A stretch of 48,631 nucleotides of DNA from a virus: IMG/VR virus record IMGVR_UViG_3300025840_002122, positions 1 to 48,631 of that record. One strand, written 5' to 3'. Each line of letters opens with the position of its first letter. Position 1 is the stretch's first letter. The notes beneath the pieces are model-generated. The model ran no database searches and was not told the origin of the DNA. It was given only the letters and a program-made list of their open reading frames with translations. This document shows positions 1 through 48,631 of the stretch, piece by piece. Position numbers and translations under genes: made by a program.

Positions 1-2
1 CA

Positions 3-3000
3 GACTTTATTTCCACTGGAAGTATTCTCTCTGATGGTACTATTGAGTCTACTGAGATCAGTGGTGTTACTGCTGATGCTACAGAGATTAACAAACTAGA
101 TGGACTGACTGCAGATACAGCAGAGTTGAACAAACTAGATGGTGTAACAGCTACTACAACTGAGTTGAACAAACTAGCTGGTACTACTGCTACAACATCT
201 GACTTTGACAAACTGTCTAACGTTACTGCTTCAGCTACTGAGTTGAACTATATGAGTGGTGCTACTAGTTCTGTTCAGGATCAGCTAGACAACATCAGTG
301 TCACATCTGGTAGCCTTACCAAGTCATTTACGAATGGTGAGACAGCAAGCATTACTCTAAGTTCTGCACTCTCTACTGCCCCTGTTGTTGGTGTTACTAA
401 GGAAGTAGCACAGACAGGTATTTCCTCTAAGGGTGCTTGGGATGTAAATGCTACAGCGTCTAACTATGAACTGCATAACACTGCGTATGATACTACGTTG
501 GCTAAGAGTAGTGTTGCTGTAGCAAATATTTCTGACTTTACAGACGCAAGTAAAAACTTTCAAACTAGTACGTTTGGTGCTTCCCCTAATCCTTTCTTTA
601 AAACAGATGGTACAAAAATGTACATTTGTAGCAGAGCAAATGCTTTTGTGTATCAATACTCATTATCAACAGCTTGGGATGTTAGCACTGCTTCTTATGA
701 TAACAAATCCTTTTCAACTAATGCACAAACTAGCGAGGGTGATCCTACTGACCTATTCTTTAAACCTGATGGCACTCTTTTATTTGTAGTAGGCCAAGGT
801 AATGATCAGGTGTATGCGTATAGTCTTACAACAGCTTGGGATATAAGCACTGCATCTCCTACTGCGTCTAATTTTATGTCTACAGCTTCACAAGAAACTG
901 CACCTAGAGGCATATTCTTTAAGTCAGATGGAACTGTTATATACGTTGTTGGTGGCAACGGGAATGCTACTTTCTACTACACTATGTCAACTGCTTGGGA
1001 TTTATCTACAGCTAGTTACACAGGTAGCATTAATACTGCTACAGAAGATAACGGCCCTAATGGTATTAACTTTAATTCCTCTGGAACTAAAATGTATCTA
1101 TTAGGCGGTAGCAGCGGAAATGGAAAGATATTCCAATACAATTTAACGACAGCTTGGGACTTAACAACTGCATCTTATAGTAGTAACTTTTTAGATATAA
1201 CTGGTTATACCAGTGGCGGTGTTGCAAAAGGTATTGCTTTAGTTGACAACGACACAAGGCTTTACTTTGGGGCGGGTACATCTAACCCTGCTTACGTTCA
1301 TCAACTTGATGGCTTCTCAAATGCCCTTGCCCTAGGCACAGGCTCCTTTGCTTCCACAGACGTAGGCAAACGCATTCAAGGTAATGGCGGTGATGTAATT
1401 CTTACAAGCACTGCGGGTGCGTATGACATTACAGGTGGATCAGACTTTACTGACACTAGCACTATTGCGTCAGGCTCTTGGACTATGCATGGGCTAAAGT
1501 CTGCGGGTGCTACTGATGGGCTTACTATTACAAGTATAACTGGGGCGGGTTATGATGTAGCAAATGCTAGTTACACAAACAATTACTATGACACTCCAGA
1601 CTCTAACTCATTACAGGGTATTTTTGTAAACGAAGCTGGCACTAGGCTTTACAAAAATGATAACTCAGCAAATGACCTTTGGGAGTACTCATTAAGCACT
1701 GCACATGATATTACTACGGCAAGTCAGACAGGTAATAGAATTGCTTATAGTGGTGTTGGGCCTGGTGAATCAGATATGAGGGGTATGAGTTTTAAGCCAG
1801 ATGGTACACGTTTGTATTTAAGTGGCTCTGACCACCACAGAATTTATATGTATAATATTACAACTGCATTTGATTTAACCGTCAATGCCTATGCAGGTAG
1901 TGCTTATGTTAATACCTCACATCAATTTCCAGGTGGCATTGCATTAAAACCAGATGGTACAAAACTATTTCACACTTCAGGTGCAAGTAACCAAGTAGCA
2001 CAATATACACTAGGTAATCCTTGGGATTTTAGTAATAATGTAACCTTTAACGGTGCTTACAATGCGGGAGCACAATTAAGCTCTCCATCTGACGTTAAGT
2101 TTAATGATGATGGTACTAAAATGTATGTACTTGATGCTACAAGTAAACGCTTAGGTATATACTCTCTATCAACAGCGTACACTATTACAAGTGGTGTAAC
2201 ACACGATGGCAATTTAGATTTAAGCACACACGCAACAAATCTATTTGGTTTATCATTTAGTGACTCTGGTGCAAATATGTATATAGGTGGTAGTAATGGT
2301 AATGTTTATCAGTATGCCACACAAGAAGTAACAGCCCCCACATCCTCATACCACATAGCAGCCACTAACTCAGGTGGACAAATCAGTACTGAATACTGGA
2401 CTGACATCAACAGCATGACAGCCGATCAGTCGCTTGGTGATGGTGAAGCATACTATGCAGTATCCACAGATGATCGCACTACTTGGTCAGTCGCAAAGGC
2501 AAGCGATGGTGTTCGTCCTATTGTGAGAAATAATGCGGGTACTTGGCAGTATAATAGTGATGCGGGAAGCACTACAACTTATGATATTTCTTCTCCTACT
2601 CATGTGCAAGATTTTGATATAAGTGGATATAGTACTGACCCTTACGGATTAACTTTTAAACCAGACGGCACTGTAGTTTACATTGCAAGTGATAGTGGCA
2701 ATAGAGTTATCCAACAGAATTTAACTACTGCTTGGGATTTGAGTACTATGACTGCGGCCTCACATGGCGGCATATTATCAACAAATTCTCAAGAAACTGC
2801 GCCAAGCGGAGTTCAACTAAGTTCCGATGGAACAAAAGCATATGTTATTGGCACTGCTAGTGATACCATATACCAGTATACCTTGACTAACGCTTGGGAT
2901 GTTTATCCTAGCTCATATGCAAATAAATCTTTTAGTGTATCTAGTGTAGGAGAAACTTTACCTAATGATATTTTCTTTAAGCCTGATGGAACAAAATTGT

Positions 3001-3710
3001 TTATGGTAGGTAAAACTACCGACAAGGTTCATGAGATTACTTTAACTACAGCTTGGGATATAGATACAGCAAGCTTTTCTGGTAATGACTTTAGTGTTGC
3101 TTCCTACGAGACTGGGCCGCAAGGTTTATCATTTAGTTCTGATGGTACTAAAATGTTTACCGTAGGAATAAACTATGTAACTGAGTGGGCGTTAAGTACA
3201 GCTTGGGATATAACAACAGCTTCATATGTAAGAGCTTATGATTCAAGCGCACAAGAGACAGACCCACACGCAATAGCATTTAAATCAGATGGTACAAAAA
3301 TGTATATCATGGGTTCAGTGCAAGATAATATAAGTGAATACAATGTAAGCAATACTTCTTACACCACCTCAACAACATGGACTAACGCCACAACTAACGA
3401 TGAGTTCTATGCATTACAGCAAGCACTAGGTGCAACTGAGTTTAACCGCATGGACAAGACGCAGCTAGACGCAGTAGCAGATGGCTCTCACTTCACGTTA
3501 GGCGATACGTTGGACTTGGCTATTGCACTCAAGCAAGACACTGCATCAGCATCACTGCCTACGTCTGACGGTGTAAGCATTAACTATGATGCAGAGGCAC
3601 TCAACCAAGGTGCTGTACTAGGGACAGACTACGACTATGACTTCCCTGATAGCACAACGGTTCGTATCACTTCTAATGCAGCACAGAACTTGAAGATACG
3701 TGTAGTATAA
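3..3710 (+). CDS. Tail fibre / receptor-binding protein, 5' end outside window
   Basis: The frame is open from base 3, so the start lies outside the window and at least 1235 residues are present. The N-terminal visible part (about 75-255) holds five copies of a short repeat of the form T-A-x-x-x-E-L-N-K-L-D-G, common in marine phage fibre shafts. Three blocks of five propeller-like repeats follow (about 594-1310, 1617-2330, 2643-3350). The typical unit is FKPDGTKMY, then a hydrophobic strand, then LTTAWDxSTASY. Linkers between blocks carry different sequence, including WTDINSMTADQSLGDGEAYY near 2397-2460. The end is a compact domain rich in aromatic and charged residues. Position after the tail genes and the repeat content support a fibre that binds a cell-surface receptor. 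The receptor is unknown. Confidence 0.85.
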   Translation, partial: DFISTGSILSDGTIESTEISGVTADATEINKLDGLTADTAELNKLDGVTATTTELNKLAGTTATTSDFDKLSNVTASATELNYMSGATSSVQDQLDNISVTSGSLTKSFTNGETASITLSSALSTAPVVGVTKEVAQTGISSKGAWDVNATASNYELHNTAYDTTLAKSSVAVANISDFTDASKNFQTSTFGASPNPFFKTDGTKMYICSRANAFVYQYSLSTAWDVSTASYDNKSFSTNAQTSEGDPTDLFFKPDGTLLFVVGQGNDQVYAYSLTTAWDISTASPTASNFMSTASQETAPRGIFFKSDGTVIYVVGGNGNATFYYTMSTAWDLSTASYTGSINTATEDNGPNGINFNSSGTKMYLLGGSSGNGKIFQYNLTTAWDLTTASYSSNFLDITGYTSGGVAKGIALVDNDTRLYFGAGTSNPAYVHQLDGFSNALALGTGSFASTDVGKRIQGNGGDVILTSTAGAYDITGGSDFTDTSTIASGSWTMHGLKSAGATDGLTITSITGAGYDVANASYTNNYYDTPDSNSLQGIFVNEAGTRLYKNDNSANDLWEYSLSTAHDITTASQTGNRIAYSGVGPGESDMRGMSFKPDGTRLYLSGSDHHRIYMYNITTAFDLTVNAYAGSAYVNTSHQFPGGIALKPDGTKLFHTSGASNQVAQYTLGNPWDFSNNVTFNGAYNAGAQLSSPSDVKFNDDGTKMYVLDATSKRLGIYSLSTAYTITSGVTHDGNLDLSTHATNLFGLSFSDSGANMYIGGSNGNVYQYATQEVTAPTSSYHIAATNSGGQISTEYWTDINSMTADQSLGDGEAYYAVSTDDRTTWSVAKASDGVRPIVRNNAGTWQYNSDAGSTTTYDISSPTHVQDFDISGYSTDPYGLTFKPDGTVVYIASDSGNRVIQQNLTTAWDLSTMTAASHGGILSTNSQETAPSGVQLSSDGTKAYVIGTASDTIYQYTLTNAWDVYPSSYANKSFSVSSVGETLPNDIFFKPDGTKLFMVGKTTDKVHEITLTTAWDIDTASFSGNDFSVASYETGPQGLSFSSDGTKMFTVGINYVTEWALSTAWDITTASYVRAYDSSAQETDPHAIAFKSDGTKMYIMGSVQDNISEYNVSNTSYTTSTTWTNATTNDEFYALQQALGATEFNRMDKTQLDAVADGSHFTLGDTLDLAIALKQDTASASLPTSDGVSINYDAEALNQGAVLGTDYDYDFPDSTTVRITSNAAQNLKIRVV
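594..3350 (+). repeat. Fifteen propeller-like protein repeats in three blocks of five
   Basis: Each unit is roughly 50-55 residues and contains the pattern [FL]xxDGTxx[YF], a short hydrophobic strand, then Y-x-L-[ST]-T-A-W-D. Five units fall in 594-1310, five in 1617-2330 and five in 2643-3350. The pattern resembles YVTN/WD-like beta-propeller blades. Five units per block would fit three five-bladed propellers, but blade number is inferred from sequence only. Confidence 0.75.
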
Positions 3711-3741
3711 TCTTGACAAATAAGCATTTATGAGTTAAACT

Positions 3742-3996
3742 ATGAGTGACATCAAACTTTCTCCAGAAGAAATAGAAGATATGCTAGATCGTGCAGCTAG
3801 GCGTGGGGCTAAAGAAGCCCTACGTTCTATTGGCTTACTAGACGATGATGCACATAAAGATATTACAGAGATGCGTAGCTTGTTGGAAGCATGGCGTGAC
3901 ACTCGTAAGTCTATCTGGTCTACAATAGTAAAATTAGCTACCGTTGGAGTCCTGACATTTATTGCAGGTGCGGTATGGATGACAATGGGTAAGTAA
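3742..3996 (+). CDS. Small single-span membrane protein
   Basis: 84 residues. The first 55 are charged and helical (SPEEIEDMLDRAARRGAKEA). A hydrophobic segment near residues 62-80 (LATVGVLTFIAGAVWM) is a likely membrane span close to the C terminus. It lies between the fibre gene and the internal-protein genes, so a structural accessory role or a holin-like role is possible. No recognised catalytic motif is present. The ATG is preceded only by a weak GAG ribosome binding site. A TTGACA-N16-TTAAAC match lies immediately upstream (3713-3740), but its predicted transcription start would fall after this ATG. Confidence 0.7.
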   Translation: MSDIKLSPEEIEDMLDRAARRGAKEALRSIGLLDDDAHKDITEMRSLLEAWRDTRKSIWSTIVKLATVGVLTFIAGAVWMTMGK

Positions 3997-4008
3997 AGGT
4001 AAAGTATT

Positions 4009-7000
4009 ATGGCAGAAGATAACAACATTCCAGCATGGGTAGACCCTGACTACGGATATAATCCTGCTAGCCCACGTAAGCCTAACATGCGTGAGATGAT
4101 GGAGATGATCGCAGGTAAATCTGTGGAAGAAATCTACGCTTCTGGTGAAGACTATAGTGACATAACCCGTTTAGCTTCTGATTTATTGTATGGTAGTGTA
4201 GGCTCTAACGAAGATACTCGTGACTTTACTAAGATTACTGAAGTAGCTACTGATCCTGCAACTGGACAGATTGATGCAGATAAGTTTGTAGCTGCTACAC
4301 AAATTGCTACATCACAAATGTATGGTGGTACTACAGTTAAGTATCAATCAGGTGGCTATGAAACAGACGAAGCAGGTAATACTGTAATTGATGATGCGGG
4401 TAATCCTGTAGAGCTACCACCTAGTTTATATATTGTGGGTGGCAATGGTACAATTTTACGTGGTTTGTCTGGTAATGCAGAACAAATGACTAAACAGTTG
4501 ACTACCTTTGGTGTACAAACAACTGATTGGACTGGTGATGCAATGAATGCAATGCAACAGTCTGGAATAGATCAAGATAAACTACAAACTTATTTAAATA
4601 CATTTGGTGAACTTACTAACACATATACTCCTTGGGATAACTACCAAGATATATGGGCAGAGGAAGGTTTAGTTAGTGGTGTTGCACCTATGATAAATAA
4701 CTTTCAGATTGTGTCTGGGCAAACTCTTAGTGGTACAAGTACAGGTACACAAACTACGCAAACAGGTACTAGTGCTACACAAGTAACAGGTGATCAGACA
4801 CAACAACAAACAGGTACAGATACAGATGCTGTGTCTATGGCTGCTAATCAAGCTGTAACTACACCTCAACAACTACCTCAGACTGTATCTTACCAAATGC
4901 CACAAGGTTATCAAGGCTCAGGATTTATGCCTACGTACATGGATCAAACAGGTATGGGTATGCAAACTCTTACAATGTCACCTACGACAGGTACAGGCAT
5001 GATGAATTATCAGCCTACACAAACATATACTATGGGTCAACCTATGATACAAGCACCTCAAGTTACACAACCTCAACAAGCAGAAGTACGCATGTATCGT
5101 AATAATGCGGGTATGACTACTAGTATTACATTTGTAAATGGACAACCACAGACACCAATTCCGTCTGGGTTCTATCCTGTAGATCAACAACCTGCAGGGC
5201 AGATGCCATATCAACCACAGGTTCCTCAAGTGCAAGCACCTACACCACAACCAGTAACACCTTACACACCTCAGTTTAACATGAACCAAGGGGGTATTGT
5301 ACCACCAATCCCTACACCTTCAGGTAATAAGTTTGGTGGATTTAAACCAGAGGCATTGCAACGTATTGCACAGAACCTTGGTTACTCAGGTGACATGGGT
5401 GGCTTTGATCAATACTTGAATGATAATCCAGATAAGAAACAAAAGATGGATAACTACACTACTCGTGCTCGTCAAATGGCAGAGGGTGGTATGGTTAAGA
5501 AGTATGCAAATGGGGGTGACACTACAACTGTAGACATACAACAGTACGATCCTCGTGTACTAAATCAACAGTATATTCCACAACAACCTGACTTAACAGG
5601 CTTAGATTTACCACAAGTACAAGCACAGTTAGCTAAAACACCAGGGTTACCTACTGGTGCAACTGTAGTTCCAACTGGTACTCAGCTAACTGCAGGTCAA
5701 CTTGTATCACCTTACTCAGGTCAAGTAGCAGGATCACTAGCACTACCTACTGCACTAGCTGCAACTCAACAAGCTATGATGCCTATGACAGGACAGGCAG
5801 CTTTGATGTCACCAGTAGAAGCTGCAGGTGCTGTTGGTGCAACTGTAGATCAAACACAGGCGGCACAGTTACAGCAAATTGCAGGTATTACTGCAGCACA
5901 ACAGCAAGGTACATCTGTAGCTAATGTAGAAGCTGCACAGGGTACAGGTATCTTGATGGATAATCCTGTACAACGCCAGATACAGAATGGTGAACTTATT
6001 TCTGGTGCAGCTAATGCACAAACTGCTGCTGCATTTAACGAAGAGATACAAGCCGCAACTGCTACACCTACTAAACAAGCTACTGTACAAGGTCAGCTAG
6101 AAACATTAATGGCTCAGTTTGAAGGCGGTGAAACACCTGCATGGGCAGCAGGGTCAATGCGTAATGCAATGGCTACATTGTCTGCACGTGGGTTGGGAGC
6201 ATCTAGCTTGGCAGGTCAAGCTGTAATCCAAGCTGCTATGGAATCTGCATTGCCTATTGCCCAGATGGATGCACAGGTAACTGCACAGTTTGAACAACAG
6301 AACTTGTCTAATCGTCAGCAACGTGCTATACTTGCTGCACAACAACGTGCAACATTTATGGGCATGGAATTTGACCAAGCATTCCAAGCTCGTGTAGCTA
6401 ACGCAGCTAAGGTTAGTGATGTTGCAAACATGAACTTTACTGCTGAACAACAAGTAGCATTAGAGAACTCACGTATTGCAAATACAATGAACCTAAACAA
6501 TCTGGCTAACTCACAGGCTGTAGTTATGGCAGAGGCAGCGGCACTAGCCAACATGGATATGGCTAACCTTAGCAATCGTCAACAAGCTGCTGTACAGAAT
6601 GCTCAGAACTTCTTGCAAGCTGATCTTAGCAACTTGTCTAATCAACAACAGACAGAATTGTTTAAGGCACAACAACGTGTTCAGTCACTGTTCACTGACC
6701 AAGCTGCACTTAATGCTGCACAGCAGTTTAATGCTACGTCACAAAACCAAGTTGATCAGTTCTTTGCAAGCTTACAGAGTAACACTGCACAGTTCAATGC
6801 TGCACAATCTAATGCACAGGCTCAGTTTAATGCAGGTCAGGTCAATGTTATTGAACGATTTAATGCAGAGATTAACAACCAACGTGATCAGTTCAATGCA
6901 CAGAACCGTTTGATTATTGATCAGTCAAATGCTCAGTGGCGTAGAGAGATTGCTACAGCAGATACAGCAGCGGTTAACCGTGCTAACGAGATTAATGCTC

Positions 7001-7272
7001 AAGCATTGCTAGGATACTCACAGTCTGCGTATAACAACTTGTGGCAATACTATGCAGATAATATGGAATGGGCATGGACATCTGCCGAGAATGAAAAAGC
7101 TAGAATTATGAACTTGGCTATAGCACAAATGAATGCAGACTCACAGGCTGATCTTGCAAAAGCAAAAGCTGATTATGAATCATCTGCAGGTATTGGCTCT
7201 CTTGTAGGCAAAGTTCTTACATCTGACTTAACAGATACACTAGCTGGTAAAATTCTAGGTGGAATATTTTAA
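4009..7272 (+). CDS. Large Q/N-rich virion-associated protein
   Basis: 1087 residues, conserved type in marine podoviruses but without an assigned function that I can name. The N-terminal 150 residues look globular. About 250-440 is low complexity, rich in Q, T, P and M. Short GG motifs (GGIVPP, EGGMVKK, ANGGDT) occur near 5286-5520. The last 400 residues are strongly helical and Q/N-rich, with a repeating FNAQ/FNAG pattern near 6700-6960 (QFNAAQSNAQAQFNAGQ), suggesting a long fibrous or coiled-coil domain. It has good ribosome-binding context and sits in the late structural cluster. A segment around 5083-5181 resembles one in the 713-residue protein at 42109-44250. Likely an internal or tail-associated virion protein. 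Confidence 0.7.
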   Translation: MAEDNNIPAWVDPDYGYNPASPRKPNMREMMEMIAGKSVEEIYASGEDYSDITRLASDLLYGSVGSNEDTRDFTKITEVATDPATGQIDADKFVAATQIATSQMYGGTTVKYQSGGYETDEAGNTVIDDAGNPVELPPSLYIVGGNGTILRGLSGNAEQMTKQLTTFGVQTTDWTGDAMNAMQQSGIDQDKLQTYLNTFGELTNTYTPWDNYQDIWAEEGLVSGVAPMINNFQIVSGQTLSGTSTGTQTTQTGTSATQVTGDQTQQQTGTDTDAVSMAANQAVTTPQQLPQTVSYQMPQGYQGSGFMPTYMDQTGMGMQTLTMSPTTGTGMMNYQPTQTYTMGQPMIQAPQVTQPQQAEVRMYRNNAGMTTSITFVNGQPQTPIPSGFYPVDQQPAGQMPYQPQVPQVQAPTPQPVTPYTPQFNMNQGGIVPPIPTPSGNKFGGFKPEALQRIAQNLGYSGDMGGFDQYLNDNPDKKQKMDNYTTRARQMAEGGMVKKYANGGDTTTVDIQQYDPRVLNQQYIPQQPDLTGLDLPQVQAQLAKTPGLPTGATVVPTGTQLTAGQLVSPYSGQVAGSLALPTALAATQQAMMPMTGQAALMSPVEAAGAVGATVDQTQAAQLQQIAGITAAQQQGTSVANVEAAQGTGILMDNPVQRQIQNGELISGAANAQTAAAFNEEIQAATATPTKQATVQGQLETLMAQFEGGETPAWAAGSMRNAMATLSARGLGASSLAGQAVIQAAMESALPIAQMDAQVTAQFEQQNLSNRQQRAILAAQQRATFMGMEFDQAFQARVANAAKVSDVANMNFTAEQQVALENSRIANTMNLNNLANSQAVVMAEAAALANMDMANLSNRQQAAVQNAQNFLQADLSNLSNQQQTELFKAQQRVQSLFTDQAALNAAQQFNATSQNQVDQFFASLQSNTAQFNAAQSNAQAQFNAGQVNVIERFNAEINNQRDQFNAQNRLIIDQSNAQWRREIATADTAAVNRANEINAQALLGYSQSAYNNLWQYYADNMEWAWTSAENEKARIMNLAIAQMNADSQADLAKAKADYESSAGIGSLVGKVLTSDLTDTLAGKILGGIF

Positions 7273-7284
7273 AGGGTAAGTAAA

Positions 7285-7482
7285 ATGTATAACGTAGGAT
7301 TTCAAACAATGAATAATCTAGTCTTGCCTCGTGAGGAAAAGACACAACAAGAAACAAGTACGGGTTTACTTGCACGTAATATGCCCAGTAAACCCAAGAC
7401 AAGTGAGCAACAAGTAAGACAACGTGTTGCAAACTATGTTTCTCAAATACGTAAAGCAAGAATGGAATTAAAAAATGGTTGA
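7285..7482 (+). CDS. Small hypothetical phage protein
   Basis: 65 residues, polar, rich in Q, K and R, with a helical C terminus (QQVRQRVANYVSQIRKARM). No recognised domain or membrane segment. A GGGTAAGTAAA stretch precedes the ATG. It overlaps the next gene by 8 bases, so the two are probably translationally coupled within the virion-protein operon. Confidence 0.6.
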   Translation: MYNVGFQTMNNLVLPREEKTQQETSTGLLARNMPSKPKTSEQQVRQRVANYVSQIRKARMELKNG

Positions 7483-7990
7483 TACTCCTAGCCCAATGCT
7501 TGACGCACCTATTGCAGGTCAATCTCTTACTGCAGAGTTAGGTAATAGACCTTGGCAACAGCCTCCACAGTACACAACTGTAGAAGAGGCACTAGAGTTT
7601 TACGTACCTCGTTTAGCTAACCCTGAAACACTAGATGATTTATTTGACGTAATGGAAACTGGCGTACCTTTAACCACCATTGCTAATGCAATGCAAAGTG
7701 CGGGTGTTATGGAAGGTAAGCATAGCCTTGATGTAGGCATTCTTATCATGCCTGTGCTTATTGAAACTATGGCATACTTAGCTGAAGAAGCTGAGGTAGA
7801 ATACACTGCAGGTTCTAACGTTGAGGTGGGTGCAGATAAACCTTCACAACCCGCTGTTGCTCTTGCACTGTCTAAAGTACGTGCAGAACAGGGTCAAGAG
7901 CCTGAAGAAGAACCAATGCCTGAAGAGTCAGAGCAAATGGAAATGGAATTAGAGCCACCCAGTGGTGGTTTGATGTCACGGAGAACATAA
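7475..7990 (+). CDS. Conserved phage structural-region protein
   Basis: 171 residues. It contains ELGNRPWQQPPQYTTVEEAL followed by a helical segment (FDVMETGVPLTTIANAMQSA, then a hydrophobic LDVGILIMPVLIETM stretch) and ends in an acidic E/P/M-rich tail. The pattern is familiar from several marine phages, where the protein lies among virion genes, but I know no assigned biochemical role. The start overlaps the end of the 65-residue gene and the stop is one base before the next ATG. Confidence 0.65.
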   Translation: MVDTPSPMLDAPIAGQSLTAELGNRPWQQPPQYTTVEEALEFYVPRLANPETLDDLFDVMETGVPLTTIANAMQSAGVMEGKHSLDVGILIMPVLIETMAYLAEEAEVEYTAGSNVEVGADKPSQPAVALALSKVRAEQGQEPEEEPMPEESEQMEMELEPPSGGLMSRRT

Positions 7991-7991
7991 G

Positions 7992-9191
7992 ATGGCGTTT
8001 AATTTTGGTGCATTTTTAGGTGGTATGTCACGACAAATTGTCAAAGGCATAGAGGAAGAAGAAGAACGTCAGTTTAAGTTTGATATGCTTGCTGAAGAAG
8101 AAGCTACACGTATGCGTTTGTCACGTGCCAGTGAACGTAGGGCAGAACGTAAGGCACAAAAAGAGCAAGCTGGTTTACTTAAAGCAATGGGGTTTTCAGA
8201 TGCTAAAGCTGCATGGATCATGAAGGGTGGTGCTGCTGCAGTAAACAAATATGTAGATTACGCAACTGCTGCACAGACAAGGGGCATTGATCCTGATACA
8301 ATGTTAGACAGTAGTCTATTTTCATCTGACCAAGAAGACCCTCGTAATGAGGCAGCTATGGCTGCAAGCCTTGGACAACCACGTAAATACGATACCACTG
8401 AACCTTTTAGTATTGACACCGATATAATGACAAGTGTTCTTGGTGAAATTAAAAAGCCAGAGAAACCAAAAGAATATAGTAGTCTTGAAGCAGGACACGC
8501 AGGTACATTTAGCTTGTTACAGGCAGCTAAAGCAGATGGTGATACGGCAGAGGTAACACGACTAGAAGGTGTACTAAAAGAATGGCAAGCTAAGATTAAT
8601 GAAGCTAACCCTGAAGTAAAAGACGAAGTATCTTGGTTCAATGAGGATTCACGTTCACGTGTTATACGTGACTCACTTGCTCTTGCTAGACAGGATCAAG
8701 AGTTTAGTGTGGATATGGATGGTAATATTACAAGTAAGTTACAAGGCCGTGAAGGACCAGCAGCTATTGCGAAATTAAATGCTGCAGCAGACATTGCAAA
8801 CATTGCTAATGTTGCTGATGGAGTAGTAGATGAACGTCTTATGTCGCAAGCAAATCAACTAAAGTCTTCTGCTTTCAATGCACTAGATAGATTTGGTCAA
8901 CGAGTTGCCAGTACTGCAGGTGAAGCTAAAGATATTTCAAGCTATGGATATTTTAAAACTACTAAATCAGAATCTGGTGAAATGCAAACACAGCCATTTC
9001 TTGCTGAGATACAAAAAGCTAATCGTGGTGCCTACAAAGCAGGTGATGTTGTTCTAGTACAACAAAAAGTAAACGGGGTAATGACTACTCGTATTAAAGT
9101 TTACACAGGCATACCTGTAGCAACAGTACAATATCAAAATAGAACTTTGTATGATTACTTCCATGACGCAGGTGAGTATATAACAGATTAA
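7992..9191 (+). CDS. Conserved internal or virion protein
   Basis: 399 residues. The N terminus begins MAFNFGAFLGGMSRQI and continues into a highly charged helix (EEEEERQFKFDMLAEEEATR), resembling the lead-in of internal virion proteins in marine podoviruses. The middle is alanine-rich and helical. The C-terminal 100 residues look like a beta domain (GAYKAGDVVLVQQKVNGVMT). No catalytic motif is visible. It lies between two other probable virion proteins with almost no spacing, so an internal-core role is inferred from position. Confidence 0.65.
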   Translation: MAFNFGAFLGGMSRQIVKGIEEEEERQFKFDMLAEEEATRMRLSRASERRAERKAQKEQAGLLKAMGFSDAKAAWIMKGGAAAVNKYVDYATAAQTRGIDPDTMLDSSLFSSDQEDPRNEAAMAASLGQPRKYDTTEPFSIDTDIMTSVLGEIKKPEKPKEYSSLEAGHAGTFSLLQAAKADGDTAEVTRLEGVLKEWQAKINEANPEVKDEVSWFNEDSRSRVIRDSLALARQDQEFSVDMDGNITSKLQGREGPAAIAKLNAAADIANIANVADGVVDERLMSQANQLKSSAFNALDRFGQRVASTAGEAKDISSYGYFKTTKSESGEMQTQPFLAEIQKANRGAYKAGDVVLVQQKVNGVMTTRIKVYTGIPVATVQYQNRTLYDYFHDAGEYITD

Positions 9192-9200
9192 AGGCACAGT

Positions 9201-12200
9201 ATGGCTGATATAAATCCTTTCTTTTCTCGTGAAAAGACAGAACCTACACTAGGTGCAAAACGTGAAACACAACAGGTTAATCCTTTTCTTACACGAGAAG
9301 GAAACACTAGTGGTTTGCCTACATTAAATATTGAAGATATTTCTGGTGGCAATGCTGTAGCTGAAGCTAGTGAAGAAGAAGTTATAGAAACAAAACTAGA
9401 ACCTGTAGGCACTACTGACTTTGATGATGCGGCACGGTTTATTCGGGACGTAGGTGAGTTACGTGGTGACACAGTAAACATACAAGAAGAACTTATTAAC
9501 ATTGCTGATCCTGATGTTGAGTTTTCTCAAGAGTACTTAGATGAAAACATTGAAAGACTTCTGCCCCCCGAAGTTCCTGCAGAAGAACTTGCAGATGTAT
9601 CCGAGCCTACACCTGAACCTGTATCTGAACCCCCTGTAACGGATGACCTTGAGGCCGCAGAACCTACTGTTGAATTAACGTTTGATGAACGTTTAACTAC
9701 ACTACTTGATGCTGAGTATGATCGTATTGAGGAAGATGAAAAGTTTCAACAGGTAATTGAGGCAGAAGCAAAATATCTCTTAGGTTTTTATGAAAACTAT
9801 ATTCCTAATATACAAAGACGAGTTACAGCAGGTGTTATTACCCAAGAAGAGGCAGATAGACGTATAGCTGAAGGAATGAAAAACTTCCAAGAACAAGAAG
9901 GTTTAGGTATTGCAACTGTTGCATCTAATATTGAAGACGCACGTGAGCTAGTACGTAATAAATACTATGACAGGGCAAACAAACTAAAAGCTAAGACACT
10001 AGCTCGTCTTGAAAACCGTAATGTTGTAACGAGAAACTTATCCAGTACTCTATTAGAACAGGTAGAAGACGGTAACCTTACATTAAACCAATTAAATCTT
10101 ATTGTTGGATTAGACGAATGGTTTGATCCAGTCACTACTGCTGTAGAAATACCACACAACTTTGCAGATGTACAAGAAAGTATTCGTGATGGTGACTTAA
10201 AAGGTGCTGCAGTAAATAGTGGTATAGGAGTACTAAACATTGTTGCGTCTATTCCACTTGCTAAACTATTTACTAAAGGTATCAGTAGTGGTTGGAAAGC
10301 ATTAAGTGGTGGCAGGGGTGCATATCACGATGTGCAAGAGGCTCTTGCCAGAGAAACAGATCGTGCCATTGAGATACGTAAAGTTGCCGCAGACACTGCC
10401 AATAAAAACAAAGACATTCGTAACCAACTAATCAGAGAGTTTGAAGAACGTTTTAAAGTTACTATCTCTCAAGCAGATGAGGCTGGTGATCTTACGGTTG
10501 ACCCACAACTAGTACGTGAGACAGGCAAGAAGAAAGTCAGTGAATACTATAGTGACATGGGTTATGTAGGCAATGATGGTAAGACTGTCAAACTTACAGA
10601 CTATGCAATCAATGATGACTCACTTGCTATACCTATCCTTGATCCAGAAAAGATGGATATGTTTGTGGCTACAGTCGCAGGGCTAAAGAATAACCCTGAG
10701 TTTGCTAAAGCATTACAAACAACTGGAGATGAACGTCTTGTAGATAAGTTATTTGACTTAACATTAAACAAAGAACTATTAGGATCAGAGGAACTTCTTA
10801 GTGAACTAACAAAGAATGGTCTGTCATTTGAAGAATACGTTCTTGGTGTTGTTGGATCAGGATCACAAGCTGGTAAGTTACTTAACCAGTTGTCGCAGAT
10901 TAAACGTTACAAACCTGCAAGTGTAAAAGAAGCACAAGAAGTACGTGCTAAAGTAGAAACACAGAAAGCATTAGGTAAACTGTGGGCAAGTACGGTATTA
11001 CGTACAGAAAATATTCGTCGTGGCCTTATGGTTTCGTCACTAGCTACTGCTGCTCGTAACCTTCAGTCAGCAGGTATTCGTGCTCCTATGGAATCACTAG
11101 CAGATGTAATGGACACTGCTATCATTACTTATGGTAAGGCTCGTACCTCTGGTAAGACACGTGCAGATGCAGTCGCAGACTTTGCAAGTTCCATCAATCC
11201 ACTTGTACGTGACGGTACATGGTCAGGTGCATTCAACAACATGCGTTATATGTTCATGGAACAAGGACGTGCAGAAGAGTTTACTAATTACATTCTTGAT
11301 CGTCCTGAACTTGCAGAACAGTTTGAACGTATGTTCAACAACATTAATGAAATCCAAGAATATACAGGCCGTGGTCAGGCACAGACACTAGTAGGTAAAG
11401 GCGCAGATAACGTTGCATCACGTGTGGAAGATTTTGTGTGGGCAGTCAATGGACCTAACCGTTGGCAAGAACACATGGTACGCCGTGCTACATTCCTTGG
11501 TGAACTAGAACGTCAGGTTAAACTTAACTGGGACATGGACTTACAGACTGCCTTGAAAGAAGGTAAGATACAGGACATGCTAAACGATGCATCTAATGTT
11601 CGTCCTGAAGGTGGTACATCGTTCTTGACTATGGTTGAGACTGCTACAAACAAAGCACTGGATGTTACGTATGCCAAGCAGCCTGACTTTGCACCATTCA
11701 AAGCTACGTCAGAGGCTATAACTAAATCTGGCCTTACTGTTGTAGTACCCTTCCCTCGTTTTATGTTTAACTCAATGGAATACATGGCACAGAATGCAGG
11801 TGGTGCATTGCTTGTACCTATTCGTAAGGCTGTAAGTAAAGAGTCACGTGCTGCAGGGCTTACTGCTCGTGATCGTCAAGACATCACACGTAACTTGGTA
11901 GGCATTGCGACTATGGCATCTTACTATCAGGTACGTAAAGAGTTTGGTACTGAGGATTACACATCTGTAACCTACGAAGATCAACAGGTTGACTTATCTG
12001 CACAGTATCCTATGCGACAGATTGGTTGGGTTGTTGAGTTTGAAAGACGTAGACAGGAAGGTACTCTAGAAACATGGTACGGCATGGACATGGAAGAGAT
12101 TACCGAAACATGGCTAGGTACTAACGCACGTACAGGTACAGGTAACGTATTCCTTGAAGAGATCATGGCAGGTATACGTGGCACTGAGGACATTATTGAC

Positions 12201-12971
12201 GATGAAAAACGTTCTAAAGCAATCGGACGTTTTGTTGGTCAGTATGCAAACACTTTCTTGACACCCATATTCCAGATGGCAGAGGCACAACGTATCCAAG
12301 GCATTCGTGGTGAAGAAGCTAAAGACTTCAAAGGAAGTATCACACGTGAAGCTGATCTGCCTTATGCAGGTGAGTCAGCATTTGTCCGTTCATTCTATGA
12401 ACAGATGGCACAACGTGGGTTAGCTGCACCGTCATTTGAGGAAGAGCTACCACAACGTGTATCCATTGATCAAGGTAAAGTACAACGCCCAGATAGTGGT
12501 GCGAGGCTATATGCGGGTCTTACACTACGGGAACGTGATTCAGATGTACGTGAGTACCTGAGAGAGATTGGCTACTCTGACGCAACGTATCAGCTTGGTA
12601 GTAAGTCACGTATACCAGAGAATAAAATTGCTGAGAATGAATTTATCAGTAACATATTCCCTACAATGGTAAACTTAGCAAAAGAATTTGCTACTTCTGA
12701 AGGTAAAACTAAAAAAGAGCAGCATATTATTGCACGTAAGTTTATCAAAGAGGCAGCTACAGATTTACGTGAAGAGTTTAATGACCCTGCACTGGGTGGT
12801 GCATCACCACTTGCGATTGTTGCGGATCAGCTAGGACGTTTATCTAAAGAAGATCGTGCCTACGGTATACAAATGTTTAAATCGTACAACGAAGGACGAC
12901 TGCCTGACATAACTAGCTTACAGAATATGAATGCAGTATTAGAATACAGTAAAATGTCATTCTTAAAGTAA
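9201..12971 (+). CDS. Giant internal virion (ejection-type) protein
   Basis: 1256 residues, the longest complete gene here and the last of the rightward arm. The N-terminal 150 residues are acidic and repeat an NPF(F/L)(S/T)RE motif twice (residues about 5-11 and 27-33). The rest is largely helical with amphipathic stretches. Giant helical proteins at the end of the virion operon in podoviruses are usually ejected with the DNA (as T7 gp15 and gp16), and that role is inferred here. I see no lytic transglycosylase motif that I can support. The gene ends eight bases before the terminator hairpin. Confidence 0.65.
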   Translation: MADINPFFSREKTEPTLGAKRETQQVNPFLTREGNTSGLPTLNIEDISGGNAVAEASEEEVIETKLEPVGTTDFDDAARFIRDVGELRGDTVNIQEELINIADPDVEFSQEYLDENIERLLPPEVPAEELADVSEPTPEPVSEPPVTDDLEAAEPTVELTFDERLTTLLDAEYDRIEEDEKFQQVIEAEAKYLLGFYENYIPNIQRRVTAGVITQEEADRRIAEGMKNFQEQEGLGIATVASNIEDARELVRNKYYDRANKLKAKTLARLENRNVVTRNLSSTLLEQVEDGNLTLNQLNLIVGLDEWFDPVTTAVEIPHNFADVQESIRDGDLKGAAVNSGIGVLNIVASIPLAKLFTKGISSGWKALSGGRGAYHDVQEALARETDRAIEIRKVAADTANKNKDIRNQLIREFEERFKVTISQADEAGDLTVDPQLVRETGKKKVSEYYSDMGYVGNDGKTVKLTDYAINDDSLAIPILDPEKMDMFVATVAGLKNNPEFAKALQTTGDERLVDKLFDLTLNKELLGSEELLSELTKNGLSFEEYVLGVVGSGSQAGKLLNQLSQIKRYKPASVKEAQEVRAKVETQKALGKLWASTVLRTENIRRGLMVSSLATAARNLQSAGIRAPMESLADVMDTAIITYGKARTSGKTRADAVADFASSINPLVRDGTWSGAFNNMRYMFMEQGRAEEFTNYILDRPELAEQFERMFNNINEIQEYTGRGQAQTLVGKGADNVASRVEDFVWAVNGPNRWQEHMVRRATFLGELERQVKLNWDMDLQTALKEGKIQDMLNDASNVRPEGGTSFLTMVETATNKALDVTYAKQPDFAPFKATSEAITKSGLTVVVPFPRFMFNSMEYMAQNAGGALLVPIRKAVSKESRAAGLTARDRQDITRNLVGIATMASYYQVRKEFGTEDYTSVTYEDQQVDLSAQYPMRQIGWVVEFERRRQEGTLETWYGMDMEEITETWLGTNARTGTGNVFLEEIMAGIRGTEDIIDDEKRSKAIGRFVGQYANTFLTPIFQMAEAQRIQGIRGEEAKDFKGSITREADLPYAGESAFVRSFYEQMAQRGLAAPSFEEELPQRVSIDQGKVQRPDSGARLYAGLTLRERDSDVREYLREIGYSDATYQLGSKSRIPENKIAENEFISNIFPTMVNLAKEFATSEGKTKKEQHIIARKFIKEAATDLREEFNDPALGGASPLAIVADQLGRLSKEDRAYGIQMFKSYNEGRLPDITSLQNMNAVLEYSKMSFLK

Positions 12972-12978
12972 ATAAAAA

Positions 12979-12998
12979 GGGCGGCTTAATTGCCGCCC
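12979..12998. terminator. Bidirectional intrinsic terminator between convergent arms
   Basis: A perfect 7-bp stem GGGCGGC/GCCGCCC with loop TTAATT lies between the two converging operons. On the minus strand the stem is followed directly by TTTTTATTT, a strong terminator for the leftward arm. On the plus strand a T5 run follows six bases after the stem, so it should also work rightward. Confidence 0.9.
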
Positions 12999-13007
12999 GA
13001 TTAGTTT

Positions 13008-13373
13008 TTACCGCTTGTCTCCACTACCAGAGAGGACACCCCTTACCTTTCGGTCATGTAGCTTACGTAAATTATTCCTCGCAAGCTCAGTCATGTCTAC
13101 ATTTAGATCACGACATAGTGCAGCAATGTACCACAGACAATCTCCCACTTCGTCTGCTATTGCTTCACGATCAAACTTCCCATCACGTAAAATCTTTTTG
13201 ACTTTATTAGCAACCTCACCTGCCTCTGCCGCCAAACCTAGTGCAGGATAGATTACTTGATGTTCATGTTTATAGATCGCAGTCTCCGATGCCATATCTT
13301 GATATGACTTGAAGTTTAGGTTTTCATATTTACTTTCCATAAATGCTCTAGCCTCTTCCTGTAAGTTGTTCAT
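13008..13373 (-). CDS. mazG: MazG-like nucleoside triphosphate pyrophosphohydrolase
   Basis: 121 residues. The helical MazG signature is present: [15 protein letters not shown] supplies the first pair of acidic metal ligands (EAGE) and [13 protein letters not shown] the second pair (E and D). The family hydrolyses (d)NTPs to monophosphates. In marine phages it is thought to act on nucleotide pools or on alarmone-linked signalling. It is the last gene of the leftward arm, next to glutaredoxin and ribonucleotide reductase, consistent with nucleotide metabolism. It overlaps the RMF-like gene by 26 bases. Confidence 0.9.
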
Positions 13374-13572
13374 ACTCCTTCACCCGTTTTAACTGCTCGT
13401 AGTAGGCTTTGTTAAACCCACGTTCCCACTCCCTGTATTGCATTGTATCATCAGGGAATGGATTAACGACACGCCCCTGTCGAAAATCTTTATAGCCTTT
13501 CTCGTGTTGAAATTTTAACGGTGCATCATATTTGCCAAGGCCACGTTCTTTGCGAGTTAGTTGTTTTTTCAT
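13348..13572 (-). CDS. RMF/CrpP-like small basic protein
   Basis: About 74 residues from the ATG at 13572, chosen because AAGGAG lies 7 bases upstream. An alternative ATG at 13578 overlaps the ribosome binding site spacing. The central part (GYKDFRQGR, then [17 protein letters not shown]) matches the arrangement of ribosome modulation factor: GY-x-x-G-x-x-GR, a CPY/NPF position, then W-x-x-G-[WF]. RMF dimerises 70S ribosomes in stationary cells. The related CrpP group is also found on mobile elements. A ribosome-directed role is inferred from this resemblance only. Confidence 0.65.
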
Positions 13573-13583
13573 ATGCATTCTCC

Positions 13584-14030
13584 TTATGCTACGTTGATTA
13601 GTTCTGCTTCTGTATATGGAATGTGGTAGAACAGTTCACCCTTCAGGATGTTACGTCCATGTGCCTCACGTAGACGATCCTCTGTCAGGCTTGTATCCTT
13701 GATACGCCAAGCTTGCTTCATATCTTTACGGAAGATATAGAAGTTAAGCACTCCATTCTCCCCCTCATACTTTGCAAGTAAACGTCCCTTACGTTCAGGA
13801 ATACGAATGTCCTTCCAGTGTGTAGGCCACTCCTCTTTCCATGCCAGTTTAACCTCTGCCTCATTGAAATATGTATAATCATTTTTCTTTGAGACAATAT
13901 CTACATTGTAATCCTCTTGTGCATTTTCAATATCATGCCCTGCACTAACTAGGTATTCCACTAGTTTATCTTTTGCAGGGGCATCATATGCTTCATACAA
14001 TGCACGGCTAAATTGCTTACGAGTTCCCAT
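13584..14030 (-). CDS. Putative PD-(D/E)XK-type nuclease-like protein
   Basis: 148 residues. The stretch DYNVDIVSKKNDYTYFNEAE followed by VK gives a D...ExK arrangement like the core of PD-(D/E)XK nucleases, and the predicted order of strands and helices around it fits that fold. A basic segment (RIPERKGRLL) follows. It lies among nucleotide and DNA metabolism genes. Without a structure comparison the assignment remains tentative; it could equally be a conserved phage protein of other function. It overlaps the glutaredoxin gene by 14 bases. Confidence 0.55.
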   Translation of the reverse strand: MGTRKQFSRALYEAYDAPAKDKLVEYLVSAGHDIENAQEDYNVDIVSKKNDYTYFNEAEVKLAWKEEWPTHWKDIRIPERKGRLLAKYEGENGVLNFYIFRKDMKQAWRIKDTSLTEDRLREAHGRNILKGELFYHIPYTEAELINVA

Positions 14031-14247
14031 TTAAATACTCCTTCAGTTCTGTGTACCCACCGATATGATCACCATTGTGAAATATCTGAGGTACTGTTGT
14101 TATACTTGATCGTTTCAGTAAATACAATAGCCATTTACTTGATGGCGATTGAATGTTGTATTCCACAAAGGTTTGGTTATGTCCCTGTAGTAAAGCTTTT
14201 GCATCATCACAAAAGTTACATTGATCACGGCTAATTATCGTCCACAT
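14017..14247 (-). CDS. Glutaredoxin
   Basis: 76 residues from the ATG at 14247, chosen because GGAG lies 5 bases upstream; an in-frame ATG at 14268 lacks such a site. The redox motif CNFC lies near the N terminus after a first beta strand, followed by the cis-proline TVPQIF and the GGYTEL glutathione-binding segment, all in the standard glutaredoxin order. The likely job is to re-reduce the C-terminal cysteine pair of the phage ribonucleotide reductase encoded just upstream in the same operon. Confidence 0.93.
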   Translation of the reverse strand: MWTIISRDQCNFCDDAKALLQGHNQTFVEYNIQSPSSKWLLYLLKRSSITTVPQIFHNGDHIGGYTELKEYLNGNS

Positions 14248-14428
14248 CTTTTCTCCATAATAGTTCAAACAATAGTTTCTTTTGTTCGTACTCTGACATG
14301 ATCATCCAATTACGTATCTCGTCAATAGTACGATAACACCCTGTGCAGTATCCATCGTTACCAATCCGACAGACCTTTACACAGGGTGAAGGTATAGTGC
14401 CTATGCTCCGATGTCCACGATTTCGCAT
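14231..14428 (-). CDS. DUF1289 family cysteine-rich protein
   Basis: 65 residues. SPCVKVCRIGNDGYCTGCYR contains the four conserved cysteines of DUF1289 (as in E. coli YdhL), followed by the family tail TIDEIRNWMIMSE. The function of the family is unknown; the cysteines probably bind a metal. It overlaps both the RNR gene and the glutaredoxin gene, so it is translated with redox and dNTP synthesis functions. Confidence 0.85.
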   Translation of the reverse strand: MRNRGHRSIGTIPSPCVKVCRIGNDGYCTGCYRTIDEIRNWMIMSEYEQKKLLFELLWRKDVDDN

Positions 14429-16314
14429 GAGTCACCAGTACAAGCAAATGTCTGACTTGACTTTGTGCTATCTTCTTTTTCGTATGCGGATAGCTTAGTC
14501 CAATCAATCTTCTTCGGCATCTCCTTTAGTAATGCCTTATACTCGTCAACAGTGCAATCCTGATAAGGTGCTTGCTGATAAGTATGATCTGAGTGTGGCA
14601 AGAATGACACACCTGACATTTCATCAAAGTGTTTGTACACAAAGGCACCCACTTCTAGCCATTCCTCGTCACGAACTGTGCAAGTCACCGATGGTTTGTG
14701 CTCACACCAGTGTCGTTGATACGCAAGCCATGTTTCTAACTGCTCAATAGCTGACATATCGTTACGTGTAACCGCAGCCCGTGGTGACTTCACAGGGAAG
14801 CTGAACACCGTAGTGGTGTCTGGATTGAATACGCATGGTTCAGCAGGAATACCCTGATCTTTCATCATGGTTGTAAGGGGATCGTTGTTATCTCCTCTAA
14901 CGGTTCTAATGTAATAGTCGTTATGTCGTGCATGGATTCCACTTGCGGAGTCCACCAACTGGGACACAGTGCCTGATGGTTTGTTGCAAGTAATAGCAGT
15001 ACTAGGATTAATTCCAAGACGATCAGCCCACTCAGCATTAGTATCAACAGCCACTTTACGAAGGTGAGAAAGTGTTTCATTTAGTCCTTTGTTCCTTAAT
15101 GTCATAAGAGGATTGTCCATTACCCCCGTGAGAGACACACCAAGCAATCGTTCTTCCTCAGTATTGTCTCGCCACATCTTTCGCAGATATGGGAACTTAG
15201 TGTAGGTGGATTGGATAGTACCCAGAATTGTTGCCAGACGGACTTTTCTTTGAAGACTTTCAATATCATCCGTGGCACGTACAACAATTTCTGTAAGGTT
15301 GCACACTTGCCCAGATCGCAATATGATTTCACTGCACGGGTTCGTCCCGAACTCATGGTTAGGATCACGTCTGCCATACTTCTTAGCTTGGTTCTTAGAT
15401 GCTTCACGATTAAATACTCCTCGTTCACCTGACTTACTCTCAACCAGTGACAACCATTCACGCATGAATGTCTCTGCATCTGGCTTCTCTGTGTACGACA
15501 CACTGTTGTTTGCTAGTGCACGATAAGCTGCTTCGTTCCACCACTGTCCTGACTTAGCATGACGCATACGATCATCACTCAGGTTAGACAAACTAATCAT
15601 TGCTGAACGGCGTACACCACCCACTACAACGATCTGTCCAATGAAACACATGATGTCATGGCATTCAATTGATGATAGCTTACGGCCTTGTGCATTCTTG
15701 AATGTCTGTACAGTGAAGTTGAATAGATCAACTAGTGGTGCAGGACCACTTGCACGTCCACCGAATGTCTTTAGTCGTGAACCTGCAGGACGTACCTTGC
15801 TGACATCCCACTTAGGAATCTCTCCTGCCCACAACAGTGACAACACCTGACGGTAAGCCTTAGCCCAACCCTCTTTACTGTCTTTCACTACCACTGTAGT
15901 ATCACTCTCGTACAGTTCAGGTACTTCAGGTAGCTTAGACACGAACTGACGTTCAACACTAAAGCCTACACCTGTACCACACAACAACACAAACATCGCT
16001 TCGTCAAAAGCAAATGGGTGATCAACGTGAATGTATGAACAGTTGTACATACAAATGTTATCACGTGCTGCTGCTGCACCTGCAGTCATCATAGCTCTCA
16101 TGCTTGGCATGATCTCTAGGTTAAGGATTGCATTTTCAATCTCACCATAGACACTCAAATCTGAACCCTTATCCAGTAGAGGTGCTACAATGTTCTCCAT
16201 ATAACGAGTCACTGTTTCAGGCCATGACTCACGCCGTTGTTCACCATCCAACCACCGTGCATACCGTGATGTGTGAATGAATGATTGATAGTCTGTAGGT
16301 AAAAAATTGTTCAT
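14401..16314 (-). CDS. Class II (adenosylcobalamin-dependent) ribonucleotide reductase
   Basis: About 637 residues from the ATG at 16314, favoured over an in-frame GTG at 16320 because GGAG lies 5 bases before the ATG. Key residues follow the monomeric Lactobacillus-type enzyme: an early cysteine in MYNCSYI, GTNPCSEI with the thiyl-radical cysteine and the conserved glutamate, a partner cysteine in QVCNLTEI, and the C-terminal pair CTGDSC that accepts electrons. The enzyme makes deoxyribonucleotides without needing oxygen but needs host or scavenged cobalamin. No small radical-generating subunit is encoded nearby, as expected for class II. The neighbouring glutaredoxin probably supplies reductant. 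Confidence 0.92.
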   Translation of the reverse strand: MNNFLPTDYQSFIHTSRYARWLDGEQRRESWPETVTRYMENIVAPLLDKGSDLSVYGEIENAILNLEIMPSMRAMMTAGAAAARDNICMYNCSYIHVDHPFAFDEAMFVLLCGTGVGFSVERQFVSKLPEVPELYESDTTVVVKDSKEGWAKAYRQVLSLLWAGEIPKWDVSKVRPAGSRLKTFGGRASGPAPLVDLFNFTVQTFKNAQGRKLSSIECHDIMCFIGQIVVVGGVRRSAMISLSNLSDDRMRHAKSGQWWNEAAYRALANNSVSYTEKPDAETFMREWLSLVESKSGERGVFNREASKNQAKKYGRRDPNHEFGTNPCSEIILRSGQVCNLTEIVVRATDDIESLQRKVRLATILGTIQSTYTKFPYLRKMWRDNTEEERLLGVSLTGVMDNPLMTLRNKGLNETLSHLRKVAVDTNAEWADRLGINPSTAITCNKPSGTVSQLVDSASGIHARHNDYYIRTVRGDNNDPLTTMMKDQGIPAEPCVFNPDTTTVFSFPVKSPRAAVTRNDMSAIEQLETWLAYQRHWCEHKPSVTCTVRDEEWLEVGAFVYKHFDEMSGVSFLPHSDHTYQQAPYQDCTVDEYKALLKEMPKKIDWTKLSAYEKEDSTKSSQTFACTGDSCEIVDIGA

Positions 16315-16316
16315 GT

Positions 16317-16475
16317 TCACTCCGTTATTATTTTAATTGCTTTGATTGACATACCATCAATGTCATAAATAAATTCCTGCAAACTTTGGTCAATCTCTTC
16401 ATCAACTTCTCCGTCTACAGGAACTGGGTATTCGTCTTCATCTATGTTCAGGGTTAAGAATACTTTAACTATCAT
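16317..16475 (-). CDS. Small acidic hypothetical protein
   Basis: 52 residues (MIVKVFLTLNIDEDEYPVPV at the N terminus), very acidic in the middle, ending IKAIKIITE. The frame fills the only gap between the DUF3310 gene and the RNR gene. It starts inside the end of the DUF3310 gene and its TGA lies two bases before the RNR ATG, typical of coupled phage genes. Upstream GAGGAAG is a plausible ribosome binding site. No known domain was recognised. Confidence 0.65.
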   Translation of the reverse strand: MIVKVFLTLNIDEDEYPVPVDGEVDEEIDQSLQEFIYDIDGMSIKAIKIITE

Positions 16476-16680
16476 CTACTTCCTCAATAAGCTTGGTCAA
16501 ATACCACTGTGCCTTCTTCAAGTCCTCTACTCCATTCTTGTATCGGTATCGCCACAGATACTTCATAATGTTTCCCTGTAGATAGTGCTCGTATCCATCA
16601 CCAGTGGCGGCACGAATGGCATCAATGCATTCAATACCTGCTTGATTATAGTGTGGTGGGTTGTTTACATTGTCTACCAT
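16465..16680 (-). CDS. DUF3310 (SaV-like) protein
   Basis: 71 residues with the complete family pattern: NNPPHYNQAGIECIDAI, then GNIMKYLWRYRYKNGVEDLK and AQWYL. The family is widespread in phages, always near DNA metabolism genes, but its biochemical role is unsettled. It is preceded by AAAGGAG and lies in the leftward early/middle operon. Confidence 0.88.
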   Translation of the reverse strand: MVDNVNNPPHYNQAGIECIDAIRAATGDGYEHYLQGNIMKYLWRYRYKNGVEDLKKAQWYLTKLIEEVDDS

Positions 16681-16693
16681 TCGTATCTCCTTT

Positions 16694-17014
16694 CTAAAAG
16701 TTTACTTTAACTACGTTACCGTCACGTTCTTCTATTAACGGCTTCTCTTCTGCCATTTCATCAGCATCAATCTGATCAACTAGCTTGAACAGCTTACGCC
16801 TTACATCATGATCCTGTTCCATTAAAGGTATAGCAGCAATCAACATGTCGGTCAACACTTTCAGATGTGCAAAGTCATCTGTTTTCATTGTGTTATCATC
16901 TGTTGTCAGCATACCTACTGTAAGGTCACCTGTCCAATCTCCATTGTCATCCATTTCTGGTGAAATACGGATAACGAAATCGTTAGGGTTAAAGTTTATT
17001 AGTGAGTTTAGCAT
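16694..17014 (-). CDS. Hypothetical protein
   Basis: 106 residues, acidic. The first half contains likely beta strands (DFVIRISPEMDDNGDWTGDL) and the second half helices rich in leucine and aspartate. No known domain recognised. AAGGAG lies 8 bases before the ATG. It separates the endonuclease I gene from the DUF3310 gene with short gaps, so it is part of the same transcript. Confidence 0.7.
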   Translation of the reverse strand: MLNSLINFNPNDFVIRISPEMDDNGDWTGDLTVGMLTTDDNTMKTDDFAHLKVLTDMLIAAIPLMEQDHDVRRKLFKLVDQIDADEMAEEKPLIEERDGNVVKVNF

Positions 17015-17018
17015 ATGT

Positions 17019-17489
17019 TTAGCTCCTTTTTATTTTGTCATAAGGAAATACTACTAAGTCTGGATGATTGTCAACACCTTTCTCTTTCAACCATTCTTCT
17101 GGAATAACCCTATCTGCATATAAGAATTTATTTCTTTCACACCATGTGGCGTATGTTGTCTTTGCCCCTTTGCTTAACTTACGTTTACTATTTTCAAATA
17201 CAAATCGTATGTCAAGATCAGGATGCTGCTTCTTTACTGCTACGTGTTTGCGTCTATCATCTGATGTGAACCTTCCTTTCACTTCTATGATGATACCATT
17301 TGCAAGTATAAAGTCGGGGGTATAGGTGCGGTACATCAAATCTTCCCATTCAATCTTGATGGCTTCATACTTGAACTTGACTTTCTTCTCCTTCAAGTAA
17401 TCTTTTACTTTGATCTCTAGCCCACTCCTATACCCATGCTTTAACGCAGCCTTGAACTGCTTACCGTTCATTAGATAAACGGATGCCAA
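17019..17489 (-). CDS. T7 endonuclease I-like Holliday junction resolvase
   Basis: 156 residues. Catalytic residues match T7 gp3 in order and spacing: E25 (SGLE), D59 (YTPDF), E69 and K71 (IIEVKG). The later pattern KGAKTTYATWCERNKFLYAD with VIPEEW is also typical of the family. The enzyme cleaves branched DNA such as Holliday junctions and contributes to concatemer processing and host DNA breakdown. It is encoded with the exonuclease and SSB-like genes, consistent with a recombination and replication module. Confidence 0.92.
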   Translation of the reverse strand: MASVYLMNGKQFKAALKHGYRSGLEIKVKDYLKEKKVKFKYEAIKIEWEDLMYRTYTPDFILANGIIIEVKGRFTSDDRRKHVAVKKQHPDLDIRFVFENSKRKLSKGAKTTYATWCERNKFLYADRVIPEEWLKEKGVDNHPDLVVFPYDKIKRS

Positions 17490-17677
17490 TTCACACGGCG
17501 TACACCTAGAGCACGAAGCTCTTCACTCAACAGTTGATCTGCTTCCTTACGTGCTTTCATTGCTTCACGTACACCTGCAAATCGTTTGTCTCGTAGCTCT
17601 GTCTTCAGAGCAGTAAGCTGTTCCTCAAGAGCAGCTATTTCATTTTGTAGTTCTTCTATTTCTGAATCACCTAACAT
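17471..17677 (-). CDS. Small coiled-coil protein
   Basis: 68 residues, almost entirely one predicted helix with heptad-like leucines (EIEELQNEIAALEEQLTALK) and a short aromatic end (NWHPFI). It overlaps the endonuclease I start by 19 bases and follows the exonuclease gene by two bases. No function can be named; a partner or oligomerisation factor for a neighbouring DNA enzyme is possible. Confidence 0.7.
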   Translation of the reverse strand: MLGDSEIEELQNEIAALEEQLTALKTELRDKRFAGVREAMKARKEADQLLSEELRALGVRRVNWHPFI

Positions 17678-17679
17678 AA

Positions 17680-18531
17680 TTAATCCTCTATGTATGCCAC
17701 CGTCTTGGGGTCTTTTGCTTTACTCATACGTGATGGTTCTTCAACCATCGTGGGCCAACACTCGTACCTGAAATCACAGAAACGACAGTTGTCATTTAGT
17801 ACCTTATTCCCTGTGGGCTTACCCCGAAAGAACTCAGGCACTGGACTGAAGCAACGTTTGAACTCATTGTTGTTCACCGTTTCAACAGTTGACTTGATTT
17901 TATCAAGTTCTTTATCAAGGTCAAGTCCATCGGCAGGTACATATTTAAAGTCACCGTTGCCTTTGTTCACGACCCACCATCCACCTACACGTTTGCCAGA
18001 TGCTTTGGCATAACCTGCAAGCTGCCCTACATATCCGAAGCCATCACCCTTGGCTAGTGTGCCAAATGAATCAAACTTGTTTTGGTAGGACCAAGGTGAT
18101 GCTGACTTCACGTCATCAACAGCACCATCTATGACAAGATCATAAGAGCCAGAAACCCTAGTACCATTAGTATCTCCCACTTCAAGGCTAACTTTATCAG
18201 TGTCTTCAAACTCCACGTTAGCAGCTTTAAGCAACCCTTTAAAAACAGCCTCAACAATATCTCCTATCATCATGTTCATTACGAATGTGCTCGGCTTTGG
18301 TAGAGCCTTGTCGGGATGGTTCTTTTGAAACCACAGTTGACAAGTAGGACGCCCAATGTTGGACATCCTAAGTGTGAACTCATCCCGTGACTTACCGCTG
18401 CCGAACTGACGAAGTACTGCATCAGCAACCTCTGCTCCAATATCTTTAGCCTGTTCCTCAGTGAACGTACTCTTTCCATTGGCAGCATCAGTCATAAACT
18501 GGTGCAGCTTTAGTTCAGCAGGGTGGTTCAT
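17680..18531 (-). CDS. Cas4/RecB-like PD-(D/E)XK exonuclease with Fe-S-type cysteines
   Basis: 283 residues. The nuclease core is visible: D131 in SGSYDLVIDG, then D140-V-K142 in AVDDVKSA, and a QLAGY helix (Q170, Y174) as in RecB-family nucleases. One cysteine (C64, PTCQLW) lies near the N terminus and three more (C249, C252, C258 in NCRFCDFRYEC) near the C terminus, the arrangement that holds a 4Fe-4S cluster in Cas4 and AddB. It probably resects DNA ends for phage recombination. It overlaps the SSB-like gene by a single base. Confidence 0.87.
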   Translation of the reverse strand: MNHPAELKLHQFMTDAANGKSTFTEEQAKDIGAEVADAVLRQFGSGKSRDEFTLRMSNIGRPTCQLWFQKNHPDKALPKPSTFVMNMMIGDIVEAVFKGLLKAANVEFEDTDKVSLEVGDTNGTRVSGSYDLVIDGAVDDVKSASPWSYQNKFDSFGTLAKGDGFGYVGQLAGYAKASGKRVGGWWVVNKGNGDFKYVPADGLDLDKELDKIKSTVETVNNNEFKRCFSPVPEFFRGKPTGNKVLNDNCRFCDFRYECWPTMVEEPSRMSKAKDPKTVAYIED

Positions 18532-19421
18532 TACACGAAATCCTCTGCGTCAATATCCACGAATGACTCAACAGTATCTGTATCTGTGTCATCATTCTTG
18601 TACGCATTGTCATTCCAAGCACCCTTGATGTACTCGTTGTAATTCTCCACCCATGCTAGGAAGTTGGCGAATGTTTCCTGCTCTGCGTCTGACACATCAA
18701 GTGTCTCGTTCAGATCAAGAGCCAACGTAGGTAGGTAGAATGAACTACCGTTAGGCAATGAACGTTCTTCAGTTGCAGCTTTGATATTGTGCTGCACTGG
18801 CAAACGGCGCATCTTGCCTAGCTTGTTGAACAGTGTTCCTGCAGTTTTAAATGCATCACGGTTTTCAATCTCCCAGATGAATGCCTGTTCATCTAGTTCA
18901 ACAGGATTACCTTGTGCATCAGTAACGTCATGCAGTTGCACTGTACCAAACATGACACGAACACGTTTGATCTGACGGATCAACTCTTGTGTTTTCTCAG
19001 GCAATGCTTTGAAGTCCTCAATGTAACCCGCAGGTTTACCACAGTTGAAGCCACCATCATTGTCCTTCATGTCACTGTTCAGATCGTTAGCCATAAGTGT
19101 TTTGACATAGCGATTAGGTGTAGTATCACTGCCCTTGATGAAACGCTTGTACATGAAGCGTTGTAGGTATGGACGAATAGTCGCAGTGGATGCATAGTAT
19201 GTTGGCCCATCAGGGATTTCCAACTTGTATGTACCACCAGATACAACTTCCATCTTTACCTTCTTACCGTTCACTGTTTCCTCACCCATGATAGCTGAGT
19301 GATTGATACGTAAACGTGCAAGTGTACTTGCCTGTGACTTCTGATTGTTGTCAACAGACATGCCCATTGCTTCTGCCATTGCGTTGAAGTTACCAGTGTT
19401 AATTGTTGCTACTTGATTCAT
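18531..19421 (-). CDS. Probable single-stranded DNA-binding protein
   Basis: 296 residues. The body has alternating strands and basic patches (RPYLQRFMYKRFIKG). The last 25 residues are strongly acidic and end in an aromatic-hydrophobic tip (ESFVDIDAEDFV), the hallmark tail of phage SSBs such as T7 gp2.5 and T4 gp32. Position between DNA polymerase and exonuclease supports this role. A single C-N-C type finger is not seen. It has its own promoter candidate (19455-19483) and a good AAGGAG site, so it may be made at higher level than its neighbours. Confidence 0.7.
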   Translation of the reverse strand: MNQVATINTGNFNAMAEAMGMSVDNNQKSQASTLARLRINHSAIMGEETVNGKKVKMEVVSGGTYKLEIPDGPTYYASTATIRPYLQRFMYKRFIKGSDTTPNRYVKTLMANDLNSDMKDNDGGFNCGKPAGYIEDFKALPEKTQELIRQIKRVRVMFGTVQLHDVTDAQGNPVELDEQAFIWEIENRDAFKTAGTLFNKLGKMRRLPVQHNIKAATEERSLPNGSSFYLPTLALDLNETLDVSDAEQETFANFLAWVENYNEYIKGAWNDNAYKNDDTDTDTVESFVDIDAEDFV

Positions 19422-19454
19422 TATAAATCTCCTTTTTCTGTTTGCGAGTTCTTA

Positions 19455-19483
19455 GTTATATCACGACACGTCTTTTGTGTCAA
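19455..19483 (-). promoter_or_regulatory. Sigma70-type promoter within the end of the DNA polymerase gene
   Basis: Minus strand TTGACA (19478-19483), 17-base spacer, TATAAC (19455-19460) followed by TAAG. The -35 box is perfect and the -10 matches five of six. It overlaps the last codons of the polymerase gene and points at the SSB-like gene, whose ATG is 34 bases beyond the -10. Confidence 0.75.
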
Positions 19484-21512
19484 GCCAATTCGGACCGATT
19501 TTTGCTTCTAATAAAAGTGGTACATTGAAATCCAGTTTCCACTTCTTATTGACGATAGCAAGCAGTCGGTCATTGGCTGCTGTTATTATCCGTAATACTT
19601 TGTCCTTCTCGTTGGGATGCACATCAATCACGATGGAGTCGTGTACGGTATTGACGATGCATGATTGCATTTGATTAGCCCCTAATAGCTTGTCGATGTA
19701 TATCAGGGATATAGGTACAATGTCAGCCGTGGCAAACGATTGTACAGGAAAGTTTTTAATCTGTGTGAAAAATGTCACAGTACCATTAGCACGTCGAGTA
19801 ACATCGGGGAAAGAGAACTCACGACCAGATGGTGTTTTGATCTTACCTGTTGCTAGTGCCTCACGTGCAAGCTCCTTGTGCCACTTGCCTATACCTGAGT
19901 ACTTCTTAGTGAACTGCTCGTAGTACGCAGCCTCAGCAGGTGTACGACCAAATCCACTGGCACCATATAACGGAGCAAATGTATGTGCCTTGGCCTCTTG
20001 GCGTGACATGTTCTGTCCTGCATCAGTGATAACCTGTGCAGTGTATGAGTGTACATCAAAGCCTGTGGTCACCTCGTCAATGGCAGTCTTGTCCTGTGAT
20101 AGGAACGCAGCCACACGAAACTCTAACTGTGCAAAGTCAGCTTCCATGATCTCACCGCCATCCCAACGTGACTTGAACACACGTTTCACAGGGAACGTAC
20201 CACCACGTGGCATGTTCTGCATGTTAGGATCGGCACCAGACAAACGTCCAGTAGCAGTGCGGTGTTGTAGTAACCTGACGTGCAGCTTACCATCTTGTTT
20301 TACGTGAGTTGATATACCTTCCACAAAGCTTGAGAGATATGTGTCAACGGCAGACAAACGGCGTACTCGTTGTAAGAACAACACTGCGTCTTGCATATCA
20401 CGTTCTCTAGCGACACCTTCAAGGTATTCAAGCTTATCTTTACTTGTTGCGAAACCGTTGGCTGAAGCCCATTTTGAAGTTGGAGCATTGAACTTTAACC
20501 CCGCAACGCTAGAACGATAATCCAGAAAGCGATAGCCCACCCCATCACATCCATTACACTTATTTGGTCTTGCATATTGTGTTCCATCCTTTTTAGTTTT
20601 GTATACTTTACCTACGCCATTGCAGTCATTACACTTCTTGGCTTTCTGTTTGTATAACGTTTCAGTATTTTGACGTACAGTACTACGATACTCAGTATCT
20701 GTCATACGATAGTCGTCAAACAAATCTGCCCATACTTTTTTGTCCTTGGGTTTCTTGCTATATATAACCCATGACAATTGTTCTGGACTGTTCAAGTTGA
20801 TTGGGCGATCACCCATAAGCTCACGTACCTGTTCCTCAAGGTCAGCAACCAACTGGTCACGTTCCTGTTGGAACTCCTTACGCACATCTTCAAGTGCTTC
20901 CATATCAACAGTGAAGCCACGCTGATATATCTTGGCAAGGTGTACAGCCAACTGATTGGTCAGTGTGATTGTTCCTGCCAGTGAACTGCATTCCTCGAAT
21001 GATGTCTGCAAACGAAGGTACAGTTGCTGCGTAGCATGTAAGTCGTGGGAGAGGTACTCTGATAACTCTGCATGTGGAATGTCACGTACAGAGTAACCCT
21101 GCTTGAAGTACTCCTTCAGGGTGTCCTGCTTCTTTGTGTCAAGGTTGTACCGTTCAGCACAAGCCTCAAGAGACAGGGGTTCCTTCTGCCCACGTTGCAG
21201 CACGTACTCACCTAACATGGTATCAAAGATTGCACCTTCATAGGTGAACCCTGACTCCCACAACCATATCAAGTCGTGTGCTGCGTTGTGCATAATTAGA
21301 AGGGCGGTTTCATCCAATGCTTTCTGGACAATGTACCGCCCCTCTGGTGTGGGTGGTTGCTCAGAGTGATCAAAAGTTACAATGCTTTCATTTCCAAGAT
21401 CATCTAGCATACCCACTTGAACTAATGTATTCTCTGGTTCAAACGGATCAAGGTGTAGCTTGCCGTTGCGTTTTACCACAGTGTTTTCTACGTCGAGGGT
21501 AAGGTGTTTCAT
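19461..21512 (-). CDS. Family A DNA polymerase with DnaJ-like zinc insertion
   Basis: 683 residues. The 3'-5' exonuclease motifs are D7-x-E9, N76/D80 (HNAAHD) and D157 (YLSHD). Polymerase motif A is EADFAQLEFR (D459), motif B is RQEAKAHTFAPLYG (R504, K508, F512, Y516) and motif C is VHDS (H624, D625, S626). The residue equal to E. coli F762 is phenylalanine. Between the domains, residues about 290-330 hold two CxxCxGxG units (CNDCNGVG and CNGCDGVG), the DnaJ central-domain zinc motif, as described for phage HMO-2011. Motif C has serine where most family members have glutamate. The enzyme replicates the phage genome together with the downstream-encoded primase and helicase. Confidence 0.95.
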   Translation of the reverse strand: MKHLTLDVENTVVKRNGKLHLDPFEPENTLVQVGMLDDLGNESIVTFDHSEQPPTPEGRYIVQKALDETALLIMHNAAHDLIWLWESGFTYEGAIFDTMLGEYVLQRGQKEPLSLEACAERYNLDTKKQDTLKEYFKQGYSVRDIPHAELSEYLSHDLHATQQLYLRLQTSFEECSSLAGTITLTNQLAVHLAKIYQRGFTVDMEALEDVRKEFQQERDQLVADLEEQVRELMGDRPINLNSPEQLSWVIYSKKPKDKKVWADLFDDYRMTDTEYRSTVRQNTETLYKQKAKKCNDCNGVGKVYKTKKDGTQYARPNKCNGCDGVGYRFLDYRSSVAGLKFNAPTSKWASANGFATSKDKLEYLEGVARERDMQDAVLFLQRVRRLSAVDTYLSSFVEGISTHVKQDGKLHVRLLQHRTATGRLSGADPNMQNMPRGGTFPVKRVFKSRWDGGEIMEADFAQLEFRVAAFLSQDKTAIDEVTTGFDVHSYTAQVITDAGQNMSRQEAKAHTFAPLYGASGFGRTPAEAAYYEQFTKKYSGIGKWHKELAREALATGKIKTPSGREFSFPDVTRRANGTVTFFTQIKNFPVQSFATADIVPISLIYIDKLLGANQMQSCIVNTVHDSIVIDVHPNEKDKVLRIITAANDRLLAIVNKKWKLDFNVPLLLEAKIGPNWLDTKDVS

Positions 21513-21836
21513 TTACTCAATATCTCCTTCATGCCAATAGTCCCAGTCATCAAGTATCATATTACTGTACGCTGCGTCAAGGTCTTTTTGGAATTGTTTA
21601 TCATTAGCAAATATCTTCATAGCTTCTAGTGCTTCGGTTACTGTCAGGTTTAACCGCTTCATCTGTGCTATCAAAGATACGGAATCAATTTCATCTGCAT
21701 TCATGTTTGCTTTCTCCTTTTCTCTGGCACGGTTTCTTTCTTCATCTGTCATTGGGCTGATCTGACCCCAGTTGTTAGCCCTATCAACAAACCATTCATC
21801 GGGTAATGCCTTACGTCCTTCAGGTAGCTTCGTCAT
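21513..21836 (-). CDS. Hypothetical protein next to DNA polymerase
   Basis: 107 residues from the ATG at 21836, chosen because GGAG lies six bases upstream; a longer reading would need a TTG start. The protein is polar and helical, with a KLPEGRKALPDEWF start and an acidic WDYWHEGDIE end. No known domain. Its stop is directly next to the polymerase ATG, implying coupled translation. Confidence 0.7.
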   Translation of the reverse strand: MTKLPEGRKALPDEWFVDRANNWGQISPMTDEERNRAREKEKANMNADEIDSVSLIAQMKRLNLTVTEALEAMKIFANDKQFQKDLDAAYSNMILDDWDYWHEGDIE

Positions 21837-22077
21837 CGTTTGCTCCAAACTTGTACTCTGTTAGTTCATCTTTCTGATACTTGATGTGATCCTCAATAAA
21901 GTCATACACCAACTGCATGTCCATGTTTGCTGCGGCACAATACAGTACCAACTTCAATCCTTCCTCTGCCAATAGTCCACGACAATGTGCATCCATGTGA
22001 AACTGATATGTTGCACTGCCATCCTCGTGTTCCTCTACTTGTTCTACACCTAGTATTCCTGCATCTTTATCCATCAT
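21820..22077 (-). CDS. Hypothetical protein
   Basis: 85 residues from the ATG at 22077, which overlaps the thyX stop as ATGA; GAGG lies just upstream, and an ATG three bases later is equally possible. The sequence has an acidic beta-like first half (EEHEDGSATYQFHMD) and a helical second half. No known family recognised. It overlaps the next gene by 17 bases. Confidence 0.7.
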   Translation of the reverse strand: MMDKDAGILGVEQVEEHEDGSATYQFHMDAHCRGLLAEEGLKLVLYCAAANMDMQLVYDFIEDHIKYQKDELTEYKFGANDDEAT

Positions 22078-22799
22078 TCTTCCTCTAAACAAAATCCACA
22101 AAAGTCACCCTTTGATGGGTTGCCACATGATACACATGTTCTCCATGCTTGTTTCATCAGTGCCTTCCAACTCTCTGGGTACAGCTTCTCCATATATTCA
22201 TATACCTGCATTGCCACTTCACGTGACTCCTGCTGAGTGTCCTGCTGCATACGTAGCTGACACATCTTAGCGAATGCATACACAGTACCTGACCAGTACC
22301 ACTCTGTCATCATAGACTGTGGGAGTACCATACGTGCTTGCTCTGGTGATACACCCTTGGCTAACAGGTAGTTGTAATTCTGCCGACAATCCTCAACCAT
22401 ATTACGTGCAACTGATGGACGTATATCATTTATCTCACCATCACTGCCCTGCTTCTTGTCTTCACTACGTCCACGCCACACATCAGGTTGGTAGAACTCT
22501 GGTTCATCATCCACATACCTACGGCTGATCTCGTTCCACGGCATGTACTCATGCTTCACAAGTTGACGTGCCACAAAGATAGGTGCCTTAACATGGAACG
22601 TGGCAAACGTGTGATTGAATGGTGACTTGTGATTGTGTTTAGCTAGATAACGTATTAGCTTTGCATCTTTAGTTTTCAGAATGTTTGGCTCACCTGTATA
22701 GATGCGTTGATGCCATTCTGATTTCTTACCAAAGCTGACACGTGCAGCATTCACTACTGATAGATCACTACCCATGTGATCAATATATGTTACTTCCAT
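22074..22799 (-). CDS. thyX: Flavin-dependent thymidylate synthase with C-terminal zinc ribbon
   Basis: 241 residues. The ThyX core is recognisable: HKSPFNHTFATFHVKAPIFV then ARQLVKHEYMPWNEISRRYV. The usual RHR of the signature is KHE here (residues 82-84), while the downstream NE-x-S-x-RY (S92, Y95) is kept. The enzyme methylates dUMP to dTMP using FAD and methylenetetrahydrofolate. Unusually, the last 22 residues add a four-cysteine zinc-ribbon-like motif (C222, C225, C234, C237). The gene overlaps the helicase gene by one base, linking dTMP supply to replication. Confidence 0.92.
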   Translation of the reverse strand: MEVTYIDHMGSDLSVVNAARVSFGKKSEWHQRIYTGEPNILKTKDAKLIRYLAKHNHKSPFNHTFATFHVKAPIFVARQLVKHEYMPWNEISRRYVDDEPEFYQPDVWRGRSEDKKQGSDGEINDIRPSVARNMVEDCRQNYNYLLAKGVSPEQARMVLPQSMMTEWYWSGTVYAFAKMCQLRMQQDTQQESREVAMQVYEYMEKLYPESWKALMKQAWRTCVSCGNPSKGDFCGFCLEEE

Positions 22800-24022
22800 T
22801 ATACTTGATACCTCGCAGTTTTGTATTCCAGATCACAGTGCACAACACCGTGCCATCCAGATAGTTTGTTCTTCACAACATTCAAGTGACGTTGTGTATC
22901 TTCTTCCTCTTGCCCATCAACCACAGGGTTCTTGGCAATCAATACCATAAGGTCAGCCTCTGCTGCCTTACCTGTACGTGAACCTTCCATCATGCTCTGG
23001 TTCAATAGAACCTTACCCTCTGCATCAGCAGAAAGCTGAGACATGTAGAAGATCGCACAGTTGTGTGCCTTAGCAATCTGACGGGCATAGATAGCATTAG
23101 CTTTCAATGCTTCATCAGGACGGGCATACCCACCTGCCTTGGCAAACTTGTCACCCATATCAAGGATCACAATGTCAGGTTTGTATGACTTGCATACTGA
23201 CTCCACCCATGACATGTCACGGTCACTGGCATCTTTGATCTTGATGTTATCCTTGACCACAGAGTACAGGTCACGAGCACGGGCAGGGTTATCCTTCACC
23301 TCTTGCATTGTCATGCCTGTGGCGGCAGTCAAGTACCGTGCACCTACACGGTGTGATGCTTCCTCGTTACACAGGATCACGCACTTGGCACCCTGATGCG
23401 CAAACCCATTTGGAGCAGCGATCAGAGAGGCGTGGAACGATGTCTTACCTGTGTTAGGACGTGCGCCTACTTCAATCAGGTGTCCTGCATTCACGCCCTC
23501 TACCTTACGTGTCAGAGTAGGGATGTTGAATGTCCATTGTGATTCCAAATCATTCTTTGCAAGCAAAGTTTCAATGTCAATGTCATCCCATTCAATACGC
23601 AGGTCAGGTGTGAAGTCATCTGAATAACGTTCAAGGATGTCACGTAGGGGTTCCAAGCTACCCTTGCTACCATTCACATAGTCAAAGCCAAGGTTAGCAA
23701 TGTCCTCACCTACGACCTGTTGAAACAGCTTCGACAGCACCTCTTGTGCTACGTCACTACCCATTGGTGACTCTTTCTTGATCTGATTGAACAGTGAACT
23801 GTAAGCTTGTTTCTGTGCAGTGGTGAGTGTTGGATTGTTCGACATGAACAATGCCTCTATCTCGTCAGGTGTTACGGTACGTTCGTAACGATCCATAGCT
23901 TTGTCGATTGACTGTTTGATCTTACGTACATCTTTGCTGAACAGCCGATCAGGACACTTGGCTCCACGATGATCGTCGTAGAACTCCTTGTCCATTAAGC
24001 TGCGTACAAGTGATAATTCCAT
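22799..24022 (-). CDS. DnaB/T7 gp4-type replicative helicase
   Basis: 407 residues. RecA-fold motifs in order: Walker A GARPNTGKTS (186-195), the H1a glutamate in CNEEASHR, Walker B IVILDMGD (284-291), the H3 glutamine in FYMSQLS, and an arginine-rich GSRTGKAAEADLMVLI at the end. The N-terminal 170 residues form a helical domain of DnaB-like type. It unwinds DNA at the replication fork. In T7 the primase is fused to this domain; here the primase is the adjacent upstream gene, overlapping by one base. Confidence 0.93.
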   Translation of the reverse strand: MELSLVRSLMDKEFYDDHRGAKCPDRLFSKDVRKIKQSIDKAMDRYERTVTPDEIEALFMSNNPTLTTAQKQAYSSLFNQIKKESPMGSDVAQEVLSKLFQQVVGEDIANLGFDYVNGSKGSLEPLRDILERYSDDFTPDLRIEWDDIDIETLLAKNDLESQWTFNIPTLTRKVEGVNAGHLIEVGARPNTGKTSFHASLIAAPNGFAHQGAKCVILCNEEASHRVGARYLTAATGMTMQEVKDNPARARDLYSVVKDNIKIKDASDRDMSWVESVCKSYKPDIVILDMGDKFAKAGGYARPDEALKANAIYARQIAKAHNCAIFYMSQLSADAEGKVLLNQSMMEGSRTGKAAEADLMVLIAKNPVVDGQEEEDTQRHLNVVKNKLSGWHGVVHCDLEYKTARYQV

Positions 24023-24813
24023 TATGTTTCTCCTAGTGCTAGTAAATTGTTTATGTCGGTAGGGTTACGATATTTCAGGTCATCTGTCAAACGTAATACT
24101 TTTACATTCTCTACATAACCACGTAGTTCTTTTGCAAATTGCAGTGTCTTTGGTAATGCATCGGGGTCAAGTGCAATGATAACAGTCTTGAGGTGTGATA
24201 AGTACTGCTTATGTGCCTCAGAGAGTGAGGTGCCCAACACTGCTACCCCGACATACACCCCACTCTCCGAGCATCCAGAACTGCCTGTCGCACCCACAAT
24301 GGCTGCACTTACACAGTCCTCAACGACTACCCCTGTTTTACCACATCCATAAACATACGGCAAGGGGTTTTTACCATATCTTTTCCACTTTGGTAACTTT
24401 TTTCCTAGTGCTCTGCCAGTGGCATCCACCATGATATTGTTATGTACCACAGGAAATACGACACGGTGTTCACGAACATCATACAACAAACCCAATGACA
24501 CGGGATCAATGTCCCACTGATCACAGAACTCTGACACTGCATCAACGTCACGTACAATCCATTCAGGTTTCTGGAATGTGACTGCCTCTGTCTCAGCAGC
24601 TACAGTGCCTAGTGACTTACGAATATCGTCACTGGTAAGGTGCACACGTGTCCCACCAGACACACGGCACCCTGCCTTGTAACAGTTCCATACAAGCTGA
24701 CCCATGTTATTGGTGGCTGTAAATGTTTTAACTCCCCCACATACTGGGCAGTTAGTACGTTTAGTTTCACCATTAACTAAGTTCATATCACTTATATGTT
24801 CTTTTATATTCAT
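24022..24813 (-). CDS. DNA primase (zinc finger plus TOPRIM)
   Basis: 263 residues. Four cysteines (C22, C25, C44, C49) form the N-terminal zinc-binding domain. A TOPRIM core follows, with the glutamate in VVVEDCVSA and the DxD in VIIALDPDALP. The layout matches the primase half of T7 gp4 without the helicase. It makes primers for the polymerase. It overlaps both helicase and integrase genes by one base, so the integrase and the replication proteins are translated from one message. Confidence 0.92.
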   Translation of the reverse strand: MNIKEHISDMNLVNGETKRTNCPVCGGVKTFTATNNMGQLVWNCYKAGCRVSGGTRVHLTSDDIRKSLGTVAAETEAVTFQKPEWIVRDVDAVSEFCDQWDIDPVSLGLLYDVREHRVVFPVVHNNIMVDATGRALGKKLPKWKRYGKNPLPYVYGCGKTGVVVEDCVSAAIVGATGSSGCSESGVYVGVAVLGTSLSEAHKQYLSHLKTVIIALDPDALPKTLQFAKELRGYVENVKVLRLTDDLKYRNPTDINNLLALGET

Positions 24814-25934
24814 TATGTATCACTTTCTGTGTTGTTCGTTTCACTCAAGCATACAGACATGTCTCGTTGTGTCAAGGCATTATTTGCACTTTCGTAAGTA
24901 TGCTTCATGTATGGTTTCACAGATGCAACATGAGTATGCCCTGTCACTGCCATGATTTGAGGCAAAGGTACACCCTTATCAACCATCTGTGTTACACCAG
25001 TACGACGAATGTCCATCAGACGTAGCTCATCAGGTAGCTTTGCTAGTCTCATGATGTTCCGTCCAACCTTGGACAGTCTCTCCATAGCATAGGGTTGGAA
25101 CCTACCGTTACGTGGTTGTGGGTGTGGTGCAACCCATTCCTGAAAACCAAAGTCAGCTTTCTGCTCTAGCAGCATGGCATTCAGGTTGTCACTGATAGGT
25201 AGGAACACCTCTGACCTACGCTTGCTTTGCTCCAACGTTAGTTGTTGCTTCTTCAGGTCAAGGTTATCCCAACGCAGCATACGCATGTCACCCAATCTCT
25301 GGCACCACTCGTATGCCATGTGTACAATCAGTCCAATGTTACGGTACTGAAAGTCGCTATATGCTACGTCAAGAAATTTATTCACCTCACCATGTGTCCA
25401 TATAACTTTACGTTGACGTTGTTGTTTACGTTTAATCTTGGCAAACGGATTTTGCTCTGCATGTTCCATTTGTATGGCGTAGTTGTACACTCTACTCGCA
25501 CACGTTGCCGCATGGTTAGCAAAGCTGATCCCACGTTCAACCCATTTCTCATATGCTTGCTTTGCAACTTTAGGTGTAACCTCTCTGTACTTACGGCACC
25601 CAATTGTTTGGTGTACCACTGTCAAGAAATACCTGTAATCAACCTTGGTTGAGTCACGTAACATCTTGAAATCATTAGATAAATAATAAAAGTTGATAAG
25701 GTCAGTGACCTTGCTGCTTGGCTTCAGCTTCACAACTTTAGCTTGTTCTTCACGGTATGCGTCAATGTCTCTGTTGTACTCACGTGCTATCTGTCTTGCA
25801 ACTTTTGGATCGTCACCTAGTTCTTCACGTTCTACTACTCCCTCATTCACCAATGCTTGCGGTGGATTGAAACGGTATGAGATGTCACCCGAAGGTGACA
25901 CTCGCTGTTGTACATATCGTGGTAAGGTTCTCAT
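24813..25934 (-). CDS. Tyrosine recombinase / integrase
   Basis: About 373 residues from the ATG at 25934, chosen for the GGGAG site 5-6 bases upstream and the ATGA overlap with the preceding small gene. Catalytic elements: arginine in CQRLGDMRMLRW, lysine in QSKRRSEVFLPI, arginine in MDIRRTG, histidine in VTGHTHVA and tyrosine in VKPYMKHT. The box II HxxR motif reads MDIR, so the usual histidine is replaced. The N-terminal part looks like a core-binding and arm-binding region. Site-specific integration, and hence a temperate option, is inferred. No attP or matching tRNA fragment was found nearby. Confidence 0.92.
   Translation of the reverse strand: MRTLPRYVQQRVSPSGDISYRFNPPQALVNEGVVEREELGDDPKVARQIAREYNRDIDAYREEQAKVVKLKPSSKVTDLINFYYLSNDFKMLRDSTKVDYRYFLTVVHQTIGCRKYREVTPKVAKQAYEKWVERGISFANHAATCASRVYNYAIQMEHAEQNPFAKIKRKQQRQRKVIWTHGEVNKFLDVAYSDFQYRNIGLIVHMAYEWCQRLGDMRMLRWDNLDLKKQQLTLEQSKRRSEVFLPISDNLNAMLLEQKADFGFQEWVAPHPQPRNGRFQPYAMERLSKVGRNIMRLAKLPDELRLMDIRRTGVTQMVDKGVPLPQIMAVTGHTHVASVKPYMKHTYESANNALTQRDMSVCLSETNNTESDT
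24848..24875 (-). promoter_or_regulatory. Candidate promoter inside the integrase gene, facing primase
   Basis: Minus strand TTGACA (24870-24875), 16-base spacer, TATGCT (24848-24853). The -35 is perfect and the -10 moderate. Predicted start is about 28 bases before the primase ATG. It would let replication genes be made without integrase, but it lies in coding sequence and could be chance. Confidence 0.35.
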
Positions 25935-26098
25935 ACAATCTCCCATGTGGTAAAGTTTAACAGTCCATCTTTCCAATCTGTTTCATCGTAGGGTTCCCAT
26001 TCCTCATTACGATCATCATTTATTTCACGTAGTATCTCAAACAGTGTGGCTTCCCACACTTCCCCATCAACACTGTTTTTAAGTGTGTAAGTAATCAT
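25931..26098 (-). CDS. Small hypothetical protein ahead of integrase
   Basis: 55 residues (MITYTLKNSVDGEVWEATLF at the N terminus), acidic and tryptophan-rich (five Trp). A strong GGAGG lies four bases before the ATG. Both ends overlap neighbours as ATGA: its ATG overlaps the DUF932 gene stop and its TGA overlaps the integrase ATG. The tight coupling strongly supports a real gene. It could be an integration accessory factor, but only its position suggests that. Confidence 0.75.
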   Translation of the reverse strand: MITYTLKNSVDGEVWEATLFEILREINDDRNEEWEPYDETDWKDGLLNFTTWEIV

Positions 26099-26925
26099 GC
26101 TGCCTCCAATGTAATGAACCGATCATCAGATACCCACTTGGATACCTCTTGCTCACGTGACCACATGCTGATGGCCTGTGTGTCGTTGCCTGTGTTACGT
26201 AGATTGAACCCATTACGTTCATCAGCATACGATGCATAGTTTGTGAACGCAGAGTACAATGCCCACTTATTGTGACCACGTGTCGCAGCCTCTTGTAGGT
26301 ACAGCATGTACATTTTCTCTGCCTTACGTTCAGATGAAATCATTTCTTCCAACAGAGAACGAATGTCCACATACTTTGTGGATGTCTGCGCCCACACTTG
26401 CATCTTACCTGCCTCAGTGTAGAAGTCAGTACGAGCACGAGCAAGTTCATAGATGAAACTCTCCATAGAGAAGTTCGCAGTGTTCTTCTTGCGGATTTTG
26501 TCATACTCTCCACGAATACATCCGTTGGTGCAGAAGAAATCAATCGCACCGAAGTACACTTGGTTGCTGCACGAACCGTCAATACCATGTAATGATATAA
26601 TACGATTACCGATTTGTGTTTGGTGCTTGTCCGTTGTGATCTCCACCTGCATGTCAGGCAGTTCAATGTCAAGCATTGACCACGCACCATTACGTGCAGT
26701 TTTCCAATTGAACTTGGCATTCATCAGTTCAGATGAAAGCAGTTCGTCAGTCACTGTGTCCATGACACCACGGTAAAAGTCACCATGTGATGCACACTTG
26801 AATGACTTACCGACGATACCAAGGTACTCGCCAGTGTCTGCATTGATAACATATTTCTTATCATCAACCTTGGTTGGTTCAAACTCTACATCAAAGTCAA
26901 GGTATGTTGGAATGTCAAATGGCAT
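26095..26925 (-). CDS. DUF932-type phage/plasmid protein
   Basis: 276 residues. The order of features, an N-terminal strand region with NADTGEYLGIVG, the central ISLHGIDGSCSNQVY, then FFCTNGCIRGEYDKIR and a helical C terminus, fits the DUF932/phage-plasmid-like protein family. The function of the family is unknown. AAAGGAG lies before the ATG, and the gene begins a unit after a possible promoter, with the small gene and the integrase downstream. Confidence 0.75.
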   Translation of the reverse strand: MPFDIPTYLDFDVEFEPTKVDDKKYVINADTGEYLGIVGKSFKCASHGDFYRGVMDTVTDELLSSELMNAKFNWKTARNGAWSMLDIELPDMQVEITTDKHQTQIGNRIISLHGIDGSCSNQVYFGAIDFFCTNGCIRGEYDKIRKKNTANFSMESFIYELARARTDFYTEAGKMQVWAQTSTKYVDIRSLLEEMISSERKAEKMYMLYLQEAATRGHNKWALYSAFTNYASYADERNGFNLRNTGNDTQAISMWSREQEVSKWVSDDRFITLEAA

Positions 26926-26955
26926 AATAATCTCCTTTCAGTTGTTTGTGTGGCA

Positions 26956-26985
26956 ACTGTACCATAGTTATATAGATACTGTCCA
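26956..26985 (-). promoter_or_regulatory. Weak promoter candidate upstream of DUF932 gene
   Basis: Minus strand TGGACA (26980-26985), 18-base spacer, TACAGT (26956-26961), in an 80-base gap that has no gene. A TATATAACTATGG string inside the spacer resembles the -10 region of other promoter candidates here but lacks a -35 at the right distance. Confidence 0.35.
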
Positions 26986-27006
26986 CCCTATACTAGTAAC
27001 GATAAG

Positions 27007-27399
27007 CTACTTGTAGAATATGTGTGACCCATGTGTCACAGTTTGTGTGTAGTGATTGCGCCACCACGGTCTAACATAGTTAGCATGGTAATGTGTGGCA
27101 CCATCGGTGTTGTCTTCATGATAGCCATACACTACGTTATGGGCTACCACTTTGGCATACAGCCAATGTACTTCTTCACGAGGCGTGTCGGACTTACCGT
27201 CACAGTACCAACTGAACTGGCACTTGTGTTTGCCACGGTGAAAGCCCTGATACACTACCTTGCAAGCATCGTCAGGGAATGCGTCATGTGCCACACGATT
27301 GAGCACAACGTGGGCAACGGCATACATACCTGCCATAGGCTCACTACGTGCCTCGTGATACACATTCAGTGCAATACATGTCAGTGCTGCTTCAAGCAT
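27007..27399 (-). CDS. SleB/CwlJ-type cell wall hydrolase
   Basis: 130 residues from the ATG at 27399, chosen because GGAG lies 7 bases upstream; a longer reading lacks a site. Family motifs: CIALNVYHEARSEPMAGMYA with the catalytic-type glutamate (E16), VAHVVLNRV, then CQFSWYCDG, matching the hydrolase_2 (SleB) fold. No clear signal peptide is left at this start. It may cleave peptidoglycan for lysis, or during entry. It is far from the M15 peptidase lysis cassette, so the phage appears to carry two wall-degrading enzymes. Confidence 0.85.
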   Translation of the reverse strand: MLEAALTCIALNVYHEARSEPMAGMYAVAHVVLNRVAHDAFPDDACKVVYQGFHRGKHKCQFSWYCDGKSDTPREEVHWLYAKVVAHNVVYGYHEDNTDGATHYHANYVRPWWRNHYTQTVTHGSHIFYK

Positions 27400-27538
27400 A
27401 CTCAAACTCCTCTGGTTGTAGGTACACAGTTTCAAAAGGGTTGTCGTTGTCACAGAACGGACACACTTCTACAAAATGTTCTCCTTCTTCAAACACACGA
27501 TCACATTGTAAACAGTGTACTAACTCATGCTGCTGCAT
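27392..27538 (-). CDS. Small zinc-ribbon protein
   Basis: 48 residues from the ATG at 27538, which has GGGAG at 7 bases. Two CxxC knuckles (HCLQCDR and VCPFCDN) about 15 residues apart form a zinc ribbon, followed by an acidic end. It overlaps the hydrolase start by 8 bases. Such phage mini-ribbons often bind nucleic acid or a host protein, but no target can be given. Confidence 0.75.
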   Translation of the reverse strand: MQQHELVHCLQCDRVFEEGEHFVEVCPFCDNDNPFETVYLQPEEFEYA

Positions 27539-28046
27539 ATACATTCTCCCATTGCCAATCAAACCACACAGGCTTGTTACGTTTACTCCAGACCATATCA
27601 AACCTATGCTGCTTGGTATGATAAAACTTACGGTAACTGTCCACAGGCCAGTGTTCTCCTGTCTTCAGGTGTGTGTATTCACTGAAGCATTCGGGGTGTG
27701 CAGTCAATTCACCTGTCGGCACAAACCTTGCACCCTCTCGCAGTGCATCAATGAAACGTTCTGATGCATGTTGTCTGCCATATCTGTAGGTATACTCCAG
27801 ACACATGTGGTTCCACAATCGGAAAGCATACATGTAATTGCTACGTGTCTGCCCTGCCCACAGTGTGCACGGATGCTTGGCATGTGCTACACGGTACAGT
27901 TCATGCTCATCGGCATACTCAGGGTTAGCTTGACGAACCACAGTGCATAGCATCTGTGCTTCTTCCAGTGGCATCTTGACCACATGCTTGTCACACAATG
28001 CTTGTGCAATCTCCTGTGGAGTATTAGCTATAATGAAACGGTTCAT
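27525..28046 (-). CDS. Conserved phage protein of unknown function
   Basis: 173 residues. Characteristic strings are CDKHVVKMPLEEAQMLC, SNYMYAFRLWNHMCLEYTYR and the tail WSKRNKPVWFDW. The pattern is widespread in marine and cyanobacterial phages in my recollection, but I know of no demonstrated activity. Conserved H, K, E, Y and W positions suggest an enzyme. GGAGAAACC precedes the ATG. Confidence 0.75.
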   Translation of the reverse strand: MNRFIIANTPQEIAQALCDKHVVKMPLEEAQMLCTVVRQANPEYADEHELYRVAHAKHPCTLWAGQTRSNYMYAFRLWNHMCLEYTYRYGRQHASERFIDALREGARFVPTGELTAHPECFSEYTHLKTGEHWPVDSYRKFYHTKQHRFDMVWSKRNKPVWFDWQWENVYAAA

Positions 28047-28111
28047 GGTTTCTCCTTTGGTTTAGGTATAGGGTGGTCTGACCAGTCGTCACATGGGTCA
28101 TCCAGTGGCAT
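28043..28111 (-). CDS. Possible 22-residue mini-gene
   Basis: The frame encodes a very short proline- and aspartate-rich peptide (MPLDDPCDDWSDHPIPKPKE and two more). Its TGA overlaps the next ATG as ATGA and it fills the 51-base gap between two genes. Only a weak AAGAAG site precedes it, so it may be a coupling leader or not a gene at all. Confidence 0.3.
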   Translation of the reverse strand: MPLDDPCDDWSDHPIPKPKEKP

Positions 28112-28484
28112 TGGCTTCTTGTCTGACGATGTTGATGTATATACGGTATGCATCATGTAAACTCTCCGCATCTGAGGTCAGGATCACTTCGTCACCTACC
28201 TCTGCATATTGCTTCAGCTTTTGTATACTGATGCGTTTATCACCACGTTTGGCACTACGATAAAACTTTACATCACCCTCTGTGCCATCGGCATACTCAC
28301 CGACAACAGAGAATGCGTTTCGCATAGTACGTTCTTTTTCTGTGTCGTACCACTCTGCGGTAAAAAACTTATCGTCATAGTTCATGCCAAAATCACTGTC
28401 CAGAAACTCTCGCACAGATTTGTTGGCATCAATGATGCTTTTATCTAGCATCGTTTTCGTTAGTTTGATTTTAGCTTCCACCAT
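28098..28484 (-). CDS. Hypothetical protein
   Basis: 128 residues. The first half is helical and basic, and the second half has strands with GDVKFYRSAKRGDKRISIQ. No known domain is recognised. AAAGGATATAAC lies before the ATG. It belongs to the block of small leftward genes of unknown role. Confidence 0.65.
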   Translation of the reverse strand: MVEAKIKLTKTMLDKSIIDANKSVREFLDSDFGMNYDDKFFTAEWYDTEKERTMRNAFSVVGEYADGTEGDVKFYRSAKRGDKRISIQKLKQYAEVGDEVILTSDAESLHDAYRIYINIVRQEANATG

Positions 28485-28485
28485 G

Positions 28486-28734
28486 TTATATCCTTTCTAT
28501 AGTTTTTCTGATTGTGTCTGCCCATTGCTTAACTGTTTCTGCATCAGCAATCCATATTGCATCTAACCCTAAGTCATTTGCTATTTCTTCTGCTGCGTCG
28601 AAATCCCCACAATCACCTAGTGGGTGCAAACGCAAATAGTTCCAACCAAGCATTCTTGCACGTACTGGTGTTACTAACATATTATCTAAACAACTTAGTG
28701 CAAACCACTGTCTGTCTTTGCTTTCATACGTCAT
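28486..28734 (-). CDS. Hypothetical protein
   Basis: 82 residues from the ATG at 28734, preferred over one at 28749 because AGAGGA lies 6 bases upstream. The sequence is compact, with DRQWFALSCLDNMLVTPVRA and an acidic helix DFDAAEEIANDLGL. No family recognised. Confidence 0.65.
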   Translation of the reverse strand: MTYESKDRQWFALSCLDNMLVTPVRARMLGWNYLRLHPLGDCGDFDAAEEIANDLGLDAIWIADAETVKQWADTIRKTIERI

Positions 28735-28745
28735 GTTATATCCTC

Positions 28746-28985
28746 TCATTGTAGCACACAGGGTGCTTCATGTATGAAGTCATACTGTTTATATTCTTCC
28801 ATTTCAAATTCGCCACACTCCACAAAGTCAATCTGGTTTGCGTCTGGGTGTTCATGTGCAGCCAAACGCATGGCAAATTCTGTGGCACTGTGCCAATCAT
28901 TGATTGCGGGGTAAGTGTCATCCAACTGGATAAGACTTTCCACCCCGTCTATTTCAACTACGATTTCGTAGCCCATTATTTTCAT
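28746..28985 (-). CDS. Hypothetical acidic protein
   Basis: 79 residues, acidic, with a strand-rich start (GYEIVVEIDGVESLIQL) and a helix in the middle. GGAG lies seven bases before the ATG, and the start overlaps the end of the next upstream gene by four bases. Acidic small proteins of this kind in early phage operons are often host-directed; that is only an analogy. Confidence 0.65.
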   Translation of the reverse strand: MKIMGYEIVVEIDGVESLIQLDDTYPAINDWHSATEFAMRLAAHEHPDANQIDFVECGEFEMEEYKQYDFIHEAPCVLQ

Positions 28986-29302
28986 TCAGTTTCTCCTTTG
29001 TAATACCATGCACGTGGATCATCTTTCAGGACATACGGCTTCCAATGTTCGGGATAGCCAGTGTCTTCATCCCTCTGAGGTTTGAATTTAAATGTATCAC
29101 GTAGGTACCACATCTTTCTTTGCAAATCACGTAGTTGTGACAGTGACAAATCAAAGCCATCAGACACATCACGCAATAGATCATCAATGCAATTGTATAG
29201 GTCAAGTAGTTTCTCTACTTCTTCTCGTGTTAGTTCTTCATATAGCTCTGTTGCCATAAGTGTATCTCCTTGTATTAATTCCATTACTTCTTCAGGTGTC
29301 AT
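28982..29302 (-). CDS. Hypothetical helical protein
   Basis: 106 residues from the ATG at 29302. An internal ATG at 29257 has a better site (AAGGAG, 8 bases), so a shorter 91-residue form is possible. Leucine-rich amphipathic helices (TREEVEKLLDLYNCIDDLLR) are followed by a W/Y-rich end. No family recognised. Confidence 0.6.
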   Translation of the reverse strand: MTPEEVMELIQGDTLMATELYEELTREEVEKLLDLYNCIDDLLRDVSDGFDLSLSQLRDLQRKMWYLRDTFKFKPQRDEDTGYPEHWKPYVLKDDPRAWYYKGETE

Positions 29303-29706
29303 GAACGTGCCCCCTCTGCATATAGGTATGGCCTATTTCTGTGATCGTCAACAACCATGCTTGGCTGTAGTTGTAGCATAGCACGTTTGGCTGTACGTAC
29401 TGGTGTCGTGTCGTACACATCAACGAATGTGTCAAACTTGTATGGGTTGTATGACACAAGTGTGTAGTCCAGATAGTCGGGATGATACTCTGGATCAAAG
29501 TCATCAAAGTGTGTGATCTCACCACGAACAAAGGCATGAACATTCTTCTTGCCCTCACGCAGTACACGTTCACGTCCTGCCTTACGCACTACAAACTTAG
29601 GGTCACGAATGTGCACCTTGTCAGTGTGTAAGATTACTCTGCCAGTGGAACACTGACGGACAGACCACGTGTATTTGTGTAGGTTAAAATAAACTTCAAC
29701 TCGCAT
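29299..29706 (-). CDS. Conserved hypothetical phage protein
   Basis: 135 residues with VEVYFNLHKYTWSVRQCSTG at the N terminus, then VHIRDPKFVVRKAGRERVL. The mix of H, K and R around short strands suggests a small nucleic-acid-binding or nuclease-like fold, but no catalytic motif can be named. GGAG lies upstream, and the start overlaps the preceding mini-gene by 11 bases. Confidence 0.65.
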   Translation of the reverse strand: MRVEVYFNLHKYTWSVRQCSTGRVILHTDKVHIRDPKFVVRKAGRERVLREGKKNVHAFVRGEITHFDDFDPEYHPDYLDYTLVSYNPYKFDTFVDVYDTTPVRTAKRAMLQLQPSMVVDDHRNRPYLYAEGARS

Positions 29707-29809
29707 TTGTTTGCTCCTTCACATACTTCATTGCGATACGTTTGTTATGTGTGATGATGACCACACGATCATGATCATCATACACAACCCATTTCTTTTT
29801 ACGCTGCAT
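29696..29809 (-). CDS. Small basic protein
   Basis: 37 residues (MQRKKKWVVYDDHDRVVIIT at the N terminus, then a lysine-rich helix). It overlaps both neighbours by about 11 bases and closes the only gap in this part of the operon. The ribosome binding site is weak (GTGAG), so translation may depend on coupling to the gene upstream. Confidence 0.55.
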   Translation of the reverse strand: MQRKKKWVVYDDHDRVVIITHNKRIAMKYVKEQTNAS

Positions 29810-30143
29810 TAATCTCACTTAGTTTAGCCTCAACTTTTTTCAGCTTCATACGCAACTCACGGCGTTCCTGCTTTAGTAAAGATGAACCATCTTTCGTGTA
29901 ACGTGCTTTGATCATGCCAATCTCTTTCAGGATACGGCAACGATACTGCACACGGTGTAGGTATTCATTCAGATCAGATGCAATCTGTTTCTGTGTTTTG
30001 GTAGCCCAATGTTTCACAATGTAATCATCCATCGGCACATAGTTGTATGTGTATGACACACACTTTTTCATGTGGAATGTATGCTCAACATACAATTGTG
30101 GTTGAGTTGAACGGACGGATTTGAAAACGAATGTATTTGTCAT
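29799..30143 (-). CDS. Probable helix-turn-helix protein
   Basis: 114 residues. The segment KTQKQIASDLNEYLHRVQYR followed by CRILKEIGMIKAR looks like a helix-turn-helix (wedge-type recognition helix after a QIA start), and the C-terminal 35 residues form a basic coiled coil. It could be a DNA-binding regulator of this phage. The four palindromic sites between 30.2 and 32.6 kb are the obvious candidates for its target, but nothing in the sequence proves the link. Confidence 0.55.
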   Translation of the reverse strand: MTNTFVFKSVRSTQPQLYVEHTFHMKKCVSYTYNYVPMDDYIVKHWATKTQKQIASDLNEYLHRVQYRCRILKEIGMIKARYTKDGSSLLKQERRELRMKLKKVEAKLSEINAA

Positions 30144-30164
30144 GGGGTATACTCCTTATATGGA

Positions 30165-30302
30165 TTAGCTTGCTAGTTTACGTAGTTGTGATTTTGTCTT
30201 ACGTGCCTGTTGGCGGTCACGTTTCCAATCATCACGTTTAGGTTTCTGTCCAACGTTGGACACTTTGGAAAACTTAATAAAGTTTTTCATTTCGTAACGC
30301 AT
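30165..30302 (-). CDS. Small basic protein containing palindrome copy 1
   Basis: 45 residues, strongly basic (MRYEMKNFIKFSKVSNVGQK, then a K/R/Q-rich helix). GGAG lies 7 bases before the ATG. The perfect 16-bp palindrome TGTCCAACGTTGGACA lies inside the gene and encodes SNVGQ. The start overlaps the end of the next upstream gene by 29 bases in another frame. Confidence 0.65.
   Translation of the reverse strand: MRYEMKNFIKFSKVSNVGQKPKRDDWKRDRQQARKTKSQLRKLAS
30247..30262. promoter_or_regulatory. Palindromic operator-like site, copy 1
   Basis: TGTCCAACGTTGGACA is a perfect 16-bp palindrome. It lies inside the small gene at 30165-30302. The core GTCCAACGTTGGAC recurs at three other positions in the next 2.3 kb. 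Confidence 0.65.
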
Positions 30303-30426
30303 TTTGTTTCTCCTTCTTACTGAGTTTGCGTTTGTTGCCCTTCTTGGGCGGCACTACCTGTGGGCTTTTGCGCTGTTGAAGCAAAGCTTTTGCCACAGGG
30401 TTCACAATTCCCACAGGTTTTTTCAT
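30274..30426 (-). CDS. Small basic proline/lysine-rich protein
   Basis: 50 residues: MKKPVGIVNPVAKALLQQRK, then SPQVVPPKKGNKRKLSKKEK. The NPVAKALxxxRxSPxVVPxKK pattern is found in short proteins of many marine phages as I recall, without a known role. High lysine content suggests nucleic-acid binding. AGAGG precedes the ATG by nine bases. Confidence 0.65.
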   Translation of the reverse strand: MKKPVGIVNPVAKALLQQRKSPQVVPPKKGNKRKLSKKEKQNALRNEKLY

Positions 30427-30427
30427 G

Positions 30428-30601
30428 TCACAATTCCTCTGTCACTACACGAAATGTGTAGCCTAGTTGTTTAATTAAACTTACATCACGATCAGTCAAC
30501 GTAGTTGTACCTGCAATCTCAGCAAGTGTTCGTGATGTGCTACACTTAGGATACACTCGACGTGTACCGTAAGACGTTTCGATTGATACTAACAATTCCA
30601 T
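30428..30601 (-). CDS. Small hypothetical protein
   Basis: 57 residues, MELLVSIETSYGTRRVYPKC at the N terminus. AGGAG lies 7 bases before the ATG and the reading frame fills the gap up to the next gene. A strand-rich start and a TLTDRDVSLIKQLGY helix suggest a small folded protein. No family recognised. Confidence 0.65.
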   Translation of the reverse strand: MELLVSIETSYGTRRVYPKCSTSRTLAEIAGTTTLTDRDVSLIKQLGYTFRVVTEEL

Positions 30602-30603
30602 TG

Positions 30604-31284
30604 TTATACTCCTTGTGCTACTGTGTCAGCTTTACGTTTACTGCTACCATGTGCAGGAAACCCAATGATTGCATCACGCTGTTTTGCACACAGTTGGCAT
30701 GTAGAGCATGACACATCATCACGGATTGTGGCAGGACATACGACCACTTTGCGACCTTTAGGTGTCACAGTGTTAGTCGTTTGTGCCTCTGGCAGTACTG
30801 TCGCCACTGGCCCAATGCCAAGGTCATACAATGCATCTGCGTGTTTGACATTGTTGGCAGATAGATTGACGACAAAGCCTTTGTCATTCATACGTTTGAC
30901 TACACGAGCATTATGCTTGTCAGTCAATACGGGATAGTGAGTGTAAGTGAAACCACGTTTGCCAGTGTTAGCATCGGCAAGCTGATCGTTGGCATCGGCA
31001 TCCAAACGTTTACCATCACCTGCCAAATCACCTGCTTGGTTGTGTCTCCACAACTGACCATCCTTGAAGGATGCCACAGTGTTGATGAATGTGTCCCATG
31101 CATCGCCACGTTCACCACTGGTCACTTTAGCCCAATGCATTGCCAATGGCCCACCATCTGCATAGCAGCCATTTTTCTTGAACTCACATTCATCAGGGCA
31201 TGTAGCAGCAGATGTAGTTGTGACAGGAATAGGGCCAACCTTACGGTTACCTGATTTAGGGGTAGTGTGTACTGTGTAAGTCAT
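30604..31284 (-). CDS. Cysteine-rich conserved phage protein
   Basis: 226 residues. Two cysteine clusters stand out: TCPDECEFKKNGCYADGGPL near residue 30, and CPATIRDDVSCSTCQLCAKQ near residue 185. Seven or more cysteines could bind zinc or an iron-sulfur cluster. Similar proteins occur in phages of alphaproteobacteria (I believe InterPro calls the family DUF7227, not verified here); no function is known. It is the first gene after a promoter candidate and operator-like palindrome (31347-31375, 31304-31317), so it is probably made early. Confidence 0.75.
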   Translation of the reverse strand: MTYTVHTTPKSGNRKVGPIPVTTTSAATCPDECEFKKNGCYADGGPLAMHWAKVTSGERGDAWDTFINTVASFKDGQLWRHNQAGDLAGDGKRLDADANDQLADANTGKRGFTYTHYPVLTDKHNARVVKRMNDKGFVVNLSANNVKHADALYDLGIGPVATVLPEAQTTNTVTPKGRKVVVCPATIRDDVSCSTCQLCAKQRDAIIGFPAHGSSKRKADTVAQGV

Positions 31285-31303
31285 TTGCTTACTCCGTAAA
31301 AGT

Positions 31304-31317
31304 GTCCAACGTTGGAC
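31304..31317. promoter_or_regulatory. Palindromic operator-like site, copy 2
   Basis: GTCCAACGTTGGAC, perfect 14-bp palindrome, lies between the promoter candidate at 31347-31375 and the ATG at 31284. It would be about 23 to 36 bases into the transcript, a position from which a bound protein could block elongation or initiation. Confidence 0.7.
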
Positions 31318-31346
31318 GGTTTCAGTTAGTGTTTATGTCTATACAT

Positions 31347-31375
31347 GTTATATAACACTTTCACTAAAGTTTCAA
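31347..31375 (-). promoter_or_regulatory. Leftward promoter for the cysteine-rich gene
   Basis: Minus strand TTGAAA (31370-31375), 17-base spacer, TATAAC (31347-31352). Both boxes match five of six consensus bases. The promoter lies in the arms and loop of an AT-rich inverted repeat (31347-31388), GTTATATAACACTT against AAGTGTTTATATAAC. Confidence 0.65.
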
Positions 31376-31524
31376 GTGTTTATATAACTGTAAGACAATA
31401 AGGTAGGATCATTCGGTTCTTTCCATCCACTGTCATAAGACAGCGACTTTTCATTAGGCGTTTTAACATTAGCCAACACTTTGGCTATCTCAAGTTTTTG
31501 CTTTAGCAGTTCAGCTTTCGTCAT
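31372..31524 (-). CDS. Small hypothetical protein
   Basis: 50 residues from the ATG at 31524 that overlaps the preceding stop as TAATG. The sequence MTKAELLKQKLEIAKVLANV is helical, followed by a polar, serine- and tyrosine-rich end. No known family. Its 3' end overlaps the promoter for the next gene, so this may be the end of the first leftward transcription unit. Confidence 0.6.
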   Translation of the reverse strand: MTKAELLKQKLEIAKVLANVKTPNEKSLSYDSGWKEPNDPTLLSYSYINT

Positions 31525-31688
31525 TAGTCTGCCGCCCAGATAGATAGCAAGCAGACACCGATGTAAGGTATGCCAATCAGCAGCCAATCAGGTGTCAGTA
31601 TGCCTTGTGATACAAATATCACAGTGGCAGCGAATACAATGCTTGTCAGAGCCAAGCACAGAACAGTGAGAAACTTTACGAAATACAT
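31524..31688 (-). CDS. Small two-span membrane protein
   Basis: 54 residues from the ATG at 31688, chosen because GGAG lies 7 bases upstream. Two hydrophobic segments (VKFLTVLCLALTSIVFAATV and LLIGIPYIGVCLLSIW) are separated by a short turn with D and P. It could be a holin, an entry-exclusion factor or another inner-membrane protein. Its early position argues against a late lysis role. Confidence 0.65.
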   Translation of the reverse strand: MYFVKFLTVLCLALTSIVFAATVIFVSQGILTPDWLLIGIPYIGVCLLSIWAAD

Positions 31689-31725
31689 ATTAAATCTCCG
31701 ATTTACAGTTGAGTGTAAAGCCAGC

Positions 31726-32325
31726 TTACGCTGACTTCTCTTGTTTTGCAATAGCAGATATAAGGTCATCTACGATGGTTTCAAGGTCAAGGCCGTTCAA
31801 CTCACACTGTTTCAAAATGGTTTGTACCATTTTTGTACGAGTGATCGGGCCAACAGAAACTTTAGTTTCAGACTGTTCCACAAGCTTTGCTTGTTTAGGT
31901 TCATCAGACTGTCCAACGTTGGACGGTTCAGCTTTAGCTGTAGGTTCGTCTGCTTTAGCAGCCTTACGCATAGCAGCTTGTAAAGCTGTAAGGGATGTGA
32001 AGCCTTTCTTTGAGGCTTTGATGAACTCCACACACTCAGCTTGGTTCTCATAGAACCATAGAGCTTCGGCACGACGACGACGATCAATGTTGGCAATGCC
32101 ATGTGTCCGAAGGACATGAGTAGGGATTTGACCACTGTCATGAGCACTCTGTGCTTTCAGTGTGGACAGCAGCTTGCCTAGTCGAGTGTCAAAGCCATTG
32201 GCTTTAGTAGACTGTTTCACACTGTTCAGTGTGCTCCACATTTTGCCTAGGGCTTTGCCCTCTTTCACAAGAGCATCCAAAGTTGTTCCAACTTGGTTTG
32301 TTGCTTTGTTTGCTGATTTTGCCAT
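31726..32325 (-). CDS. First gene of leftward arm, hypothetical
   Basis: 199 residues, basic N-terminal half (STLNSVKQSTKANGFDTRLG), a central RRRRAEALWFYENQAECVEF and a C-terminal helix ending in KQEKSA. Residues about 118-150 are A/K/P/S/E-rich and probably a flexible linker. No known domain. As the first gene behind the leftward promoter and structured leader it is likely the earliest product. It contains operator-like palindrome copy 3. Confidence 0.65.
   Translation of the reverse strand: MAKSANKATNQVGTTLDALVKEGKALGKMWSTLNSVKQSTKANGFDTRLGKLLSTLKAQSAHDSGQIPTHVLRTHGIANIDRRRRAEALWFYENQAECVEFIKASKKGFTSLTALQAAMRKAAKADEPTAKAEPSNVGQSDEPKQAKLVEQSETKVSVGPITRTKMVQTILKQCELNGLDLETIVDDLISAIAKQEKSA
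31911..31924. promoter_or_regulatory. Palindromic operator-like site, copy 3
   Basis: GTCCAACGTTGGAC lies inside the 199-residue gene. With flanks it reads ACTGTCCAACGTTGGACGGT, a 20-bp dyad with only one mismatched pair. The coding frame again gives SNVGQ. Confidence 0.65.
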
Positions 32326-32338
32326 GATACTATTCCTT

Positions 32339-32429
32339 ACTAACTTATGTTACACTTAAGAGAGTTTATATATCTCTCTCACCCTAAAGGGAGAGATATT
32401 AAACTATCTGTGTAACTGTATAAGTTAGT
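32339..32429. repeat. Long nested inverted repeat in leftward leader
   Basis: Outer arms ACTAACTTATGTTACAC (32339-32355) and GTGTAACTGTATAAGTTAGT (32410-32429) pair over 17 bases with one three-base bulge. Inner arms GTTTATATATCTCTC (32364-32378) and GAGAGATATTAAAC (32391-32404) pair with one bulge. The element ends 14 bases before the first leftward ATG, so it would be a hairpin in the 5' leader. Confidence 0.75.
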
Positions 32430-32441
32430 AGTAGTAAGAGC

Positions 32442-32526
32442 CGAGTTTCCCGTGTGATCCTCTGCCCCTGCCGTTTCACGTGCGGTTGCAGGTATCTTCG
32501 ATACCGAAACTGGTGTGCGAAACTCG
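32442..32526. other. Structured RNA-like element
   Basis: CGAGTTTC (32442-32449) and GAAACTCG (32519-32526) form an 8-bp closing stem. Inside, CCGTTTC (32471-32477) pairs with GAAAC-T-GG (32506-32513), and GGTATC/GATACC (32491-32505) forms a perfect hairpin stacked next to it. GTTTC and GAAAC each occur twice, so alternative pairings are possible. Confidence 0.55.
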
Positions 32527-32549
32527 TGTGCGTATGCGAGGCAAACACT

Positions 32550-32563
32550 GTCCAATGTTGGAC
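32550..32563. promoter_or_regulatory. Palindromic operator-like site, copy 4
   Basis: GTCCAATGTTGGAC differs from the other copies at one central base. The flanks again give ACTGTCCAA..TTGGACGGT. It lies about 40 bases downstream of the leftward -10 box. Confidence 0.65.
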
Positions 32564-32567
32564 GGTT

Positions 32568-32579
32568 TTGTGATCACAA
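32568..32579. promoter_or_regulatory. TTGTGATCACAA palindrome, copy 1
   Basis: Perfect 12-bp palindrome. The core TGTGATCACA returns at 32643-32652, 74 bases away, with the leftward promoter candidate between them. Confidence 0.5.
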
Positions 32580-32607
32580 CAATAGCCTCACTACCCTATA
32601 GGGGTAG

Positions 32608-32635
32608 GGTATAAAAATGTAATCGGCAGATGCAA
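32608..32635 (-). promoter_or_regulatory. Leftward arm promoter candidate
   Basis: Minus strand TTGCAT (32630-32635), 16-base spacer, TATACC (32608-32613). Predicted start near 32600, giving a leader of about 275 bases. A CTACCC/GGGTAG hairpin (32591-32607) overlaps the start point. Confidence 0.5.
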
Positions 32636-32642
32636 CACACAC

Positions 32643-32652
32643 TGTGATCACA
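32643..32652. promoter_or_regulatory. TGTGATCACA palindrome, copy 2
   Basis: Second copy of the 10-bp palindrome, upstream of the leftward -35 box. Spacing to the first copy is close to seven helical turns, which would place both on the same DNA face. Confidence 0.45.
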
Positions 32653-32790
32653 AATCACTCTGGAAAATACACTCTAAAGAGTGGCAACTGATTCCATAAC
32701 AGTTGTCGCAGTTGGCTAAGTCACTGAATTTGTTGGAGCTTCTTGTGTGTTGGTGTGACATGCCTATGTGTTTGCGTTCACCTGAGCACA

Positions 32791-32853
32791 TGATGTGTGT
32801 GATGTGCGTCATGACGTGTGATGTGTGGGGGTAGGCGGGGGCCATGACGGGGG
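32791..32853 (+). repeat. GT-rich 9-mer repeats and G5 tracts
   Basis: TGATGTGTG-like 9-mers start at 32791, 32800, 32812 and 32819, followed by G5 tracts at 32827-32831, 32837-32841 and 32849-32853 and a palindrome CGTCATGACG (32807-32816). The plus strand is strongly enriched in G and T. Confidence 0.6.
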
Positions 32854-33006
32854 TGTACGTTATTGTATACACGTATCTACACAGATCAGGAAAAATGAAG
32901 TGTTAACCACATTACGTATATAGTGGTTTACAGAGAACAGTGTTCCAAAAAACGTGGGATATGTAGAACGTTTTCCCTAATATTGCAGTATAGTTAAGTT
33001 TAGGGG

Positions 33007-33034
33007 TTGACATGTGGTACAGAATGTGTAAAAC
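33007..33034 (+). promoter_or_regulatory. Rightward promoter candidate P1
   Basis: TTGACA (33007-33012), 16-base spacer, TAAAAC (33029-33034) continuing TATATA. The combined string TAAAACTATATA at the same distance from TTGACA recurs at 33237 and in related form at 45630. Confidence 0.6.
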
Positions 33035-33072
33035 TATATATAGAATAACTAAGATGACACTATAAGTGATTA

Positions 33073-33172
33073 CACTTTAAATGTTCACTTAGATGTTAAT
33101 ATAGTTAGATATAATTATACTTAACTAATATTACACTTATATGTATCACTTTAAATGTACACTTTATATGTA
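33073..33172 (+). repeat. Five 13-bp iterons flanking an AT-rich dyad
   Basis: Direct repeats CACTTTAAATGTT (33073), CACTTAGATGTTA (33086), CACTTATATGTAT (33134), CACTTTAAATGTA (33147) and CACTTTATATGTA (33160), consensus CACTTTAAATGTA. The first two and the last three abut exactly. Between them GTTAgaTATAATTATActTAAC (33104-33125) is a near-perfect dyad. Confidence 0.8.
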
Positions 33173-33214
33173 ACGCCGTTAGGCGAGGAGTTTGTATATT
33201 TATTACGAAAGTTC

Positions 33215-33242
33215 TTGACAATGAGTAAAAAATCAGTAAAAC
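33215..33242 (+). promoter_or_regulatory. Rightward promoter candidate P2
   Basis: TTGACA (33215-33220), 16-base spacer, TAAAAC (33237-33242) then TATATA, identical in boxes and spacing to P1. It overlaps the start of the first rightward gene, so it would mainly serve the gene at 33423. Confidence 0.45.
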
Positions 33243-33445
33243 TATATACTGACGATGTTCTTTCTGAGTTTTATAATCACGTAATGAATGGAACTGTAGA
33301 TCAATTGCATATCCCCCATAGTGATGTATTCTACGTGCGAGAGGCAGTGCAGAACCATTATGGCAGGAAGTTTACGTTAGAACATGTAGAGTGGGCTATG
33401 CGTATGGAAGGATGGACAGACGGTGGCGATACCAGCGAGAGTTAA
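33221..33445 (+). CDS. First rightward gene, hypothetical
   Basis: 74 residues from the ATG at 33221. An in-frame ATG at 33155 lies inside the iterons and has no ribosome binding site, so it is rejected. The protein is polar with SDVFYVREAVQNHYGRKFTL and an acidic, glycine-rich end. No known domain. It overlaps the next gene by 23 bases. Confidence 0.6.
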   Translation: MSKKSVKLYTDDVLSEFYNHVMNGTVDQLHIPHSDVFYVREAVQNHYGRKFTLEHVEWAMRMEGWTDGGDTSES

Positions 33446-33719
33446 AAGTACAATGGAACGTTTGGGATTGTCAGGCGTTAATAAACCTAAACGTACCCCT
33501 AAGCACCCAACTAAGTCACACGTAGTGATGGCTAAAGAAGGTGAAACATATAAACTAATTCGTTTTGGTGAGCAGGGTGCAAGCACTGCAGGTAAACCCA
33601 AAGCTGGTGAGTCGGACCGTATGAAAAAGAAACGTGCATCCTTTAAAGCACGTCACAGTAAAAATATTGCTAAAGGTAAGTTGAGTGCAGCTTATTGGGC
33701 AGATAAAGTTAAGTGGTAA
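33423..33719 (+). CDS. Conserved small basic marine phage protein
   Basis: 98 residues from a GTG at 33423, supported by the conserved start AIPARVKSTMERLGLSGVNK. Later strings KPKRTPKHPTKSHVVMAKEG, RFGEQGASTAGKPKAGESDR and the end AAYWADKVKW recur in many marine phage genomes as I recall (possibly DUF6321). No function known. High lysine content suggests DNA or RNA binding or packaging association. Confidence 0.75.
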   Translation: MAIPARVKSTMERLGLSGVNKPKRTPKHPTKSHVVMAKEGETYKLIRFGEQGASTAGKPKAGESDRMKKKRASFKARHSKNIAKGKLSAAYWADKVKW

Positions 33720-33736
33720 TATAGGAGTAAATACCA

Positions 33737-34114
33737 ATGGCATCAGGAAAAGGTAAAGCCGTAGAGTTGCTATCAGGCATCACAGGCAAAGGAACAACAA
33801 TGACTGCACGTTCTTTGGCGAGTGTATCAACTACACTACAGAATAAGATTCGTCGGTTAGAACGTAAAGAAACGTTGACTGCAGAACAAAAGAAAGAGCT
33901 AGCAGCTTTGAAACGTCAATTGAAAGATGTAGACAATGAAATGTCAGCAGAAGCAAGTAAAGCTGGACGTTCTTCAGCACAAGCAGCACGTGACAAAAAG
34001 ATGAAGGGTAAAGTTACTCTACCGTCTACCCCTTTCAAAAAAGGTGGTATGGCTAAAAAGAAAAATTATAACAAGGGTGGTTACGCAAAATGCGGAGCCT
34101 CATATACAGGCTAA
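33737..34114 (+). CDS. Small virion-region protein with GGMAKK motif
   Basis: 125 residues. A helical lysine-rich middle (LQNKIRRLERKETLTAEQKK) is followed by a C-terminal KKGGMAKKK...NKGGYAKCGASY tail. GG-containing basic tails of this form are frequent in marine phage structural-region proteins. GGAG lies 9 bases before the ATG. Function unknown. Confidence 0.7.
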   Translation: MASGKGKAVELLSGITGKGTTMTARSLASVSTTLQNKIRRLERKETLTAEQKKELAALKRQLKDVDNEMSAEASKAGRSSAQAARDKKMKGKVTLPSTPFKKGGMAKKKNYNKGGYAKCGASYTG

Positions 34115-34117
34115 GTT

Positions 34118-34306
34118 ATGTGGATAGGGATAATGCTTGTATGTTTTGATCCTATGGCATTGTCCTGTAAGATTATAGCAAAACCAGAACCTTTCTATAC
34201 TGAACAAGCTTGTTTAGAAGAAGCAGAAAAAATAGCTACCAATATAAGAGCAGGGGGTGCTTATGCTACACCCCACTGCCACAAAGTTGAAGGAAATAGT
34301 GCCTAA
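34118..34306 (+). CDS. Small secreted-like hypothetical protein
   Basis: 62 residues. The N terminus (MWIGIMLVCFDPMALSCKII) is hydrophobic and could be a signal or anchor. Three cysteines (9, 17, 32) and a fourth near the end could form disulfides outside the cytoplasm. No family recognised. Its stop overlaps the next ATG. Confidence 0.6.
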   Translation: MWIGIMLVCFDPMALSCKIIAKPEPFYTEQACLEEAEKIATNIRAGGAYATPHCHKVEGNSA

Positions 34307-34524
34307 TGCCTATACGTAAAGTTAAGGGTGGTTACAAGTGGGGTGACTCAGGTAAAGTGTATCCTACTCGTAAAGGTGCAGAGAAACAAGCTGCCGCTGC
34401 GTATGCCAGTGGTTACAAAAAAATGAATGAAGGTGGATTTATTATGGAGACATGTGAAGGATGTCAAACACGGGGTAACTGCTTGGCAGCAGGTAAGTGT
34501 TTAAAAGGCGGTAAAGATAAATGA
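34306..34524 (+). CDS. Small conserved phage protein with cysteine cluster
   Basis: 72 residues. KVKGGYKWGDSGKVYPTRKG is a widely repeated phage motif with AEKQAAAAYASGYK. The C terminus has four cysteines (CEGCQTRGNCLAAGKC) that may bind zinc. A GG-F motif (NEGGFIM) precedes them. Function unknown. Confidence 0.7.
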   Translation: MPIRKVKGGYKWGDSGKVYPTRKGAEKQAAAAYASGYKKMNEGGFIMETCEGCQTRGNCLAAGKCLKGGKDK

Positions 34525-34841
34525 ATTTTACAGACTGGAAAGCTGAGTTAGAAGAACATGGATACGTAGTTACTGAAGACACTATCACTACACAACGTGG
34601 TGATGTACTTGCAGGTAAAGACCCATATGGTGGATATTACATTAGTGACTCACGTATTCAAGACATTGTAAGTAAGAAACCTAGCAAGGTTAAGAAGGTA
34701 ACTAAAAAAGTTAAGAAGGTAGCAGAAGCTGCCACTGAACTTGTAATGGAACGTGCTCGTGACAAGAATGGACATTTTATTGCAGATGATCCTGACACTG
34801 AAGTTAACGAAGCATGGGTAGTTAAAACTAAGAAAAAATAA
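34521..34841 (+). CDS. Hypothetical protein with lysine-rich linker
   Basis: 106 residues. A small N-terminal domain (TDWKAELEEHGYVVTEDTIT) is followed by a KKVTKKVKKVAEAATELV helix and an acidic region. It overlaps neighbours at both ends by 1-4 bases. No known family. Confidence 0.65.
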   Translation: MNFTDWKAELEEHGYVVTEDTITTQRGDVLAGKDPYGGYYISDSRIQDIVSKKPSKVKKVTKKVKKVAEAATELVMERARDKNGHFIADDPDTEVNEAWVVKTKKK

Positions 34842-35200
34842 TGACCCAATATTCAATAGGTAAACCAGCACGTAGGAAGTCTGTCTATGGTCACAATGAA
34901 ACCACAGCAGTAGAAGACGTGTATACTTGCCCTGCTAACTGTACAGCAGAAGTTACATATATCCTTGTAGCTAATGGTGGTGGTAGCACTAATGATGTCA
35001 CTATTCAGTGGTACGTAGCAGCAGATGCTTATACGTCACACTTCCTAAACGATAAGAGTTTAGCTGGTAATGGCTATCACGAGTTCTCTACTATTGACCT
35101 TGTATTACAACCAGGTGATAAGATTCAGATAGTACCTAATGCAGCAGGACACATTGATAGCATTGTTACTGTAACTGAAACGTTTGTACCTATTGGTTAA
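34841..35200 (+). CDS. Putative beta-rich virion accessory protein
   Basis: 119 residues, predicted all-beta (AEVTYILVANGGGSTNDVTI, then LVLQPGDKIQIVPNAAGHID). The composition and short length resemble head-decoration or fibre-associated proteins seen beside structural genes in marine phages. The stop is followed by the DUF1127 promoter. Confidence 0.6.
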   Translation: MTQYSIGKPARRKSVYGHNETTAVEDVYTCPANCTAEVTYILVANGGGSTNDVTIQWYVAADAYTSHFLNDKSLAGNGYHEFSTIDLVLQPGDKIQIVPNAAGHIDSIVTVTETFVPIG

Positions 35201-35212
35201 TGCATAACGGGG

Positions 35213-35241
35213 TTGCATTATTGTCTATAGTATGTTATAAC
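35213..35241 (+). promoter_or_regulatory. Promoter of the DUF1127 gene
   Basis: TTGCAT (35213-35218), 17-base spacer, TATAAC (35236-35241) followed by TATATATG. The -10 and downstream TATATA match the capsid-gene promoter at 45630. Confidence 0.6.
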
Positions 35242-35251
35242 TATATATGAT

Positions 35252-35301
35252 ATAACTATCTCTGGTAGCAAAAGTTACCGATAACATAAGGAGATAGTTA
35301 T
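35252..35301 (+). promoter_or_regulatory. Leader hairpin that would hide the ribosome binding site
   Basis: ATAACTATCTC (35252-35262) is perfectly complementary to GAGATAGTTAT (35291-35301). The right arm includes the GAG of the AAGGAG site and the first two bases of the ATG. The 28-base loop contains an inner GGTAGC/GTTACC hairpin with an AAAA loop. Confidence 0.65.
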
Positions 35302-35584
35302 GAAAGAATGGTTTAAAAAAGTATTTGTTGCCTTTATTGAGGCACGTCAGGCTGAAGCAAATCGTCGTATTGCAGCAATGCATTTGTATCGCATGACAGA
35401 CCGTGAGCTAAACGATATTGGCATTGGTCGTGGAGATATTAAACGAGTTGTCTATGAAACCGAGAACGAAGTCAAAACTGAAAAACAAGGCACCAATAGT
35501 CCGAAAAACAAAAACAATGTCTCGTGGCGGCAGTACATCTACAGTAAACTCGGCTGGGAACTACACAAAGCCAACCATGCGTAA
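35300..35584 (+). CDS. DUF1127 protein
   Basis: 94 residues. The DUF1127 core is residues about 16-52: EANRRIAAMHLYRMTDRELN then DIGIGRGDIKRVVY. The rest is a polar tail. In Rhodobacter sphaeroides the DUF1127 protein CcaF1 binds RNA and affects sRNA maturation and turnover; the domain is typical of alphaproteobacterial regulators. A phage copy with its own promoter and a structured leader suggests a host-derived gene used to alter host RNA metabolism, which is an inference. The tail overlaps the next gene by 131 bases in another frame. Confidence 0.8.
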   Translation: MKEWFKKVFVAFIEARQAEANRRIAAMHLYRMTDRELNDIGIGRGDIKRVVYETENEVKTEKQGTNSPKNKNNVSWRQYIYSKLGWELHKANHA

Positions 35585-35705
35585 AAACTTGTTCAACAAG
35601 ATTAAAGCAGGTAGTAAGGGTGGAAGTGCAGGTCAATGGTCTGCACGTAAAGCACAAATGTTAGCCAAGCAGTATAAATCTGCAGGTGGTGGATATAAGA
35701 GCTAA
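35454..35705 (+). CDS. Conserved basic phage protein (SARKAQ motif)
   Basis: 83 residues from the ATG at 35454; an ATG at 35517 is an alternative. The conserved part is YTKPTMRKNLFNKIKAGSKG followed by GSAGQWSARKAQMLAKQYKS and GGGYKS, common in marine phages (DUF5872-like by recollection). Strongly basic, probably binding nucleic acid. Its first 131 bases overlap the DUF1127 gene. Confidence 0.7.
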   Translation: MKPRTKSKLKNKAPIVRKTKTMSRGGSTSTVNSAGNYTKPTMRKNLFNKIKAGSKGGSAGQWSARKAQMLAKQYKSAGGGYKS

Positions 35706-35714
35706 GAGGGCGAT

Positions 35715-36176
35715 ATGGACCCAGTGACAATTATCAGTGGGGCCACTGTTGCCTTCAACGCACTTAAAAAAGGCTTTGCAATAGGCAAGGACTTACAGGA
35801 CATGTCTAGTCAACTAACACAGTGGGCAGGACATATGGCTGACTTAGGTCAGGCTGAGAAACAAGTAAACAATCCCCCTTGGTGGAAATCTATGGGTGGC
35901 TCTGTTGAAGCGGAAGCAATGGAAGTGTTTGCAGCTAAACGTAAAGCAGAGCAGATGCGTAGTGAGTTAAAAGACTATATTAGTTTTACAATGGGTCCAT
36001 CAGCTTGGGATGAACTAGTACGCATTGAAGCTAAGATACGTAAACAAAAAAGAGAACATGAATACCGTAAAGCTGAGTTACAAGAAGCTATTATAACTTG
36101 GACTATATCGGGGTTACTATTACTTAGTGGTATAGGTGGTATCATATTCTTTGCGTGGTTAATGTCAAATGGCTAA
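35715..36176 (+). CDS. Tail-anchored membrane protein
   Basis: 153 residues. A helical cytoplasmic part (ISFTMGPSAWDELVRIEAKI, basic coiled region) is followed by one hydrophobic segment near residues 125-150 (WTISGLLLLSGIGGIIFFAW). Similar proteins lie near lysis genes in marine phages, as I recall. A holin or pinholin-like role is possible but not shown. It overlaps the next gene by 8 bases. Confidence 0.7.
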   Translation: MDPVTIISGATVAFNALKKGFAIGKDLQDMSSQLTQWAGHMADLGQAEKQVNNPPWWKSMGGSVEAEAMEVFAAKRKAEQMRSELKDYISFTMGPSAWDELVRIEAKIRKQKREHEYRKAELQEAIITWTISGLLLLSGIGGIIFFAWLMSNG

Positions 36177-36426
36177 AGCTAAATCACAACAAAGCTTAGA
36201 TAAATGGACTCGACAGAAGTGGAGAACTAAAAGTGGTAAACCTTCGACGCAAGGTCCAAATGCTACAGGAGAACGTTACCTTCCTGAAGCGGCGATTAAA
36301 GCTATGTCTACCGCACAATATGCGGCGAGTAGTGCGAAGAAAAGAAAAGATACTGCAGCAGGTAAGCAGTTTTCTAAACAGCCTAAAGCAGCAGCTAAAA
36401 CGGCTGCACGTTTTCGGAGGACGTAA
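36169..36426 (+). CDS. Conserved basic phage protein (DUF5872-like)
   Basis: 85 residues. The patterns SLDKWTRQKWRTKSGKPST and ATGERYLPEAAIKAMSTAQY with KKRKDTAAGKQFSKQPK form a well-known small phage protein family (DUF5872 by recollection). Role unknown, with strong positive charge. It sits between two membrane protein genes, one base overlapping the next. Confidence 0.75.
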   Translation: MAKAKSQQSLDKWTRQKWRTKSGKPSTQGPNATGERYLPEAAIKAMSTAQYAASSAKKRKDTAAGKQFSKQPKAAAKTAARFRRT

Positions 36427-36755
36427 TGGTAGTTGACTTTGACGTAGATGGTGATGGCGTTATCACCGAAGCTGAAGTAGCAATGAAAGAACGTATGCTT
36501 GAGATAGAGCTACGTGAAGAAAAAGCTGAATCACAAAAGTTTATGGCTTGGGTAGCTATGGGCATGATGATTATCTTTACTGTATTTCTGTTTACTCCTT
36601 TTATGTCAGACTCACGTGTGAATGCTCTAGCAGATTTGCTAGGGTTATTTTATATTGCACAGACTGGTGTAGTTGCTGCGTACATGGGAGCTACAGCTTA
36701 TATGGCAGGTAAGCCTATGGGCAACAAAGTGGCAATGAGTAAGGATATGAGATAA
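36426..36755 (+). CDS. EF-hand membrane protein, holin candidate
   Basis: 109 residues. A canonical calcium-binding EF-hand loop lies at the N terminus: D6, D8, D10, G11, I13 and E17 in FDVDGDGVITEAE. Two hydrophobic segments follow (AWVAMGMMIIFTVFLFTPFM and ALADLLGLFYIAQTGVVAAY). It is directly upstream of the M15 peptidase with a one-base overlap, the usual holin position. Calcium control of lysis would be a new idea and is only inferred. Confidence 0.7.
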   Translation: MVVDFDVDGDGVITEAEVAMKERMLEIELREEKAESQKFMAWVAMGMMIIFTVFLFTPFMSDSRVNALADLLGLFYIAQTGVVAAYMGATAYMAGKPMGNKVAMSKDMR

Positions 36756-37222
36756 TGGGATTTAGTTTAAGTAGTCGTTCACTAGGTAAACTAGAGGGTG
36801 TTCACCCTGATATGGTAGCAGTTGTTAAACGTGCTATTGAACTGACGGACGTTGACTTTGGTGTGACGTATGGAGTCAGAACTTTAGCAGAGCAAGAAGA
36901 ACTGTATAACTCTGGACGATCACAGACTATGAAATCCAAACACCTTATTCAGGAAGATGGTTATTCACATGCCGTAGACCTCGTAGCCTATTTTGGTTCT
37001 AACGTAAGTTGGGAACTAAATGTTTACGATAACATTTGTGATGCTATGGCACAGGCAGCGGAAGAACTAGAGGTGCCTATCAAATGGGGTGCAGCTTGGT
37101 CAGAGGGTGACATTCGTTACTACGATGACACTGCAGAGGACGCAATGAATGCATACATTGACCTACGTAGATCACAAGGTCGTAGACCCTTCATTGATGC
37201 TCCACATTTTGAGATGATGTAA
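36755..37222 (+). CDS. M15-type peptidoglycan peptidase (endolysin)
   Basis: 155 residues. The D-Ala-D-Ala-type metallopeptidase signature is present: VTYGVRTLAEQEELY, then SKH (H63) and SHAVDL (D75), and the C-terminal DAPHFEM (H152). These supply the three zinc ligands. The spacing between H63 and D75 is longer than in VanY, as in related phage L-alanyl-D-glutamate peptidases. No signal peptide, so export needs a holin. It is the main lysis enzyme candidate. Confidence 0.9.
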   Translation: MGFSLSSRSLGKLEGVHPDMVAVVKRAIELTDVDFGVTYGVRTLAEQEELYNSGRSQTMKSKHLIQEDGYSHAVDLVAYFGSNVSWELNVYDNICDAMAQAAEELEVPIKWGAAWSEGDIRYYDDTAEDAMNAYIDLRRSQGRRPFIDAPHFEMM

Positions 37223-37563
37223 TGAGATGGTTAGTTCTGGCCTTATTGTTATCTAGTTGTGGTTTAACTTCACTGTTACCTACAGGCGGTACTAATGTAG
37301 CTGCTAATACACAGTTAGGTAAAGAAAACAAACAGGCTGTAGTTACTTACGAAGAAGAAGAAACTAATAACGCAGGACGTGACATCATTACAGAAACAAA
37401 AGAAGTAGAAGCAGGTCCAGTAGAAAAGCTAATGATTAGTAATCAGAATATTCCCCCTTGGGTTATAATGCTGCTACTACTAGGATGGCTACTTCCTACC
37501 CCGACACAAATAGGTCAATCAATAGCAAACTTTGTGCTTGCATTGTTTAGAAGAAAGAGTTAA
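37222..37563 (+). CDS. u-spanin-like lipoprotein
   Basis: 113 residues. The N terminus is a lipoprotein signal (LALLLSSCG, lipobox cysteine C13). The middle is polar and acidic. A hydrophobic segment near residues 78-92 (WVIMLLLLGWLLP) is followed by a short basic end. An outer-membrane lipid anchor at one end and an inner-membrane span at the other is the design of unimolecular spanins such as T1 gp11. Position directly after the endolysin supports a role in outer membrane disruption at lysis. Confidence 0.75.
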   Translation: MRWLVLALLLSSCGLTSLLPTGGTNVAANTQLGKENKQAVVTYEEEETNNAGRDIITETKEVEAGPVEKLMISNQNIPPWVIMLLLLGWLLPTPTQIGQSIANFVLALFRRKS

Positions 37564-37564
37564 A

Positions 37565-37936
37565 ATGGCACGAGCATTAACAGAAAAACAACAGAAACTA
37601 CTAGCTGTCTTATTTGATGAGGCTGGTGGTGACATTGTAGCTGCAAAAAAGATTGCAGGGTATTCGGATGCTACTTCATCTACTGAGATCATTAACTCTT
37701 TGAAAGAAGAAATACTAGATGCTACATCTGCTTACATGGCACGTAATGCACCTAAAGCTGCAATGGCTATGGTAGGTGCTTTGTACGATCCTACTGAACT
37801 AGGTATTCGTGATAAGATGTCAGCGGCAAAAGAACTACTAGATCGTACTGGCCTAGTTAAAACAGAAAAGATGCAAGTAGAAGCTAAAGGTGGAGTAATG
37901 CTAATGCCACCAAAACAAATGGATGAAGATGACTAA
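37565..37936 (+). CDS. Terminase small subunit (probable)
   Basis: 123 residues from the ATG at 37565; an in-frame upstream start overlaps the spanin gene. An HTH-like N-terminal half (LTEKQQKLLAVLFDEAGGDI then KKIAGYSDATSS) is typical of small terminase subunits, which recognise packaging sites. The C-terminal half is helical and acidic. It precedes the large subunit with one intervening gene. Confidence 0.75.
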   Translation: MARALTEKQQKLLAVLFDEAGGDIVAAKKIAGYSDATSSTEIINSLKEEILDATSAYMARNAPKAAMAMVGALYDPTELGIRDKMSAAKELLDRTGLVKTEKMQVEAKGGVMLMPPKQMDEDD

Positions 37937-38354
37937 ACCATTAAAACAATGGAAGTTACCCCAACCAACTGATATAAAAGAAGACAATGAATGGGTTCCT
38001 ATTCCCCGTATATCTAGGACCATTCCATTCGGCTATGAAGTAAATCCAGATGACCCTGATGTACTGCTGCCTATTGACCATGAGCTTGATATGCTTGAAC
38101 AGGCACAAAGGTATCTTAAACAGTACTCATATCGTGAAGTAGCTAATTGGCTTACACGAAATACAGGTAGAGATATATCTCACGTAGGTTTACGTAAACG
38201 GTTGGAAAATGAGCGAAGAAGAAAAAACAAAGCTGCAAGCTTACGCCGATGGGCAGACTATGCGAAAAAGGCAATCGCCAAGGCGGAAGAAATTGAACGC
38301 ACAAGGCTCGGAGCAAAAGCAGACGAAGAAGACATCAGCGAGGCCAAAGCCTGA
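37923..38354 (+). CDS. HTH-like protein overlapping terminase
   Basis: 143 residues. The segment YSYREVANWLTRNTGRDISH then VGLRKRLENERRRKNK looks like a recombinase-type helix-turn-helix followed by a basic helix. It may help terminase find DNA. The last 146 bases overlap the start of terL in another frame, an unusually long overlap for this genome. Confidence 0.7.
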   Translation: MKMTKPLKQWKLPQPTDIKEDNEWVPIPRISRTIPFGYEVNPDDPDVLLPIDHELDMLEQAQRYLKQYSYREVANWLTRNTGRDISHVGLRKRLENERRRKNKAASLRRWADYAKKAIAKAEEIERTRLGAKADEEDISEAKA

Positions 38355-39789
38355 ACCTGCAAAGATTATAAGTGAAATTCCAATTGAGGAACAACACAAC
38401 GTAATCTTTAAACCTAATGAGGGACCACAGACAGAGTTTCTTGCTGCAGGTGAACGTGAAGTATTATATGGCGGCAGTGCAGGTGGCGGTAAATCCTATG
38501 CCATGTTAGCAGACCCCTTACGTTACATGGGGCATCCTAGTTTCTCAGGACTATTGCTACGCCATACTACAGAAGAACTTAGGGAACTTATATTTAAGTC
38601 TCAAGAAATGTACCCTAAGATATGGCCTGGAATTAAATGGTCAGAAAGAAAGATGCAGTGGACTGCGCCATCTGGTGCACGATTGTGGATGTCCTACCTT
38701 GACAGGGAAGATGACGTTCTGCGTTACCAAGGTCTAGCTTTTAGTTGGATAGGCTTTGACGAGTTGACACAATGGGCTACCCCGTTTGCATGGAACTATA
38801 TGCGATCTCGTCTACGGTCCACTGCACCCGACTTACCTATCTTTATGAGGGCAACTACCAACCCAGGGGGTAGAGGTCACCATTGGGTTAAGAAAATGTT
38901 TATTGACCCTGCCCCTTCTGGAAAGGCTTTTAATGCAACTGATATTGAAACAGGTGAAGAGCTTAAATATCCTGCAGGACACGCAAAGGCAGGAAAGCCT
39001 TTGTTCAAACGTAGGTTTATACCTGCACGTCTTTCAGACAATCCTTACCTAGCAGAACAGGGTGATTACGAGGCAATGCTACTATCGTTGCCTGAACAAC
39101 AACGTAGACAATTGTTAGAGGGTGACTGGGACATCAAAGAAGGTGCAGCCTTCACAGAGTTTGATAGGAATGAACATGTCATTGAGCCTTTTAACATCCC
39201 TAGTAATTGGGTTAAGTTTAGAGCATGTGATTATGGGTATGGTTCTTACAGTGCTGTCGTGTGGTTTGCCGTTGCGCCTGATGAGCAACTTATCGTATAT
39301 AGAGAATTGTACGTCAGTAAAGTTCTAGCTACTGATTTAGCAGACATGGTGCTTCAGCTAGAAGCAGAAGACGGAAACATTAAGTATGGAGTTCTTGACT
39401 CTTCTTTGTGGCATAAGCGTGGTGATACTGGCCCTAGTCTTGCTGAACAGATGATTAGTCGAGGATGCAGATGGCGTCCATCAGATCGTTCTAAAGGTTC
39501 ACGTGTAGCAGGTAAGAACGAAATACATAGACGTTTACAGGTAGACGAGTTTACAGAAAAACCCAGACTAGTATTCTTTAACACTTGTACTAATATGGTA
39601 GCACAGTTACCAGCAATTCCACTGGACAAAAAGAATCCAGAAGATATTGATACACACTCAGAAGACCACTTGTACGATGCTTTACGTTATGGTATAATGT
39701 CAAGACCACGGTTTAGTTTATTTGACTATGACCCACATTCTACAAGATCATCTGGAATGCGAGTGGCAGATTCAACATTTGGCTATTAA
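38209..39789 (+). CDS. terL: Terminase large subunit
   Basis: 526 residues. ATPase motifs: Walker A GGSAGGGKS (88-96) and Walker B WIGFDELTQW (about 180-189). The nuclease domain carries aspartates in RACDYGYGS, GVLDSSLWHK and DHLYDALRYG, the RNase H-like set of TerL. It cuts and pumps DNA into the prohead through the portal encoded next. The N-terminal 50 residues are basic and low complexity, so the true start could be the ATG at 38260. Confidence 0.95.
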   Translation: MSEEEKTKLQAYADGQTMRKRQSPRRKKLNAQGSEQKQTKKTSARPKPEPAKIISEIPIEEQHNVIFKPNEGPQTEFLAAGEREVLYGGSAGGGKSYAMLADPLRYMGHPSFSGLLLRHTTEELRELIFKSQEMYPKIWPGIKWSERKMQWTAPSGARLWMSYLDREDDVLRYQGLAFSWIGFDELTQWATPFAWNYMRSRLRSTAPDLPIFMRATTNPGGRGHHWVKKMFIDPAPSGKAFNATDIETGEELKYPAGHAKAGKPLFKRRFIPARLSDNPYLAEQGDYEAMLLSLPEQQRRQLLEGDWDIKEGAAFTEFDRNEHVIEPFNIPSNWVKFRACDYGYGSYSAVVWFAVAPDEQLIVYRELYVSKVLATDLADMVLQLEAEDGNIKYGVLDSSLWHKRGDTGPSLAEQMISRGCRWRPSDRSKGSRVAGKNEIHRRLQVDEFTEKPRLVFFNTCTNMVAQLPAIPLDKKNPEDIDTHSEDHLYDALRYGIMSRPRFSLFDYDPHSTRSSGMRVADSTFGY

Positions 39790-39799
39790 GGAAAAATAA

Positions 39800-41947
39800 A
39801 TGGCAGAAGATAATGAAGTATTCATTGAGGATGATGCAGTTATCCTTGAGGACACAGATAACTCAGTAGAAGAAGACGCAGATACTTCTAAGATTATTCC
39901 GTTTATTATGGAACGATACGCCCGTGCTGAAGACTACCGCCGACAAGATGAAGAACGTTGGCTACGTGCTTATCGTAACTATCGTGGCATATATGGCCCA
40001 GAGGTACAATTTACAGAGGCAGAAAAGTCTCGTGTGTTTATTAAAGTAACTAAGACAAAAACACTGGCTGCTTATGGTCAGATTGTAGATGTACTATTTG
40101 CAAAGAATAGTTTTCCACTTACAGTTGATCCTACAGAACTTCCAGAAGGAGTTGTTGAGAATGTCAGTTTTGATCCTGCTGTTCCTAAAGAGTTACAAGA
40201 AGACCGAAGAAGTGATCCAGTATCACCTTACGGTTTTAAAGGTGACGGTAAAGAGCTTCCTGCAGGGGCTACGGCGAAAACGTTAGAAGAGTTACTTAAC
40301 CCTGAACTACGTGAAAAGCTAGAGCCTATTGAAGGTATTAAAGAAGGTACAGGCGGTACGCCTACATCTGTTACATTTAGCCCTGCTATGATTGCAGCTA
40401 AAAAGATGCAGAAGAAAATTCAAGACCAGCTTGATGAAGCATCAGCGTCTAAACATTTACGCAGTACAGCATTTGAAATGGCTTTGTTTGGTACTGGTGT
40501 AATGAAAGGTCCATTTGCTGTAGATAAAGAATATCCTAACTGGGATGACGATACAGGTGAGTATTCACCTATCTTTAAAACAGTACCCCAAGTATCCCAT
40601 GTATCTGTGTGGAACTTTTATCCTGACCCAGATGCTAACAACATGGAAGAAGCACAGTATGTTATTGAACGTCATAAGATGTCACGTTCACAACTACGTG
40701 CACTAAAGAAACGTCCATACTTCCGTAGTCAAGTTATTGATGAAGCAATTTCTATGGGCGAAAACTACGATAAAGAATATTGGGAAGACGATCTTTCTGA
40801 TTATGCACCAGAGCATGGCATTGAACGTTTTGAAGTCCTAGAATATTGGGGCATGGTAGATGTTGAAATGCTTATGGATCAAGGTGTAGACATTCCTCGT
40901 GAGTTACAAGATACAGACGAACTACAGGCAAACGTTTGGATTTGTAATGGTAAACTACTACGTATGGTACTTAACCCATTCAAACCTGCTCGTATTCCTT
41001 ACATGGCATCACCTTATGAACTAAACCCATACTCATTCTTTGGTGTAGGTATTGCCGAAAATATGGACGATACGCAAACGTTGATGAATGGTTTCATGCG
41101 AATGGCTGTTGACAATGCTGTATTATCTGGTAACCTTTTGATTGAGGTAGATGAAACTAACCTAGTTCCAGGCCAAGACTTATCAGTATACCCAGGCAAA
41201 GTATTCCGTAGACAAGGTGGTGCACCAGGACAAGCTATCTTCGGTACTAAGTTCCCCAATGTTGCAGGTGAAAACTTACAGCTATTTGATAAGGCACGAG
41301 TGCTTGCAGATGAATCTACTGGCTTCCCTTCCTTTGCACATGGACAGACAGGTGTCATGGGTGTAGGCCGTACTGCTAGTGGCATTAGTATGCTAATGGG
41401 TGCTGCAAGTGGTACTATTAAGAATGTTATTAAAAACGTAGACGACTATCTGCTTCGCCCACTAGGTGAAGGACTGTTCCGCTTTAATATGCAGTTTGAC
41501 TTTGATCCTGAGATTAAAGGTGACTTAGAAGTTAAGGCACGTGGAACAGAATCACTTATGGCTAACGAAGTACGTAGCCAAAGACTTATGCAATTCTTGC
41601 AAGTATCATCTAACCCTGCACTTGCGCCGTTTGCTAAGTTTCAATACATTATTCGTGAGATTGCAAAGTCTCTTGATCTTGACCCCGAAAAAGTTACCAA
41701 CAATATGAATGAAGCTGCAATTCAAGCTGAACTAATGAAACAGTTCCAGCAAGAACAGCAAGCACAACAACCTCAACAAGGTGGTCCAGCAGGTGCAAAC
41801 CCAATGGACACATCAGGAGCAGGTGGTGGAACTATAGGTGTAGGACAAGCACCGACACCACAAGAACAAGGATTTAGTGGTAATGCAGGACAAGGAGCAC
41901 CTCAGCAAGCTCAAGGGGCTGGTCAGCAACCAAGCCCAATGGTCTAA
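39800..41947 (+). CDS. Portal (head-tail connector) protein
   Basis: 715 residues. Size, position right after terL and the helical body match podoviral portals: YDKEYWEDDLSDYAPEHGIE, SPYELNPYSFFGVGIAENMD and TGVMGVGRTASGISMLMGAA are familiar portal stretches. The C terminus is a long Q/G/P-rich tail. Twelve copies would form the ring through which DNA enters and leaves the head. Confidence 0.9.
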   Translation: MAEDNEVFIEDDAVILEDTDNSVEEDADTSKIIPFIMERYARAEDYRRQDEERWLRAYRNYRGIYGPEVQFTEAEKSRVFIKVTKTKTLAAYGQIVDVLFAKNSFPLTVDPTELPEGVVENVSFDPAVPKELQEDRRSDPVSPYGFKGDGKELPAGATAKTLEELLNPELREKLEPIEGIKEGTGGTPTSVTFSPAMIAAKKMQKKIQDQLDEASASKHLRSTAFEMALFGTGVMKGPFAVDKEYPNWDDDTGEYSPIFKTVPQVSHVSVWNFYPDPDANNMEEAQYVIERHKMSRSQLRALKKRPYFRSQVIDEAISMGENYDKEYWEDDLSDYAPEHGIERFEVLEYWGMVDVEMLMDQGVDIPRELQDTDELQANVWICNGKLLRMVLNPFKPARIPYMASPYELNPYSFFGVGIAENMDDTQTLMNGFMRMAVDNAVLSGNLLIEVDETNLVPGQDLSVYPGKVFRRQGGAPGQAIFGTKFPNVAGENLQLFDKARVLADESTGFPSFAHGQTGVMGVGRTASGISMLMGAASGTIKNVIKNVDDYLLRPLGEGLFRFNMQFDFDPEIKGDLEVKARGTESLMANEVRSQRLMQFLQVSSNPALAPFAKFQYIIREIAKSLDLDPEKVTNNMNEAAIQAELMKQFQQEQQAQQPQQGGPAGANPMDTSGAGGGTIGVGQAPTPQEQGFSGNAGQGAPQQAQGAGQQPSPMV

Positions 41948-42098
41948 GTTTGAAGCTTACTTAGACATGATAATCAATCAACAGCATCGTGTTATGGAAC
42001 AAACAAATGAAGTTGTTGCTGTTCATAGAGCACAAGGTGCTATCTATCAGTTACGTAGACTAAAGTTATTACGTGACGAAGTATTAAAATCTCAGTAA
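41883..42098 (+). CDS. Small conserved portal-adjacent protein
   Basis: 71 residues from the ATG at 41883; a GTG at 41877 is also possible. The string FEAYLDMIINQQHRVMEQTN and a RAQGAIYQLRRLKLLRDEV end are seen next to portal genes in marine phages. The start overlaps the portal tail by 65 bases in another frame. Its role is unknown, perhaps in head assembly. Confidence 0.65.
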   Translation: MQDKEHLSKLKGLVSNQAQWSKFEAYLDMIINQQHRVMEQTNEVVAVHRAQGAIYQLRRLKLLRDEVLKSQ

Positions 42099-42108
42099 GG
42101 AAATTACT

Positions 42109-44250
42109 ATGGAAGAACAAATGGAACTCTTTGAAGACGGTGGTCTAAAAGATGAAGGTGGCATGGTAGACGAAGAATCAGGAAATGAAGTTCCTAGTGG
42201 TAGCACTAAAAAAGAAGTACGTGATGACATTCCTGCTATGCTAAGTGAAGGTGAGTTTGTTCTACCTGCTGATGTTGTACGTTATCATGGACTAGAAAAA
42301 ATTATGCAGCTTCGTGATGAAGCTAAGTTTGGCCTAAAGAAAATGGAAGCTATGGGTCAAATGGGTAACTCTGACGAAGCTACATTAGATGATGACGTTC
42401 CATTTGGTCCTGCTGATCTTATTATTGTAGGTGCAGAACCTATGGAAGATGAACCACGTGAGATGTATCAAGGTGGTATGGTGTACGCACAAGAAGGTAC
42501 ATTTGTAAAACCTTCTACAGGTATTGCTGGTTATCAACCTTCTATCTATCAAGGTCAACAAACAACGGGAGCATATACTCCACCACCTAGTTCTGTTGCA
42601 CCCCCTATTCCTGCACCTTCTCCTGCAGGTGGCTATGTGCCTAAGTTTGTTTCAAGTGGGCAAATACCTGTTGGTGTAGCTCCACCCCCTGTAACTCCAG
42701 CATCAAGTACTGATACTTCTGCAGTTAGCACAGCATCAACTGAAGATAAACCATTTGTTCCAACTGTAAGTGATGTATATACAAGTGTAGAGTACATTAA
42801 TCCTGAAACGGGCGAACGTAGAATGTTTAACTTCTACAATGGGGCAGTAGTAAACGGTCCTATTCCAGAAGGGTTTATTCCTGTTACAGAATGGGAAGCT
42901 TCACAGACAGACACAGGAACAACCACTACAACAGGAACAGGTACTGATGATACATCTGTAGCAACTACACAAGTTACAACAGATGATGGTGGTGCTCAAA
43001 CTATTCGTGAGTTACAACAAAAACAACAGCAAAGAGAGTCTCAAGAACTTAGCATTCAAAAAACAAATCTTTTACAAAAAGGTTCTGCTAATGATCTAGT
43101 AAGTGCATGGCTAGATAATAAACGTGTTCTTGGTGCAGGAAACGTAGGATCATTCTTTAGTCCTCTTATAGGTGCGTTTACTACCGCAGCAGGACTAAAA
43201 CAACAACGAGATTTAGAATCAGCTTTAACAGAACGATTTGGTGAAGATTGGAAAACTACTGCTAAATTAACTGATGAAGTTAAAAAAGAACTTACTGAGT
43301 ATGAAGAATCAGGAAAACTTCGTAATACTAAATTGTTTGGAAATAAACTATTTGAAGATGTAAAGGCTGCAGTTTCTGGAATTAAAAATAGTTTTACTGA
43401 AGAAGGAAGACAGTCTTACTATGAAAATTATGCGTCTAGTGGACCTGTACATAATGTAGCTGACAACACTTTGTCTGGTGGGGTTACAGGATTTGAAGCT
43501 GTAACAGACAGTAGTGGTGCTCTACAAATGAATCAACATGGTATGCCACAGTCTTCAGGAAACCTATCTCTTAAAGAACAACAATCTTACGACAATGCAG
43601 TAAGAGATGGCAATGCCTCAGTAGCAAATCACCATGCAATTATTGCAGCGCATCGGGATAGACAAAACCAATATGCAGATGCACTTGCACGGGGTGATAC
43701 ATCCGCAGCCGCTGCTATTGGTGCAAATATGTCTGCTCAAAGTAGAGATCAAGCGGAACGTTTTGGTGGCAGTGTGCATCGTGCATCAGAAAGTGGTACG
43801 GCATCAAAGAATACTTCATCTGGTCTTCAGTTTTTTTCTAAGTTTGTACCCAATAATGACAATGATGGTGGCAGTGATACTGATAGTGATTCAGGCTCAA
43901 ATACAGGAGGCTATAGCTGCTATGTAGCTACGGCACTTAATAATAAAGGATACTGGCCTACAGTTAAAAAGATGAAACTTATCAAGTGGTGCATGGATGC
44001 AAAACCAGAAGATAAATTTGATACAAAACTATGGCGCAATGGCTATACAGTATTTGGTAAAACAGTTATTGCGCCTCACGTAGACAATAAAATTATTCAG
44101 TGGTTATCTGATGGTTTTTATGATTCCAGAGTTAAAAACAAAAAAGACATAAAATCTTTTACTGGCCTCTTATTTTTCTATATTCCATCATATACAATTG
44201 CACTATATAAAATGCTACGTAATGATCTAGTAGATATTGAAAGGACTTAA
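42109..44250 (+). CDS. Conserved virion or assembly protein with cysteine-type C-terminal domain
   Basis: 713 residues. The N terminus is acidic and contains MLSEGEFVLPADVVRYHGLE then KIMQLRDEAKFGLKKMEAMG, a conserved string in marine phages. GG motifs (EGGMVDE, QGGMV) recur. The middle is Pro/Thr/Ser-rich, and around 42787-42887 the segment resembles one in the 1087-residue protein. The last 110 residues form a compact domain starting YSCYVATALNNKGYWPTVKK, seen in other marine phages. The role is probably structural or assembly-related, without proof. Confidence 0.7.
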   Translation: MEEQMELFEDGGLKDEGGMVDEESGNEVPSGSTKKEVRDDIPAMLSEGEFVLPADVVRYHGLEKIMQLRDEAKFGLKKMEAMGQMGNSDEATLDDDVPFGPADLIIVGAEPMEDEPREMYQGGMVYAQEGTFVKPSTGIAGYQPSIYQGQQTTGAYTPPPSSVAPPIPAPSPAGGYVPKFVSSGQIPVGVAPPPVTPASSTDTSAVSTASTEDKPFVPTVSDVYTSVEYINPETGERRMFNFYNGAVVNGPIPEGFIPVTEWEASQTDTGTTTTTGTGTDDTSVATTQVTTDDGGAQTIRELQQKQQQRESQELSIQKTNLLQKGSANDLVSAWLDNKRVLGAGNVGSFFSPLIGAFTTAAGLKQQRDLESALTERFGEDWKTTAKLTDEVKKELTEYEESGKLRNTKLFGNKLFEDVKAAVSGIKNSFTEEGRQSYYENYASSGPVHNVADNTLSGGVTGFEAVTDSSGALQMNQHGMPQSSGNLSLKEQQSYDNAVRDGNASVANHHAIIAAHRDRQNQYADALARGDTSAAAAIGANMSAQSRDQAERFGGSVHRASESGTASKNTSSGLQFFSKFVPNNDNDGGSDTDSDSGSNTGGYSCYVATALNNKGYWPTVKKMKLIKWCMDAKPEDKFDTKLWRNGYTVFGKTVIAPHVDNKIIQWLSDGFYDSRVKNKKDIKSFTGLLFFYIPSYTIALYKMLRNDLVDIERT

Positions 44251-44251
44251 A

Positions 44252-44644
44252 ATGGAAGAGGAAGAACTAGTACGAGGTATGGAATCTTCCATGCGGTCAG
44301 CCGAAGACATGACTGTTAATGAGTACACAAACACTTTAGTTGATCGTATAAATAATTTAACAGACAAGGAAAAAGTTTCTTTACTAGATATGTTTGGTTC
44401 TGAAGAATTTCAACTTATCGGTAGGATACTTGGACCTGAAGTTACAAAAACAGTTGGAAAGCAGATAAACTTTTTTGCAGAGGAAGCTATAATGAACCCT
44501 GAAGGAGTTCAACCCGTAAAAGAGCTTGAAGGCCGTATGCAACGAGAAGAAACTGAAGATCAAACAGAACAAATGTTTAGACAAGCACCTCCAGAAATGC
44601 GTGTACAGGAAGAACTAGAAGATCAACCTGACACACTTGTGTAG
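44252..44644 (+). CDS. Hypothetical acidic protein before scaffold
   Basis: 130 residues from the ATG at 44252, chosen for AAAGGA six bases upstream. Helical and acidic (KEKVSLLDMFGSEEFQLIGR then EEAIMNPEGVQPVKELEGRM). Its position between the 713-residue gene and the scaffold gene suggests an assembly factor. The TAG is followed by a GTAACAA/TTGTTAC hairpin. Confidence 0.65.
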   Translation: MEEEELVRGMESSMRSAEDMTVNEYTNTLVDRINNLTDKEKVSLLDMFGSEEFQLIGRILGPEVTKTVGKQINFFAEEAIMNPEGVQPVKELEGRMQREETEDQTEQMFRQAPPEMRVQEELEDQPDTLV

Positions 44645-44728
44645 TAACAACACATTAACTTGTTACATTAGACTGGCCTACCCATCCCCCTACCAACAGG
44701 CTACGGTGGCCCCAGTAAGGAAACTAAA
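44645..44728 (+). other. GC-rich leader of the scaffold gene
   Basis: An inverted repeat GTAACAA/TTGTTAC (44644-44666) is followed by a GC-rich, pyrimidine-rich block (about 44671-44717) with GGCC at both ends. This block is open in the scaffold frame (TGLPIPLPTGYGGPSKETK) but has no start codon, and AAGGA lies 7 bases before the scaffold ATG. Confidence 0.5.
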
Positions 44729-45601
44729 ATGTCAGAGAACATGGAAGTAATGGCTTCAGAGGTTGAAGCACCAAAAAAAGTAGCATTTGCCAATCGTAAG
44801 TACTCAAATGCAGATCGTATTAAAAAAGAAGAAGAAGAACTAGAACAGCTTATTGCTGAACAAAAAGGTGAAGCAGTTCAACAAGAACCACAAGAAGCTG
44901 AACCTGCTAATGCTGAGGAAAAAAGTTTTAAGAAACGTTACGGTGACCTACGTAGACACCAACAACAAAAAGAAAAAGAATACGAAGATCGTATCAAAGC
45001 TCTTGAAACACAACTAACTCAGGCAACTAATAGTGAGATTAAACTACCAAAGTCTGATGAAGACATTGAAGCTTGGGCAACTAAGTATCCAGATGTAGCT
45101 GCTATCGTCGAAACTATTGCAATTAAAAAAGCAAAAGAACAAGCACAAGGTCTTGAGGATCGTGTTCGTGAGATCGACGAAATGAAAGCAAATGCAGCAC
45201 GTGAGAAAGCAGAAGTAGAACTTCTAAAGCTGCATCCAGATTTTGGTACTATTCGTGACAGTGATGACTTTCATGAGTGGGCAGAAGAACAACCTAAGTG
45301 GGTTCAAGATGCTCTTTATGAAAATGATGCAGATGCACGTTCTGCTGCACGAGCAATTGATTTGTATAAAGCAGACCGTAACATTACAACTAAAAAGTCT
45401 GCTACAGCAAAAGATGCTGCACGTTCTGTGGGAGCACGGAATGAACGTAGTAAGCCGAACTCAGACGCAATGAGTGGGGCTATCCGAGAATCCGATGTCC
45501 AAAAGATGTCGGCTACCGAGTACGAAAAGAATGCTGACGATATCATGGAAGCTATTCGTACAGGTAACTTTATTTACGATTTATCTGGTTCAGCCCGATA
45601 A
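44729..45601 (+). CDS. Scaffold protein
   Basis: 290 residues, very charged and helical: KKEEEELEQLIAEQKGEAVQ, then a coiled-coil middle (RRHQQQKEKEYEDRIKALET) and a basic C-terminal third. Composition, length and location directly before the major capsid gene match podoviral scaffolds such as T7 gp9. It would guide prohead assembly and leave the head before packaging. Confidence 0.85.
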   Translation: MSENMEVMASEVEAPKKVAFANRKYSNADRIKKEEEELEQLIAEQKGEAVQQEPQEAEPANAEEKSFKKRYGDLRRHQQQKEKEYEDRIKALETQLTQATNSEIKLPKSDEDIEAWATKYPDVAAIVETIAIKKAKEQAQGLEDRVREIDEMKANAAREKAEVELLKLHPDFGTIRDSDDFHEWAEEQPKWVQDALYENDADARSAARAIDLYKADRNITTKKSATAKDAARSVGARNERSKPNSDAMSGAIRESDVQKMSATEYEKNADDIMEAIRTGNFIYDLSGSAR

Positions 45602-45607
45602 AAAGTA

Positions 45608-45635
45608 TTGACATATAAGTTATTTATGATATAAC
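45608..45635 (+). promoter_or_regulatory. Promoter upstream of the major capsid gene
   Basis: TTGACA (45608-45613), 16-base spacer, TATAAC (45630-45635) followed by TATATATG. Boxes and the TATATA extension match the other promoters of this phage. The predicted start is near 45642. Confidence 0.75.
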
Positions 45636-45651
45636 TATATATGTATAGTTT

Positions 45652-45699
45652 AACTGCTACACCTCAATATATGACTACTGTAGCAGTTTCACATTTTTT
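45652..45699 (+). terminator. Terminator-like hairpin directly after the promoter
   Basis: AACTGCTAC (45652-45660) and GTAGCAGTT (45680-45688) form a perfect 9-bp stem with a 19-base loop, followed within 5 bases by T6 (45694-45699). It starts about 10 bases after the predicted transcription start, so it would act as an attenuator or end a small RNA of about 55 bases. Confidence 0.6.
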
Positions 45700-45864
45700 A
45701 GCAAACAATATGACTTTACGGATTACCTAATACGTATGGCCCATATAACACATTTTGTAACTGATCATTACATTTTGTGATCTATATGCACCCATAGACG
45801 ATTAGCCTCTATACTAAGTAATAAAGTTTTGCATCTGTAATCTAAATGCTAAAGGAGTTTTATC

Positions 45865-46935
45865 ATGGCATTCGGAGTCGCATCAGGCTATACAAACTTG
45901 CCAAATGGCAATTTCTCGCCTGTAATTTATTCCAAACAGGTGCAACTTGCATTCCGCAAAGCATCTGTCACTGACGCTATCACTAATAATGACTATTTCG
46001 GTGAAATCGCTAACATGGGCGATACCGTTAAAATCATTAAAGAACCTGAGATTTCAGTATCTGCATACCTACGTGGTACAACAATCGCACCACAAGATTT
46101 GACAGATAACGATTTCTCTCTAGTCGTAGACCAAGCAAACTATTTTGCCTTCAAGGTTGACGACATTGAAGAAGCACACAGCCACGTCAATTTCCAAAGC
46201 TTGGCGTCTGATCGTGCGGCTTATCGTTTGGCTGACCAGTATGACCAAGAAGTTCTTGGCTACCTATCTGGTTATGACCAGTCTGCTCTACATGCAAATG
46301 CCGATACAGTTAACACAACTGTTAACGGTACTAAAGCAAACTCAGCAGCAGGTTCAGACGAACTTCTAGCAGCTAACAAGTTGGACATGACCGATTTTGG
46401 TAACATCACAACTGTTGGTAGTGCTGGTGACTCTATTCCAGTTGCTGCTCGTCTACCAGGTGCTACAGCATTGCCAACAGCATATGCTTCACCTGCAATG
46501 ATCTTGTCACGTATGGCACGTATCATGGATGGTCAGAATGTTCCTACAACAGGTCGTTGGATTGTTATTTCACCTGAGATGATGGAAATCCTACGTGACG
46601 AAGATTCACGTCTTCTAAACGCAGACTACGGTGGGTCTGGCCTACAAAACGGTTTGGTTCTTAACAACTTCCATGGTTTCCGTGTACACGTTTCTAACAA
46701 CCTACCATCAGTTGGTACTGGTCCTGCAACTACAGGTACAACAGCACAGTCAACTAACTACGGTGTAATCGTAGCTGGTCATGACTCAGCGGTTGCGACT
46801 GCAGAGCAGATCAACAAAACTGAAACATACCGTGATCCAGATTCATTCGCTGACATCGTTCGTGGTATGCACCTATATGGTCGCAAAATCTTGCGTCCAG
46901 AAGCTCTTGTAACAGCACGTTACAACCTAGCTTAA
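45865..46935 (+). CDS. Major capsid protein
   Basis: 356 residues. The N-terminal part GNFSPVIYSKQVQLAFRKAS, then IANMGDTVKIIKEPEISVSA and the E-loop-like region before DQANYFAFKVDDIEEAHSHV are typical of the HK97-fold capsid protein of marine podoviruses. The C terminus (YGRKILRPEALVTARYNLA) is also characteristic. AAAGGAG lies upstream of the ATG after a 230-base leader with a promoter and hairpin. A strong hairpin follows the gene. Confidence 0.93.
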   Translation: MAFGVASGYTNLPNGNFSPVIYSKQVQLAFRKASVTDAITNNDYFGEIANMGDTVKIIKEPEISVSAYLRGTTIAPQDLTDNDFSLVVDQANYFAFKVDDIEEAHSHVNFQSLASDRAAYRLADQYDQEVLGYLSGYDQSALHANADTVNTTVNGTKANSAAGSDELLAANKLDMTDFGNITTVGSAGDSIPVAARLPGATALPTAYASPAMILSRMARIMDGQNVPTTGRWIVISPEMMEILRDEDSRLLNADYGGSGLQNGLVLNNFHGFRVHVSNNLPSVGTGPATTGTTAQSTNYGVIVAGHDSAVATAEQINKTETYRDPDSFADIVRGMHLYGRKILRPEALVTARYNLA

Positions 46936-46947
46936 TAATAGCTAACT

Positions 46948-46973
46948 AAGGGGGCTGCTTCGGTGGCCCTCTT
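46948..46973 (+). terminator. UUCG hairpin after the capsid gene
   Basis: Bases 46948-46958 and 46963-46973 form an 11-pair stem, allowing G-U pairs, capped by a C(UUCG)G tetraloop. There is no T-run behind it, so it is a partial terminator or RNA stabiliser, comparable in position to the terminator after T7 gene 10. Confidence 0.7.
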
Positions 46974-46999
46974 ACGCATATCTAAAAGAAAGATATTCT

Positions 47000-47728
47000 A
47001 TGGCAACTACATACATTACACTAGTAAATGATGTGCTAAGACGTTTAAATGAAGTCACACTTGATATTGCAGGTGATGGCTTTGATACTGTACGTAACGT
47101 TCAAGCTCTTGCCAAGGATGCAGTAAACAATAGTATTCGTCTTATCTTACAAGACGGTCAGGAATGGCCTTTTTTAAAAACAACATATACTCAAACACTG
47201 ACAGCAGGAACAGGTACATATTCTTTTCCTTCTAATATGGGTTCAGTAGATTGGGATACGTTCTTTCTAAAAAAGACTAGTGGACTAAGTGTTAGCCCTA
47301 AACATTTAAAAGTAATTAACTATAACGACTATGTACAGAACTACAGAGTTGGTGATGAAGAAGGAGATCAGGTAAACGGTATTGGTGCTCCTGTTGTTGT
47401 ATTTCAGACACAAGAAAATAAATTTGGAATTACCCCTTTACCTAACGCTGCATATGAAGTAGAATATGTGTACTTCACATACCCCAGTGATCTAAACCTT
47501 TATGATGATACAACAATAATTCCTGATAGGTTTAAACATGTAATTATTGATGGTGCAGTTATGTACATTATGAGATTCCGTAGTAATGAACAGAGTGCAG
47601 CTATTCACCAACAAAACTTCCAAAGTGGTATTAAGGCAATGCGTAGATTACTATTAGATGATAATCTATATGTACGGTCTACAGTAATTGAACGTGCAAG
47701 TGTTTCTAGTTTTAACAGTGCGGTATAA
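47000..47728 (+). CDS. Tail tubular protein A (T7 gp11-like)
   Basis: 242 residues. TYITLVNDVLRRLNEVTLDI, then AKDAVNNSIRLILQDGQEWP and EVEYVYFTYPSDLNLYDDTT are typical of podoviral tail tube A / head-tail adaptor proteins. It connects the portal to the tail. The stop overlaps the next ATG by one base. Confidence 0.88.
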   Translation: MATTYITLVNDVLRRLNEVTLDIAGDGFDTVRNVQALAKDAVNNSIRLILQDGQEWPFLKTTYTQTLTAGTGTYSFPSNMGSVDWDTFFLKKTSGLSVSPKHLKVINYNDYVQNYRVGDEEGDQVNGIGAPVVVFQTQENKFGITPLPNAAYEVEYVYFTYPSDLNLYDDTTIIPDRFKHVIIDGAVMYIMRFRSNEQSAAIHQQNFQSGIKAMRRLLLDDNLYVRSTVIERASVSSFNSAV

Positions 47729-48631
47729 TGGCAGACAATTTAGCATCCTTCAAAGTATTCTGCCAAGGCGGTCTAAACACTAGTCGTGATGTGTTGTCAC
47801 AAGGTGAGACTCAACCAGGATCAGCTATTGCCTTGATTAACTATGAGCCATCCGTTACAGGTGGTTACAGAAAGATCAACGGGTTTAGTAACGACTACGG
47901 TACAGTTACAGGTCAAGCTAATACACCAGTGCTAGGTGTTTGTGTTGCTAATGGTATCAACGATGGTATTCTAGCTTGCCGTGAACCTTCTAGTGGCTCT
48001 GACTACTTACACTATTGGGATACAGCTACAGAGGCTTGGGTTGCAGTAACTACTTCTGGTTCGCCTACAATGTCTGGTGTAACCAAAGTACGCTTCACTA
48101 AGTACAACTGGGGTAGTTCTAAAGTTTTACTTACTGATGCTGTCAACCCTGCAGCTACGTATGATGGTACTACTTACACACAGATTACACATACTGACGC
48201 ACCCAGCGCACCAAGACTGTCACACGTATTTAAGAACCACATGTTCCTAGCAGGTGACCCTAGTGAGAACACGAATCTTTATTTTAGTGCACCTTACGAT
48301 GAGACTAGCTTTGCTCCTGCTGATGGTGCTGGTGTTATTAACGTAGGCTTTCCTGTTGTAGCTATCAAGTCTTTCCGTGATGTGTTGTACATCTTTGGTA
48401 GCAATAACATCCGTAAGCTTGTTGGTGATAACATCTCTAACTTTGTATTACAAGAAGTTACAGATGACCTTGGATGCCTAGCTACAGACAGTGTTATTGA
48501 GATTGGTGGTGACCTACTCTTCTTATCACAAGATGGCTTACGTCCTGTTAGTGGTACAGACAAGATTGGTGACGTTAACCTAGAGACAGTATCAAAAGAC
48601 ATTCAGTCTATCTTTACTGACATCGTGTTTG
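47728..48631 (+). CDS. Tail tubular protein B-like gene, 3' end outside window
   Basis: At least 301 residues, reading open from the ATG at 47728 to the right edge. It starts MADNLASFKVFCQGGLNTSR, contains LINYEPSVTGGYRKINGFSN and APRLSHVFKNHMFLAGDPSE, strings typical of the large tail tube B / nozzle protein of marine podoviruses. Beta-rich throughout. Coupled to the tail tube A gene by an ATGA overlap. The rest lies outside the window. Confidence 0.85.
   Translation, partial: MADNLASFKVFCQGGLNTSRDVLSQGETQPGSAIALINYEPSVTGGYRKINGFSNDYGTVTGQANTPVLGVCVANGINDGILACREPSSGSDYLHYWDTATEAWVAVTTSGSPTMSGVTKVRFTKYNWGSSKVLLTDAVNPAATYDGTTYTQITHTDAPSAPRLSHVFKNHMFLAGDPSENTNLYFSAPYDETSFAPADGAGVINVGFPVVAIKSFRDVLYIFGSNNIRKLVGDNISNFVLQEVTDDLGCLATDSVIEIGGDLLFLSQDGLRPVSGTDKIGDVNLETVSKDIQSIFTDIVF

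Follow-up and report, generated by a model that had tools for sequence, protein, structure and literature searches.

Palindromic sites in HMO-2011-type ocean phages as putative operators of the early protein gp01

The window analyzed here, the whole 48,631 nucleotides of IMG/VR record IMGVR_UViG_3300025840_002122, resembles Roseobacter phage CRP-1, a member of the HMO-2011 type that is abundant in the ocean, and carries several copies of a 14-bp palindrome. We consider it fairly probable that these are operators of gp01 (named after CRP-1 gp01), a putative repressor of the early genes and of itself whose gene opens the leftward (early) arm. The array is conserved in related phages, it co-occurs with gp01, and gp01 residues 113 and 121 covary with a base of the half-site. 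From these comparisons we infer that gp01 would bind the sites, dimerise and repress. In the mechanism proposed, gp01 probably binds as a dimer in which each half-site (about AAASY-GTCCAA) is contacted by one helical domain, helix 112-125 reading the inner bases; it would sit within transcribed leaders, close ahead of their ribosome-binding sites, and also inside gp01 and the 45-aa gene, and would repress the early genes and gp01 itself, most likely by a block to transcription. The purpose may be to shut off early genes during lytic growth or to confer immunity to related phages. More tentatively, HMO-2011-type phages may possess an immunity-like system, in which a binder of unrecognised fold and a genome-specific palindrome array switch specificity together and thereby set mutual silencing.

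The palindrome array in the window and in related phages

The initial annotation had reported the exact palindrome GTCCAACGTTGGAC at three places and a copy with one change, GTCCAATGTTGGAC, at a fourth, and all are present (Table 1), the last indeed in the leader of the arm, some 225 nt ahead of gp01. It had noticed no copy elsewhere in the window; a one-mismatch search returned a fifth match, GTCCAACCTTGGAC, and so five matches with at most one mismatch in 48,631 bases, whereas 100 dinucleotide-preserving shuffles averaged 0.01 matches and never gave more than 1. Copies 2-4 share the downstream GG-T-T described for them, and the 20-bp dyad proposed for copy 3 exists as an extended dyad with one mismatched pair, T versus G, adjoining the core. 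A point absent from that annotation is that copies 1 and 3 lie within reading frames, where both are translated in frame to yield SNVGQ.

Table 1. Features of the window bearing on the palindrome array
Feature	Position	Strand	Context
Fifth match	25061..25074		corresponding place in CRP-1 lies in its annotated integrase gene
HTH-like protein	29799..30143	minus	rejected as general binder
45-aa ORF	30165..30302	minus	bears copy 1
Palindrome copy 1	30248..30261		inside 45-aa ORF; class-matched in L015, L022, L024, L045 (GTCCGA..TCGGAC)
DUF7227 gene	30604..31284	minus	leader bears copy 2
Small inverted repeat TTAC-GGA-GTAA	31289..31299	minus	Shine-Dalgarno (SD) core in loop; between copy 2 and ATG
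Palindrome copy 2	31304..31317		DUF7227 gene leader; 19 nt before ATG, just upstream of SD
Upstream inverted repeat of leader	31347..31388	minus	imperfect in window
gp01, proposed palindrome binder	31726..32325	minus	199 aa
Palindrome copy 3	31911..31924		inside gp01; encodes residues 135-139 (SNVGQ), low-confidence linker of model
Palindrome copy 4 (one change)	32550..32563		leftward-arm leader

Conservation of the sites in related phages, which had been set as a test of the original claim, holds strongly. Relatives mostly have 3-10 copies, many of them just upstream of a Shine-Dalgarno sequence, and in the complete genomes checked the sites were found in the early region. The palindrome falls into classes by phage, namely GTCCAA-NN-TTGGAC, GTCCGA-NN-TCGGAC, GTCCG-N4-CGGAC and GCTCTA-NN-TAGAGC, such that nearly all copies within one genome belong to the same class and the class differs between phages. 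We label the first two AA (GTCCAA) and GA (GTCCGA), names of this analysis only, and AA/GA counts leave out L063, L064, L068, L047 and L048. Mixed stretches are L015, with one AA site (that in the integrase gene), and L226, with five AA sites and one GA. Copy 3 has a class-matched counterpart in GTCCGA phages; in-gene copies are not universal, there being one mismatch in the gp01 copies of L028, L029 and L033 and no palindrome copy within gp01 in L047, L048, L064 and L068. HMO-2011, whose host belongs to SAR116, has the same layout with a different palindrome sequence in five copies, and the first 12 kb of CRP-2 and CRP-603 held no repeated palindrome with 6-bp arms.

Leader sites number 126, in 43 of 44 records, the other copies being inside genes. 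At 71 leader sites the left half has mostly CC or CG at -1/-2 and the right half GT, followed in both halves by AAA at -3 to -5; the right half of non-leader sites (n = 78) is loose at -4. SD-bearing inverted repeats like that in the window are operator-linked in relatives, in which the upstream inverted repeat of the leader reads GTTATATAACACTT-GA...GTGA-AAGTGTTATATAAC; an Rfam scan of the window gave zero matches. In a promoter scan, 42 of the 126 leaders scored higher than 95% of random positions. Their -10-like boxes lie anywhere from 5 to 82 nt upstream of the palindrome, and since no fixed distance between box and palindrome was found, activation from a fixed promoter-palindrome spacing looks unlikely.

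Two further matches were dropped as operators. The match at 25061 was first accepted and then rejected, since L015 keeps GTCCAAGGTTGGAC there although its operators read GTCCGA..TCGGAC; GTCCGA-class L046 has GTCTAAGGTTGGAC at what by context looks like the same place, and on the strength of these two phages the match is probably a coding coincidence. A two-mismatch copy at 18351 was dropped as well, what is presumed to be the same place (paired by eye, without alignment) being a broken half-site in CRP-1 and intact in CRP-345.

gp01 and its association with the sites

The gp01 model consists of a helical N-terminal part, a low-confidence linker and a C-terminal helical hairpin, with a moderate pLDDT of 70.8. 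Searches of Pfam and PHROGs gave no family match below E 0.01, the best in Pfam being DUF1465 (E 0.015, below the family cut-off), Foldseek gave no match with E under 1, and the PDB sequences yielded nothing usable; second-look fold matches, which mainly span residues 7-80 and barely cover the proposed recognition helix, look unrelated. HMO-2011 has a homolog in gp74 (E 7e-47). Two peptide-pattern scans of the genomes of 84,980 species, which require near-exact peptides and which distant relatives can therefore escape, matched 133 and 66 stretches, and none was confirmed as a gp01 relative.

The array and gp01 travel together. One palindrome occurs at least three times in 56 of 58 gp01-bearing stretches (the window included, and several repeating one contig), the exceptions being L035, with two copies before the DNA ends, and L063, with five copies of a 5-bp-arm version. 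Among the 65 stretches in which gp01 was not called, a set that wrongly counted L031, L032 and L036, which hold a truncated gp01, three copies are reached in 6, and among 123 Markov-randomised stretches in none; recurrent palindromes without a detected gp01 occur in L070, L072, L096 and L117. The reverse test, starting from the GTCCAA pattern, found gp01 in 76 of 98 newly cut stretches, or 20 of 38 when only new contigs are counted. Of the 22 stretches in which it was missing, 19 have less than 1 kb of sequence ahead of the first site and two were not orientable, which leaves L293, with 1.2 kb present and no gp01.

Protein and site also covary. Residue 121 agrees with the variable half-site base in 34 of 34 AA and 10 of 10 GA cases (K/Q/D/E versus A/I), residue 113 fits in 33 of 34 and 10 of 10 (T versus S), and of the 165 gp01 columns the only one besides 121 that separates the classes perfectly corresponds to a residue that the palindrome itself encodes. 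Three control proteins contain no class-separating column (0 of 225 in DUF7227, 0 of 41 in the 45-aa ORF and 0 of 121 in the L5 gp82-like protein). The tree has 7 class changes, about seven switches; in the starred independent pairs residue 121 agrees in 4 of 4 and residue 113 in 3 of 4, for which a sign test gives p 0.125, with 0.05 out of reach at n = 4. The gp01 proteins of L024 and L027 are 90% identical and belong to different classes, with differences at 117, 120 and 121 within helix 112-125 and, outside it in the same half, at 16, 18, 21 and 79. Among 37 further gp01 proteins, only one of them GA, residue 113 fits in all 37 and residue 121 in 36. The exceptions are the AA phage L027, where 113 fails, and the new AA phage L229, where 121 is S. 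These comparisons suggest that, among related phages, the site and the gp01 residues matching it changed jointly on several occasions.

Other readings of the sites

That the palindrome instead forms an RNA hairpin (GUCCA-loop-UGGAC) in leaders, through which gp01 or another factor controls translation of the adjoining gene, we hold to be distinctly improbable, although the leaders do hint at a role at the RNA level: spacing to the start codon is strict, an ATG beginning after 19-23 nt at 91 of 126 sites, and SD-bearing inverted repeats are tied to operators, with a mean stem of 4.47 in 51 unique operator leaders versus 2.59 at 202 other starts in 12 records. A further stem upstream, with compensating arms, speaks for the same reading. 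An RNA hairpin operator, however, conserves its loop and can vary its stem by compensation from copy to copy, and in these phages it is the would-be loop that varies and the stem that is nearly fixed within each genome and switches together between genomes. The flanks of leader sites at -1/-2 pair in just 14% and 3%, class-matched copies lie deep within gp01 and the 45-aa gene, and one of the five HMO-2011 palindromes has its asymmetric centre reversed (CTGT versus ACAG). The variable loop bases, the seldom-paired flanks and the AAA present at -3 to -5 of both halves suggest that the site acts as DNA rather than RNA.

The initial annotation had proposed control by a phage repressor or by host quorum sensing; a phage-encoded regulator is well supported by the present results and host control is not. 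The binder it had suggested, the HTH-like protein, adjoins copy 1, is modelled as a helical protein with helices in an HTH-like order and weakly matches a phage transcriptional regulator family (E 0.025), but an iterated profile search detected no homolog in nine array-bearing loci that hold both its neighbours, the 45-aa ORF and the L5 gp82-like gene (L023, L024, L030, L034, L058, L061, L062, L066 and L068). One of its 109 columns separates the classes, with only three GA rows, and it has very little chance of being the protein that reads these sites; the supported candidate is gp01. Equally slim are the prospects that the phage exploits a regulator of its host, of LuxR type or otherwise; the length of the palindrome would suit this, and CTGTCC can be read in some copies. 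A LuxR-type box is a dyad of about 20 bp with outer bases CTG...CAG, a layout lacking from the 71 leader sites, whose consensus beyond the core is AAA-N-N. Against host control, too, class switches between close phages with the gp01 residues, and the layout recurs with another sequence in HMO-2011, whose host is of SAR116.

If the sites are indeed gp01 operators, gp01 could be mainly a temperate immunity repressor that silences a prophage, the switches then being changes of immunity group, which we regard as rather unlikely. Nearly all copies switching class together is what immunity divergence would be expected to produce, CRP-1, CRP-345 and HMO-2011 each have an annotated integrase gene, and, according to PMC6918029, CRP-3, another HMO-2011-type phage, integrates. 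Against this, the species genome scans confirmed no gp01 relative, gp01 is co-directional with the arm that would need silencing, and the authors of CRP-1 did not identify its integration sites.

Comparison with known systems

A word search of genome papers on the HMO-2011-type group found no 'palindrom', 'repressor' or 'promoter' in their text, and in the open-licence PMC literature no description of these palindromes was found, three exact motif strings being absent. The analysis offers a concrete regulator candidate, gp01, with its sites and two specificity positions, testable in the isolates CRP-1, CRP-345 and HMO-2011, and a naturally occurring example of joint specificity change in a regulator and its scattered operators, relevant to the origin of phage immunity groups.

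Operators of lambda-type repressors are palindromic, are read by a phage-encoded dimer, switch class among relatives and overlap promoters. The ocean sites are likewise dyads that switch class, and dimeric reading is proposed for gp01, but they are placed with reference to the start codon and not to -10/-35-like boxes.

The array may also be compared with the Rep repressor of Cluster A mycobacteriophages such as L5 and Bxb1 and the stoperators it binds. That system is marked by a repressor homologous to L5 gp71 which, once bound, halts transcription elongation. According to PMC6550527 and PMC9283540, a stoperator is a 13-bp site without symmetry, bound by a monomer and found mostly in one orientation; motifs are similar but distinct in each phage, each repressor favours its own motif, the distances between sites correlate with those between repressors, and repressor autoregulation has been proposed. 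Relative to those descriptions, the ocean phages likewise carry one short site many times per genome, with a motif that differs between phages and tracks the protein, and self-control is proposed for them too. They differ in that their sites are palindromic, 14 bp long and symmetric in their outer flanks, at 3-10 per genome, in their Roseobacter and SAR116 hosts, and in a protein, gp01, that has no family match.

A second mycobacteriophage parallel is the SAS/ESAS repeats of Cluster K, which PMC3203893 describes as conserved repeats found where translation of certain genes starts, of unknown function there, about half of the SAS having inverted repeats just upstream. The SAS is a 13-bp asymmetric sequence of the GGGATAGGAGCCC type and the ESAS has imperfect 17-bp arms and a spacer. 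By that description the ocean site is similarly tied to translation starts; unlike SAS/ESAS, it is palindromic with at most a few central bases, lies upstream of the SD, varies in class between phages and also occurs within genes.

Palindromes in the window and its relatives

The four places near the leftward promoters at which the initial annotation saw a palindrome were all confirmed in the window (48,631 bases, a virus record of IMG/VR), but its remark that none was noticed elsewhere overlooked a fifth match with one mismatch, and these five matches at no more than one mismatch compare with a mean of 0.01 in shuffled sequence. The annotated phage record nearest to the early region is that of Roseobacter phage CRP-1, which aligns with 51% of a 10-kb query at 88.8% identity; CRP-345 gives 81.0% identity over 30% of the query. 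An excerpt of PMC6918029 presents CRP-1 as an HMO-2011-type phage, and gp01 takes its name from the CRP-1 gene.

Palindrome copies and associated features of the window
Feature	Coordinates	Strand	Place or remark
Integrase copy (fifth match)	25061-25074		one mismatch; place lies in the annotated integrase gene of CRP-1
HTH-like protein	29799-30143	minus	binder considered in the initial annotation
45-aa ORF	30165-30302	minus
Copy 1	30248-30261		within 45-aa ORF
DUF7227 gene	30604-31284	minus
SD repeat	31289-31299		small inverted repeat
Copy 2	31304-31317		leader of DUF7227 gene
Second leader element	31347-31388	minus	imperfect
gp01	31726-32325	minus	proposed palindrome binder
Copy 3	31911-31924		within gp01
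Arm leader	32340-32614	minus	holds further inverted repeats
Match to cyanophage P-SSP2	32363-32404		42 bp, in arm leader
Copy 4	32550-32563		leader of gp01; one change

The site also held up in relatives collected through gp01 and DUF7227, where, among the loci listed, the palindrome core recurs at matching places (the arm leader, inside gp01, the DUF7227 leader and inside the 45-aa ORF) and additional copies precede other small genes; no copy was found inside gp01 of four related stretches (L047, L048, L064 and L068). Every phage has its own palindrome, the classes being GTCCAA-NN-TTGGAC, GTCCGA-NN-TCGGAC, GTCCG-N4-CGGAC and GCTCTA-NN-TAGAGC, and the copies within one genome nearly all agree, the exceptions being one-base variants such as GTCCAACGTTGGTC inside gp01 of three stretches (L028, L029, L033). 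The copies inside gp01 and the 45-aa ORF of GTCCGA phages are also of the GTCCGA class, so in-gene copies share the class of their genome, which the integrase copy does not (L015). One stretch, L226, has a stray GTCCGA site beside five GTCCAA-class sites: the phage may be in mid-switch, or the site may have arisen by chance.

Searches of open-licence PMC papers turned up no description of these palindromes, and neither did word searches of genome papers on this phage group. The stoperators of Cluster A mycobacteriophages function most similarly, but there, in the excerpts of PMC6550527 and PMC9283540, a monomer binds an asymmetric site, whereas the site here is palindromic, and the array is therefore not classed as a member. 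Cluster K SAS/ESAS, as presented in part of PMC3203893, share the position at gene starts and differ in sequence type.

gp01 as the candidate binder

When stretches were searched for inverted repeats of whatever sequence with 6-bp arms and at least three copies, 56 of 58 gp01-bearing stretches had one; the figures were 6 of 65 where no gp01 was called and 0 of 123 after Markov randomisation. Several stretches share one contig (49 distinct gp01 proteins), and three of the 65 (L031, L032, L036) carry a truncated gp01 skipped by the ORF caller. Among the six exceptions that have such an array but no called gp01, L008 is the remainder of CRP-345, with gp01 outside that piece, and the contig of L054 begins before DUF7227. 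In L072, another of the six, GTGGTA-NN-TACCAC arrays show the same layout, and the first-gene ORF (6378-6998), similar in size to gp01 and with no detectable gp01 homology, possibly encodes an unrelated regulator filling the same role. The reverse search, by the GTCCAA pattern, matched 106 stretches, of which 98 were newly cut; gp01 was present in 76 of these 98, and in 20 of the 38 reverse-search stretches whose contigs are new to the dataset. Of the 22 stretches lacking it, 19 run out less than 1 kb upstream of their first site, two were unorientable, and in L293 a length of 1.2 kb shows no gp01. HMO-2011 encodes a homolog, gp74 (E 7e-47), and carries five GTCCG-N4-CGGAC copies (53879, 54808, 61, 1262 and 1927). 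The remaining three of the six exceptions, the DUF7227-bearing viral contigs L070, L096 and L117, in which no gp01 was detected, have recurrent AGCGCA-N8-TGCGCT, AGTATC-N4-GATACT and GTTAATATTAAC, respectively.

Family and fold searches recognised nothing known in gp01, and we therefore infer DNA binding from covariation rather than homology. In its structural model (pLDDT 70.8), helices lying between residues 14 and 125 are followed by a linker of low confidence (127-158), in which residues 135-139 are encoded by the in-gene palindrome, and then by a helical hairpin (163-198). Aligning gp01 of 34 GTCCAA and 10 GTCCGA phages shows that residue 121 tells the two classes apart in every case (K/Q/D/E versus A/I) and residue 113 in all but one (T versus S; the exception, L027, has S); the one other perfect column, 136, is encoded by the palindrome itself. 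No class-separating column was found in DUF7227 (0/225), the 45-aa ORF (0/41) or an L5 gp82-like protein (0/121), and the HTH protein had one of 109, with only three GTCCGA rows. The gp01 tree, built without helix 112-125 and the linker and with long branches placed uncertainly, contains 7 class changes; in four pairs on well-supported branches residue 121 agrees in 4/4 and 113 in 3/4, too few for p<0.05. The L024 and L027 proteins are 90% identical yet differ in class, with differences in the helix at 117, 120 and 121 and elsewhere, including 16, 18, 21 and 79; by helical spacing, 113, 117, 120 and 121 would lie on one face. From 39 further distinct proteins, 37 were classed (HMO-2011 and a truncated one being left out), and residue 113 fits 37/37 and 121 fits 36/37 (the exception a GTCCAA phage with S), a set that, at 36 GTCCAA to one GTCCGA, is a good test for the common class and scarcely one for the rare class.

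Mode of action and nature of the site

The palindromes lie in leaders and inside genes, at no fixed distance from -10/-35-like boxes. The arm begins with gp01, which carries sites of its own both in the leader and within the coding region. Most simply read, gp01 would be an autoregulated early repressor, which by binding in leaders and genes would block transcription, and through its own sites would limit itself. Such a repressor may time early genes in lytic growth, as favoured by there being no confirmed gp01 relative in the bacterial and archaeal species genomes scanned and by the CRP-1 authors having identified no integration sites (in the excerpt of PMC6918029), or it may give immunity, as favoured by the class switching.

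Across 71 leaders, in which the palindrome arms are fixed by the search itself, the central dinucleotide varies (TG 53, CG 11, CA 7), the flanks pair in 14% at -1 and 3% at -2, and both half-sites mostly have A at -3 to -5; in 78 non-leader sites the pairing is 29% and 31%, with the right half loose at -4. This centre and flank pattern fits a dimeric protein bound to duplex DNA. Most GTCCAA-class leader copies read AAACC-GTCCAANNTTGGAC-ACTTT, then a Shine-Dalgarno (SD) sequence, then an ATG. Two features speak against a dimer on duplex DNA: the spacing of site and start codon, the ATG beginning after 19-23 nt in 91 of 126 leader sites (43/44 scanned records), and the association of operator leaders with a small inverted repeat that takes in the SD (longest stems average 4.47 over 51 unique leaders, compared with 2.59 at 202 other starts in 12 records). 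The only explanation we offer for both, with a dimer on duplex DNA, is that leaders were copied as cassettes.

In operator-linked leaders the SD lies in the loop or an arm of this repeat, as in the window, with versions such as TTAC-GGA-GTAA, AAAC-GGA-GTTT and AGAAG-GAA-CTTCT. Related phages have a second conserved leader element, which lies upstream of the palindrome, as a rule by 17-32 nt; it is an inverted repeat whose arms change in compensation (GTTATATAACACTT...AAGTGTTATATAAC; in HMO-2011, ATATATACTT...AAGTATATAT) while the loop mostly retains GA...GTGA. The arm leader also has ACCCTA-CCCC-TATAGGGT upstream of copy 4, of which relatives have varied versions, an inverted repeat ATATCTCTC...GAGAGATAT before gp01, and a segment that matches an unannotated place in cyanophage P-SSP2 at 95%.
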